This document shows, piece by piece, positions 1-44,085 of a stretch of 44,085 bases of DNA. The notes under the pieces are model-generated. The model made no database searches and had not been told where the DNA came from. It saw only the letters and a list, made by a program, of their open reading frames with translations. The number at the start of each line of letters is the position of its first letter. The stretch's first letter is position 1. A program made the position numbers and the translations under genes. The stretch lies in NCBI GenBank assembly GCA_944350285.1, contig CALVOL010000005.1:1-44085 (forward strand), read 5' to 3'. This DNA comes from an uncultured Bacilli bacterium (GTDB taxonomy: Bacteria > Bacillota_I > Bacilli_A > RF39 > UBA660).

Positions 1-767
1 GTTGCAATTAACACGGCGATGATTAATACTAGAATACTAATTTGTTTTGATAGTTTTTCTACACGAATAGTAAGTGGAGATTTTTCGTCTTCTGTTTGGT
101 TCATGCTATCAGCGATTTTACCGAGTTCTGTATTTAATCCAATCCCAACAACTACTCCTTTGGCCCGTCCCCTAACAACAGTTGTTCCAGAAAACGCCAT
201 ATTTTTTTGGTCAGAAATTGTAAGTTTTTCATCTGGTAAGACCGCGGCCGTTTTGTAGACTTCGGTACTTTCTCCTGTTAAAACTGACTCATTTATTTTT
301 AGATTGTATGTTTCTAAAAGTCTTATATCGGCACTTACTTTATCGCCACTTTCTAGTAAGACAATATCACCAATCGTGACTTCTTCTGCATCAATGGAAA
401 TTGTTTTACCATTTCTTATGACTGCTACTTTTGTTTTTACCAAATTTGCTAGAGCTTCTGCTGTTTTATTTGCTTTGTTTTCTTGATAAGTTCCCATGCA
501 AGCATCTAATAAAACAATAAATAGAATGGCAACTGCATCCATTACTTCTCCAACAATAAAAGATGCTAAAATGACAACCATCAGTAATATAACAATCGGG
601 TCTTTGAATTCATTAAAGAATATATGCCATACTGTTTCTCTTTTCTTTTTTGGAAGTTCATTTCTTCCATATTTTTCTTTTCGTTTTTGTACTTCATTAT
701 TATTCAAGCCATTTTCCGAAGTATGTAATTCTTGCAATACTTCTTCTGTTTCTTTTTTATAAAACAT
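1..767 (-). CDS. Cation-transporting P-type ATPase (Ca2+-ATPase type), N-terminal part
   Basis: Membrane ATPase of the P-type superfamily, most like the Ca2+ (SERCA/PMCA-like) group. About 255 codons are present; the gene runs off the left edge, so the phosphorylation (DKTGT) and nucleotide-binding domains are outside the window. Visible in order: a cation-ATPase N-terminal domain (helical start with GLNNNEVQKR), two membrane helices around residues 50-90, and the actuator domain with the signature LTGES. The ATG at 767 follows AGGAG/GAGG. Family assignment is firm; Ca2+ specificity is inferred from overall resemblance only. Confidence 0.93.
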   Translation of the reverse strand, partial: MFYKKETEEVLQELHTSENGLNNNEVQKRKEKYGRNELPKKKRETVWHIFFNEFKDPIVILLMVVILASFIVGEVMDAVAILFIVLLDACMGTYQENKANKTAEALANLVKTKVAVIRNGKTISIDAEEVTIGDIVLLESGDKVSADIRLLETYNLKINESVLTGESTEVYKTAAVLPDEKLTISDQKNMAFSGTTVVRGRAKGVVVGIGLNTELGKIADSMNQTEDEKSPLTIRVEKLSKQISILVLIIAVLIA

Positions 768-1166
768 TTCCTCAACTCCTATTTTTATATTGGCTTTTTT
801 TCTATTTCTTAGTTATTTTTCTGTTCTTTTCATAGTTTTTGTTTCTAATTTATTTCAAATCTCATAATAACAAAATAAGAATAATTATTAGTTTAGTTTC
901 TTTTGCAAAAAAATAATGTAAAGTGTTTCTTTCTGTTACATATTCTGTTAACTTCTTGGATACCTGCTAGTTTTTAGTTTTAGCAGATGTCTTTTTGTTA
1001 TTTGAATTACTTAAATCATAAAACACCCTTTCTTACTGCTTCACCCTTGTTTTATTCTTTGTATTTAAGTAAATGATATCACTTATCCTTCTTTATAACA
1101 AGAAAAAAGCAGTATGTTTGACATACTGTATATATTTTTTAAGTACCAATCATTTGTACAAATAAA
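768..1166. other. Gene-free stretch, about 400 bp
   Basis: Very AT-rich spacer between two minus-strand genes. The only structure I can support is the hairpin at 1109-1129. I see no open frame with a convincing ribosome-binding site, no tRNA and no repeat. Confidence 0.6.
1102..1140 (-). terminator. Rho-independent terminator, possibly bidirectional
   Basis: Perfect 8-bp stem (CAGTATGT at 1110-1117, ACATACTG at 1121-1128) with a TTG loop. On the minus strand it is followed by a T6 run, which suits termination of the gene ending at 1167. T-rich sequence also follows on the plus strand. Confidence 0.7.
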
Positions 1167-1610
1167 CTATTTCTTAAAATTTATTTTCTCTACTTGAAGA
1201 TGTTTTAAGGAGGCCAACTTTATATATTCTAGACCCGTAGCAAAATCACTTGTAGTAATTCTTTTTTTGCCATCAAAATAATTAAAACCTGTATATTCAT
1301 AGGAATAATATTTCATAATGTTTTCATCAATCCATTTTTGTTCATTTAAGGTAAGCTCCTCTGGTATATAAAATACAGCGATATTCAATGCATCATAGCT
1401 TGTTTTGATTACTAAATGGCCATATTGTGATAGATAAATAGGTGCGATGTTGTCATTCATTTCAGGAACAAACTTCGGATTTTGATAAGTATCGCAAAAT
1501 TCTTTGATATATTTGATGTGACGTTCTCCTTTTTTTAATTTTCTTTCAAATACTGGAGCATCCAATAATTTTTCACTTGGAACGATAATTAAAGCATTCT
1601 CTTTTTTCAT
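1167..1610 (-). CDS. Hypothetical protein, 147 aa
   Basis: I do not recognise this protein. It is soluble, with no signal peptide or membrane segment, and is rich in Lys, Glu and aromatic residues, including a Y/F-rich stretch near residues 100-112 (KYYSYEYTGFNYF). The ATG at 1610 has AAAGGAT about 6 nt upstream. It sits about 95 bp downstream of rpe on the same strand and ends just before a hairpin terminator, so it may be the last gene of the stp-prkC-rsgA-rpe operon or a separate unit. No function is proposed. Confidence 0.7.
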   Translation of the reverse strand: MKKENALIIVPSEKLLDAPVFERKLKKGERHIKYIKEFCDTYQNPKFVPEMNDNIAPIYLSQYGHLVIKTSYDALNIAVFYIPEELTLNEQKWIDENIMKYYSYEYTGFNYFDGKKRITTSDFATGLEYIKLASLKHLQVEKINFKK

Positions 1611-1705
1611 AAAGCTATCCTTTCGTTTTTTGATAATGTTTTTATTAAAAAAGCTTTAAAAGGACTAGACCATCTTTAAAACTACCATTATATATATTAC
1701 TTTAT

Positions 1706-2362
1706 TCACAAATTACTTTCTGGCCCTTTTTTCAACTCTGCTATTTGTTTATTATAATCGTCATTCATACAAATGAAAGAACCACTAATTAAGGTGTCAC
1801 AGTATGGTTTTACTTTAGAAACTGTTTCATTGTTTATTCCACCATCAATAGCTATTTCAAATAATAAATTTTGTTCTTCTTTTATTTTTTTTAGTTCTTG
1901 TAATTTTGAAATCGTACTATCTAAGAATGCTTGACCTCCACGCCCAGGATATACGCTCATGATTAATACAAAATCAATATCCTTTAAATAGTTTTTTATT
2001 TCCTCGATAGTAGTGTCTGGATTTACAGCAAGGCCACATAGAATACCGCGGGTTTTTATTTCATCTATTAACTCTAGTGTATTTGATAATTCACTATGAA
2101 TGGCAAGACGATACGGATTTAATTTATATACTTCTTGTAAAGTATTTTGTAAGGCGTCTTTTTCCATCATTAAGTGGACATCTAGAGGCTTTGTAGCCTT
2201 TTTCAAGCATTCTAAAATTTCATTCATATTCTCTGTCTTAAATGCGACAAAGAGTCCGTCCATTAAATCGACATGAATAAAATCTGCCGTAGATTGGTTG
2301 ATTTTTTCTATAGTTTCTTGTAAAGAAAACTTTGATTTTAAAAAGGAAACAGATATTTTCAT
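1706..2362 (-). CDS. rpe: Ribulose-phosphate 3-epimerase
   Basis: Interconverts D-ribulose 5-phosphate and D-xylulose 5-phosphate in the pentose phosphate pathway, as a cytoplasmic TIM barrel. The metal/catalytic signature HVDLMDG is at residues 30-36, DVH at 61-63, the phosphate loop MSVYPGRGGQ at 135-144 and the second catalytic Asp in IDGG at 172-175. The 218-aa length is normal. The usual NPGFGGQ loop reads YPGRGGQ here. The start overlaps the rsgA stop as ATGA, so the two are translationally coupled. The rsgA-rpe order matches Bacillus cpgA-rpe. Confidence 0.95.
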   Translation of the reverse strand: MKISVSFLKSKFSLQETIEKINQSTADFIHVDLMDGLFVAFKTENMNEILECLKKATKPLDVHLMMEKDALQNTLQEVYKLNPYRLAIHSELSNTLELIDEIKTRGILCGLAVNPDTTIEEIKNYLKDIDFVLIMSVYPGRGGQAFLDSTISKLQELKKIKEEQNLLFEIAIDGGINNETVSKVKPYCDTLISGSFICMNDDYNKQIAELKKGPESNL

Positions 2363-3195
2363 TGTAATTCTCCTTTCACAATTTTTTGATAATTTTCATA
2401 CCGTGATTTTAAAATTTCTCCGTTTTCTACGGATGCTTTTACACCACAATCCGGTTCACGCATATGCATGCAATCTCTGTAATAACAAGAATATTCTTGA
2501 AATTCTATAAAAGAGTCTCTAATCTCTTCTTTCGTGTAATTTGTGAGTTCTAACGAAGAAAATCCTGGCGTATCGCAGAACCAAACATTTTTTACAGCAT
2601 GAATTTCTGTATGTCTTGTTGTATGCTTGCCACGATTTAATGCAGCGGATATTTCATTTGTTTTTAGGTTTAACTCTGGAGATATTTTATTTAATATTGT
2701 TGTTTTTCCTGCACCAGTTTGACCAGTTAAAACAACGATAGAACCTTGTAAAAATTTTATTAAATCGTCTAATTCATTGTTGGAAAAACAAGGTATGCCT
2801 ATTTTTTCGTAATAGGAACGAAGACTAAGGTAACTTTTCTTTTCTTCTTCTTTTAGTAAGTCTTCTTTGGTAAAACAAATTACAGGTTTAATATTTGCTA
2901 GGAAAATACAAGAAAGTTCTTTATCAAGCAATAAAGAACTAAAGTCTGGCTTTTTTAAAGACGTAACAATCAAAGCATAATCTGTATTAGCTACACTTGG
3001 TCTCTGTAATTCATTTTTTCTTGGCAACAATTCTAATATGCATTTTTCATTCGGATCAATACGACAATGGTCGCCCACGAGGGGTGTCTTTTTTTCTTTT
3101 CGAAATTTTCCTCGTGGCACACAATCATATTTTTTATCTCCAACAGAAACAGTATAAAGATTAGAAATATTTTTAATAATAATTCCTTCTAACAT
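2359..3195 (-). CDS. rsgA: Ribosome small-subunit-dependent GTPase A
   Basis: Circularly permuted GTPase that checks late 30S subunit maturation. It has an N-terminal OB fold, then G4 (TKED, 109-112), the P-loop GQTGAGKT (158-165), G3 DTPG (208-211), and a C-terminal zinc knuckle with Cys237, Cys242, His244 and Cys250. G4 is TKED instead of the usual NKxD. I start it at the ATG at 3195 because GGGGG lies 5 nt upstream and the protein then begins MLEGIIIK, like the Bacillus homologue (CpgA). An upstream in-frame TTG at 3207 would overlap prkC further. Follows prkC in an operon. Confidence 0.95.
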   Translation of the reverse strand: MLEGIIIKNISNLYTVSVGDKKYDCVPRGKFRKEKKTPLVGDHCRIDPNEKCILELLPRKNELQRPSVANTDYALIVTSLKKPDFSSLLLDKELSCIFLANIKPVICFTKEDLLKEEEKKSYLSLRSYYEKIGIPCFSNNELDDLIKFLQGSIVVLTGQTGAGKTTILNKISPELNLKTNEISAALNRGKHTTRHTEIHAVKNVWFCDTPGFSSLELTNYTKEEIRDSFIEFQEYSCYYRDCMHMREPDCGVKASVENGEILKSRYENYQKIVKGELQ

Positions 3196-4982
3196 AAGCC
3201 CCCACAATCATCTGTAGAATCAGTACCTGTACCGGAAGAGTCTTCTGGATCATCTCCACCACTACTAGTCGTTGGTGCTTTAGCAACCGTAACAGTAATA
3301 CTAGTATTATTTTGAATTGGTGAACCAGTCGTTCGATTTTGAGCAATAACAATACCCGGTGAATGCATACTATCTTCCTGTTCTACTTTATTAACGGTAA
3401 CACCATAATCTTCCAAATATTCAACCACATCATCATAAGTATAACTTCCATTAGTAAAATCAGGATAAACATCAAAATTTGGAATATAAATAGTAACATA
3501 ATCTCCTTCTGATACTCTTTCGCCTGCTGCTGGTGACTGATCTAAAATCTCTCCTTCTTGATAGTCTTTGGTATCTACATTTCTTCGTTCGATAATCACT
3601 TGAAGCCCTTGTGTTTCTAAAATAGCTTGAACCTCGACATAATTTCTACCCTTATAATCCTCCAAGGTAATTGCCGGATCTCCAGTACTAACCCAAAGAG
3701 TCACTTCTGTGCCTTCTGTTCTTTTCGTATTAGCAAGTGGTGAAGTCCTAACAACCTTGCCCGTTTCAATTTCCTCGGAGGCAACTTGTTGTTGTTCACT
3801 AGCTACTGTAAATCCAGCATCCTGCAAGGTCTTTAATGCATCTTCTACTGAATAACCTGTCACATCAGGCACAGTAATTTCTCGATTGCTAGTTAGTGCC
3901 GGAATTAACACAATAACTGTTGTAATACCCACGATAAGCAAAGTAAAAATAGAGGCTAATACAATTAAAACTTTATTTTGTTTTTTCAAATCATTCTTAG
4001 TAATTTGCTTTGCCAATACTTCATCATCCTTACTTTCTTTGACTTCCTTTTTTATATCAGATTTCTTATCCTCATCGGTCTCTTTTTTATTTACTTTTGT
4101 TTTTTCGGATTCCGAAAATTCACGATAAGGTAATTTGATTTTTGGCTCATTCGCTCTAGATTCATCCAAACAAGTAAGTAAATCATTATGCATTTCTCTA
4201 GCGTCTGCATATCTATTTTTTGGGTTTTTAGCAGTAGCTTTGATAATAATATTTTCCACACTTTGAGGAATATTTGGCAGTTCTTCACGAATACTTGGAA
4301 GTGGTTCTTTTAAATGCTTTAAAGCAATTTCCACAGCATTGTCTCCCTTGTAAGGTAACTTTCCAGTTAAAAGTTCATACATTACAATTCCCATGGAATA
4401 AATATCACTTTGTAAGGTTGCTCCCTTTCCACTAGCTTGTTCTGGTGGCAAATAATGAACACTTCCCATAATAGAATTTGTTTGAGTTAGCTGCGTACCA
4501 TTTAAGGCCATGGCAATTCCAAAGTCCATGATTTTTACTAACCCGTTTTCTAGTATCATAATGTTTTGCGGTTTGATATCACGATGGATAATGTAAGTGT
4601 CATGCGCGACAATCATCCCATCGGTAATTTGTAGCATGATATCAATTACTTCGCTTACAGTCAGTTTTCCGCGTTTTTTTATCAGTTCTTTTAAATGCCG
4701 TCCTTCTACGTATTCCATCACAATGTAATATTGACCGTTGTCTTCTCCGACATCGTATACTTCTACAATGTTTGGATGAGATAGGCTACTGGCAGATAAC
4801 GCTTCTCTTTGAAATCTTCTCACGAATTTTTCATCGTTTGCTAAGTCTCCACGTAATACTTTTACCGCGACATTCCTGTCTAGAATTGTATCATACGCTA
4901 AATAAACATTGGCCATTCCACCTTCGCCAATTGCTTTGATAATTTGATAACGATCGCTAATTTTTTGCCCCTTCATTATCAT
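3189..4982 (-). CDS. prkC: Ser/Thr protein kinase with PASTA domains
   Basis: Membrane eukaryotic-type kinase that senses peptidoglycan fragments and phosphorylates division, growth and germination targets. Kinase domain about 12-272: glycine loop GEGGMANV (19-26), Lys41, HRD (133-135), DFG (153-155), PPE at 179-181. A charged linker follows, then one membrane helix (about 338-362) and three extracellular PASTA repeats (about 368-433, 436-500, 503-568). The tail is Ser/Gly/Asp-rich and ends DDCGGLC, which is unusual. The start overlaps the stp stop as ATGA; a second ATG at 4976 is also possible. Confidence 0.96.
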   Translation of the reverse strand: MIMKGQKISDRYQIIKAIGEGGMANVYLAYDTILDRNVAVKVLRGDLANDEKFVRRFQREALSASSLSHPNIVEVYDVGEDNGQYYIVMEYVEGRHLKELIKKRGKLTVSEVIDIMLQITDGMIVAHDTYIIHRDIKPQNIMILENGLVKIMDFGIAMALNGTQLTQTNSIMGSVHYLPPEQASGKGATLQSDIYSMGIVMYELLTGKLPYKGDNAVEIALKHLKEPLPSIREELPNIPQSVENIIIKATAKNPKNRYADAREMHNDLLTCLDESRANEPKIKLPYREFSESEKTKVNKKETDEDKKSDIKKEVKESKDDEVLAKQITKNDLKKQNKVLIVLASIFTLLIVGITTVIVLIPALTSNREITVPDVTGYSVEDALKTLQDAGFTVASEQQQVASEEIETGKVVRTSPLANTKRTEGTEVTLWVSTGDPAITLEDYKGRNYVEVQAILETQGLQVIIERRNVDTKDYQEGEILDQSPAAGERVSEGDYVTIYIPNFDVYPDFTNGSYTYDDVVEYLEDYGVTVNKVEQEDSMHSPGIVIAQNRTTGSPIQNNTSITVTVAKAPTTSSGGDDPEDSSGTGTDSTDDCGGLC

Positions 4983-5722
4983 GATTCACACCCACTTTTC
5001 ATATCTAATAAAGCAATAGAAATGTTATCATTCCCACCCCTAGCATTACACTTTTTTATCATTTTAGCGACTTTTTCTTCGATAGTCAAATCTTCTTCTA
5101 GAATTTTCTCAATTTGTTCTTTGGTCATCATAGTAGTTAAGCCATCGCTGCATAATAATAATCCGTCGACGTCCTTTTCTACTTCAAAAATATCTAACTC
5201 TACTTTTTCTGCGGCCCCCAACGCTTTCATTAATACATTTCTTTTAGGATGAACCTTGGCTTCCTCTTCGGTTAAGTCGCCTGCTTCTACTAAAAGATTT
5301 ACTAATGTGTGGTCGTGCGTCACTTTATGTAGTTTGTGATTTTTAATGACAAAGCCACTCGAATCCCCAATATTTCCAAATATTAAATAATCTTTTGTTA
5401 ATAATGCAAGAACAAGGGTTGTTCCAAGTCCCGTGGAATCGAAGTGGTTTTTGGCATACTCTAAAATAGCTTCATTGATTTCGCTGACGTTATCATTTAA
5501 CCAATTTACAGCATCTAGCATGCTGCCAATACTACTAGCTCCAGAAAAACGTTTTCCTAAGTGAGTTACAGCAAGACTAGAAGCTACTTCTCCTGCTCTA
5601 TGTCCGCCCATTCCATCTGCAACGACAAGGAGGTATTCTCCACTTCCGTTACGGACGATGGTTACAGAGTCCTCATTATGACTTCGTACTTTTCCGGTGT
5701 CTGTTAAATAATATGATTTCAT
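4979..5722 (-). CDS. stp: PP2C-family Ser/Thr phosphatase, partner of PrkC
   Basis: Metal-dependent phosphatase (PrpC/Stp type) that reverses phosphorylation by the adjacent PrkC. The PP2C metal site is clear: NED at 16-18, DGMGGH at 36-41, and further Asp residues near the C-terminus (CSDGL and GGNDN). The 247-aa length is typical. The ATG at 5722 has AAGGATG upstream. It is the first gene of the stp-prkC-rsgA-rpe operon and overlaps prkC by 4 bp. A possible sigma-A promoter (TTGATA, 16 bp, TATAAG) precedes it but is weak. Confidence 0.95.
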   Translation of the reverse strand: MKSYYLTDTGKVRSHNEDSVTIVRNGSGEYLLVVADGMGGHRAGEVASSLAVTHLGKRFSGASSIGSMLDAVNWLNDNVSEINEAILEYAKNHFDSTGLGTTLVLALLTKDYLIFGNIGDSSGFVIKNHKLHKVTHDHTLVNLLVEAGDLTEEEAKVHPKRNVLMKALGAAEKVELDIFEVEKDVDGLLLCSDGLTTMMTKEQIEKILEEDLTIEEKVAKMIKKCNARGGNDNISIALLDMKSGCES

Positions 5723-5842
5723 AAGTCACATCCTTATACATTTCATATTAAGCATATCAAAAAACAAAGAGTTAGTCTATTCTTATTCTATTTTTCTTGT
5801 AAAATATATGTTTTAATTCAAAGAAAGTAGACAAAAATTTGA

Positions 5843-5866
5843 CAAAAAAAGAGGGCTATACGCCCA
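5843..5866 (-). terminator. Terminator of the SDR gene
   Basis: Short GGGC/GCCC hairpin that includes the gene's stop codon, followed on the minus strand by a T7 run. The 4-bp stem is short, so confidence is moderate. Confidence 0.5.
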
Positions 5867-6644
5867 TACTGCTCGTTTCAGGAAGAGTGCTTCCACCATC
5901 GAAAATAATTGTTTCTGCTGTAATATAGCTAGATTCTTTCGACGCTAGGAAGGCACATAGTTCACCAAGTTCTTCTGGTGTTCCCATTCTTTTCATGGGA
6001 ATTGCTGAAGCAATTCCATTTATAACACTTTCAGGATTTTCTTTATTACTATCTATAGCCATTCCTTCGACCATTGGAGTTCTAATATATCCTGGTAAGA
6101 CTGCATTTACACGAATATTTTTTGATACTAAGTCAGCGGCTAAACCTTTCGTAAAGCCAACTAATGCAGCCTTTGTTGTTGCATAAGCTACTTCTCCAGG
6201 ATCTGCTACACGCACACCTGTTACACTAGATAAGTTAATAATACTTGCTGGATTGTTTAAGTATGGAAGTGCAGATTTTGTAACATTCCACGTTCCTTTA
6301 ATGTTAATATCGAAATGGAAATCACGCATTTCTTCCGTAGTATCTTCAAAACTTGCAAGTTTACATACCCCTGCATTATTTACTAAAATATCAATTTTAC
6401 CAAATTGGTTGTAAATTGTTGTCATAATTGTATCTAATCTTTCTTTATCGCGAATGTCACAGATACAACCAGCTGCGTACCCATTTGGATATTCTTTTTG
6501 AAATTCTTTTAAAGCATCTCTGATTTTATCAGAATTATCTATTACAATCACTTTCGCACCATATTTTAAAAATACTTTAACAATGCCTGCACCATTTCCC
6601 ATGGCACCGCCTGTCACAACAGCTACCATATTTTCTAACTTCAT
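5856..6644 (-). CDS. ucpA: UcpA-like short-chain dehydrogenase/reductase
   Basis: Classical SDR, an NAD(P)-dependent oxidoreductase of unknown substrate. Cofactor motif TGGAMGNGAG (11-20), NNAG (89-92), and catalytic Ser139/140, Tyr154 and Lys158 (YATTK). Several stretches match my memory of E. coli UcpA closely: DINIKGTWNVTK, the ADPGE segment before the active site, and the C-terminal DGGSTLPET. The start at 6644 has GAGAGG upstream. It is a single-gene unit with its own terminator, placed between rlmN and stp, where Bacillus has no such gene. SDR assignment is certain; the UcpA label rests on remembered similarity. Confidence 0.8.
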   Translation of the reverse strand: MKLENMVAVVTGGAMGNGAGIVKVFLKYGAKVIVIDNSDKIRDALKEFQKEYPNGYAAGCICDIRDKERLDTIMTTIYNQFGKIDILVNNAGVCKLASFEDTTEEMRDFHFDINIKGTWNVTKSALPYLNNPASIINLSSVTGVRVADPGEVAYATTKAALVGFTKGLAADLVSKNIRVNAVLPGYIRTPMVEGMAIDSNKENPESVINGIASAIPMKRMGTPEELGELCAFLASKESSYITAETIIFDGGSTLPETSSMGV

Positions 6645-6959
6645 TTCAACAACCTCTCTATTCTACATTTATAGTATAGCAAAATTCCCAAGAAATTCAT
6701 AGGAAAAATATGGTTTTTATAGTTAATCATTTCTGTAAATTATAATCTTTGGTATCCTTTATATTTTTCTTTTAATTCTTTCAATGTTAGTTTCAATATT
6801 TATTAAGACCACTTTCTTATATTCCTCAGAATTTTCAGGAATAGAACATTACTAATGGAACTTATACATATAAAGTATTCTTCCGAAATAAATTTTAATA
6901 ATAATTATCATTAATTTCGATAATGATAATATGCTGTCACTTTTAATAGGAGTGACCTC
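6645..6959. other. Intergenic region upstream of ucpA-like gene and small ORF
   Basis: About 315 bp, AT-rich. The left side holds the SDR ribosome-binding site and probable promoter (TATACT just upstream). The right side holds the palindrome at 6904-6930. Nothing else recognisable. Confidence 0.5.
6904..6930. promoter_or_regulatory. Fur-like palindromic operator
   Basis: Perfect 10-bp inverted repeat ATTATCATTA / TAATGATAAT with a 7-bp spacer. The half-site is built from GATAAT units as in the classical Fur box. It lies about 30 bp upstream of a small ORF and overlaps GATAAT sequences that could serve as a -10. Identification as a Fur/PerR-type site is inference from sequence alone. Confidence 0.45.
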
Positions 6960-7025
6960 ATGGATGATCCCACACTTTCTCAACTAATTATTTTAAAAGA
7001 CTCAAAAAGAAAAAAGTTACGATAG
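6960..7025 (+). CDS. Possible 21-aa micropeptide
   Basis: ATG at 6960 with AGGAG 7 nt upstream, 21 sense codons, TAG stop. The peptide begins MDDPTLSQLIIL and ends basic (KRKKLR). It is the only well-initiated plus-strand frame here, flanked by a Fur-like palindrome upstream and a strong hairpin downstream. I do not recognise the peptide. It could be a true micropeptide, the start of a decayed gene, or chance. Confidence 0.35.
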   Translation: MDDPTLSQLIILKDSKRKKLR

Positions 7026-7036
7026 ATTTTGACATG

Positions 7037-7066
7037 AATAAAATAGAGATCATTCTCTATTTTATT
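7037..7066. terminator. Bidirectional terminator hairpin
   Basis: Perfect 13-bp AT-rich stem (AATAAAATAGAGA at 7037-7049, its complement at 7054-7066) with a TCAT loop. It covers the rlmN stop codon on the minus strand and ends the small plus-strand unit at 6960-7025. Confidence 0.65.
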
Positions 7067-8073
7067 TCTTTGCTTCTTAATTGTCCGCAAGCTGCTGATA
7101 TGGAAGAGCCAAATTCCCGTCTTACTGTTACTTGTATTTTTTCTTTTTGTAATTCTCTATAGAAAGCATCTATTGTTTCTTTGGCACTTTTTTGGAACTC
7201 AATATGGTTTGTTTCATTATAAGGAATTAGGTTTACATAGACATTCATACCACGAAGTAGATTTGCTAGTTCTTTGGCATGTTTTTTTTGATCATTCACT
7301 CCTTTTAATAAAATGTATTCCATTGTAACACGACGATTTGTTTTTTTGATATATTCTTTTATCGTTTCCATTAGCTCTTGGAGTGGATATGCTTTATTAA
7401 TTGGCATTATCTCACTTCTTAAATGATCGTTTGGAGCATGAAGGGATATTGCTAAATTTATTTGAATATCTAACTCGCTGAGTTCTTTGATTTTAGGAAT
7501 GAGTCCACACGTAGATAACGTGATATGTCTTGCTCCAATCTGAATTCCTTTGGCATCGTTAATAATTTTTATAAAACGAATGACATTTTCATAGTTATCT
7601 AAAGGTTCTCCTATTCCCATAATTACTACAGAAGAAATACGTTCTTTTATCAAGGATTCTATTACTAATATTTGACCGACTATTTCATGGGCTTCTAAGT
7701 TTCTTACTTTTTTTAGTCTTCCAGACTCACAAAATTTGCAACCCATGTTACATCCTACTTGACTAGAAACGCATACTGATAAACCGTAATTATGACGCAT
7801 TAAAACAGCTTCAATTCGTTCGTTATCGCTTAATTCAAATAAATATTTTTCCACATCGGTATCTATTTCTCTTTTGATTACTTTTGGTAATTTTAAAGAA
7901 AAGTCTTTTTGTAGTTGTTCTCTTACTTCTTTTTTTATATTGGAAAACTCCTCTATTGTAGTTACTCGTTTTTGATAGAGCCATTCAAATACTTGGGTGG
8001 CTTTAAACTTTTTCTCTCCGATACTCACAAAGTACTGTTCTAATTCTTCTTTGGTTAATCCATATAAATTCAT
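7057..8073 (-). CDS. rlmN: 23S rRNA (adenine2503-C2)-methyltransferase
   Basis: Radical SAM enzyme methylating A2503 of 23S rRNA and A37 of some tRNAs. The [4Fe-4S] motif CNMGCKFC has Cys108, Cys112 and Cys115. The resolving Cys329 lies in the C-terminal RREFGSSISAACGQLR block typical of RlmN. The 338-aa length is normal. The motif continues as CESG rather than the more usual CAT/CAS. The start overlaps the upstream kinase-fusion gene as ATGA. The neighbourhood (fmt upstream, stp downstream) matches Bacillus, supporting RlmN over a Cfr resistance enzyme. Confidence 0.94.
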   Translation of the reverse strand: MNLYGLTKEELEQYFVSIGEKKFKATQVFEWLYQKRVTTIEEFSNIKKEVREQLQKDFSLKLPKVIKREIDTDVEKYLFELSDNERIEAVLMRHNYGLSVCVSSQVGCNMGCKFCESGRLKKVRNLEAHEIVGQILVIESLIKERISSVVIMGIGEPLDNYENVIRFIKIINDAKGIQIGARHITLSTCGLIPKIKELSELDIQINLAISLHAPNDHLRSEIMPINKAYPLQELMETIKEYIKKTNRRVTMEYILLKGVNDQKKHAKELANLLRGMNVYVNLIPYNETNHIEFQKSAKETIDAFYRELQKEKIQVTVRREFGSSISAACGQLRSKEIK

Positions 8074-9431
8074 TTTATCCCCGCATTTCCTTTTTTCTCT
8101 TTTATTAAGTGATAGCTAGCATTATTAGGTGTTTTTATTCCTGATGTGTTTTGTGGTAAAGCAAGTTCTTTATCACTTTCTTTCCTTTTCCATTCTTCTT
8201 GTTCTATTTTTAATGCTAGATATGAGAGCATCCACTTCCGGTAGGTATCATACCCTAATTTTTTGGTAAGACAAGTCGCGATTATTTCGTATCTTCCATA
8301 AAATTTAGATATTTCAAGATAAGTTTCATAGGAAGAAAGAATATCTCTTCTTTGTTCTTCTGTTAAGCAAATTTTTAAAGGGTTTAAATTTGTAAAAAAG
8401 TTATTTACATCATTTATCATTAAGCGAAGTTTTAATCCTTGGAGGCTTATTTTGTCTTCCATCATTTCGTAAGTTGGACAGTTTTCTGTTTGTAATAGCT
8501 TCTCTAATAAATCTTTTAGATTGTTATATATTTGTTCTAAGGATTGATACTGTGTTTCTTCTAGTAATGAACAGACATTTAATTGTTCAAACAACTCATC
8601 TTCTAAATCATGATATCTTTTACTTATAATATCAATATTGGTGGCTATATTTAATATTTGGTTTCTTTCGCTTAAAATTTTATCAAAATTTTCTGTATTT
8701 TCCTCACGAAAGCGACGAGAAAGAAACTGTTTTAAATACCCTTCACAACTAGTAGAACGTCGTAAGGAAGAAAGTTGTCCTAGTAAAGAACGGGATTTGT
8801 CCCGCATTTTTTGATAGAATATTTTAAATTCTGTCTTTTCTTTAAATAATGGGACTTGTTTTTGAAAAATATTAGAGACGACCTTATTTATTTGGTTTTG
8901 AGTATCTTCCAAACTATGATTATTATCTATGATAATTGGTTGATATTTTTGTAAATAAATGGGATTAAAATCATGAGTATCTGCAGCAAATCTTCGTTCT
9001 GCTTCTTGGTAATTTGGCTTTTCTTCTTTGGACTCTCTTGCTAAAGCTCGTTCGTAACGGACTTTGTCTTCTACTTGAAAATAAATAGGAACTACATTTT
9101 CTTTTCCATAAAACTCAAGATATTTTTGATAACCTTCCCAAGTATTTGCTACCAAATAATTTTCTGATAAACGAATATTCTCTGCATTTGTTGCATATGA
9201 CCATAAACCATTTACTGTATTATAGTTTCTTCTTTCTACTATTTTTTGTTGTTTGTCTAGGGCATTCATTTCCTCCATTGATATAAAATGATAAGACTTT
9301 CCGTCAACCTCTCCTTTACGCATTGGTCTTGTAGTCGATAAGACAATTGGCTTTAGGGAAAATTTTTCTAATGTTGGTTTTAAAAATGTATCTTTCCCAG
9401 AACTAGACGGTCCGATAAACATTAATATCAT
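8070..9431 (-). CDS. Guanylate-kinase-like domain fused to an unknown helical C-terminal domain
   Basis: Residues 1-190 form a guanylate-kinase-like P-loop domain: GPSSSGKD (7-14), the STTRPMRKGE..GKSYHF GMP-binding-type segment (32-49), and a lid-like stretch rich in Arg/Glu. Residues about 195-453 are helical, without recognised family, and double the usual length of about 200. I start it at the ATG at 9431: GGAGGA lies 7 nt upstream and the start then overlaps the GNAT stop as ATGA. An upstream ATG at 9446 is in frame but lacks this site. Whether it still phosphorylates GMP is unknown; it sits where Bacillus has rsmB. Confidence 0.7.
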   Translation of the reverse strand: MILMFIGPSSSGKDTFLKPTLEKFSLKPIVLSTTRPMRKGEVDGKSYHFISMEEMNALDKQQKIVERRNYNTVNGLWSYATNAENIRLSENYLVANTWEGYQKYLEFYGKENVVPIYFQVEDKVRYERALARESKEEKPNYQEAERRFAADTHDFNPIYLQKYQPIIIDNNHSLEDTQNQINKVVSNIFQKQVPLFKEKTEFKIFYQKMRDKSRSLLGQLSSLRRSTSCEGYLKQFLSRRFREENTENFDKILSERNQILNIATNIDIISKRYHDLEDELFEQLNVCSLLEETQYQSLEQIYNNLKDLLEKLLQTENCPTYEMMEDKISLQGLKLRLMINDVNNFFTNLNPLKICLTEEQRRDILSSYETYLEISKFYGRYEIIATCLTKKLGYDTYRKWMLSYLALKIEQEEWKRKESDKELALPQNTSGIKTPNNASYHLIKEKKGNAGIK

Positions 9432-9964
9432 GATAAGTTCCTCCATTCTTGTTTTGTAATCGAATACACGCGAATATCATCGCGATGTCCATCTATTTTA
9501 TCTATCCTTCTATTCCGTAATATTCCATCTAATTTCATTTGACTTTTCTCACATATCTGAGCACTGCCTTTATTATCGTTTCTTACTACTGTTTCAATGA
9601 GTTGGTAATCAAAATTTTGGAATAAAAAAGAAATCGTTTGTTTTAAGGCTTCTGTGCCATATCCCAAGCTCCACCACTTAGAGCCGATTAAATAACCAAT
9701 CGCACAAGTTTGGTTTATAAGAGATTTATCTGCAATTTCGATTGTTCCGATGATTTCTTTTGTCTCTTTTTCTATCAACACATAAATTTCTTGGTTGTTT
9801 TCCAGAAATTGTTTGATCACTTTTTTTGTTTCTTCCGTGTTTTTATGTGTATCAAATCTTAAATATCGATTTACTTTTTCATCACTGTAAACATTTTTAA
9901 ATAAACTTTCTGCGTCTTTTTCTTCTAATGGTCTAAAAAAGAGTCTTAATGTTTCGTAAGTCAT
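9428..9964 (-). CDS. GNAT-family N-acetyltransferase (RimJ/RimL-like)
   Basis: A 178-aa acetyl-CoA-dependent N-acetyltransferase. It opens with ETLRLFFRPLEEKDAESLF, the usual start of RimJ/RimL-type enzymes acting on N-terminal or other amines. It has a Y/IGYLIG segment and a KWWSLGYGTEAL acetyl-CoA loop (R/QxxGxG/A-like), then FQNFDYQLIETVVRNDNKGS typical of the family's last third. Both ends overlap neighbours as ATGA (fmt upstream, kinase-fusion gene downstream). The target is unknown. Confidence 0.85.
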   Translation of the reverse strand: MTYETLRLFFRPLEEKDAESLFKNVYSDEKVNRYLRFDTHKNTEETKKVIKQFLENNQEIYVLIEKETKEIIGTIEIADKSLINQTCAIGYLIGSKWWSLGYGTEALKQTISFLFQNFDYQLIETVVRNDNKGSAQICEKSQMKLDGILRNRRIDKIDGHRDDIRVYSITKQEWRNLS

Positions 9965-10896
9965 TCATTAATCACCCAGTTTAAAATTGTTTCTTTTTTT
10001 ACACCATTTAAATAATCTTTGACATTCATTATTTTTTTGCCAAATGGTTTTATTTTTGTCAAATAAATCACCCCATCTATACAGTCTATGCCGATAGCGT
10101 CTTTTGTAATCTCTCGAACAGTTCCTGGAGTTGTATTTTCTTTTTTTTCAAAAGTTGCTTCTAAGGCTTTAAATTCTTCGTTGTTTACAAGAAAGTTTGC
10201 GGTTGGCCAAGGATTTAAACCACGGATTTGATTTTGTATTTCAAGGCCAGTTCTAGAAAAATCAATTCGTTCTTCTTTTCTTGTGATATTATATGCGTAG
10301 GTTGCCTCATCATTATTTTGTTTTATTCTTTCGTTTGTTCCTGCAATAATACTTGGTAGAGTTTCTTTTAGTAATTCTGCACCGATTTTTGATAGTTCTT
10401 CGTGAAGAATTCCTACGTTATCTGTGTTTTTAATTACATATTCTTTTTTAGAGATCATATCCCCTGTATCCATACCTTTATCCATATACATAATGGTCAC
10501 TCCTGTTTTTTCTTCACCGTTTAAAAGGCACCAGTGAATTGGAGCACCACCACGATATTTTGGTAGTAGTGAAGCATGGACATTGACACAACCTAGTTTT
10601 GGATAATTTAGTATTTCTTCTGGAATAATTTGGCCATAGGCACAGGTTATAATTATATCACAAGAAGTATTTAATATTTTTTCATATTCTTCTTTTATTT
10701 TTTTTGGTTGGAATACTGGAATATTATTTTCTAAAGCAACTTCTTTGATAGGTGTTGGTTTTAATTCGTGATGTCTTCCTATTGGCTTATCTGGTTGAGT
10801 TACAACGAGAACTACATCGGTTTCTTCTATTAACATTTTAAAGACCGGTACTGAAAAGTCCGGCGTTCCCATAAAGATTACTTTTGTATTTTTCAT
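9961..10896 (-). CDS. fmt: Methionyl-tRNA formyltransferase
   Basis: Formylates Met-tRNAfMet using 10-formyl-tetrahydrofolate. The N-terminal Rossmann-like hydrolase domain carries the signature SLLPKYRGGAPI (109-120) and catalytic Asn105, His107 and Asp143. The C-terminal OB-like tRNA-binding domain covers about 205-311. The 311-aa length is normal. Bacillus usually has def directly upstream of fmt; here a hypothetical gene ends 6 bp before it instead. The downstream gene overlaps by 4 bp. Confidence 0.96.
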   Translation of the reverse strand: MKNTKVIFMGTPDFSVPVFKMLIEETDVVLVVTQPDKPIGRHHELKPTPIKEVALENNIPVFQPKKIKEEYEKILNTSCDIIITCAYGQIIPEEILNYPKLGCVNVHASLLPKYRGGAPIHWCLLNGEEKTGVTIMYMDKGMDTGDMISKKEYVIKNTDNVGILHEELSKIGAELLKETLPSIIAGTNERIKQNNDEATYAYNITRKEERIDFSRTGLEIQNQIRGLNPWPTANFLVNNEEFKALEATFEKKENTTPGTVREITKDAIGIDCIDGVIYLTKIKPFGKKIMNVKDYLNGVKKETILNWVINE

Positions 10897-10902
10897 ATAT
10901 GA

Positions 10903-11490
10903 TTATTCACATCCTTTATTTCGTTTTAAAGCGATTGGTGGGTTCATTAAACAAAGTGTTAACTCTGTCAAATAGTCTTCATAACTTCTGTGTTCCATGA
11001 GTGATTTTTGTAAAATCCAGAAAGTTTTTGCACTAATAGACTTGTCTGTTTCAAAAGACACAGGTCTTGCATAATCTAGGTATGACTCTAACTCTTGTTC
11101 TAGTTGGTCTATTTTTTCTGATAAGTTACTTGACCAAGCATTTTGAACAGTGCGATTTTGATGCATCACTGCTATCATGTAAAAGAGTGAAATACTTTCT
11201 GATAATAATTGATAGGTATGATGACAAGTATTGTAGTCTTCTTCAGTTAAAAACAATACTCTATTTTCTATTTTTTCATACCAAGGCAAAAGCATGAGAT
11301 AGCTTTTATATCTACTTAACTCTTCTTTTTTCTCTTTTGGAAGATTATTTATATTTTGCTTTTCCTCTAAAAGTCCACTGTCAAGAAAAATAAGAGTACT
11401 TATTTTATTTGCTAACTCACTTGTATATTCTTTATTCTGTATTCTAGTATCGCAATCAAAATCACAACCCCAAGTTTTTTGATTTTTCAT
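10903..11490 (-). CDS. Hypothetical helical protein, 195 aa
   Basis: Not a recognised family. Soluble, helix-rich, Glu/Leu/Tyr-rich, with an N-terminal WGCDFDCD segment and a C-terminal stretch (LMEHRSYEDYLTEL) that lines up with a YxxY signature in three other proteins of this cluster. I start it at the ATG at 11490, which has GGAG about 8 nt upstream; the longer frame from 11544 lacks a site. It ends 6 bp before fmt. A terminator hairpin lies between it and the secreted-protein gene upstream. Confidence 0.6.
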   Translation of the reverse strand: MKNQKTWGCDFDCDTRIQNKEYTSELANKISTLIFLDSGLLEEKQNINNLPKEKKEELSRYKSYLMLLPWYEKIENRVLFLTEEDYNTCHHTYQLLSESISLFYMIAVMHQNRTVQNAWSSNLSEKIDQLEQELESYLDYARPVSFETDKSISAKTFWILQKSLMEHRSYEDYLTELTLCLMNPPIALKRNKGCE

Positions 11491-11531
11491 TTTTAGCTCT
11501 CCATTTCTTAAATAGAACTTATCATAAAGAG

Positions 11532-11563
11532 GAAAAAAAAGCAATAGTCAATATTACTTTTTT
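11532..11563 (-). terminator. Terminator of the secreted-protein gene
   Basis: Twelve-bp stem (AAAAAAGCAATA at 11535-11546 with TATTACTTTTTT at 11552-11563, one G-U pair) and a 5-nt loop. It includes the stop codon of the minus-strand gene and ends in a T-run. Confidence 0.6.
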
Positions 11564-12261
11564 AAAGATAGATTATCATCAGCGAAAGAAAGTTCATAGG
11601 TTGAGTCATTAATAAGCTCTAATAATTTTTTTAAATCTTCCGTGCTATATTTTTCTTTTAAGTACTCTTCTGGTAAAATATCGCTAAGATTTGCAAAACG
11701 CCCATAGGTTGCATTTGTATTCTCGTCATATGGTAGCGACTTATCAAAATCAGTATAATTAATTGTAAAAGTAAAAGTTTCATAATCGAACCATTCTTCG
11801 ATTTTAAATACAATCTCAGGATTGGTTAAAGATACATACATTTTACGTATTTCCATTTTAGCAAGTTCCGGGGAATCTTCACTTACTTCATTCCCGTATT
11901 TATCATAATAATAAGTCCATTTGAAATTCGGTATGTTTTTGTTCACAAAGAAATAATTTCTTTCTTCCCCAGGACTCACGCTTGGCATATCTGTAATTAG
12001 CCATAAAGACTCTTGTTTGTATAGTTCTATTTCACTAACTTTTTCTTTTGCTGGATCTACAACTTCTTCATTAATTTTTTCGTCAGCTTTTTCAGCCCAA
12101 TCAAAAAACTTAGATCCCCATTCACTCAACTTATCTTTTAGCGTTCCTTCTTCTGTGGCAAGAGCAGGTGTTTTCGCATACGACGTTATAGGATTTGATA
12201 ATACAAGAGACGTCGCTAGTAAAATCGCTTTCATGCTTTTTAATTTTCTTTTTTGTTCCAT
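11554..12261 (-). CDS. Secreted protein of unknown function, 235 aa
   Basis: It has a basic N-terminus (MEQKRKLKSMK), a hydrophobic core (AILLATSLVL) and a probable signal-peptidase site after ITSYA, so it is likely exported. The mature part is acidic, with a helical segment (DKLSEWGSKFFDWAEKADEK) and then a mixed region rich in Tyr/Phe. No lipobox or anchor. The ATG at 12261 has GAGGG 7 nt upstream; the ATG at 12297 overlaps the gene before it and lacks a site. Family not recognised. It is the only exported protein among related cytoplasmic helical proteins. Confidence 0.65.
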   Translation of the reverse strand: MEQKRKLKSMKAILLATSLVLSNPITSYAKTPALATEEGTLKDKLSEWGSKFFDWAEKADEKINEEVVDPAKEKVSEIELYKQESLWLITDMPSVSPGEERNYFFVNKNIPNFKWTYYYDKYGNEVSEDSPELAKMEIRKMYVSLTNPEIVFKIEEWFDYETFTFTINYTDFDKSLPYDENTNATYGRFANLSDILPEEYLKEKYSTEDLKKLLELINDSTYELSFADDNLSLKK

Positions 12262-12284
12262 TCTTATTCCCTCTATTCTTTTAA

Positions 12285-13160
12285 TTATTTTAAACAAATA
12301 TATCTAGATTTTTGAGCAATTTCTATTCTTCTTTGCTGTTCATTTTCCAAGCAATTCATAGCATCCCAATATTTTTGGATTTCTTCTGTAAATTCTCCAT
12401 TTTTTAAATTGCGCATATTTACACATTGAATCAAGGCGCGCTTTAACGTTGCATATTCTTTTTGCAATTGAACAGTACTCAATTTTTTTAAATACTTTTT
12501 GCGAAGAAATTCAGTAATAAGTGTAATATCTTCTGGTAACATTTGTGCTTCGGCAAACATTTTCGGTGTCATATTTTGCTGTTTTACTCTACTTTTTTCT
12601 TGTGCCATACTGGCAATATGAAAATATTCATTGTAACCTAAGTCATGAGAAATAGAATATGTAAGAGGCAAAGATTCTTTAACCAAGATATTTTTATTTA
12701 ACCATTCATTGTAGGCCATCCATTCAGATTGAAAATCAGGATGATCAAATTCTTCCTTGGTATTTTCATACCCTCTTTCATTTCTTTTTGCTATATTATT
12801 TTTTTCTAGCTGAGCATTATTTATCAGTAGGAACCGCAACCGATCTACTCTGTCTAATTTTCTCTCTTTCTTATATAAAACTTTGACAATTTCTTGAAGT
12901 TCTACAGCAATTAAATTTTTTTGCATTTGAAAGTAATTTCTTAATGCTTCATAATCTTCTTGTACTAAAATCGATGCCTCCACATCATAATCAAAACGCC
13001 TAGATAAGATGGTTTGACACAAAACTAATGCGGAACATAAATCTTTTTCAACATATCTATCTCTAAAGATACTTCTTTCTTGAATAGGAAACTTATTTTC
13101 GTTAATATTTTCAATCATAGACTCAATTATTTTTTCTAAATCTTCTGCAATATTTGTCAT
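12285..13160 (-). CDS. Hypothetical helical protein, 291 aa
   Basis: Soluble, helix-rich, not a family I know. Its middle and C-terminal parts align with the adjacent upstream protein (13163-14080): YNEW, a short gap, LGYNEY, then PEDITLITEFLRKKYLKKL against VDDVRMICTTLKYYELREM. The two genes are therefore probably diverged duplicates. The start has AAAGGAAG, placed in the last codons of the upstream gene (2 bp gap), so the pair is probably translationally coupled. Confidence 0.65.
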   Translation of the reverse strand: MTNIAEDLEKIIESMIENINENKFPIQERSIFRDRYVEKDLCSALVLCQTILSRRFDYDVEASILVQEDYEALRNYFQMQKNLIAVELQEIVKVLYKKERKLDRVDRLRFLLINNAQLEKNNIAKRNERGYENTKEEFDHPDFQSEWMAYNEWLNKNILVKESLPLTYSISHDLGYNEYFHIASMAQEKSRVKQQNMTPKMFAEAQMLPEDITLITEFLRKKYLKKLSTVQLQKEYATLKRALIQCVNMRNLKNGEFTEEIQKYWDAMNCLENEQQRRIEIAQKSRYICLK

Positions 13161-13162
13161 AA

Positions 13163-14080
13163 TTATCTTCCTTTCAATTGATTTGCGCGTAATACATCAT
13201 CGATTTTTTCTACGGCTTCATTAATTTTATCCATTCCTCCAGCTGCTTCGATTAACATCGGTTCCTCTAAAGCATCTTCTAAAAATTTTAGTAATGCCGT
13301 TCTTTCTTTCCATAAAAGAAGCGCATCCATTTCTCTTAATTCATAATATTTAAGAGTTGTACAAATCATTCGAACATCATCGACAGTAATAGAAGTTTCT
13401 TTTTCTTGCTTTTCCAAATCTTTATTTTTTTTAGCATCGTAATCTTCTACTAGGAAAGAAGACAAGCTATAGTACGCATCATAATCTAAATTTTTAACTA
13501 ATGCATACATCAATGCGTTTGCATAGAAATCTTTTAAAGTATAACCATAGGTTGTATTTGATAAGTCTAATTTATCTTTCCATTCATTATACTCATGATA
13601 AACGAAAATATTATTTGCCGTCGTTGTAGAATATAGGTTACTGAAAACTTCTTTAGGAGTTCTATATTGATAAACACGTCCTCTATCTATATGCTCTTTA
13701 CGCCTTCTTTGTATTCTGATAACTTCTTGTAATGTTCCTATTAATTCATAGTAATCTTCTTGTTTTTCTAATTGCACTGGAATACTTTTTAACTTTTTTG
13801 TTGTATTATCAATATTATTCTTTATAAATAAATCGATAGCTTCCTGTGTTAACTCTAAAATTTTTTGATAATTTTTGCGTAATTTCTCATAACTACTTTC
13901 ATCTAGTACTCCTGGAATAGTTAAAATAAAATTATTTACTGTCTTTTTTACGCGTTCTAAAAGTAAAATTAACTTACCATAATGATACTGCGCATAAATG
14001 GATACATCTTCTTGGGCATGCTCAATAATAAAGTTGACAATAGTGTCGATTTTACCTACTATTATTTCTTTTTCGGTCAT
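13163..14080 (-). CDS. Hypothetical helical protein, 305 aa
   Basis: Unrecognised soluble protein, strongly helical, with an Arg/Lys-rich patch (IQRRRKEHIDRGR). Shares YNEW and LDYDAY signatures and a following helix with the next gene. I start at the ATG at 14080, preceded by a near-perfect AAAGGAGGGG; the frame extends to 14119 with no site. It lies about 40 bp after priA and may be co-transcribed with it. Confidence 0.65.
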   Translation of the reverse strand: MTEKEIIVGKIDTIVNFIIEHAQEDVSIYAQYHYGKLILLLERVKKTVNNFILTIPGVLDESSYEKLRKNYQKILELTQEAIDLFIKNNIDNTTKKLKSIPVQLEKQEDYYELIGTLQEVIRIQRRRKEHIDRGRVYQYRTPKEVFSNLYSTTTANNIFVYHEYNEWKDKLDLSNTTYGYTLKDFYANALMYALVKNLDYDAYYSLSSFLVEDYDAKKNKDLEKQEKETSITVDDVRMICTTLKYYELREMDALLLWKERTALLKFLEDALEEPMLIEAAGGMDKINEAVEKIDDVLRANQLKGR

Positions 14081-14121
14081 TATAACCCCTCCTTTTATTT
14101 GTGATATGTATCCTACCACGT

Positions 14122-16299
14122 TTAGTCTAAAAAATCAATGTCTAATTGGACTTTGGAATTTAAAAGAATTAATTCATCTAGTTCTTTTAGAGCAGGAATT
14201 AAATTCTCATCAAACCGGTATTTAATCAATAGTTCAAAATGGTATACATTATTCACTACAAACATGCTCGCGGTTGCTGGACCAAGAACAATGCTTGTTT
14301 CATCTAACTTGTTTTCTAAAAATTCTTTAGCTTTTTTGGCTTCGTTACTTGCTTCTTTGTAATCTTTGCTTTTTATTTTGAGAATTGTCAGAAAATAAAA
14401 TGGCGGATATTTTAAAGTTTTACGAATATTCATTTCATATTTAAAGAATTTCATATAGTCGTTTTCTTTCACACATTTTAAAATAAAGTTATCCGGATAA
14501 AATGTCTGTAATATCACTTCACCGGGGGTTTTGTTTCTTCCTGCTCGGCCACTTGCTTGGCTTAAAAGAGCATATGTTCTTTCGTTGCTTCGATAATCCG
14601 GAATATTTAAAGAGGCATCAGCGTTTAGTATTCCTACTAAAGTAACGTTTGGGAAATCTAGGCCTTTACTAATCATTTGGGTACCTAGTAAGATGTCATA
14701 TTTATGCTCATAAAAATCTGTTGTAATTTGTTCGTACATTCCTTTTCGGGTGGTAGCATCTGCATCCATTCTGATGACTCTGGCTCTTGGAAAAGCATTT
14801 TCTATAAACTCTTCTAATTTCTCTGTTCCTAGCCCATAGTAATTCAAAGCTTTTTCATGGCATTTTGGGCAGTACTCATCAATATATTTGGTGTAACCAC
14901 AGTAATGACAGCGAAGATTTTTGCTAGATTTATGATAAGTCAATGTAATATCACAGTGAGGACAACGGTATGTAAAACCACAGGAAGAACATGTAATCGT
15001 TGTCGAGTGTCCTCTTCTATTTAAAAGTAACATTACTTGTTCGTTTTTATTTAATTTTTCGATAATTTTGCATTCTAGTTCTCGCGAGAGTATAGGATGA
15101 CGATTTTTTACTTCTTCTGCCATGTCAACAATTTCTATATTTGGAAGGATGGCATCGTTAGCACGTTTAGTAAGTGACAAGTAGATGTATCTTTTTTTTA
15201 AGGCTCTAGCCATCGAAGAAAGTGTTGGTGTAGCACTGCCAAGGACTAGAGGACAACGATGGGTATTACTTCTGATCTTAGCCATTAAAGTTGCATGATA
15301 ACGAGGATTATTTTCTTGTTTATAAGACTCTGAGTGCTCTTCATCAATGATGATCACTCCAATGTTTTTTAAGGGAGAAAAAACTGCACTTCTAGCCCCG
15401 ATCACGATGAAAGCTTCTCCTTTTAATATTTTACGCCACTCGTCATATCTCTCCGCATCAGATAGTCCACTATGCAAAACAGCAATGATTCCAGGAAAGC
15501 GTTTATTAAAACGCGCAACAAGCTGAGGTGTCAAACTTATTTCTGGCACTAGTACTAGGGCAGTCTTTTCTTGTTCTAGGACTTTTTTTATCACTTGTAA
15601 ATACACTTCTGTTTTCCCTGAACCTGTTACTCCATGGAGTAACAATGTATTTGAACTTTCAAAAGAAGAGACAATGGCATCCACAGCCTCTTGTTGTTCA
15701 GGATTTAATATTTTTTCCTCTTCTTGTTCTTCTTTTTTTAATTGATACCGATATTCCTCTTCTTCTACTTCTATAAGATACCCTTTTTTTAGTAAAGTTT
15801 TTACAGAGGAAGCACTTACTTTATTGGCTATTGTTTTTTTGAGAGGTAAATTTTCTTCAAATAAATTGATCACATCTTTTTGAGAGGTAGAGCTCACGTT
15901 GTCTAGAATATCTTCTTTGCTCTTTGTCAGTTTTAAGAAAGTAATATATTTCTTATTAATTTGGGTACCATGTTTCGCTTTTAGGGCTTTTGGAAGCATA
16001 GCTCCATAGCAAGCGCTTAAACTACTTAATGTAAGGCGAGACATTTCTTTCCCTAAATCTAACATTTCTTCATTTAAAACTGGCTCTTCATCTAGTACTT
16101 CTATAATATCTTTTGTATCAATATCTGAATGATCTAATATATTTAAAACATATCCTTCTAATGTTTGACGACCAAAGGGAACAACAACACGTTTTCCAAT
16201 TAAAACATCACTTACCAAATATTCTGGAATATGATAAGTAAATGTTTTATCAGTATGTTTACTTTTTATTTCCACTAATATTTCTGCGTACATATTCAT
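14122..16299 (-). CDS. priA: Primosomal replication-restart helicase PriA
   Basis: Superfamily 2 3'-5' helicase that reloads the replisome at stalled forks. It has an N-terminal 3' DNA-binding domain (VPFGRQTLEGYV), Walker A GVTGSGKT (224-231), DEEH (320-323), SATPTL motif III, and eight zinc-binding cysteines (438, 441, 447, 450, 465, 468, 478, 481; numbered from an upstream GTG). The C-terminal helicase motifs include the SQASGRAGR block. About 725 aa is slightly short for the family. Start choice is uncertain: GTG at 16302, ATG at 16299 or ATG at 16293, none with a clear ribosome-binding site. Confidence 0.95.
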   Translation of the reverse strand: MNMYAEILVEIKSKHTDKTFTYHIPEYLVSDVLIGKRVVVPFGRQTLEGYVLNILDHSDIDTKDIIEVLDEEPVLNEEMLDLGKEMSRLTLSSLSACYGAMLPKALKAKHGTQINKKYITFLKLTKSKEDILDNVSSTSQKDVINLFEENLPLKKTIANKVSASSVKTLLKKGYLIEVEEEEYRYQLKKEEQEEEKILNPEQQEAVDAIVSSFESSNTLLLHGVTGSGKTEVYLQVIKKVLEQEKTALVLVPEISLTPQLVARFNKRFPGIIAVLHSGLSDAERYDEWRKILKGEAFIVIGARSAVFSPLKNIGVIIIDEEHSESYKQENNPRYHATLMAKIRSNTHRCPLVLGSATPTLSSMARALKKRYIYLSLTKRANDAILPNIEIVDMAEEVKNRHPILSRELECKIIEKLNKNEQVMLLLNRRGHSTTITCSSCGFTYRCPHCDITLTYHKSSKNLRCHYCGYTKYIDEYCPKCHEKALNYYGLGTEKLEEFIENAFPRARVIRMDADATTRKGMYEQITTDFYEHKYDILLGTQMISKGLDFPNVTLVGILNADASLNIPDYRSNERTYALLSQASGRAGRNKTPGEVILQTFYPDNFILKCVKENDYMKFFKYEMNIRKTLKYPPFYFLTILKIKSKDYKEASNEAKKAKEFLENKLDETSIVLGPATASMFVVNNVYHFELLIKYRFDENLIPALKELDELILLNSKVQLDIDFLD

Positions 16300-16384
16300 C
16301 ACGTAATCTATTGTACCAAAAAAGGCAAAGAAAATAAATTCTAATTAAACGCACTTTAAAAACTATATGGCCCACTTCATTCCA

Positions 16385-16430
16385 CGAAAAAAGATGGAAA
16401 TGCTTAACTAAACGATTAATTTTCCATCTT
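16385..16430 (-). terminator. Terminator of the surface-protein gene
   Basis: Perfect 10-bp stem (AAGATGGAAA at 16391-16400, TTTCCATCTT at 16421-16430) with a 20-nt loop. On the minus strand it is followed by a T6 run. Confidence 0.6.
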
Positions 16431-16496
16431 CTTTCCTTTATTTATTCCTAATTTATCAAAAAACCATCCTTAATTATACAGTATATTATCAGAGAT

Positions 16497-17912
16497 CTAC
16501 GATAACACAAATGGATCACTTTCCTTTCCTGATCCTCCACTAATTTTTACGTCAGAAGATAGATAAATCGTCGGATAAATATGTTCAGAAGGAAAATTAT
16601 TGAGAGAATAAAGAGCAACATTAGTACCAAGATTCATCAACATTGTGTACTTGTCTGAAAGAACATGAGTAAGCAATAGACCACTAAGATCAGAAATCCA
16701 ATCACTACCATAACAGTCAGGACTAGAATTCCAAAACATTAAAGACGTAGTAAGGCATGTTGTTCTGTCCGTTGCACTTCCTCCACTAGTCGCATATCCA
16801 TAATCACTTGGATACATTAAAGCAATTTTTCCAGTCCATGTTAAGGCATTACCAGGATACACTGCATCACTTCTTTCATACTGATACAATTCATTAATAC
16901 CAACTTTATAGGGGTAGTTTTCTTCACTAGAGCTGTCGCTCACGCCTCCTAAATTCCATAGAGCATCGTCAATCATAGATTGGGAAGTAAGATCAAGAGT
17001 ATTAAGATATGTCGTATTTAAATATTCTTGTAAAACGGATTTACTCCAATCATTATTATAACCCGCTGACTGATAAATAAAATTTGCTTTAACTATTTTT
17101 AATCTTGTTTCTTTCTTTCCTGTACCATCATCGATGTGATTCATCACCCCTATAATTCGCCATAACTCATTATTAAAAGAAACATAATTATCAGGATTAG
17201 CCCCAACATATCTTAAATTGTTATCTGAGGTCTCATCGTAAACTAGTTCTTCTGGATTAGATTCAGCTAGTTCCAAAATAACTTCAGAAGCTGTTCTTAT
17301 TTTTTCTTCAATTAATCTTACTGATATTGTTCCTGTAAACGTTTTCCCTTGTTGATCATCTTGGTTCCCGTTGTTTTTATAATGATACACTAAATAATAA
17401 GTAGTTTTTTCTAATGTTGTGACATCAAAGTCTACTTGTTCTAATATAATTTGAGGATTTTCTGTAAGTGTTCCTTGATATACTAATTCTGGACTTCCTG
17501 TAATATTTAAGCTATCTTCTTGATAAATTTGATCATCTTCTAATGTTGGATCTGCTACATTGACTGTTACATGATTTGTGATTGGTTCTGTTGTTTTATA
17601 AAGAAGAACTTCGATATCACCTCGAAATTCTTCTGGAATCGTGGCATCTAAATCAATTTCATAAATACCACGACCTTTATCAGAATCTTTTTCTATCGTA
17701 AACTCTTGTACTCCCATTTGCCCTGGTAATAAATCATAAGAAGTAAATACCTTTGCTCCATCTAGCAAGATACTTCCTAATTCTTCTGTATCCGCATTAA
17801 TACCTGCTTCTTCATTTTGAATACTAGATACAAAATATGCAAATGTTGCTCCTATTGTGGTTACTAATAATACACCAATTGTAGTTAATGCAATGATTGT
17901 ATTCTTTTTCAT
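16497..17912 (-). CDS. Surface protein with TasA/camelysin-type N-terminus
   Basis: Predicted exported protein, about 471 aa. The N-terminus (MKKNTIIALTTIGVLL..IGATFAYF) resembles SipW-dependent TasA/camelysin proteins. A beta-rich domain covers about 45-205. The C-terminal domain has NNELWRIIGVM and ends YPTIYLSSDVKISGGSG..DPF, a type I associate with gut Firmicute surface proteins. I prefer the ATG at 17912 (AAGAAGGG upstream, no overlap) over the ATG at 17942, which overlaps the neighbouring pseudogene. Followed by a terminator. The role in adhesion or matrix is inferred. Confidence 0.7.
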   Translation of the reverse strand: MKKNTIIALTTIGVLLVTTIGATFAYFVSSIQNEEAGINADTEELGSILLDGAKVFTSYDLLPGQMGVQEFTIEKDSDKGRGIYEIDLDATIPEEFRGDIEVLLYKTTEPITNHVTVNVADPTLEDDQIYQEDSLNITGSPELVYQGTLTENPQIILEQVDFDVTTLEKTTYYLVYHYKNNGNQDDQQGKTFTGTISVRLIEEKIRTASEVILELAESNPEELVYDETSDNNLRYVGANPDNYVSFNNELWRIIGVMNHIDDGTGKKETRLKIVKANFIYQSAGYNNDWSKSVLQEYLNTTYLNTLDLTSQSMIDDALWNLGGVSDSSSEENYPYKVGINELYQYERSDAVYPGNALTWTGKIALMYPSDYGYATSGGSATDRTTCLTTSLMFWNSSPDCYGSDWISDLSGLLLTHVLSDKYTMLMNLGTNVALYSLNNFPSEHIYPTIYLSSDVKISGGSGKESDPFVLS

Positions 17913-17928
17913 TTTCTTTCCCTTCTTC

Positions 17929-18399
17929 CTATATTTCTTCATTTGCCAAAAACGGATTTAAAGCAGTTCCGTCACCCAATTTTAAACTATTTGTCTTAAG
18001 GTTAATGACAGGCCGCATGCCGTTCGATTCGAACAGGTTGCTGTAGTACGCAATGCCATTGTTATACGCGAAACGCACATTTGCGCTGTTGAAACTATCG
18101 AAATTAGACGGTGATATAGTCCAATAATAATTCCCTGTATATAAGTAATAATTATAATTTGAACTTCTAAATCTTCCTCCTGCTAATGTTGCTTCATCAC
18201 TAATTGGAGCATTTTTTTGAAGACTGATTTCGTTTTGTTCATTGGCAAGAACGATACTAAAACAACTACTTGCTATTTCATTGATGCCAGTTTGAGTTAG
18301 GGTAAGTCTCCAATAAGCATAGAATAAACCAAGAGTAATAATTAGTAGTCCTAACACTCCTAATGAAATTCATTTTCTATTATTTTCTAATTTTTCCAT
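17929..18399 (-). pseudogene. Broken surface-protein gene with in-frame TGA and apparent internal deletion
   Basis: The natural start is the ATG at 18399 with AGGAG 9 nt upstream. It reads nine codons (MEKLENNRK), then TGA at 18370-18372, then ISLGVLGLLIITLGLFYAYW, a signal anchor. TGG to TGA is the likely mutation. An internal GTG at 18357 could restart translation. The remainder joins a camelysin-like N-terminus (LTLTQTGINEIASSCFS) directly to a short C-terminal piece ending MRPVINLKTN, so the middle of a longer surface protein appears deleted. The downstream surface gene is related in type. Confidence 0.65.
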
Positions 18400-18552
18400 A
18401 TCCGACAACTCCTACTCTTAATATGAAGTATTTTAGTATTACATATACCCCGTATTTTTCTATATTCAGAGTAACATATCTTGCATATTTTTGCAACTAT
18501 TAAACTTTTTTGACGGAGTCTAAATTTATCGGATGAAATAAAAAAGAAGAAC

Positions 18553-18711
18553 TCAGTTGTATAATATCACAAAATATTCCTCTAATGCCTCTTCGATAGT
18601 TTGGTTATTGTTGGATGAAGTATCAGTATTTGTTTTTGATACACCACACCCACTAACAAGAAATGATAATGTTAAACTCGCTAGTAAAATATTCTTTTTA
18701 AAATTTTTCAT
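18553..18711 (-). pseudogene. Truncated lipoprotein gene, 52 aa
   Basis: The ATG at 18711 gives a lipoprotein signal (MKNFKKNILLASLTLSF then LVSGCG lipobox, Cys22), followed by only about 30 residues before TGA. A Ser/Thr/Asn linker is present but no folded domain. The upstream GGATGAG is a little distant. It looks like the surviving head of a longer lipoprotein gene, though a very short lipoprotein cannot be excluded. Confidence 0.5.
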
Positions 18712-18742
18712 AATTTCTATAAACTCATCCTTTCTGAAAAAT

Positions 18743-19160
18743 GTGCCTTATACCGAAAAAAGAGATGCTTTAGAAGAAATTTCTAGTCTTGAAAAAGAAA
18801 TTAAAGAGCTAGAAGAACAAAAGAAAAAGCTTCAAAACGAAGATACTTTTGATATCAGACATCTTGATGTTTATGGTGACTAGTTATGAGGGTAATCCGT
18901 CTAAATTATTCATAACACGCATTGGATTTGAGTATCACAATCTTTTTCATAGAAGTGATATCCTAGATTTTTCTATCTTCGAATATTACAATCTTTTCAA
19001 CTTTTTAACAGAAGAGGAAATAGACAAGCTTACACAAACAGGCGGGAAAATTACTACTTTAGAATTAGATGAAATTCTGGTGCATTTACACAAGAACTAT
19101 CATAATGAATTATATGATGATTTATTTTCAGAGTCTTCAAATAGTCTAACTCTTAATTAA
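18743..19160 (+). pseudogene. Frameshifted hypothetical gene remnant
   Basis: Two plus-strand frames abut. The first (from about 18743, GTG, no ribosome-binding site) encodes a coiled-coil piece (KEIKELEEQKKK) ending at TAG 18881. The second, in the next frame, encodes a segment rich in aromatic and Leu residues (KLFITRIGFEYHNLF) up to 19160. Read through one frameshift near 18870-18885 they form a continuous protein of about 138 residues. With no start signal for either part, I read this as a decayed gene missing its 5' end. Confidence 0.45.
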
Positions 19161-19163
19161 AAA

Positions 19164-19194
19164 CAGAAACGTTTAAAATTTCTGCTTTTTTTGT
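19164..19194 (+). terminator. Terminator after the plus-strand remnant
   Basis: CAGAAA (19164-19169) pairs with TTTCTG (19179-19184), followed by a T-run on the plus strand. It faces the end of the minus-strand HAD gene. Confidence 0.5.
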
Positions 19195-19195
19195 T

Positions 19196-19762
19196 TTATT
19201 TTATTTTTTCTACTTTTCCTTTTGTAATTAAGAAAACATGTTCTGCATACTCCATCATTGGTTTATCATTATATGAGTCTGTATAAAAGTTTGTAATTTT
19301 TTTCTTGCCTATTTCACTCACAAACTTCTTTACTTTGTTTTCTCCAAAATTTAAGTAAGTAATTTTTCCAATACTTAAATCAGCTTCACTGCACAAAAAA
19401 TGTGTAGTGTTGATTTTGCTTTTGATTGGTTCAATTAAAAAATCTGGAGCAGCTGTAATAATAAAATCTTCTGGTTTTATTTTTTCTAATATATGGGGAT
19501 ATAATTTATGCTCGTTCTTTTGCCAAAACTTTATGACTAAATCGCCAACAATCTCTTTATTTTTCAAAAGAACATTTGCATAGGAATTAAAGACCTCTTG
19601 AAATTCTTCGGTTGTCATTTTGCATTTTTCATATTTCCATAAAAGACTCAGAATATGCGGTAAATAACGAATTAAACTTATCTTTTTTCGCATAACAAAA
19701 AGAGCAAAATCAAATGCGCTCTCTCCTTTATAAATTGTATTATCAAAATCAAATGCTTGCAT
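19196..19762 (-). CDS. HAD-superfamily (subfamily IB) phosphatase
   Basis: Small haloacid-dehalogenase phosphatase. Motif I is DFDNTI (residues 5-10, both catalytic Asp present), motif II is the TAAP segment, and motif III/IV is YTDSYNDKPMM, as in the SerB/PSPase-like IB group with an all-alpha cap. At 188 aa it is compact. Substrate unknown; phosphoserine or a phospholipid head-group phosphatase are possibilities. It starts immediately after the stop of the upstream gene, whose end supplies AGAGGA, so it is translationally coupled. Confidence 0.8.
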   Translation of the reverse strand: MQAFDFDNTIYKGESAFDFALFVMRKKISLIRYLPHILSLLWKYEKCKMTTEEFQEVFNSYANVLLKNKEIVGDLVIKFWQKNEHKLYPHILEKIKPEDFIITAAPDFLIEPIKSKINTTHFLCSEADLSIGKITYLNFGENKVKKFVSEIGKKKITNFYTDSYNDKPMMEYAEHVFLITKGKVEKIK

Positions 19763-20230
19763 CTAACGTCCTCTTCCCTTTTCTCTTTCCTCTTGTTCTA
19801 GCAGAACTTGTTGCATATAGAATTCCATGTTTCTTTGAAACATTAATTTTTCTCTTAATTGTTGTTCTACCATTTCTACTTTTTGTAACATATGGCGATA
19901 TTCTTTTTGACTTAATTTTTGTTTAAGCTTTTCCTTTAATATTCTTTTTACTTTTTCTGCCTCATCTAAAACTAGTATTGTGTCTGTTGTAGTCGCATCA
20001 TCACTTTCTACAACATCACAAGCTTTCCGAAATAACTTTCTAAAGGCAACGTGGAACTGCATTGCAAAATAGTTTGATTGTAATTCTAAGCTTACAATCG
20101 TGATTTCTTTGACTGCAATCAAATCATTTTTTACTCGCCATTTCGGAGTCATTTTATAACCGTTTATTTGTATTTTTTTCTGCTTTAATTTTTTTGCCTC
20201 GGTATTTCTATCAACGATAAATTGTGCCAT
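19763..20230 (-). CDS. Hypothetical Lys/Gln-rich helical protein, 155 aa
   Basis: Unrecognised. Basic N-terminal third, then long amphipathic helices with heavy Lys/Glu/Gln content (roughly residues 85-150), suggesting a coiled coil, with a low-complexity C-terminus (EEREKGRGR). No membrane segment. The ATG at 20230 follows GGGGAGTGAG. It lies 6 bp after trmD, where Bacillus has rplS, so it belongs to the rimM-trmD operon. Confidence 0.6.
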   Translation of the reverse strand: MAQFIVDRNTEAKKLKQKKIQINGYKMTPKWRVKNDLIAVKEITIVSLELQSNYFAMQFHVAFRKLFRKACDVVESDDATTTDTILVLDEAEKVKRILKEKLKQKLSQKEYRHMLQKVEMVEQQLREKLMFQRNMEFYMQQVLLEQEEREKGRGR

Positions 20231-20236
20231 ATATAC

Positions 20237-20902
20237 TCACTCCCCTAATAAATCCGGTCTACGACGGCGAGTATTTTCTAAAGCTTTTTGTTCTCGCCAT
20301 TCTTTGATTTTTTGATGATCTCCACTCAATAATACATCCGGTACTTTTTTGCCGCGAAAATCTGCTGGCTTGGTATAAGTTGGATAATCTAGTAAATTTT
20401 CTGTAAAGGAATCACTTTCGTAAGAATCTTCTTTGATGACACCGGGTAAAAGTCTTACAATTGAGTCTGTGACAACCATTGCTGGAAGTTCTCCTCCTGT
20501 TAGTACATAATCTCCTATAGAAATTTCTTCATCGATATAATCTCTAATTCGTTCATCAAAGCCTTCGTAATGCCCACATACTAAAATAATATGTTTATAT
20601 TCTTTTAACTCTTTCGCCCGTTCTTCTTTATAAGGTACGCCTTGTGGACACATTAGTATGACTCGTGAGTCTTTTGTTTTATAGCTTTCGATTGCTTCTA
20701 CTAATGGTTCGGGACGTAAAACCATACCAGAGCCCCCACCATAAGGAGTGTCATCTACTTGATTGTGATTTAGATGGCTAAACTTTCTAAAATCAACAAT
20801 ATTAATCTCGACAGCATTTCTTTCGATTGCTCTTTTGATAATCGATTCTGTTAGAAAGCCTTCAAACATTTTAGGAAATAATGTGAGTATATCTATTTTC
20901 AT
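20237..20902 (-). CDS. trmD: tRNA (guanine37-N1)-methyltransferase
   Basis: SPOUT-family enzyme that methylates G37 next to the anticodon and prevents frameshifting. Characteristic blocks: [16 protein letters not shown] at the start, [12 protein letters not shown], the knot region [17 protein letters not shown] with [16 protein letters not shown], and a C-terminal [12 protein letters not shown]. The 221-aa length is slightly short. The start overlaps the rimM stop as ATGA. Confidence 0.97.
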
Positions 20903-21384
20903 AACATCAAACCCTTAGCATTTTGGACAAGAATTTGTTTGTTTTTTGTGTCAACGCGCAAAATAAACGTATCTTGCCATGGAATATAATATTTTTTTTT
21001 GTTCAACACTTCTAAATAAATTCCACTCTTATTATACAAAATATCTTTCACAATGCCAAGATTTTCTTCCATTTCTATAATCGAAAAGCCGATTAAATCT
21101 GAAAATAAGTATTCTTCTTCCTTTAAATGTAAATCGTCTCGTTCTATATATATTTTTTGATTTCGATATTCTTCTACTAAATTAATGTCTTTTAAGTTGT
21201 CAATTGTAATTAAATAATGGTTTTTATGAGGCCTGGCGCTTGTAATTTCGTGACGTGTTCCATCTATGTATACGGGAAACTTTTTGGTAAGAACTTTTTC
21301 TTTTTGTTCAAAAGAGGTATAACACTTTAACTCTCCTTTTATCCCGTGAGTCATGGTTATATATCCAAAATATAATCTATTCAT
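20899..21384 (-). CDS. rimM: 16S rRNA processing protein RimM
   Basis: 30S maturation factor that binds ribosomal protein S19. It has an N-terminal RimM barrel ([15 protein letters not shown]) and a C-terminal PRC-barrel ([23 protein letters not shown]). The 161-aa length is normal. Its ribosome-binding site (TAGGAGGT) lies inside the last codons of the preceding methyltransferase gene, which overlaps it by 8 bp, so the two are coupled. rimM-trmD order is conserved across bacteria. Confidence 0.94.
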
Positions 21385-22099
21385 GATGACCTCCTAATTC
21401 GTATAAAAGAATACTGGCACTGACACCGGCATTTAGCGATTCGCATTCTTTATTCATTGGAATATAAACAAATTTATCACAGTAATCTTTGGAAATACCT
21501 AGTCCATTTCCTTCATTTCCAATGATTAAGGCAATGTTTTTTTCTTTTTCTATCTCTTTGATGGATATTCCACTTTCTACATCCGTACCAATGATTTGAT
21601 GTGTTTCTTTTAGTTTGGGGAGTATTTCAGTTAAGTCTTTTCTTACGATGTTTAAGTGGAAAATCATGCCTTCGGTACTACGGATGACTTTCGGATTATA
21701 TACGTCTACGCATTCCTTACTTAATAGGAGATTGGGCATATTAAAAGCTACACAACTACGAATGATTGTCCCTAAGTTTCCTGGGTCTTGAATTCCATCT
21801 AATATTAAGACTGATCCATTTATTTCTTTTTCTTCTAGTTTTTTGGTGACGGCAATAACAGTAGGAGGTGTTACTTGATTGGTAATTTTTTCCATAACTT
21901 TCTTTGTCACATGAAATGTTGGAACTTCATAGTCTCTCTCTTCTGTCGTTATCACTTCGATGGCAAGATGCTTTTTCATCGCTTCTTTTAGTAGATGGTC
22001 TCCTTCAATTAAAAAGGTATTTGTTTCATCTCGGCCTTTCTTTTCTTTTAGACTTGCCCATTCTTTGACTTTTTTGTTTTGTAATGACTCTATCTTCAT
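21377..22099 (-). CDS. TrmH/SpoU-family RNA 2'-O-ribose methyltransferase
   Basis: SPOUT methyltransferase likely acting on 23S rRNA (RlmB/TsnR/YsgA-like). It has an N-terminal substrate-binding domain (about 1-85), then the knot motifs: GNLGTIIRS (motif 1), IIGNEGNGL (motif 2) and ESLNAGVSASILLYE (motif 3). The 240-aa length is typical. The start overlaps the upstream protease gene by 4 bp and the end overlaps rimM. The exact nucleotide target cannot be read from sequence. Confidence 0.9.
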   Translation of the reverse strand: MKIESLQNKKVKEWASLKEKKGRDETNTFLIEGDHLLKEAMKKHLAIEVITTEERDYEVPTFHVTKKVMEKITNQVTPPTVIAVTKKLEEKEINGSVLILDGIQDPGNLGTIIRSCVAFNMPNLLLSKECVDVYNPKVIRSTEGMIFHLNIVRKDLTEILPKLKETHQIIGTDVESGISIKEIEKEKNIALIIGNEGNGLGISKDYCDKFVYIPMNKECESLNAGVSASILLYELGGHHE

Positions 22100-22728
22100 C
22101 CTCGTAACCTCTTTCTTGCTAATTTGTAATCAGGATAATATTTAGAAACCCAAGCCCAAAATCTCGGGCTATGATTGGCTTCGTAAAAATGACACAATTC
22201 ATGGATAATCACATAATCTAATAAGTCGATATCTTTTTTTAACAGTTCACTATTTAAGGTAATAGTATTATTTCCACGATTATTTACTCCCCATCTTGTT
22301 TTCATCGTTCTTATTTTTAAGGCAAACGGTGGAATGTTTTTAAAATACGGAGTAATACGATTGACTTCGGAGGTAAAAATACGTTCGCATTCTTGTTTAT
22401 AGAACTTAGCTAAAGTATGCTCGTCTTTGGCGATGACGTTATCACCAATGAATTCGACTTTTTTTGTAACGCCATCAAAAATTCTTGTATATGTCTTTCC
22501 TAGGTAACAGAAAAAAGCATCTTTTTGTTCTTCTTGGTCTTTTTTTTGCCACATTTTTTCTAAAGATTTCATATTTTTCTCAATGATTTTAACAATTTCT
22601 CGTTCGCTTACAAAACGATTTGCTGTTACGACAAGAGTAAATTTATCGCGAAATCTCATATATAAATTTTTATTGTTCTTGCGAATGATTTCGACATTCA
22701 CTATATTGCCTTCAATTTCAAACTGCAT
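22096..22728 (-). CDS. YgjP-like zinc metallopeptidase domain protein
   Basis: A 210-aa protein of the YgjP/DUF45 (M48-related) family. Zinc motif HELCH at residues 176-180 with a third ligand candidate His186 in NHSPRFW, preceded by the family-typical MKTRWGVNN (142-150). The role in bacteria is poorly known. The ATG at 22728 follows AGGTGAT. It heads the operon running through the TrmH-type methylase, rimM and trmD. Confidence 0.85.
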   Translation of the reverse strand: MQFEIEGNIVNVEIIRKNNKNLYMRFRDKFTLVVTANRFVSEREIVKIIEKNMKSLEKMWQKKDQEEQKDAFFCYLGKTYTRIFDGVTKKVEFIGDNVIAKDEHTLAKFYKQECERIFTSEVNRITPYFKNIPPFALKIRTMKTRWGVNNRGNNTITLNSELLKKDIDLLDYVIIHELCHFYEANHSPRFWAWVSKYYPDYKLARKRLRG

Positions 22729-22756
22729 ATTATCACCTGTAGTTATATTTTACCAT

Positions 22757-22790
22757 AGAAAAAGGAAACTACAAAATGTTTCCCTTTTAA
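22757..22790 (-). terminator. Terminator of the sepF-divIVA unit
   Basis: Ten-bp stem with one bulged G (GGAAAC/GTTTCC core) and a T5 run on the minus strand. It overlaps the divIVA stop codon. Confidence 0.7.
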
Positions 22791-23212
22791 TAATCTTCAT
22801 CAATAGAATCGATGGTTTCCAATTCCGTCTCAATAATATTTCGAAACTTTCTTTTAAATATGACAATTCTCTTACGCAAATTCTCACCATCTGCTTCTAA
22901 TTTTTCCGCTTTTAATAAAGCATCATTGACAATTCGTGAAGCATTTCTTTTGGCCTCATCAATAATAGATTTTGATTCATCTCTTGCTACTTTCTTAATT
23001 TGGCTAGATGCATCTTCAGCGATCAATAAAGCTTTGTTTAGAGTATTTTCCATATTTTGGTATTGTAACAATTTCTGCTTTAGGGAAGCGATCTCTTCAT
23101 CTCGTTTCTTTAAATTATTGAGCATAGATTCGTATTCCTTTGCTACATCTTTGACAAAAGAATTAACTTCACTTTTATTATAACCATTAAAACTCGTACT
23201 AAACTTTTTCAC
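22787..23212 (-). CDS. divIVA: DivIVA-domain cell-division/polarity protein
   Basis: Coiled-coil protein that binds curved membrane at poles and septa. The lipid-binding N-terminal domain (FSTSFNGYNKSEVNSFVKDV) is clear, followed by two coiled-coil regions to the C-terminus. At 141 aa it is near the usual 160. It starts with GTG at 23212, preceded by AAGGTGA. Just downstream of sepF in the same unit, as in the dcw-flanking cluster of Firmicutes, but ylmG and ylmH are absent between them. Confidence 0.9.
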   Translation of the reverse strand: MKKFSTSFNGYNKSEVNSFVKDVAKEYESMLNNLKKRDEEIASLKQKLLQYQNMENTLNKALLIAEDASSQIKKVARDESKSIIDEAKRNASRIVNDALLKAEKLEADGENLRKRIVIFKRKFRNIIETELETIDSIDEDY

Positions 23213-23243
23213 GCTTCACCTTCTTTTAAGAAAAAGACTTGTT

Positions 23244-23657
23244 TTACCAATCTAATTCATCTTCATTATTACTCTTAGCTGGCTTCTCATTATCATCAGA
23301 AATTTTACCTTGAATATTCACATTTTTTGGAGTACATAAATAAATCCCAACTCCTATTTTCTGCATGGTTCCACCAATAGAATAAACACATCCAGACAAA
23401 AAATCTATAATTCTCTTTGCTTGTGCAGAAGTCACCCTCTTTAAATTTACGACCACACTATTACGATTTTTTAAATGATCGGCAATTTGTTGTGATTCTG
23501 AATAAGCTCGAGGTTCTAATAAAATCATTTTATTTCCTGTTTTGTCCGCTTCTTTTAAAGCTTCTTCTTCACTGACATTATAAAACTCGTCTTCGCTGTA
23601 ATTATTATCATATTCTTCTTCATCTGAAAACAGCTTTTTTATTTTTCCAAACGCCAT
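23244..23657 (-). CDS. sepF: Cell division protein SepF
   Basis: FtsZ-binding protein that tethers and bundles Z-ring filaments. The N-terminus (MAFGKIKKLF) is a short amphipathic membrane-binding helix, followed by an acidic linker and the DUF552 core (about 40-120) with LEPRAYSESQQIADHLKNR, VVVNLKRV and IIDFLSGCVYSIGG. The 137-aa length is typical. Start preceded by GGGAGA. Pairs with divIVA downstream. Confidence 0.95.
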   Translation of the reverse strand: MAFGKIKKLFSDEEEYDNNYSEDEFYNVSEEEALKEADKTGNKMILLEPRAYSESQQIADHLKNRNSVVVNLKRVTSAQAKRIIDFLSGCVYSIGGTMQKIGVGIYLCTPKNVNIQGKISDDNEKPAKSNNEDELDW

Positions 23658-23762
23658 GTTTTAAATCTCCCTTCGACTCTTTACTTTCTCATTGTATCAA
23701 AAACAAAACTTATTTTCAATTCAAAGTCGCAAGAATTTCAAAAAAATTCAATCTTTTTCTTT

Positions 23763-25136
23763 TTAAAAGGCTGTTTCTTTCGTTAAGAATTTTTTTAGCT
23801 CCTCTAAAGTCATAACTTTTTGTTCCATAGTATCACGATCTCGAACAGTAACGGTATTATTTTTTAAGGTTTCATCGTCAATGGTAATAGCAAAAGGTGT
23901 TCCAATTGCATCACTTCTTCTATATCTTTTACCAATACTTCCAGACTCGTCATAAGAGCACATAAAGTCTTTAGCTAAATCTCCATAGATTTCCATCGCC
24001 CGTTCTGCATGATGTTTTTTAATAAGTGGCAAAATAGTGACTTTATAAGGTGCCAATGCAGGATGAAGTTTTAAGACAAGTCTTTCCTCCTCACCAACGT
24101 AATCCGTGTGATATGCATCGCATAAAATCGCAAGTATTAAACGATCTAACCCTACAGATGGCTCAATGACATAAGGAAGATATTTTTCGTTTGTTTCTGG
24201 ATCTAGATATCTTAAATCCGCTTTAGAATGCTCCATATGAACAGATAGGTCATAATCTGTGCGGTCAGCAATTCCCCAAAGTTCTCCCCAACCCATCGGA
24301 TAAGCATATTCAATATCAGTCGTTGCTTTGGAATAGAAAGATAGTTCTTCTTTAGCATGGTCTCTAAAACGTAAGTTGTCGGGATTTAATCCTAAGTCTT
24401 TCAAAAATTCCATGCAAGAAGTTTTCCAAAAACCAAACCATTCTAAGTCTGTCCCAGGCTTACAGAAGAACTCTAATTCCATTTGTTCGAATTCCCGAGT
24501 TCGGAATGTAAAGTTTCCCGGAGTGATTTCATTTCGGAAGCTCTTACCTGTTTGACCAATACCAAAAGGAACTTTCGCACGCATAGCTCTTTGAACATTT
24601 AAAAAGTTCACAAAGATTCCTTGGGCAGTTTCCCCACGAAGGTATACCGTACTTTTTGCCTCTTCTGTCACACCTAAATGGGTTTCAAATAATAAGTTAA
24701 ATTTACGAATCGAAGTAAAGTCATGTGCTCCGCAATTAGGACAAAGGATATGATGTTCTTCAATATAACTTTCTAGTTTCTCACTATCCCAGCCATCGCC
24801 AGTTTCTTCTCCATTTGTAAATTCTTCAATTAATTTATCAGCGCGGTGGCGTGTTTTACATTTTTTGCAGTCAATTAGAGGATCAGCAAAACTTGCCACA
24901 TGACCACTTGCCACCCATACTGCTGGGTTCATGAGTATCGCGGCATCTAGTCCATAGTTGTATGGATTTTCTTGAATGAATTTCTTCCACCAAGCACGTC
25001 TCACATTATTTTTTAGTTCTACTCCTAGAGAACCATAATCCCAAGTATTAGAAAGTCCTCCATAGATTTCACTTCCTTGAAAGATATAACCATACTGCTT
25101 ACAGTAATTTACTAATTCTTCCATTGTTAATTTCAT
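23763..25136 (-). CDS. glyQS: Glycyl-tRNA synthetase, homodimeric class II type
   Basis: Charges tRNA-Gly. This is the single-chain (alpha2) enzyme, not the alpha2-beta2 GlyQ/GlyS form. It has a class II core (YGGLSNTWDYGSLGVELK at the start, FRNEITPG, RTREFEQMELEFF, EPSVGLDRL), a zinc-ribbon insert (CKKCKTRHR and CPNCG) and a C-terminal anticodon-binding domain. 457 aa. Start preceded by AGAGGA. It is expressed from its own promoter and a T-box leader immediately upstream, so it is tied to uncharged tRNA-Gly. Confidence 0.96.
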   Translation of the reverse strand: MKLTMEELVNYCKQYGYIFQGSEIYGGLSNTWDYGSLGVELKNNVRRAWWKKFIQENPYNYGLDAAILMNPAVWVASGHVASFADPLIDCKKCKTRHRADKLIEEFTNGEETGDGWDSEKLESYIEEHHILCPNCGAHDFTSIRKFNLLFETHLGVTEEAKSTVYLRGETAQGIFVNFLNVQRAMRAKVPFGIGQTGKSFRNEITPGNFTFRTREFEQMELEFFCKPGTDLEWFGFWKTSCMEFLKDLGLNPDNLRFRDHAKEELSFYSKATTDIEYAYPMGWGELWGIADRTDYDLSVHMEHSKADLRYLDPETNEKYLPYVIEPSVGLDRLILAILCDAYHTDYVGEEERLVLKLHPALAPYKVTILPLIKKHHAERAMEIYGDLAKDFMCSYDESGSIGKRYRRSDAIGTPFAITIDDETLKNNTVTVRDRDTMEQKVMTLEELKKFLTKETAF

Positions 25137-25149
25137 TTTAAAATTCCTC

Positions 25150-25280
25150 TCTTTCTAAAATAAAAATTCTTCTAAAATTCATAGGGACGAGACTAGCCCG
25201 CGGTTCCACCCTATTTATTCTAGAAGAATCACTTTTTTTATATAGCTCCAGTATTCCACACCTTCATCGCTTGTATAATC
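25150..25280 (-). promoter_or_regulatory. T-box riboswitch leader of glyQS (short form)
   Basis: The T-box core TGGAACCGCGGG lies at 25197-25208. The terminator is a long helix: 25209-25229 pairs with 25166-25186 (ATTCTTCT.../...AGAAGAAT and AGGG/CCCT), followed by a T5 run. The competing antiterminator uses the T-box sequence. From the predicted start near 25276 only about 70 nt precede the T-box core, too little for a full-length Stem I. A possible Gly specifier triplet is GGA at 25247-25249, unproven. Confidence 0.85.
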
Positions 25281-25282
25281 AT

Positions 25283-25311
25283 ATTATATGAAAGTTCTTA
25301 AAAAATAGCAA
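25283..25311 (-). promoter_or_regulatory. Sigma-A promoter of glyQS
   Basis: TTGCTA (-35, 25306-25311), 17-bp spacer, TATAAT (-10, 25283-25288). The transcript would begin near 25276, just before the T-box leader. Confidence 0.75.
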
Positions 25312-25330
25312 GAAAATATTTACACTAATT

Positions 25331-27012
25331 TTAATTAGTAGGAGTTAAAACAATACGAAAAGAAACATGATATGCTAAAGTCCCATATACGGAACAAAAC
25401 GACATAACGCCAGATCCTATTCCACCATGCATAGCGCCACCACGCATCACTATAGGATAATCATTATCCATAAAAAAGCCTTCATCCCCATACCAACTAT
25501 TTACCATACGTCTTGAAGAAATATATGTTTGAAACTCAAAAGTACCTAATTCGCCCGTTGCATCTCCCAATATACGATTATAATATGTTGCTTGATTATC
25601 TAAACAAGAAGCATCATAAGAATCATAATACCTACTCTCGGGCAAAGAAAGACCATTAACAGCTGTACCATCTGAAGTCATACCTGCAAAACCTGAGAAA
25701 TTTAAAGTATCTCTTCCTACAATTGCTTGATTATTTCGATCAAAAATAAAAGCCATACTCCAATCCCAAGCATCTCCAGATGTATCAAAAACTCCCAAAA
25801 TATTTCCAGTAGTACTAGCTAAATTACTGTTTGGATAAGAAGTATTACAAGTATTATCTGAACAATATCTGTCACATTCTTCATTTGTGCCAGTATAACC
25901 ACATGTTGGCTCATTATTCGCTTGATATCCTGTTATATAATCTGAATTGTTATTAAGTCTAACACTAGATGAGGAACCATATGCACTATGTTGTAAATAG
26001 GCTACTGCTCCCCATTCAGTATTTTTTGTCATATGAGAATCTAATTTTCTTTTGTAATCATAACTTGCATAGAATGCATTCGCTACAGAAACGCTTCTCC
26101 AACTGTATACATTTGGTTTGATAATTACTTTACTTGAATCATTTTCATTCACTTGAGCTTCTGTAGTACTTGTGGCTCCCTTGTATCCTGTTTCAAATTT
26201 TCCAACCCAAAAGCCTGTACTTGGAATGCTCAAGAATGCTGGGTGTGTCATATAGTCTCCAACTTCACAAGAACCTGTTGCACCAGACTCCATTGGTGTA
26301 CTACATTCTCCATCTACATTATCACTGGTATTATAATCGCCAAAGATAATTGGTATTTCATGAACTTTTGAAGTATCTATTGTAGTCAAACTATCATAAA
26401 GTCCTAAATCCCATAATTGATACCTGTATTTTGGAATCCATACAAAATAACTTTCAATGGCATCTTCCGGAATAATTTCATTAGGTTCATAATTTTTACT
26501 TTCATCTTCTAATATCACGGCATTGGCCCATTTCTTTGTTTCGTAGTCATACCATTCACTTGCTAAATCTGCTTTTCTTACAGTTCCATCATCACTAATG
26601 GTAACCGGTATCAATGGTTCTTCTAATACAGGATCTGTCCCATTTAATAATGGTTCAATATAAGTATCTGTAAAATATAAACTACACTTTACTCTAGTGT
26701 TATCTGTACTTTCATAATTACTATAATTTGTTTTAATTGTCCAATTATTATAATCAAAATCTAGTTCTACTCCATTTGTACAACTACTCTTTGTAAGATC
26801 CAAAGTATACCCGGAATCTTTCTTTGGAATATAACTGATTTGTTCATCTTCTAAATAAATAGCTAATGTATTTTCTTCGTTTTCTTCATTTAAAATAGTT
26901 TCATGATTGGAATTATGTAACATGAAAATACCAATTCCAACTGTTAGTATTAGTAATATAGGATATCTTAGTTTTCTAAAACCCCCCCCCTTAAAAATTT
27001 TTGCCTGTTCAT
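25331..27012 (-). CDS. Large surface protein, frame interrupted at a poly-G tract (probable phase-variable)
   Basis: From the ATG at 27012 (AGGGGA upstream) translation reads MNRQKFLRGGVLEN and stops. With one extra G (or two fewer) in the nine-G tract at 26982-26990 it continues as FRKLRYPILLILTVGIGIF, a signal anchor, straight into the 530-aa body. The in-frame ATG at 26923 would give an anchorless product. The body has CTNGVELDFDYNNW, FVWIPKYRYQLWDLG, and a C-terminal MRGGAMHGG...SFRIVL block like FGE-sulfatase/C-type-lectin folds. Likely cell-surface; ligand unknown. Confidence 0.7.
26982..26990 (-). repeat. Homopolymeric G9 tract (candidate contingency locus)
   Basis: Nine consecutive G on the coding strand (C on the plus strand) within codons 8-11 of the surface-protein gene, in otherwise AT-rich DNA. 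The length as given is out of frame; 7 or 10 G would restore one continuous frame with a membrane anchor. Confidence 0.8.
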
Positions 27013-27036
27013 TGCGATCCCCTACTTTCTATCAAT

Positions 27037-27065
27037 ATTCTACTATAGATTTTTTTAATTGTCTA
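27037..27065 (-). promoter_or_regulatory. Probable promoter of the surface-protein gene
   Basis: TAGACA (-35, 27060-27065), 17-bp spacer, TAGAAT (-10, 27037-27042). It sits 25 bp upstream of the ATG at 27012. Confidence 0.45.
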
Positions 27066-27165
27066 ATTTAATTTGAAGATTTTTTCTTTTTTTTATAGAT
27101 AAGCACAATAAAATAAATTAAACGTAGTGTATTTTCATACATAAGAGAAATTAGAGATTATAAGC

Positions 27166-27945
27166 TTATTTCATCATTCTTTTCATACTGCGAATAGCGT
27201 TTTTCTCAATTCTTGATACCTGTGCTTGACTAATATTTAAGGATTCAGCAATCTCCATTTGAGTTTTACCCACAATATAACGTTCTAACAATATCTTTTG
27301 CTCTCTTTCCTTCAACTTCAATAACGAGCGTTTTAATAGTAACATCGTATCCCGATCATCATTCTGTTCTTTACTATCCGATAACTGATCAAAGAGATAA
27401 ATAGGTTCTCCACCATCATTATAAATAGGTTCAAAAATACTGACTGGTTCTTTTAAAGAATCCAATGCATTACAAATTTGATATGTCGTGACCCCAAAAT
27501 GTTTTGCTAGTTCTTCACAACTAGGCTCAAAGCCTTTTTTTTGCACAAATTCCTCTTTAAACCCCAAAATTTGATATGCGAAATCCTTAATACCCCGACT
27601 AACTCGAACAGAGCTTTGATTATCACGAATAAATCGCTTCACTTCTCCAACAATAAGCGGAATTGCATAGGTACTAAGCTTTAAATTATAACTCAAATCA
27701 AAATTATCAATCGCTTTAATAAGTCCGATAACCCCTACTTGAAATAAGTCATCCATATTATGCTTTTGGCCTCTAAATTTACGTAAAACACTAAGTACAA
27801 GTTTTAAATTACCATTAATTAATTCTTCCTTTGCTAAAGAGTCTCCTTCATGCATTTTTTGAAACAACAGCATCTGTTCCTCATTGCTCAACACTTTTAA
27901 ATTACTAGTATTTACTCCTGTGATTTCTACCTTATATTTTGCCAT
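27166..27945 (-). CDS. sigG: Sporulation sigma factor SigG
   Basis: Late forespore-specific sigma factor. It opens KVEITGVNTSNLKVLSNEEQ, the SigG-type N-terminus, followed by region 2 (NGNLKLVLSVLRKF, DDLFQVGVIGLIKAIDNFDL), region 3, the SigG-typical SIFEPIYNDGGEPIYLFDQ, and region 4 helix-turn-helix (KTQMEIAESLNISQAQVSR). 259 aa, full length. Start preceded by AAAGGAC. It lies 48 bp after the PDZ-Lon gene and may share its transcript. Bacillus sigG follows sigE instead. Confidence 0.95.
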   Translation of the reverse strand: MAKYKVEITGVNTSNLKVLSNEEQMLLFQKMHEGDSLAKEELINGNLKLVLSVLRKFRGQKHNMDDLFQVGVIGLIKAIDNFDLSYNLKLSTYAIPLIVGEVKRFIRDNQSSVRVSRGIKDFAYQILGFKEEFVQKKGFEPSCEELAKHFGVTTYQICNALDSLKEPVSIFEPIYNDGGEPIYLFDQLSDSKEQNDDRDTMLLLKRSLLKLKEREQKILLERYIVGKTQMEIAESLNISQAQVSRIEKNAIRSMKRMMK

Positions 27946-27993
27946 AAAATAAGTCCTTTCCTTTTGTTTATGGGAAAAGACTCTTTATTTTAT

Positions 27994-29004
27994 TCAATTC
28001 AGGGCATTTAATTGTGCAATCGCGTCACTTAAACTATCTACTGATAATAAAATAATATCGTAATCCTTTTCATTTTTCACTTCTAAAGCTTCTTCATAAT
28101 TATCACTTGGAACCAAGAATACATCTGCGCCCTCTCTTACTGCCCCAATCAGTTTATATTTTACCCCTCCGATTGCCCCAACATTACCATCAATATCAAT
28201 CGTGCCAGTTCCAATAACAGTCTTACCCTTAGTAATATCTTCACTTACTAAACTATTATAAATAGCAAGACTCATCATTAATCCTCCAGATGGCCCCGAT
28301 TCACTTTGCTTCATAGTGATGTTTGCACTCGGATCTTCTTCATAATTATAAGTAGTAGTTAGAGCAACCCCAACTTTTACTCCGTCTACCGTGTCATAAA
28401 GAGTAGCATGACATTCTCTCATCTTACCATCACGTTCCACAAGAAAAGTAACTTCATCCCCGGCAGAATAACCTTCTATCAATTTTTTTAACTCTTCCGT
28501 CGAAGATACTTCTACACTATTAACGGATTTTACGACATCTAAAATTTCTAAATCGGTATTAGCTTGTTCATCGATGTAAGTAATATGAACGTTTTCTGAT
28601 TCAACTTCTATCGGAAATCCCGCCAAATGATAAGCAGCAATAATAGCATTATCAATCGATTGTTGAGTAGAAACCTTATCTGCTTCAATCTTTTCTTCCA
28701 TAGTTTCGTTATCATATTTTAACTCACTTTCCGGAACAATATCCCAATCAGGTATCACATAAGACAACAATAAATAAGGAATACTACCTCGAACCATCGA
28801 AACATATGCCATCCCAAGAGTACCATCATACTCATTTCCTTCATCCACACTGACTCTAGTCTTTAGATCTACCATACCACCAGGAGCATAAATCTTATAA
28901 GGAAGTTCTACCAAAAATAGAAGAACTATTACAACTAACACTAAAATAAATTTATAATTTTCTATCCAAAATTGTTTTATTTTTTTGATTCCTTTTTTCA
29001 GAAT
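27994..29004 (-). CDS. PDZ-Lon (S16-type) membrane protease, YlbL-like
   Basis: Membrane-anchored serine protease with one N-terminal helix (FILVLVVIVLLFLVELPY), a PDZ domain, and a C-terminal Lon-like domain with a Ser-Lys dyad: Ser239 in GPSGGLM and Lys284 in GGVKYKLIGA. About 336 aa from the proposed start. The frame extends upstream of the GTG at 28941 to ATT (29004) or CTG (29001), 6 or 9 nt after a perfect AAAGGAGG; no ATG, GTG or TTG lies at that distance. The neighbouring ylbJ supports YlbL-like identity. Confidence 0.85.
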   Translation of the reverse strand: MLKKGIKKIKQFWIENYKFILVLVVIVLLFLVELPYKIYAPGGMVDLKTRVSVDEGNEYDGTLGMAYVSMVRGSIPYLLLSYVIPDWDIVPESELKYDNETMEEKIEADKVSTQQSIDNAIIAAYHLAGFPIEVESENVHITYIDEQANTDLEILDVVKSVNSVEVSSTEELKKLIEGYSAGDEVTFLVERDGKMRECHATLYDTVDGVKVGVALTTTYNYEEDPSANITMKQSESGPSGGLMMSLAIYNSLVSEDITKGKTVIGTGTIDIDGNVGAIGGVKYKLIGAVREGADVFLVPSDNYEEALEVKNEKDYDIILLSVDSLSDAIAQLNALN

Positions 29005-29126
29005 ATCTAGCCTCCTTTAATTATTATATCAAAGGAACAACTAGACTATGAAAGTTCCATGCAACTCTTGACAATTTTTGACAAAAGCCTTGTCCTTATT
29101 TTCTTATTTGCAACATAAGGTATAAT

Positions 29127-30011
29127 ATGAAACAAAATAAAGGGCCTTTGCTTATCCTCACAATTTTAACATTATTTCTATTTAAATATAATGCGATGAT
29201 TCAAAAAAGCATTTTACTTTCCTGTGAAGTATTTATCACCAAATTATTTCCTTCCTTATTTCCAATGATGATATTAACCGATTGTTTTCTGTATTTTGGA
29301 CTTCCAGAATTCTTATGCAAACATTTCGGAAAAACCTTTCAAAAATGGTTTCATACCTCTCCATATGGTGCATATGCCTTCTTTGTGTCTTGTTTTTCAG
29401 GAACTCCAGCCAATGCTTACACGATTAAAAATTTATATAGTCAAAACTACATTTCTAAAGAAGAAGCAGAAAAATTATTAAGTTTCACCTTTTTTTCCAA
29501 TCCTTTATTTTTATATACCATGTTAAATCTAATCTTTCCTAGAGAAAATGCGATGATTCTAAAACTATTACTATTACCATATTTTATCAATATTCTCATA
29601 GGAATTTTTTCAAAAAAAACCTCGTTATCTTCATCTCTCATTGTTTATAAAGAAAAAATATCTTTCGGCGTGATGTTAACAAATAGTATCAAAAATACCA
29701 TGAACACTTTATTAATGATTCTTGGTACAATCAGTATTTTCTTTTTATTAAATGCGATCATCAATCCATTAAACATTCCGCTTGTATCTGGTTTCTTAGA
29801 AATCAGCCAAGGATTAAATAGCTTAATTGCTCTTGATACTTCTCTCAAACTAAAAGAATTACTGACCATCTTTATCATGAGTTTTGGGGGGTTATCGATT
29901 CATTTACAAATCAAAGGAATTCTCAGCGATACTCCTATTTCCTATCTATCTTTTCTAAAAGGAAGAATCATTCAAACAATTCTAAGTATCATTATTGTAC
30001 TAATCATCTAA
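29127..30011 (+). CDS. ylbJ: YlbJ/SpoVV-like sporulation membrane protein
   Basis: Integral membrane protein of the nucleoside-recognition (Gate) family. In Bacillus YlbJ (SpoVV) is needed to move dipicolinic acid into the developing spore. 294 aa with many hydrophobic segments and the family-like SCFSGTPANAYTIKNLY and ISFGVMLTNSIKNT blocks; shorter than the Bacillus protein of about 400. The ATG at 29127 is preceded by AAGG. Transcribed divergently from the YlbL-like protease and sigG, echoing the ylbJ-ylbK-ylbL neighbourhood of Bacillus. Confidence 0.85.
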   Translation: MKQNKGPLLILTILTLFLFKYNAMIQKSILLSCEVFITKLFPSLFPMMILTDCFLYFGLPEFLCKHFGKTFQKWFHTSPYGAYAFFVSCFSGTPANAYTIKNLYSQNYISKEEAEKLLSFTFFSNPLFLYTMLNLIFPRENAMILKLLLLPYFINILIGIFSKKTSLSSSLIVYKEKISFGVMLTNSIKNTMNTLLMILGTISIFFLLNAIINPLNIPLVSGFLEISQGLNSLIALDTSLKLKELLTIFIMSFGGLSIHLQIKGILSDTPISYLSFLKGRIIQTILSIIIVLII

Positions 30012-30058
30012 AAAAAGAAGCTATGCAACATCTTCTAAATCGACTTGCATGGCTTCTT
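30009..30058 (-). terminator. Terminator of the 30.0-32.9 kb operon
   Basis: Fourteen-bp stem with one G-U pair (30015-30028 with 30045-30058; AAGAAGC/GCTTCTT ends), followed on the minus strand by T7. The 3' arm lies inside the last codons of the DUF1292-like gene. It may also act on ylbJ from the other side. Confidence 0.75.
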
Positions 30059-30293
30059 CCAATCTTTTTTTCACTTGGTTTAATTCCGTTTCCTCAATCA
30101 CTGGATATAATAAATCAGGATCGACGTTATTATAAACGCTCTGCTTCATAACTTTTATATTTTTATAATTTAATTCCTCATCTTCGTTTGTTTCAACAAG
30201 CAAAAAATACTGTGTTTTATCTTGAATATAAGTAGAGGCAATTAAATAATCACTTTGATCAATCGTTACGATATCATATAAATCATAATGCAT
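30021..30293 (-). CDS. Small DUF1292-like protein, 90 aa
   Basis: Compact acidic protein. Its beta-rich first half (YDIVTIDQSDYLIAS, TQYFLLVETNEDEE) resembles DUF1292/YrzB-type proteins; the second half is helical and acidic. The start is the ATG at 30293, preceded by GGAAGGAG, which forms the last codons of the upstream 864-aa gene; the two are 1 bp apart and so probably coupled. Family assignment is tentative and no function is known. Confidence 0.6.
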   Translation of the reverse strand: MHYDLYDIVTIDQSDYLIASTYIQDKTQYFLLVETNEDEELNYKNIKVMKQSVYNNVDPDLLYPVIEETELNQVKKRLEEAMQVDLEDVA

Positions 30294-30294
30294 A

Positions 30295-32889
30295 TTAATG
30301 ACTCCTTCCATGTACATTTTCCAGTACTATTTCTTTAAGAGATGTATTCAAAGAAGATTTCGTGATATTATCTTCTTTAAAGACTCCTGTAATCACACCA
30401 TTTTGTAAATAATCTTCCACACCAGATTCTGCTACTGCTTGTCTAGCCACGACTACAGCACCCTTGCTAATACAATCAGCTAACATTTCCTTGGCATTCG
30501 CATCATGATAAGAAACAGTAATAGAAGAGCCATCCGGCATTAATAATTGTACTCCAACGGTTGTATAAACATCACTCTGATACAATGGTGTAGTACCATG
30601 ATCAAGGACATAATTTTCAAAAATATTAGAATCACCATTTAAAGTAAACGTTTCTCCTAAAATATCATAATTCGTCGTAATTTGAGGCTCTACTGGCACA
30701 TCTTCCTTTAAAGATTCTTGTTGTTCTAAAATAGTATCCTGAGTGATATCTCGAAATCTCGACAAATCATTTGTCACTTGCGAAGTTGCTTCTAAATTCT
30801 TCATTTGATCATATCCCTTAGCTAACCCAAGTGTTCCCAAAAGGATTCCCATACCCAAAGCCAATTGTACCGTGTTTTTCTTTAATTGCTTTTTAATCTT
30901 ATCAATAAATTTTGCTGCCCGCTTTTTCGTCACGCGAACTGGTTCCTTTTCTTTTTCTAATAATTCTAAATATCGATTTTCTACTTTTTCAAAAAGACGT
31001 TGATATTTTTGCTCATAAGCATAAGAATTTCCAGCCACTTCTGCTTGCACTGGTTTTTTGATTGATTTTTCACTAATATCGTGAAGCATTAACAAATAAT
31101 AAGCCTTTTTTTCTGCATCATTTAAACGACTAACATAATCTTCGTCTATTTTTATATCTAAATTTTGTTCCTGAATATCAAATAATTTTTCACAAATTTG
31201 ATTAAAGACAGTTGCATATTTTGCATGAATACGAACTTTCTGACCATCGATTTGCATATCAACACTTTCCGTAGGAGTCACTAAAAAGATTTGATTTAAT
31301 AAATTTTTACAATAATCAATTTTCTCTTCTTCAGAAAAACTTGCATATCTTTCTTCATCAAATTCAATATTAGGAACAAGTTCTTTTTCTAAAGCTCTTA
31401 ACCTAGCATGATCACGGCAATATTGTAACAAGGAATCTTTCTTAACAACCACCAATTGATTGTCAACATGAAGTTCTTCCCCCTGCGCATGATTCACCGG
31501 ATCACACTCTTGCTCTTTTAATTGAGTTTTTAGCTTTGCTCTTTCAGCTTCTAGCTTATCAAAAGTTGCATCATAAAGCTCACATGTTTCATAAAATAAT
31601 GATACATTTTGTTTCGAAATCGTATACTTTGTTCCATTATATTCCACAGTTTCTAACGATCCATGTAAATTACTAATAATTTCCCTTAAAATATCAGCAT
31701 AATACTTTCCTTGCTCTTCTAATGATAACTGAGAAATATAGTCCGGATCTAAAGCTAATAAAGTATAATTTGCTCTGTCGCGTTGCTCTAACAAATGAGT
31801 AAGTTGATCATAAAGTTCTTCATATTCAAAAGGAATATATTTTCCGTTTTTATAAACAGACAAAATAGACCGAGGCAAATGTTCTATTTGTAAAATCAAA
31901 TTTGCCACATAAACTTGTTGCTGACGAAAATCCATAGAGTCATACCGCGTTTGATCAAATGTAATTTCTAAATAATCCTCTTGATCTAAAAATAATATTT
32001 TTTCCTTTATTGACCGTAATTTTGCAGAAAGCCGTCCAAATTGATCTCGAAACTTACCCGGAACTCCTTTAATTTTCTCACCGTTTTCCGTAACAAAATC
32101 TTGAACAAACCCTTTCATTTTATCACGAACCTGTTGATACTGTTCCTTTAACTCAGCCATCGTATAATGTAATGGAGTTTCATACAAATCTTTCACTTTA
32201 ACAAACTCAAGAGTATATTGATAATCATCAGGATCAATGATCTCCCCATAATCTCCCAACACAGAAAAAATTTCCTTCTGAGTATTTTCTTCTGGATTTC
32301 GACCCGGTTCTATCGTACCTTGCTCTTCTATTCTAATTGGTGGTAAAGCATTTAGTTCTACAGCAAAATAATCTTTTAACAACTTTGCTAAAATATTATC
32401 ATATATTTCTAATCGAGAAGAAAGAACAGAATAATCTTTCATAACAGATTCATGAACCTCTACAACACTACCATCATAAACACGGATAGGATATAAATCT
32501 GAAAACGGAACATCTTTATTTTTTTGTAAAAGAGTTTCTATTTCCAAAACCGCTTTTCTTCTCAATTCAAAAATTTCTGACACGGAACGATAATTTTGCG
32601 TAAGTTCTGTTTCTTCCACTTGAAGTTTCTCAAGCTCCTCTTCCATACTACGAATACTAACTTCATAAATACCCCTAGAATAACGATACGTCTCAAGTTT
32701 TTCTTTTTCTTCTAATGATAAAGAAGGTTCATTTTGTTCCAATTCAGCGATAATCTGTTTAACCTCATCAAATTCTCGATAAAACGTTTGAATCGTATTT
32801 TGTAAATCGCTTTCTTCACTTTGAAGGATTCTTTTCCTCTCATTTGCTCTTTGTTCTACCTGCCCAAATAACTCCTCTAAATGATTCAT
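30295..32889 (-). CDS. Large repeat/coiled-coil protein with one membrane segment, 864 aa
   Basis: Unrecognised. Residues 1-125 are coiled coil. At least four related units of 60-65 aa follow (about 308-370, 377-440, 507-570, 578-640), each with D-x2-3-Y near the start, a YY/YV..L..I helix, a (N/D)G(K/T/Q) turn and a closing FxxxxELY-like helix; half-units appear near 130-165 and 470-500. A Lys-rich stretch precedes one membrane helix (about 674-690). The last 175 residues would be outside (positive-inside rule). Start has AAGGAGA; promoter at 32912-32941. Confidence 0.65.
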   Translation of the reverse strand: MNHLEELFGQVEQRANERKRILQSEESDLQNTIQTFYREFDEVKQIIAELEQNEPSLSLEEKEKLETYRYSRGIYEVSIRSMEEELEKLQVEETELTQNYRSVSEIFELRRKAVLEIETLLQKNKDVPFSDLYPIRVYDGSVVEVHESVMKDYSVLSSRLEIYDNILAKLLKDYFAVELNALPPIRIEEQGTIEPGRNPEENTQKEIFSVLGDYGEIIDPDDYQYTLEFVKVKDLYETPLHYTMAELKEQYQQVRDKMKGFVQDFVTENGEKIKGVPGKFRDQFGRLSAKLRSIKEKILFLDQEDYLEITFDQTRYDSMDFRQQQVYVANLILQIEHLPRSILSVYKNGKYIPFEYEELYDQLTHLLEQRDRANYTLLALDPDYISQLSLEEQGKYYADILREIISNLHGSLETVEYNGTKYTISKQNVSLFYETCELYDATFDKLEAERAKLKTQLKEQECDPVNHAQGEELHVDNQLVVVKKDSLLQYCRDHARLRALEKELVPNIEFDEERYASFSEEEKIDYCKNLLNQIFLVTPTESVDMQIDGQKVRIHAKYATVFNQICEKLFDIQEQNLDIKIDEDYVSRLNDAEKKAYYLLMLHDISEKSIKKPVQAEVAGNSYAYEQKYQRLFEKVENRYLELLEKEKEPVRVTKKRAAKFIDKIKKQLKKNTVQLALGMGILLGTLGLAKGYDQMKNLEATSQVTNDLSRFRDITQDTILEQQESLKEDVPVEPQITTNYDILGETFTLNGDSNIFENYVLDHGTTPLYQSDVYTTVGVQLLMPDGSSITVSYHDANAKEMLADCISKGAVVVARQAVAESGVEDYLQNGVITGVFKEDNITKSSLNTSLKEIVLENVHGRSH

Positions 32890-32911
32890 AACAATTCTCC
32901 TTACTATACAT

Positions 32912-32941
32912 AGTATACCGAAAAGACAGATTAGGAGTCAA
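32912..32941 (-). promoter_or_regulatory. Sigma-A promoter of the 864-aa protein gene
   Basis: TTGACT (-35, 32936-32941), 18-bp spacer, TATACT (-10, 32912-32917), 23 bp upstream of the start codon. Confidence 0.65.
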
Positions 32942-32999
32942 GTTTACAAAACAAGACATGTCAAATTTTACAATTTTAATCATAAAAACAAAGAAAAAT

Positions 33000-33008
33000 C
33001 ATACACTA
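33000..33008 (+). promoter_or_regulatory. Possible SigE/SigK-type -10 element
   Basis: CATACACTA fits the -10 of mother-cell sigma factors (SigE CATACAnT, SigK CATAnnnTA). TCATAAA lies 13 bp upstream as a weak -35. It precedes the YqfQ-like gene, whose ribosome-binding site follows closely. Confidence 0.35.
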
Positions 33009-33024
33009 CTTATGAGGTGATAGC

Positions 33025-33321
33025 ATGTTCCCTGCCCCAATTCGAACCGGCTTAAGTTTAACGAAGATTGTCGGTGGTATTAGTAAAACGCTCAATGTTG
33101 CCAATCAAATTATTCCTTTATATGTTCAAGCAAGACCTATTATAAGTAATGCACGAGGAGTATTTAAAATTGCTCGTGAATTTTTGAAAATACCGAACCA
33201 AGAAACAAATACAACTACCAGTGTTTCCTCAAAAGAAAAAACACCTGTTATAGAAATACAACCAGAAAAAAAAGAAAGTATTTCTACTTTCCAAAAGAAT
33301 GGCCCAATTTTCTTTTTATAA
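33025..33321 (+). CDS. YqfQ-like spore-associated protein, 98 aa
   Basis: Small protein starting MFPAPIRTG with a conserved-looking helix (LNVANQIIPLYVQARPIISN, then KIAREFLK), followed by a Thr/Lys/Glu-rich tail. It resembles the YqfQ/VrrA-type proteins of sporulating Bacilli, and in Bacillus yqfQ also lies close to sigA and trmK, as here. The ATG has GAGGTGA upstream. Its 3' end overlaps trmK convergently by 6 bp. Family call is moderate. Confidence 0.6.
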   Translation: MFPAPIRTGLSLTKIVGGISKTLNVANQIIPLYVQARPIISNARGVFKIAREFLKIPNQETNTTTSVSSKEKTPVIEIQPEKKESISTFQKNGPIFFL

Positions 33322-33951
33322 ATATGTTTGCAACAAAGCTTGCTCCTGTAATAGGAGTTTTCTTTTCTCCATTGGAACTTTTTCTAATAAGCTTTGAATT
33401 TCTTGATTCAAAAATTGATAATAAGATTTATTTTCTTCTTTATAAAGCCCATAAAGATATTCCACTTCTGTTAGGGTTTGATCTTCCTTCACATATTGCA
33501 TAATCGTATAATAATGCCCTGCTTCATATACTACAGATTCATCACTTAAAGCATATCCTATTTCATTTAAAAACATACGTAACTCCTTTAAATGATTGTT
33601 CGATTGAAGAATCATTTTTTTGATATTCTTTAATTTTTTTTGATCTTTCAAAATATGCTCGATAGTAAAATAACCCATTCCAGCAATTACCAAAGTATCA
33701 TAATCTTCAACAGAAACATTGCAAAGACCATCTGCAAGTTGAATTTTAATAACATCTTGATATCCTGCTTCGAAAATATTTTTTTTGGCAATTTCTAGAG
33801 CCCCAGAATGAATATCAGTAGCTAATATTTTTTTGCATCCTTGGCTCGCCATCAAAATTGGAATATATGCATGATCGCTTCCAATATCAATGAAAGAATC
33901 AGATACATCCAAAAACTGAACAACCGCTTGTAATCTTTTACCTACCCTCAT
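33316..33951 (-). CDS. trmK: tRNA (adenine22-N1)-methyltransferase
   Basis: SAM-dependent methyltransferase (Rossmann fold) modifying A22 of tRNA. N-terminal RVGKRLQAVVQFL, SAM motif FIDIGSDHAYIPI, ATDIHSGAL, and the catalytic-region VIAGMGYFTIEHIL (GMGG is more common). C-terminal coiled coil. 211 aa. It starts 1 bp after the rpoD stop, in the dnaG-rpoD-trmK order typical of Firmicutes. Confidence 0.9.
   Translation of the reverse strand: MRVGKRLQAVVQFLDVSDSFIDIGSDHAYIPILMASQGCKKILATDIHSGALEIAKKNIFEAGYQDVIKIQLADGLCNVSVEDYDTLVIAGMGYFTIEHILKDQKKLKNIKKMILQSNNHLKELRMFLNEIGYALSDESVVYEAGHYYTIMQYVKEDQTLTEVEYLYGLYKEENKSYYQFLNQEIQSLLEKVPMEKRKLLLQEQALLQTYL
33343..33367 (+). terminator. Terminator of the YqfQ-like gene
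   Basis: CTCCT/AGGAG 5-bp stem (33343-33347 with 33353-33357), loop GTAAT, then TTTTCTTTT on the plus strand. It lies inside the 3' end of the convergent trmK gene. Confidence 0.5.
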
Positions 33952-33952
33952 A

Positions 33953-35248
33953 TTAATCCGTTAAAAAATCCTTTAACTTTTTTGCCCGTGATGGATGACG
34001 CAATTTTCGAAGTGCTTTTGCCTCGATTTGTCTAATTCGCTCACGTGTCACATTGAAACGTTTTCCCACTTCTTCTAGAGTATGACTTGTTCCATCAATA
34101 AGGCCGAATCTTAGTTCTAATACTTCTTGTTCTCTTTCTTGCAAAGTTTCTAGCACCGATTTAATTTCTTCCTTTAAAATTTCATTGGTTGCATATTCTT
34201 CTGGTGTCATTGTGCTAATATCTTGAACAAAATCTCCTAAATGAGAATCGTCTTCTTCACCAATTGGAGTTTCTAGTGATACCGGATCCTGACTAATTTT
34301 GATAACTTCCCGTACTTTTTCTACAGAAATACCCATTTTCTTAGCAAGTTCTTCTTCACTTGGTTCTCTATTCAATTCAAGTGTTAATTGTCTTTGAATG
34401 CGAGCCATTTTATTAATAGTTTCTACCATATGAACTGGCACACGTATCGTTCTTGCTTGGTCAGCTAATGCTCTAGTAATTGCTTGACGAATCCACCACG
34501 TTGCATAAGTAGAAAACTTATATCCTTTGTCATAATCGAACTTATCAACCGCTTTCATAAGACCAATATTTCCTTCTTGGATTAAGTCCAAAAATAAAAG
34601 TCCTCGTCCAACATAACGTTTCGCGATTGATACAACTAAACGCAAGTTGGATTCCGCAAGTTTATTTTTAGCTTCTTCATCACCATTAGCAACACGAATC
34701 GATAGTTCCATTTCTTCTTCTGGAGTTAATAAGGAAATTCGCCCAATTTCTTTCAAATACATTCGCACCGGATCATTAATATTAATATCCTTCGTAATTT
34801 CTGCATCATCTAAAATAATTGGTTCATCTTTTTCTTTGATTTTTCCTCCTGAACTTTCTTCATCTTCACCAATAATTTCAATATGATTTTCCACTAAAGC
34901 ATTGTAAAGTTCATCTAAAGAATCATTATCCACATCAAGACCTTTTAAAGCCTCAGCTAATTCCTCAAAAGTAATTCTTCCTTTTTCTTTTCCCTTTAAA
35001 ATCAACTCTTCTTTTCGCTTATCAAATGTTTTAATTTCTTGGACTTTTGTCGTAACTTTTTTCTTCTCCGGAACACGTTCCAACAATTCTATATGAAGTT
35101 GATTTAATTCCTCTTGGAATTTCTTTACTTCTTCTGGTCCAACCTTACATTCTTTGGCAATTTCCACAATTTCACTTATTAAAACATATCCATCTTTTTT
35201 TCCCTGTTCTAATAATTCATTTTTTTTCATTTCAAACTTTGTCATCAC
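33953..35248 (-). CDS. rpoD: Primary RNA polymerase sigma factor SigA/RpoD
   Basis: Housekeeping sigma-70 factor, 431 aa. It has an N-terminal region 1.1-like segment, region 1.2 ([21 protein letters not shown]), region 2 ([38 protein letters not shown]), region 3 and region 4 helix-turn-helix ([20 protein letters not shown]). The start overlaps the dnaG stop as ATGA. Confidence 0.97.
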
Positions 35249-37002
35249 ATCACACTTCTTTCTTCTAACATTTCTTGTATTTTTTTATTAAAATCAACAA
35301 TTTTTTTTGCTAAATTTTCTTTTTCATGTATATCACTAGTCTGCTTCATTTCTACTTTAAGTTTCTTAATCTCTTCTTCCCAAGTACACTCTTTAATATT
35401 AAAAATATAGTCTTCCATACTAGTTTCTACAATTTCTGGATTCTTTATACTCTTTATCACCCGATAAATCTCATCTTTTAAAGGGCTAGTTTCAGCATAA
35501 CTTAAAAAGTCAGCTAATTCTATTTTTTTATTTTTTTCTACATAATAAACTATCTCATTAGCAATCCCGCGATAAATAGACGATTTAAAATACCCTAATT
35601 TAGTTTGATACATTTTCACGTATTTTACATCATTCATCATATAATATAAAATAAACTCAGCGCACATGTCATATTTACTTTTTTTCTGCGATGACACTGC
35701 CACAACAGGAGATTGTCTTACAGGCATTATTTTTTTCTCTTTTAATTGACTTTTTAAAACATCATAAGACAAATGAAACTCTTGTACTAATTTATTTAAA
35801 GTAATATCAATGGTAATATCATCTGCATTTTCTAAAGAAGCTAAAACATTTTTTACGTAACTTGCAAGTTCTTCCGTATCTTCAAGATTCTTGTTCTCTT
35901 TTAAAGCATTGTATTTAAATTCTAGATACGATAATGGGTGCTCTATATTGTCTTTCATCGCTTGAATGCCATTTGCTAATATATATTCATCAGGATCTTT
36001 AGCTCCAGATAACCTTACTACTTCAACGGTAATACCAGCATCCCCCAAAATCTCACCATTTTTGACTGTAGCCGTCTTTCCGGCTTCATCATTATCAAAC
36101 ATCAAGATAACCGGCACCCGAAGCTTTTCAATTAAACTTACCTGTTCTTTCGTAAGAGAGGTGCCCATGAGTGCAATAGTATTTTGAAATCCCGATACGT
36201 ACATTCTTATAGCATCCATATTACCTTCAACAATAATAACTTTCTTTTGAAGTCGGATTGCATCTCTTGCACGATGATAATTGAATAGAATATTACCTTT
36301 CCTAAAGATAGCAGTTTCTTTGCTATTTAAATATTTTGGGGTATAATCTCCATCATACACCCTTCCAGTAAATCCTACGACATGTCCCAACGGATCATGA
36401 ATCGGAAAGATAATCCGATTTACAAAAACATCATGATAAGTAAGTCCCGATTGATTGACAAGTCCAAGGGACACCATATCCTCCGGTGCAATCTTTTTCT
36501 TATTTAAAAACTGATACAATGTATTTTTATCCAAAGCGAGTCCAATATCAAAGACTTTGACCATTTCTTCATTTAATCCCCGTTGAGATAAATATTCTTT
36601 TGCCTTGGTACCTAAACTCGTATTTAAATTATTTTGAAAAAACAATGTTGTCAAATTCATGACATCGTACTCTTTTTGAAATTTTTCCTTTGGTTTATAA
36701 TCACCTGTAATCGTAAGTGGTATTCCTACCTTTGAAGCAACTTTAGAAACCGCTTCTATAAAACTTATATTTTCATAATCGCTCACAAACTTAAACACGT
36801 TACCAGCCGCACCACAAGAAAAACATTTAAACATTTGCTTTTCTCTGGAAACACTCATACTTGGGGAATGATCTTGATGAAATGGACAAACCCCAAAATA
36901 ATTCTTTCCCTTTGGTGTAAGAGGAATATATTCTTTAATGATATCTACGATATCTGCTTGTGCTCGAATTTCATTAATCACATTTTCCGATATTCTCGGC
37001 AT
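35245..37002 (-). CDS. dnaG: DNA primase DnaG
   Basis: Synthesises RNA primers at the fork. CHC2 zinc finger with Cys39, His42, Cys60 and Cys63, then the primase core, the Toprim domain ([26 protein letters not shown]), and a C-terminal helicase-interaction region. 585 aa. Start preceded by GGGGAGGAG. First gene of dnaG-rpoD-trmK; the classical rpsU is not upstream. Confidence 0.97.
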
Positions 37003-37061
37003 AAAATACTCCTCCCCTAATAATAGTTATTCAAGTTTAACTCCTAATTTCCTTTTTTTTC

Positions 37062-37093
37062 TTAAAAAAAATCGTCAAAAAAGACAATTTTTG
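37062..37093 (-). terminator. Terminator of the small membrane-protein gene
   Basis: Nine-bp stem with one G-U pair (37068-37076 with 37083-37091) and a poly-T tract on the minus strand. It separates the gene at 37145 from dnaG. Confidence 0.6.
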
Positions 37094-37144
37094 GGTCATT
37101 TTACACATTTTTTACACAATTTAGCATATACTATATTGCAAAAT

Positions 37145-37444
37145 TTATTTCATATGTTTTACCGCATAATCATTAAAAACCTTTGCTTTTAAAACAAATG
37201 GACTAATCAAATAAACCAAAGAAAAGAAAAGTAAAACACCTGCAAGCACCCAAGTAGCCCATGAAATTTCTCCACTAAGGTATCCACTCACTACTAAAAA
37301 TATCGCAAAACCAATACCGATAACTCCTAAAATTGTTAAACGAATAAATCTCTTTTTTAATCCTTTTCCTTTCTCAGTAGCATAAAACTTTTCACGACAT
37401 TTCTTTTTTTCTTCTTTATTCATTCTTTGATATTTATTTTTCAT
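37145..37444 (-). CDS. Small two-helix membrane protein, 99 aa
   Basis: Very basic cytoplasmic N-terminus (MKNKYQRMNKEEKKKCREK..KGLKKRF) followed by two membrane helices (about 38-57 and 65-86) and a basic tail. No known family. The ATG at 37444 has GGAG 8 nt upstream; a GTG at 37453 is too close to that site. Divergent from the next gene. Confidence 0.6.
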   Translation of the reverse strand: MKNKYQRMNKEEKKKCREKFYATEKGKGLKKRFIRLTILGVIGIGFAIFLVVSGYLSGEISWATWVLAGVLLFFSLVYLISPFVLKAKVFNDYAVKHMK

Positions 37445-37505
37445 ACCAGTCACTCCGTTTCCTAGATATCATAACATATTTTCTTCTTTCTTAAAAGGTT
37501 TCACA

Positions 37506-37511
37506 TATAAT
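37506..37511 (+). promoter_or_regulatory. TATAAT -10 element directly before the start codon
   Basis: Consensus TATAAT ends 6 bp before the ATG at 37518, so transcription should begin at or next to the start codon. No good -35 is visible and no ribosome-binding site fits. Confidence 0.4.
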
Positions 37512-37517
37512 TTAATT

Positions 37518-37871
37518 ATGGAAGATGTTTTCGAATCCTTAAAAGAATTAAATATCGAAGATAAAATTTGGATAACTTACTTTTTTTTAGCCGGCTTTGC
37601 TATCTATTCAAATCATTTAGAAAGAAAAGCCATACTAGAGCAAAACGACGAATTAAGAAAAACATATAAAACCATAAACATCACTTTACTAAGTATTGGT
37701 TTTTTCATTTATTTATATTTTTTCGTCCTTGCTTATAAACATCTGAAAGAACTCTCGCCAAACGCATCTCCTCGACAACTACTAACAGGTAACACTCAGT
37801 TTCTAGCTACCGTATTCTTACTCACAGGTAGTATCTTAATTCTCCTAACAGAAATACTAAAAGAAAACTAA
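37518..37871 (+). CDS. Small membrane protein with three helices, 117 aa
   Basis: Three hydrophobic segments (IWITYFFLAGFAIY, about 19-32; ITLLSIGFFIYLYFFVLAY, about 55-73; FLATVFLLTGSILILL, about 95-110) separated by charged loops. Family not recognised. No Shine-Dalgarno sequence precedes the ATG and a TATAAT sits just upstream, suggesting a leaderless mRNA. Convergent with the next gene, 11 bp apart. Confidence 0.55.
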   Translation: MEDVFESLKELNIEDKIWITYFFLAGFAIYSNHLERKAILEQNDELRKTYKTINITLLSIGFFIYLYFFVLAYKHLKELSPNASPRQLLTGNTQFLATVFLLTGSILILLTEILKEN

Positions 37872-37882
37872 AAAACATTCTA

Positions 37883-38458
37883 TTAAAAATGACGACTATC
37901 CCATCCAGAAAAATCAGGATTTAAAGATAATCTTCTTGCCCGACTTTGCTTTCTTTCTTCATTCACTGGTATAGTACTAATATGTAGCAAAGCATTTTGC
38001 AAATATTTAAGAATCTCTTCATCACTTATTTTGGGATGCACTGCTTGAAGACGCTTATAAATAGCATGTGCAAGTGCTGGGTCACAAGCAATATCTGTAT
38101 CTAGCCCACTAAAGTCATACATTTTTAAGAATTCATACATAATACCATCTATGGAATGCCAAGGCACCTCTAAAATAGAATTGTATACTCCTACATCATC
38201 ACGAAGTCCACATTTTACACATTCTCTATGACCACCTCGCGAAGAATAAACAAGAACATGACTACAAGCTTCATACTCTTCAAACTTTATTTCTCGACGC
38301 AAATTCAAAAGTTCATTTCTTAATTTTTTTTCTTCATCTAGTAAAGCCATGTATCTCTGTACAACATCATTTGATTCCAATATTTTTTTTAGTTCTTGCA
38401 ACCTTTCAAGTTGTTTTTCAGTTAACTTATTTTTTTTTAATAAATCTTCAAGTTCCAA
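37883..38458 (-). CDS. Hypothetical protein with zinc-ribbon-like cysteines, 191 aa
   Basis: The N-terminal coiled coil (residues 1-62, Leu/Lys/Glu heptads) is followed by a possible metal site with a Cys and His near 65-67, then HRECVKCGL near 77-85. The rest is mixed helical with a basic tail (KQSRARRLS). Not a family I know. Start preceded by GAGGGAAG. A single-gene unit by position. Confidence 0.6.
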   Translation of the reverse strand: MELEDLLKKNKLTEKQLERLQELKKILESNDVVQRYMALLDEEKKLRNELLNLRREIKFEEYEACSHVLVYSSRGGHRECVKCGLRDDVGVYNSILEVPWHSIDGIMYEFLKMYDFSGLDTDIACDPALAHAIYKRLQAVHPKISDEEILKYLQNALLHISTIPVNEERKQSRARRLSLNPDFSGWDSRHF

Positions 38459-38566
38459 TATAACTTCCCTCTTTCTAAGAATGACTATAACATAGTTAAG
38501 TCAAAAATTCTATACCAAGCACTCTATTTCAATAATTTTTCTAATATTATTAATGAGTAAACAACA

Positions 38567-39001
38567 TCACTTACCATTAAAACTTAAAATCTTTCTAATT
38601 GTAAGAAATTCTTTAGGATACTCTTCAATATATCCCTTTTCTTTATTTATGATAATCGGCGGAATAAACTGAATTGTCCAACCTTTTTTAATATACTCCT
38701 CAAACACAACCTCATAATTAACGCAACTAGTCGTAATAGTTTTATACCGTGCAGACTCTACTTTATGAAACCCACAACATCTCACTAAAATATCACTAGT
38801 TAAATCATTGGTTAGTTTAGATAATTTTATAATCTCTAACTGAGGATTTTTTACAAATTGAAGATACTCCTCAAAAAACTTATAAAAACAAGCTCGAGCC
38901 ATTATAATCCCAAGAACCATATGCACAATATGCTTTTCTCTAATAATAGGCGTTTTATTGATAAAATCCAAACAAACAGGTTGACTAGCATAATTTAAAA
39001 A
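38567..39001 (-). pseudogene. Third segment of a gene split by two in-frame stops
   Basis: Continues in the same frame after TGA at 39002-39004. It has no ATG and no ribosome-binding site at its head; the first possible start is TTG at 38971. The sequence (ten codons reading FLNYASQPVC, then DFINKTPIIREKHIV) reads as ordinary coding sequence and ends at TAA near 38567. Family not recognised. Confidence 0.5.
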
Positions 39002-39358
39002 TCATTTAAATTGATGTAATGTAATATAACCATTTTCTTCAATATGTCTGGCCATTTCAAAATATTTATCAGACGATATTTGTATACATGATTTATTCTC
39101 TATAATATCTCGTTTCAAATTTTGATAACTAAAAGTAAGATCTCTACTAACATGACTATCTTTACCTATATTATATAAATATTCATTAGGTGTTATAAAC
39201 CACGTATCCGGTTGATAAATATTATCTACTCTATTAGGAGTATAATGAATGGTACTCATTTCTTTCAATTCCGTAATAGCTTGCTCTAAAATATAACATA
39301 TTTTTCTATAATAATCCTTTTGTTTTGAATACAAAAGAGTAAATAACTTAACTAATCT
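39002..39358 (-). pseudogene. Middle segment of a gene split by two in-frame stops
   Basis: Directly follows TAA at 39359-39361 in the same frame. Eight codons (RLVKLFTL) lead to a TTG at 39334, then YSKQKDYYRKICYIL. No ribosome-binding site. Most economically the centre of one protein whose head is 39359-39694 and whose tail is 38567-39001. Confidence 0.5.
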
Positions 39359-39694
39359 TTAAAGAAAATATAAATAATCTTCCAAGTCGTTTGGATTACT
39401 AATATTCTCATCATCATACCATACTAATAATTCAGCAATCCTACTATACTCACTTGATATAAAACAAGCCTCCTCATAATCACGATACATATTTTTCCTA
39501 AACCATGCATCGATATCAAAAATTTTATACATAGAAATAAGCGAAGTTGCAATTTCAAAAACATCATGATACTTTTCTATAAAAGAGACAGGAATTTTAA
39601 AAGAAGAAACACTTCTTTTTCCACTATCATAAATATTAACTAAAGGTAAAAAATAATTCTTTCGATTATCTAATTCTTTAAAATATTTAATCAT
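39359..39694 (-). pseudogene. First segment of a gene split by two in-frame stops
   Basis: The ATG at 39694 has GGGGGG 5-6 nt upstream, so this end is properly initiated and could still yield a 111-aa product. It starts MIKYFKELDNRKNYFLPLV and ends DLEDYLYFL before TAA. The frame stays open beyond the stop, giving an ancestral protein of about 375 residues. Not recognised. The MITE-like element lies about 80 bp upstream of its start. Confidence 0.5.
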
Positions 39695-39763
39695 ACAATC
39701 CCCCCGAAACAAAATAATTAATATTTATTTTAACATGAATAAAATATATTACAAGATTAAAGC

Positions 39764-39773
39764 AATTATTATA
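39764..39773 (+). repeat. Target-site duplication, left copy
   Basis: AATTATTATA, identical to 39954-39963, directly abutting the left terminal inverted repeat of the element at 39774-39953. Confidence 0.6.
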
Positions 39774-39953
39774 CAGGATAAACGCATGAAATCAAATTAT
39801 AAAATATTCCTTTAAATATAAGATAAAAATCAGATGTTTAATCAATTTAATATCCAAAATAGTTATTAAATTTTGTGTAGAAAATTATTGAGAGTTTACC
39901 TATATTTATTATAACACCTTTATTTATAGGAAAAATTTCATGCGTTTATCCTG
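39774..39953. mobile_element. 180-bp MITE-like element
   Basis: Bounded by perfect 19-bp inverted repeats: CAGGATAAACGCATGAAAT at 39774-39792 and its complement at 39935-39953. Direct 10-bp repeats abut both ends. The inside is AT-rich with no open frame of note, as expected for a non-autonomous element moved by a transposase elsewhere. The parent family cannot be named from this; the repeat length and duplication size would suit an IS4-like group, which is only a guess. A short (AT)n run follows the right copy. Confidence 0.7.
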
Positions 39954-39963
39954 AATTATTATA
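39954..39963 (+). repeat. Target-site duplication, right copy
   Basis: AATTATTATA, identical to 39764-39773. It merges into an (AT)n tract to about 39976, so the exact duplication length could be a base or two longer. Confidence 0.55.
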
Positions 39964-39988
39964 TATATATATATATCAAAAAACAACA

Positions 39989-41728
39989 TTAATAATTTAT
40001 AAGCTTTTCAAGTTCTTCAATATCACTTTCAAGTATTTTAAGCCCTTGCTCCATCACAGTAGAATTCGTCATATCTACCCCTATAGTTTCTAGCAAAGGT
40101 AAAGAATACATACTACTTCCCGAAGCCAAAAAATTGATATAATCTTCTTTTGTTAACGTTTGTTCATCTACCAAAGAATGAACTACCACACTTGCCATCA
40201 AAAGTCCCGTTGCATAAGTATAAGAATAATAACTCCACCGAACTAAATGTCCAAGTCTCGTCCACTCCATGCTAGAAACGTCATCGTAACAAATATCTTC
40301 ACCATAATACATTTTAATAAACTTTAAAAATGTATTCGACAACTCTTCTCCATGAAAATGACCTTGTTCTCTCAAACGATAAAGTTCCCGTTCAAACTCA
40401 GTATACATCGTTTGTTTAAATACCGAAGTAAAATAATTTTCAATTTCTTTACTTAAATAAAATATTTTTTCTTTTTTCGTCGTTGCTTGTTCATACAAAT
40501 ATCGATTTAACAAAATCTCATTGACAATCGAAGAAGTTTCTCCAACAAACACCGTACTAACCATATACATAAACGGCACATTTTTACAAGACAAATAATC
40601 ATTCACACTATGACCAATCTCATGAACCAAATTTTTCAAATCACCATAAGCTCCATGAAAATTCAAAAAAGAATACCCATTCCATGAAAAAATAATACTT
40701 TGATGTTTCTCACTTCTTAACAGAGCATCAATATGTCCATCCAATAAAATATCAACAACTTTTAAATACTCTTCTCCCAATGGCTTCAAAGCTTCTTTTA
40801 CAATTGAAATAGCCTCATCAATGGTATACTTCTTTTTTATTCCAAAATCAAGAGGAACCCCAAAATCATAAAAATGAGGATCCGTTATTTTCAAAAAAGA
40901 CGCTTTTAATTTTAAATATTTCTGCATCATTGGTAAAGACTTATGAACCACATGAATTAAAGTATCAATAATCCTAGGGTCAATATTTTCTTCAAACAAA
41001 GAACTTTCTAAAACTGAAGAATACCCTTTTCCTTTCGCTAGACAAAGTTTATCATAAAACACAGTATCAAAAACAGAAGTAATCTCTCCTTCTTTCTCCA
41101 AAAATTTTTGATTTACAGTAAAATATGTATCCTGTCTTACTGTTCGATTTCTAGAAGCCAAATATTTTGGAAAATTAGAAGAAGTAAGTTTAATCATCTC
41201 TCCATCAACCAAAATCTCTCCATAATCCATCTCTTCTAAAATACTGTGATAACGATTTTTAGCTTGGTTCCACTCATCAGTATATTCTTGAATTTCCAAA
41301 CTAGTTTTTTCATCAGGAATATGTTGTTGTTTTCGAAATAAATCATCTAAAAAATGACAATATTTCTCTAACTTAGAATTTTCACGCAACCAGAAAAAAA
41401 CAGTATCCTTCCCTAACCCAAGAATTGCTCTTTCAATTTGAGTCAACTTCTGATTTACTTCATTTTGTAGACCCTCACCAACACTTTTCAATTCTATACT
41501 TTGAGCGTCCTTCGCATTATCATAATAACGAAGCGACCCATAAACCAGAACCCGATTTGTCATCTCTTTAACATCAAAGTATTCTTCTAAAACAGCAAGA
41601 AATTTGTCTTTCGTTACTTCTTTTGTATGTTCCAAAAAAGTATCCAGCCTTTCTTGGATTTCCTCTACCATAGAAAAAAAATCTTCCTCATTAGCAAAAA
41701 GATGAGTTAAATTCCATTCCAGTTTCAT
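39989..41728 (-). CDS. pepF: Oligoendopeptidase F (M3 family metallopeptidase)
   Basis: Cytoplasmic zinc peptidase cutting short peptides. Zinc motif HEIGH (369-373) with the third ligand Glu in the VGETSSIVNE segment (around 397-404); the helical N-terminal half and the C-terminal YTYATGLLMASVV block are typical. 579 aa, slightly under the usual 600. Starts MKLEWNLTHLF, as expected for PepF. Divergent from the transglutaminase-like gene. Confidence 0.94.
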   Translation of the reverse strand: MKLEWNLTHLFANEEDFFSMVEEIQERLDTFLEHTKEVTKDKFLAVLEEYFDVKEMTNRVLVYGSLRYYDNAKDAQSIELKSVGEGLQNEVNQKLTQIERAILGLGKDTVFFWLRENSKLEKYCHFLDDLFRKQQHIPDEKTSLEIQEYTDEWNQAKNRYHSILEEMDYGEILVDGEMIKLTSSNFPKYLASRNRTVRQDTYFTVNQKFLEKEGEITSVFDTVFYDKLCLAKGKGYSSVLESSLFEENIDPRIIDTLIHVVHKSLPMMQKYLKLKASFLKITDPHFYDFGVPLDFGIKKKYTIDEAISIVKEALKPLGEEYLKVVDILLDGHIDALLRSEKHQSIIFSWNGYSFLNFHGAYGDLKNLVHEIGHSVNDYLSCKNVPFMYMVSTVFVGETSSIVNEILLNRYLYEQATTKKEKIFYLSKEIENYFTSVFKQTMYTEFERELYRLREQGHFHGEELSNTFLKFIKMYYGEDICYDDVSSMEWTRLGHLVRWSYYSYTYATGLLMASVVVHSLVDEQTLTKEDYINFLASGSSMYSLPLLETIGVDMTNSTVMEQGLKILESDIEELEKLINY

Positions 41729-41792
41729 ACCAATTCCTACTTTCTTTTCTTAAGAATATCATATATTTTTCTGAAATCCCAGCAAAATTTGT

Positions 41793-41798
41793 TATAAT
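41793..41798 (+). promoter_or_regulatory. Probable -10 of the transglutaminase-like gene
   Basis: TATAAT 20 bp upstream of the ATG, with TTCTGA 18 bp further up as a weak -35. GGTGA serves as ribosome-binding site. Confidence 0.45.
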
Positions 41799-41818
41799 AA
41801 AAAAGAAGTTGGTGAAAT

Positions 41819-43153
41819 ATGGAAAATGTAATATCAACGAAAAAAACAGTCCAAGAATTTTTAGAACAATATCAATCCGAAGTCTACGAAACAACAATCG
41901 ACTTTCAAAATTATTCTATCCCTATTTCTTTGTTTATTTCATTTTTTGATCTTACAAACCCAGAATTTAATAACCTCTGTTCCAACCATAATATAACCAC
42001 CATAAACGATATACCAAAAGAACACTTTATTTATGCTGCCTGCGAATTCATAAAAACTCAAAAAATTTTAGAAACTTTTAATATTCCTCAAAACATGATA
42101 ATTCGCTACCAAGAATTATTAACCCAGCAAAAAATTGACTTCGAAGCACTAAACCAATATTTAACAACATCAGATACATTACACAAAAAAATAGCAATAA
42201 ACGATAATTTAAGAGCAAAAATTCTATCTGAAATACCCCAAAACATAAGTATTCTAGAAAAATTAATCTATATTTATATTAAAATGTGTAAACTGTTTAC
42301 TTATGACGATGAATACATCGCGGCAAAAAACCAAGAGTTTATTTTTGAAAAACACAAAGACCTTAATTACATCTCAAAAATCACTCCTGAAAACAATAGA
42401 ATTGTCTGTTTTGAATTTAATATTATCTATGCAAAATTACTAGAAGAACTTGGCATTCATTTTAAGAGTAACTACAAAGATGCAGATACAGAAGCTTATG
42501 GATTAAACCATGTAAAATTAAAATATCGTGTAAAAAAGTTTATCATCCAAGCCGACTCTGTAACAAGTATTCTTCGTGGTGATTTAGTAAAATCTAAATT
42601 AAACGAACCCCTCATTGGCTTAAAGTGTATAAACAAAAATCTAACAACCCAACAAGAATTTCAAAACATTGTAACAAAAGTTTATGAACGAATTATAGAG
42701 CAAGAAAAAAAACAAGGAGTCTATCAAGAAACCCTACCAGAACTTCTAAAAGAATATAACGAACTAACAACCAACAAAAAAGAAATTTCAAATTCTGAAA
42801 AAATAGAAATTCTTACAACCAAACTAAATAATGCCAAACTAGTTGGCATAGATGCAATTTCTTACACAGTACAATTAATTGAAATATTATTCCAACAAGC
42901 AGAATTAAATCGCAACATTGCCGCCACATTGATAGGAAATTACAGCCCTAATCACCCAGAAAAAAATGCCGAAACAGAAATGATTTTAACCTGTAACGAA
43001 ACAGATATAAACACAGCCGAGTGGCAAAATATATATTATTATGTAAATTCTAAAAATCAAATTATGCAAGTTTCCAAAGAATTTCTTATAGAAAAATTCC
43101 AAAACAAAGAATTTGACTATCTAGAAGAACAAGATAGAATACCAGGATTATAG
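41819..43153 (+). CDS. Transglutaminase-like fold protein, 444 aa
   Basis: The central region resembles a transglutaminase/cysteine-protease-like core: Cys197 in IVCFEFNIIYAKLLEELGI, His231 in NHVKLKY and Asp246 in QADSV, giving a plausible Cys-His-Asp triad with normal spacing. Residues 145-165 (LEKLIYIYIKMCKLFTYDD) match the helix usually preceding it. Flanks are helical; no signal peptide or membrane helix. The activity is unproven. Head of a two-gene unit with the 70-aa ORF. Confidence 0.6.
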   Translation: MENVISTKKTVQEFLEQYQSEVYETTIDFQNYSIPISLFISFFDLTNPEFNNLCSNHNITTINDIPKEHFIYAACEFIKTQKILETFNIPQNMIIRYQELLTQQKIDFEALNQYLTTSDTLHKKIAINDNLRAKILSEIPQNISILEKLIYIYIKMCKLFTYDDEYIAAKNQEFIFEKHKDLNYISKITPENNRIVCFEFNIIYAKLLEELGIHFKSNYKDADTEAYGLNHVKLKYRVKKFIIQADSVTSILRGDLVKSKLNEPLIGLKCINKNLTTQQEFQNIVTKVYERIIEQEKKQGVYQETLPELLKEYNELTTNKKEISNSEKIEILTTKLNNAKLVGIDAISYTVQLIEILFQQAELNRNIAATLIGNYSPNHPEKNAETEMILTCNETDINTAEWQNIYYYVNSKNQIMQVSKEFLIEKFQNKEFDYLEEQDRIPGL

Positions 43154-43166
43154 AAAGGAAAAAAGA

Positions 43167-43379
43167 ATGATAGAAATACTAAAAGAAATCAATCAAAAAC
43201 TATTAAAAAAACATAAAGACAAAGAAGAAGAATTAAAAAAATATCAATTAATTCAAAAAATACTAGAAATAAAAGATTGTTTTAAAACCATGAAAATAGA
43301 AGATGCATATGCCATTTTAAGAGACCTACAAATACCAGAAGAAAAATTGAAACAAGTTTATATAGATTTGATAAATTAA
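43167..43379 (+). CDS. Hypothetical small helical protein, 70 aa
   Basis: Lys/Glu/Leu-rich, probably an extended helix with a short C-terminal helical hairpin (EDAYAILRDLQIPEEKL). Not recognised. It begins 13 bp after the transglutaminase-like gene, with AGAAAGG upstream, so the two are almost certainly co-transcribed. Convergent with the next gene. Confidence 0.55.
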   Translation: MIEILKEINQKLLKKHKDKEEELKKYQLIQKILEIKDCFKTMKIEDAYAILRDLQIPEEKLKQVYIDLIN

Positions 43380-43389
43380 ATAACTATCT

Positions 43390-43890
43390 TCATTTCAACA
43401 TAAAACTAACTATAGCGTCTAAAGCTACTAAAAAAAGCAAGAAGATTGTTACAAATTTAGGGATTTTCTCTATAAATTTATCTGTAAGTGGCTTTAAAAG
43501 ATACAAAAATATCAAACTTGCTGTTCCCCAAACCAAACTCATTTCTAATGAAATATATTTACCAAAATGAAACCGCATATTTGTGTAATCCCAAAAACTT
43601 TTATGAAAAAGAAATTCACATAAAATTCCTCCTAGAAATTCTAAACCTGTTAATAAAATAGTAGTGCTCAAAAACAACAAAACTATTTTTAACCATTTTT
43701 TTACTTTCAAATTATTAAATATTAATCTTGTTAAAAAAATCATTATAACTACACCAAATCCATAAATAGGCATCCATGGACCATAAAACGGGTTACTCGT
43801 CAAAGAGCCATGAAAAATAAGATGCAAAATATTCTCACTACAAAACCCTAAAATAGCAAAAAGAAGAAAGTTATTGAAATAATAGAACAT
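43390..43890 (-). CDS. CmpB-type putative ABC-transporter-like membrane protein
   Basis: Integral membrane protein of the ABC_trans_CmpB (PF06541-type) family, with about five membrane helices. Family-typical FYGPWMPIYGFGVV near the N-terminus, LEFLGGILCEFLFHKSFWDY in the middle, and ISLEMSLVWGTASL later. About 166 aa. I start at the ATG at 43890, with GGTGAT just upstream; the longer frame from 43923 has no site. Transport function is only a database label for this family. Confidence 0.75.
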   Translation of the reverse strand: MFYYFNNFLLFAILGFCSENILHLIFHGSLTSNPFYGPWMPIYGFGVVIMIFLTRLIFNNLKVKKWLKIVLLFLSTTILLTGLEFLGGILCEFLFHKSFWDYTNMRFHFGKYISLEMSLVWGTASLIFLYLLKPLTDKFIEKIPKFVTIFLLFLVALDAIVSFMLK

Positions 43891-44076
43891 AACATCACCA
43901 AGTTTAGTATGGACGAAATACATTCTAATCTATACATTCTTGTTATGTTTTGACGTTTAAATCATAGAAGCATAATAAATTATTCTTAAAACTAGAGTAT
44001 AAATCAGAGGGTGTAAATTTTTTTTGTAGGTAAGATAATGAATTTTTGATATACTTATTATACGAGGAGTAGTAGT

Positions 44077-44085
44077 ATGTATGGA
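44077..44085 (+). CDS. Start of a plus-strand gene cut by the window edge
   Basis: ATG at 44077 with GAGGAG 7 nt upstream; only three codons (MYG) are visible. Product unknown. Confidence 0.4.

Follow-up and report, generated by a model that had tools for sequence, protein, structure and literature searches.

The window analysed here is a stretch of 44,085 nucleotides with a GC content of 31%, taken from contig C5 of a 1.34-Mb assembly of an uncultured Bacilli bacterium that is 84% complete. Its minus strand carries a gene for a membrane-anchored surface protein with a run of nine G residues near the 5′ end; the features of this gene are collected in Table 1. Twenty-two bases separate ATG 27012 from the G9 run. 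With nine Gs, translation from this start gives MNRQKFLRGGVLEN and then a stop, a product of 14 amino acids that was read directly from the sequence. With 10 or 7 Gs, the same ATG is in frame with a stop-free stretch that ends at 25331, and the protein for n = 10 has about 560 residues. It includes the hydrophobic segment LRYPILLILTVGIGIFMLH (mean Kyte-Doolittle value 1.78). For n = 9 no ordinary start codon in the long frame precedes ATG 26923, which is already beyond this segment, and therefore this state should yield no anchored protein. A related gene in which the glycine tract is interrupted (L079, MKKLKKY...QTLGGGFFRKLKIP) uses the equivalent upstream start. The spacer of the window gene's own probable promoter is free of any G tract. 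The first-pass annotation had described the G9 run in codons 8-11, the start codon, the AGGGGA element and the 14-residue product at n = 9, as well as the opening of a frame of about 560 codons with a membrane anchor at 10 or 7 Gs, and all of these readings held. The count of nine is an assembly consensus that could be off by one.

Table 1. Features of the window gene and of the DGR cassette on contig C35 of the same assembly.
Feature	Position	Strand	Remark
G9 homopolymer, codons 8-11	26982-26990	minus	putative translational phase-variation tract; OFF as assembled, in frame if n = 7 or 10
ATG start codon of full-length protein	27010-27012	minus	read directly
AGGGGA, likely ribosome-binding site	27018-27023	minus	read directly
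Probable promoter	27037-27066	minus	TTAGAC (27066-27061), 18 bp, TAGAAT (27042-27037); consensus reading only
Hydrophobic signal-anchor segment	26915-26971	minus	start codon reads into segment only when in frame
Surface-protein downstream frame, intact, 549 codons	25331-26981	minus	family expanded in genus
C-terminal domain, predicted fold of DGR variable proteins (C-type-lectin/FGE type)	25337-26500	minus	pLDDT 92.8; TaqVP Z 19.5
Hypervariable C-terminus (RGGAMHGG...SFRIVLTPTN)	25331-25450	minus	position-equivalent to DGR variable region in relatives
C35 DGR cassette elements (template, target, bAvd-like gene, reverse transcriptase)	L239 4982-5082, 5214-6659, 4385-4756, 3323-4407		

Several other features of the window were recorded. 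A T-box-like motif (GGTGGAACCGCG, 25180-25215) lies upstream of a glycyl-tRNA synthetase-like gene (23763-25136); an Rfam search of positions 24500-28500, which include this motif, returned no match at the gathering score. Two further anchored surface proteins belong to families that are associated with tracts elsewhere in the genome and have no G tract themselves. One (16497-17942) resembles the gene C44b on contig C44, and the other (17929-18357), which appears truncated, resembles the gene on contig C42.

That long G tracts are rare in such AT-rich DNA had also been claimed, and this held. A first-order Markov model predicts 0.36 G/C runs of nine or more nucleotides per 1.34 Mb, and the source genome contains 10 (P ~ 7e-12). 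When runs of at least eight are counted the spectrum is bimodal, with one G8, one G9, eight G10 and one G11. At every one of these runs the coding strand is the G-rich strand, and the gene that follows encodes in every case a membrane-anchored, presumably secreted protein. The runs fall into two classes. Four are located in the first codons of genes (the window tract on C5 with n = 9, C15 with n = 8, C29 with n = 10 and C42 with n = 10), where a change in length alters the reading frame. The other seven (C9, C11, C22, C35, C44 twice and C47) are located between the -35 and -10 elements; each consists of 10-11 Gs, is preceded by TTGAC and is followed by TAYAAT. Here a change in length alters promoter spacing.

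All four coding tracts are out of frame as assembled, an outcome with a chance of about 0.2 that systematic miscounting would also produce. One alternative is an error of sequencing or assembly, in which the true tract has 10 (or 7) Gs and the gene is always on. In favour of this view, homopolymer counts in MAGs assembled from short reads can be off by one, and each of the four tracts is one off an in-frame length. However, miscounting would not explain why the tracts exist at all, why they are confined to surface genes or why there is a promoter class, and it would not account for the 7-13 Gs found at conserved flanks across many independent assemblies. We therefore regard this explanation as unlikely.

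The first-pass annotation had proposed a search for other G tracts at surface genes, and the result is a system that extends throughout the genus. The close relatives identified in a scan of genome contigs are Candidatus Ventrenecus and ‘Bacilli bacterium’ MAGs, mostly from the guts of chickens and other animals. G9 runs are present in 28 of the 30 genus genomes sampled, and at the same sites tract lengths range from 7 to 13, with interrupted forms in addition. Of 37 genus genomes, 32 contain the promoter pattern TTGAC..Gn..TAnnAT, and none contains the reversed pattern that served as control. Among 108 tract promoters the modal tract is 10 Gs (range 8-13) and the modal spacer is 20 bp (range 17-22). 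The lengths before and after the tract compensate for each other (r = -0.80; none of 20000 shuffles was equally tight), as is expected of real promoters under a constraint on spacing. At n = 10 most of these spacers measure 19-20 bp, which exceeds the usual 17 bp; a spacer of 17 bp would need about 7 Gs. Interrupted promoters also exist at 19-20 bp spacing, which hints that the longer spacers may work. Beyond the genus, at least one G9 run was found in 86 of 146 genomes of an order-wide sample, and a stricter promoter pattern was sparse across the phylum (8 of 195 in the sample). Certain other genera have the tract next to the -10 element rather than the -35.

Promoter spacers harbour roughly half or more of the tracts in the catalogue, and this bears on a second alternative. 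Transcription or translation can slip on long G runs, and programmed frameshifting or slippage by RNA polymerase could therefore supply a fixed fraction of full-length protein without any change in the DNA. The conservation of the reading frames is compatible with such a mechanism. However, it has no meaning for tracts in promoter spacers, the coding tracts are found both in and out of frame, and interrupted forms of the tract exist. On this evidence the mechanism is very improbable.

Several additional observations were made on tracts across the genus. Directly 3′ of the -10 element in many tract promoters (for example L082, L085 and L106) there is a short inverted repeat followed by a run of T residues (ttactatgagaaatcatggtaattttttt), which might be an operator or a hairpin in the leader. 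Contigs often terminate at tracts (within 200 bases of one in 9 of 19 cases in genome G016 and 5 of 9 in G013), possibly owing to mixed tract lengths or to repeated flanks, which are inseparable here. At one locus (L200 1523-1582, G012:C33), G17 and G10 tracts lie ahead of a gene for a C5 cytosine DNA methyltransferase (PF00145), which makes it a possible candidate phasevarion. G10 tracts were also noted in an acyltransferase-3 family gene (PF01757; L036 around 1501, G003:C2) and in a gene whose product looks like a membrane protein (L033 around 1501, G009:C4), and it is possible that envelope modification is switched as well.

A comparison of related genomes for length variants, which had likewise been suggested, yielded differences at equivalent sites. 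At the window-type site, conserved flanks enclose tracts of n = 8, 9 and 10 as well as interrupted forms. A second site, located in a signal peptide (LTSLIVL-Gn), has conserved flanks with n = 7, 9, 10 and 11 and is in frame at 9. Between tract promoters whose flanks are identical, the tract differs by 1-2 Gs; three such promoters, with n = 9, 10 and 11, occur within a single genome (G038). Another single genome (G001) carries the same coding site at n = 9 (in frame) and at n = 10 (out of frame). All of this variation is between paralogues and species, not between alleles of one strain or clone. No second allele was found in viral contigs, which contained neither a relative nor the exact window tract. 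The in-frame state is found at about 9 of 33 coding tracts, which matches the one-third predicted for random phase; the start codon is uncertain for a few of them.

Downstream of the tracts the reading frames remain intact, with dN/dS values of 0.13-0.31 for eleven pairs, which indicates that purifying selection still acts on genes whose assembled copy is out of frame. These values are rough, as dS is near saturation. They bear on a third alternative, namely a fixed frameshift that has left the window gene as a pseudogene within an expanded family. The family is indeed large and includes partial and stop-containing copies, and the window gene is out of frame. Against this, its 549 codons are free of stops, its dN/dS relative to its relatives is 0.16-0.31, and many paralogues are out of frame at similar tracts with their downstream frames still open. 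A pseudogene is therefore very unlikely. Loss of mismatch repair was considered as a cause of tract instability and was rejected because mutS and mutL are both present. MutS and MutL are intact in the source genome, and the rate of slippage may thus be modest.

Given the surface-gene-only excess of G runs, their placement, the length differences at the same sites, the selected intact frames and the interrupted forms, we consider it very likely that the G9 run is a slipped-strand ON/OFF switch within a genus-wide set of poly-G loci. The claim of a slipped-strand contingency locus is supported by every check open to sequence data, and reversible switching within a population, or a clone, remains an inference from sequence alone. 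That the locus was captured in its OFF state holds for the assembly, in which n = 9 is out of frame, subject to the consensus nature of the exact count. The proposed role in antigenicity or adhesion is still inferred, as are surface exposure and a function as ligand or antigen. The first-pass annotation missed both the promoter-class tracts and the link to DGRs described below.

The window family has no significant match in sequence searches of Pfam, NCBIfam or the PDB, and the assignment of a fold therefore rests on structure only. The C-terminal 388 residues were modelled from 82 relatives with a pLDDT of 92.8; an earlier model from 12 sequences reached only 38. The predicted fold is like that of the DGR variable proteins TaqVP (5vf4), which is the best structural match, Mtd (1yu0-1yu4; Z about 11) and TvpA (2y3c; 11.4), and formylglycine-generating enzymes are also among the weaker matches (Z 10-12 overall). 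The most variable part of the family is the end of the protein. No template matching the variable region of the window gene was found in its own assembly (84% complete), and so we do not call this gene an active DGR target. Its link to DGRs is a prediction made by analogy, through family membership only.

A DGR is present elsewhere in the source genome. Contig C35 carries, on one strand and in this order, a G11 promoter, a surface gene, a 101-base template that is a copy of the 3′ region of the surface gene, a bAvd-like gene and a reverse transcriptase gene. All 19 substitutions between the template and its own variable region fall at template adenines (chance about 2e-10). The same is true of all 17 substitutions relative to the variable region of the C9 gene, which lies behind a G10 promoter on a different contig (chance about 2e-9). 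The reverse transcriptase matches RVT_1 (1.4e-20) and contains the GxxxSQ motif of DGR enzymes (GLPIGNLSSQ); its frame has one break in the assembly. The bAvd-like protein scores 39.7 bits against a cut-off of 40 (bAvd, 7.7e-10). These elements are like those of known DGRs. The reverse transcriptase encoded on contig C17 was rejected as a DGR type on the basis of its motif (QGAVSSP).

Related reverse transcriptases occur in 25 of 37 genus genomes, and templates with adenine-specific differences were found for window-family members in two genomes. In G010 the target has a window-type C-terminus (15 of 15 differences at A), and in G034 the promoter of a window-family target carries a G9 tract, with 19 of 22 differences at A. 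G034 contains two more targets, one with a G10 coding tract (13 of 13 at A) and one with a G11 tract in mid-gene (24 of 27 at A). A G10 coding tract was likewise found in a G001 target, with 16 of 18 differences at A, and poly-G tracts and DGRs therefore coincide in two species besides the source. Several genes under poly-G control are thus DGR targets, as shown by the adenine-specific differences between templates and variable regions. Where the target gene is complete in its contig, a G tract accompanies five DGR loci and is absent from four, a count that leaves out most other loci, which are cut by contig ends.

Three other DGR loci deserve mention. One (L242 274-3400, G003:C5) contains a tandem series of at least eight template-like copies at intervals of about 370-400 bases; a DGR reverse transcriptase lies downstream of them, and the locus is possibly a multi-template DGR. 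At another (L110 2724-2731, G033:C12), a G8 tract is located within a small gene like the N-terminal domain of MutS, beside DGR reverse transcriptases, and this accessory protein may itself be phase-variable. In a third (L262 5130, G009:C62), a DGR template and the start of a MutS-like gene are missing at a G11 run, a gap that is probably an assembly join.

The mechanism we propose is that gain or loss of G residues by replication slippage would shift the frame of a membrane-anchored surface receptor, such that one-third of tract lengths would give the anchored protein of about 560 amino acids and the remaining lengths a short stub. Across the genus, poly-G loci would act in two ways, through the frame when located in the 5′ coding sequence and through promoter spacing when located in the gap between -35 and -10. 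The switched proteins mostly come from expanded families whose members are anchored and hypervariable at the C-terminus, and in these bacteria a coarse switch that determines which receptor is made appears to be combined with a fine mutator of what that receptor binds. A bolder reading is that poly-G tracts and DGRs form one integrated, two-tier system, in which slippage picks the receptor to be displayed out of dozens, the DGR rewrites its binding face and the mutator may itself be phase-variable. The last element is suggested by the C35 template, Avd and reverse transcriptase, which lie downstream of the same poly-G promoter. We hold this reading only tentatively and would not favour it at present.

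Slipped-strand phase variation as known from Neisseria and Campylobacter directly explains the coding class, and the promoter class through spacing. Translational phase variation of poly-G/C contingency genes is established in Neisseria, Campylobacter and Helicobacter (PMC6321876, PMC2823697, PMC5320596). As in those genera, the tracts described here lie near the 5′ ends of surface genes, every third length is in frame and there are many loci per genome. In contrast, the host is an uncultured member of the Bacilli, a Gram-positive lineage, with MutS and MutL intact, and the switched proteins are anchored by a single span, many with a DGR variable-protein fold or variable region. The homopolymers between the -35 and -10 elements of Neisseria porA and fetA (PMC5320596; van der Ende 1995 as cited there) are similar in that tract length sets the promoter spacing of surface-protein genes. 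Unlike them, tract promoters here number dozens per genome in some species, with a typical spacing of 19-20 bp at n = 10 and TGn before the -10 element in most. Known DGR variable proteins differ in that the target gene here is under a poly-G switch, and the window gene has no template in the assembly.

The DGR literature sets the two diversity generators against each other as alternatives (PMC3521204). In the open-licence literature that we searched, no paper linked RF39 to phase variation, and none described DGR targets whose phase varies through a homopolymer. Each ingredient is known. What is new, within the limits of the searchable literature, is that the phenomenon reaches this scale in uncultured Bacilli of one genus and that it is coupled to DGRs. 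Textbooks describe large poly-G phasomes for a few Gram-negative pathogens, and one of comparable size is found here in a genus of uncultured Bacilli, mostly from animal guts such as those of chickens. It readily escapes notice, since annotation reports out-of-frame genes as fragments and contigs are prone to stop at the tracts. Its combination with DGRs places two known diversity generators on the same genes, and it opens a question for existing read data, namely whether tract lengths are mixed within hosts and whether the receptors that are expressed are those that have been rewritten.
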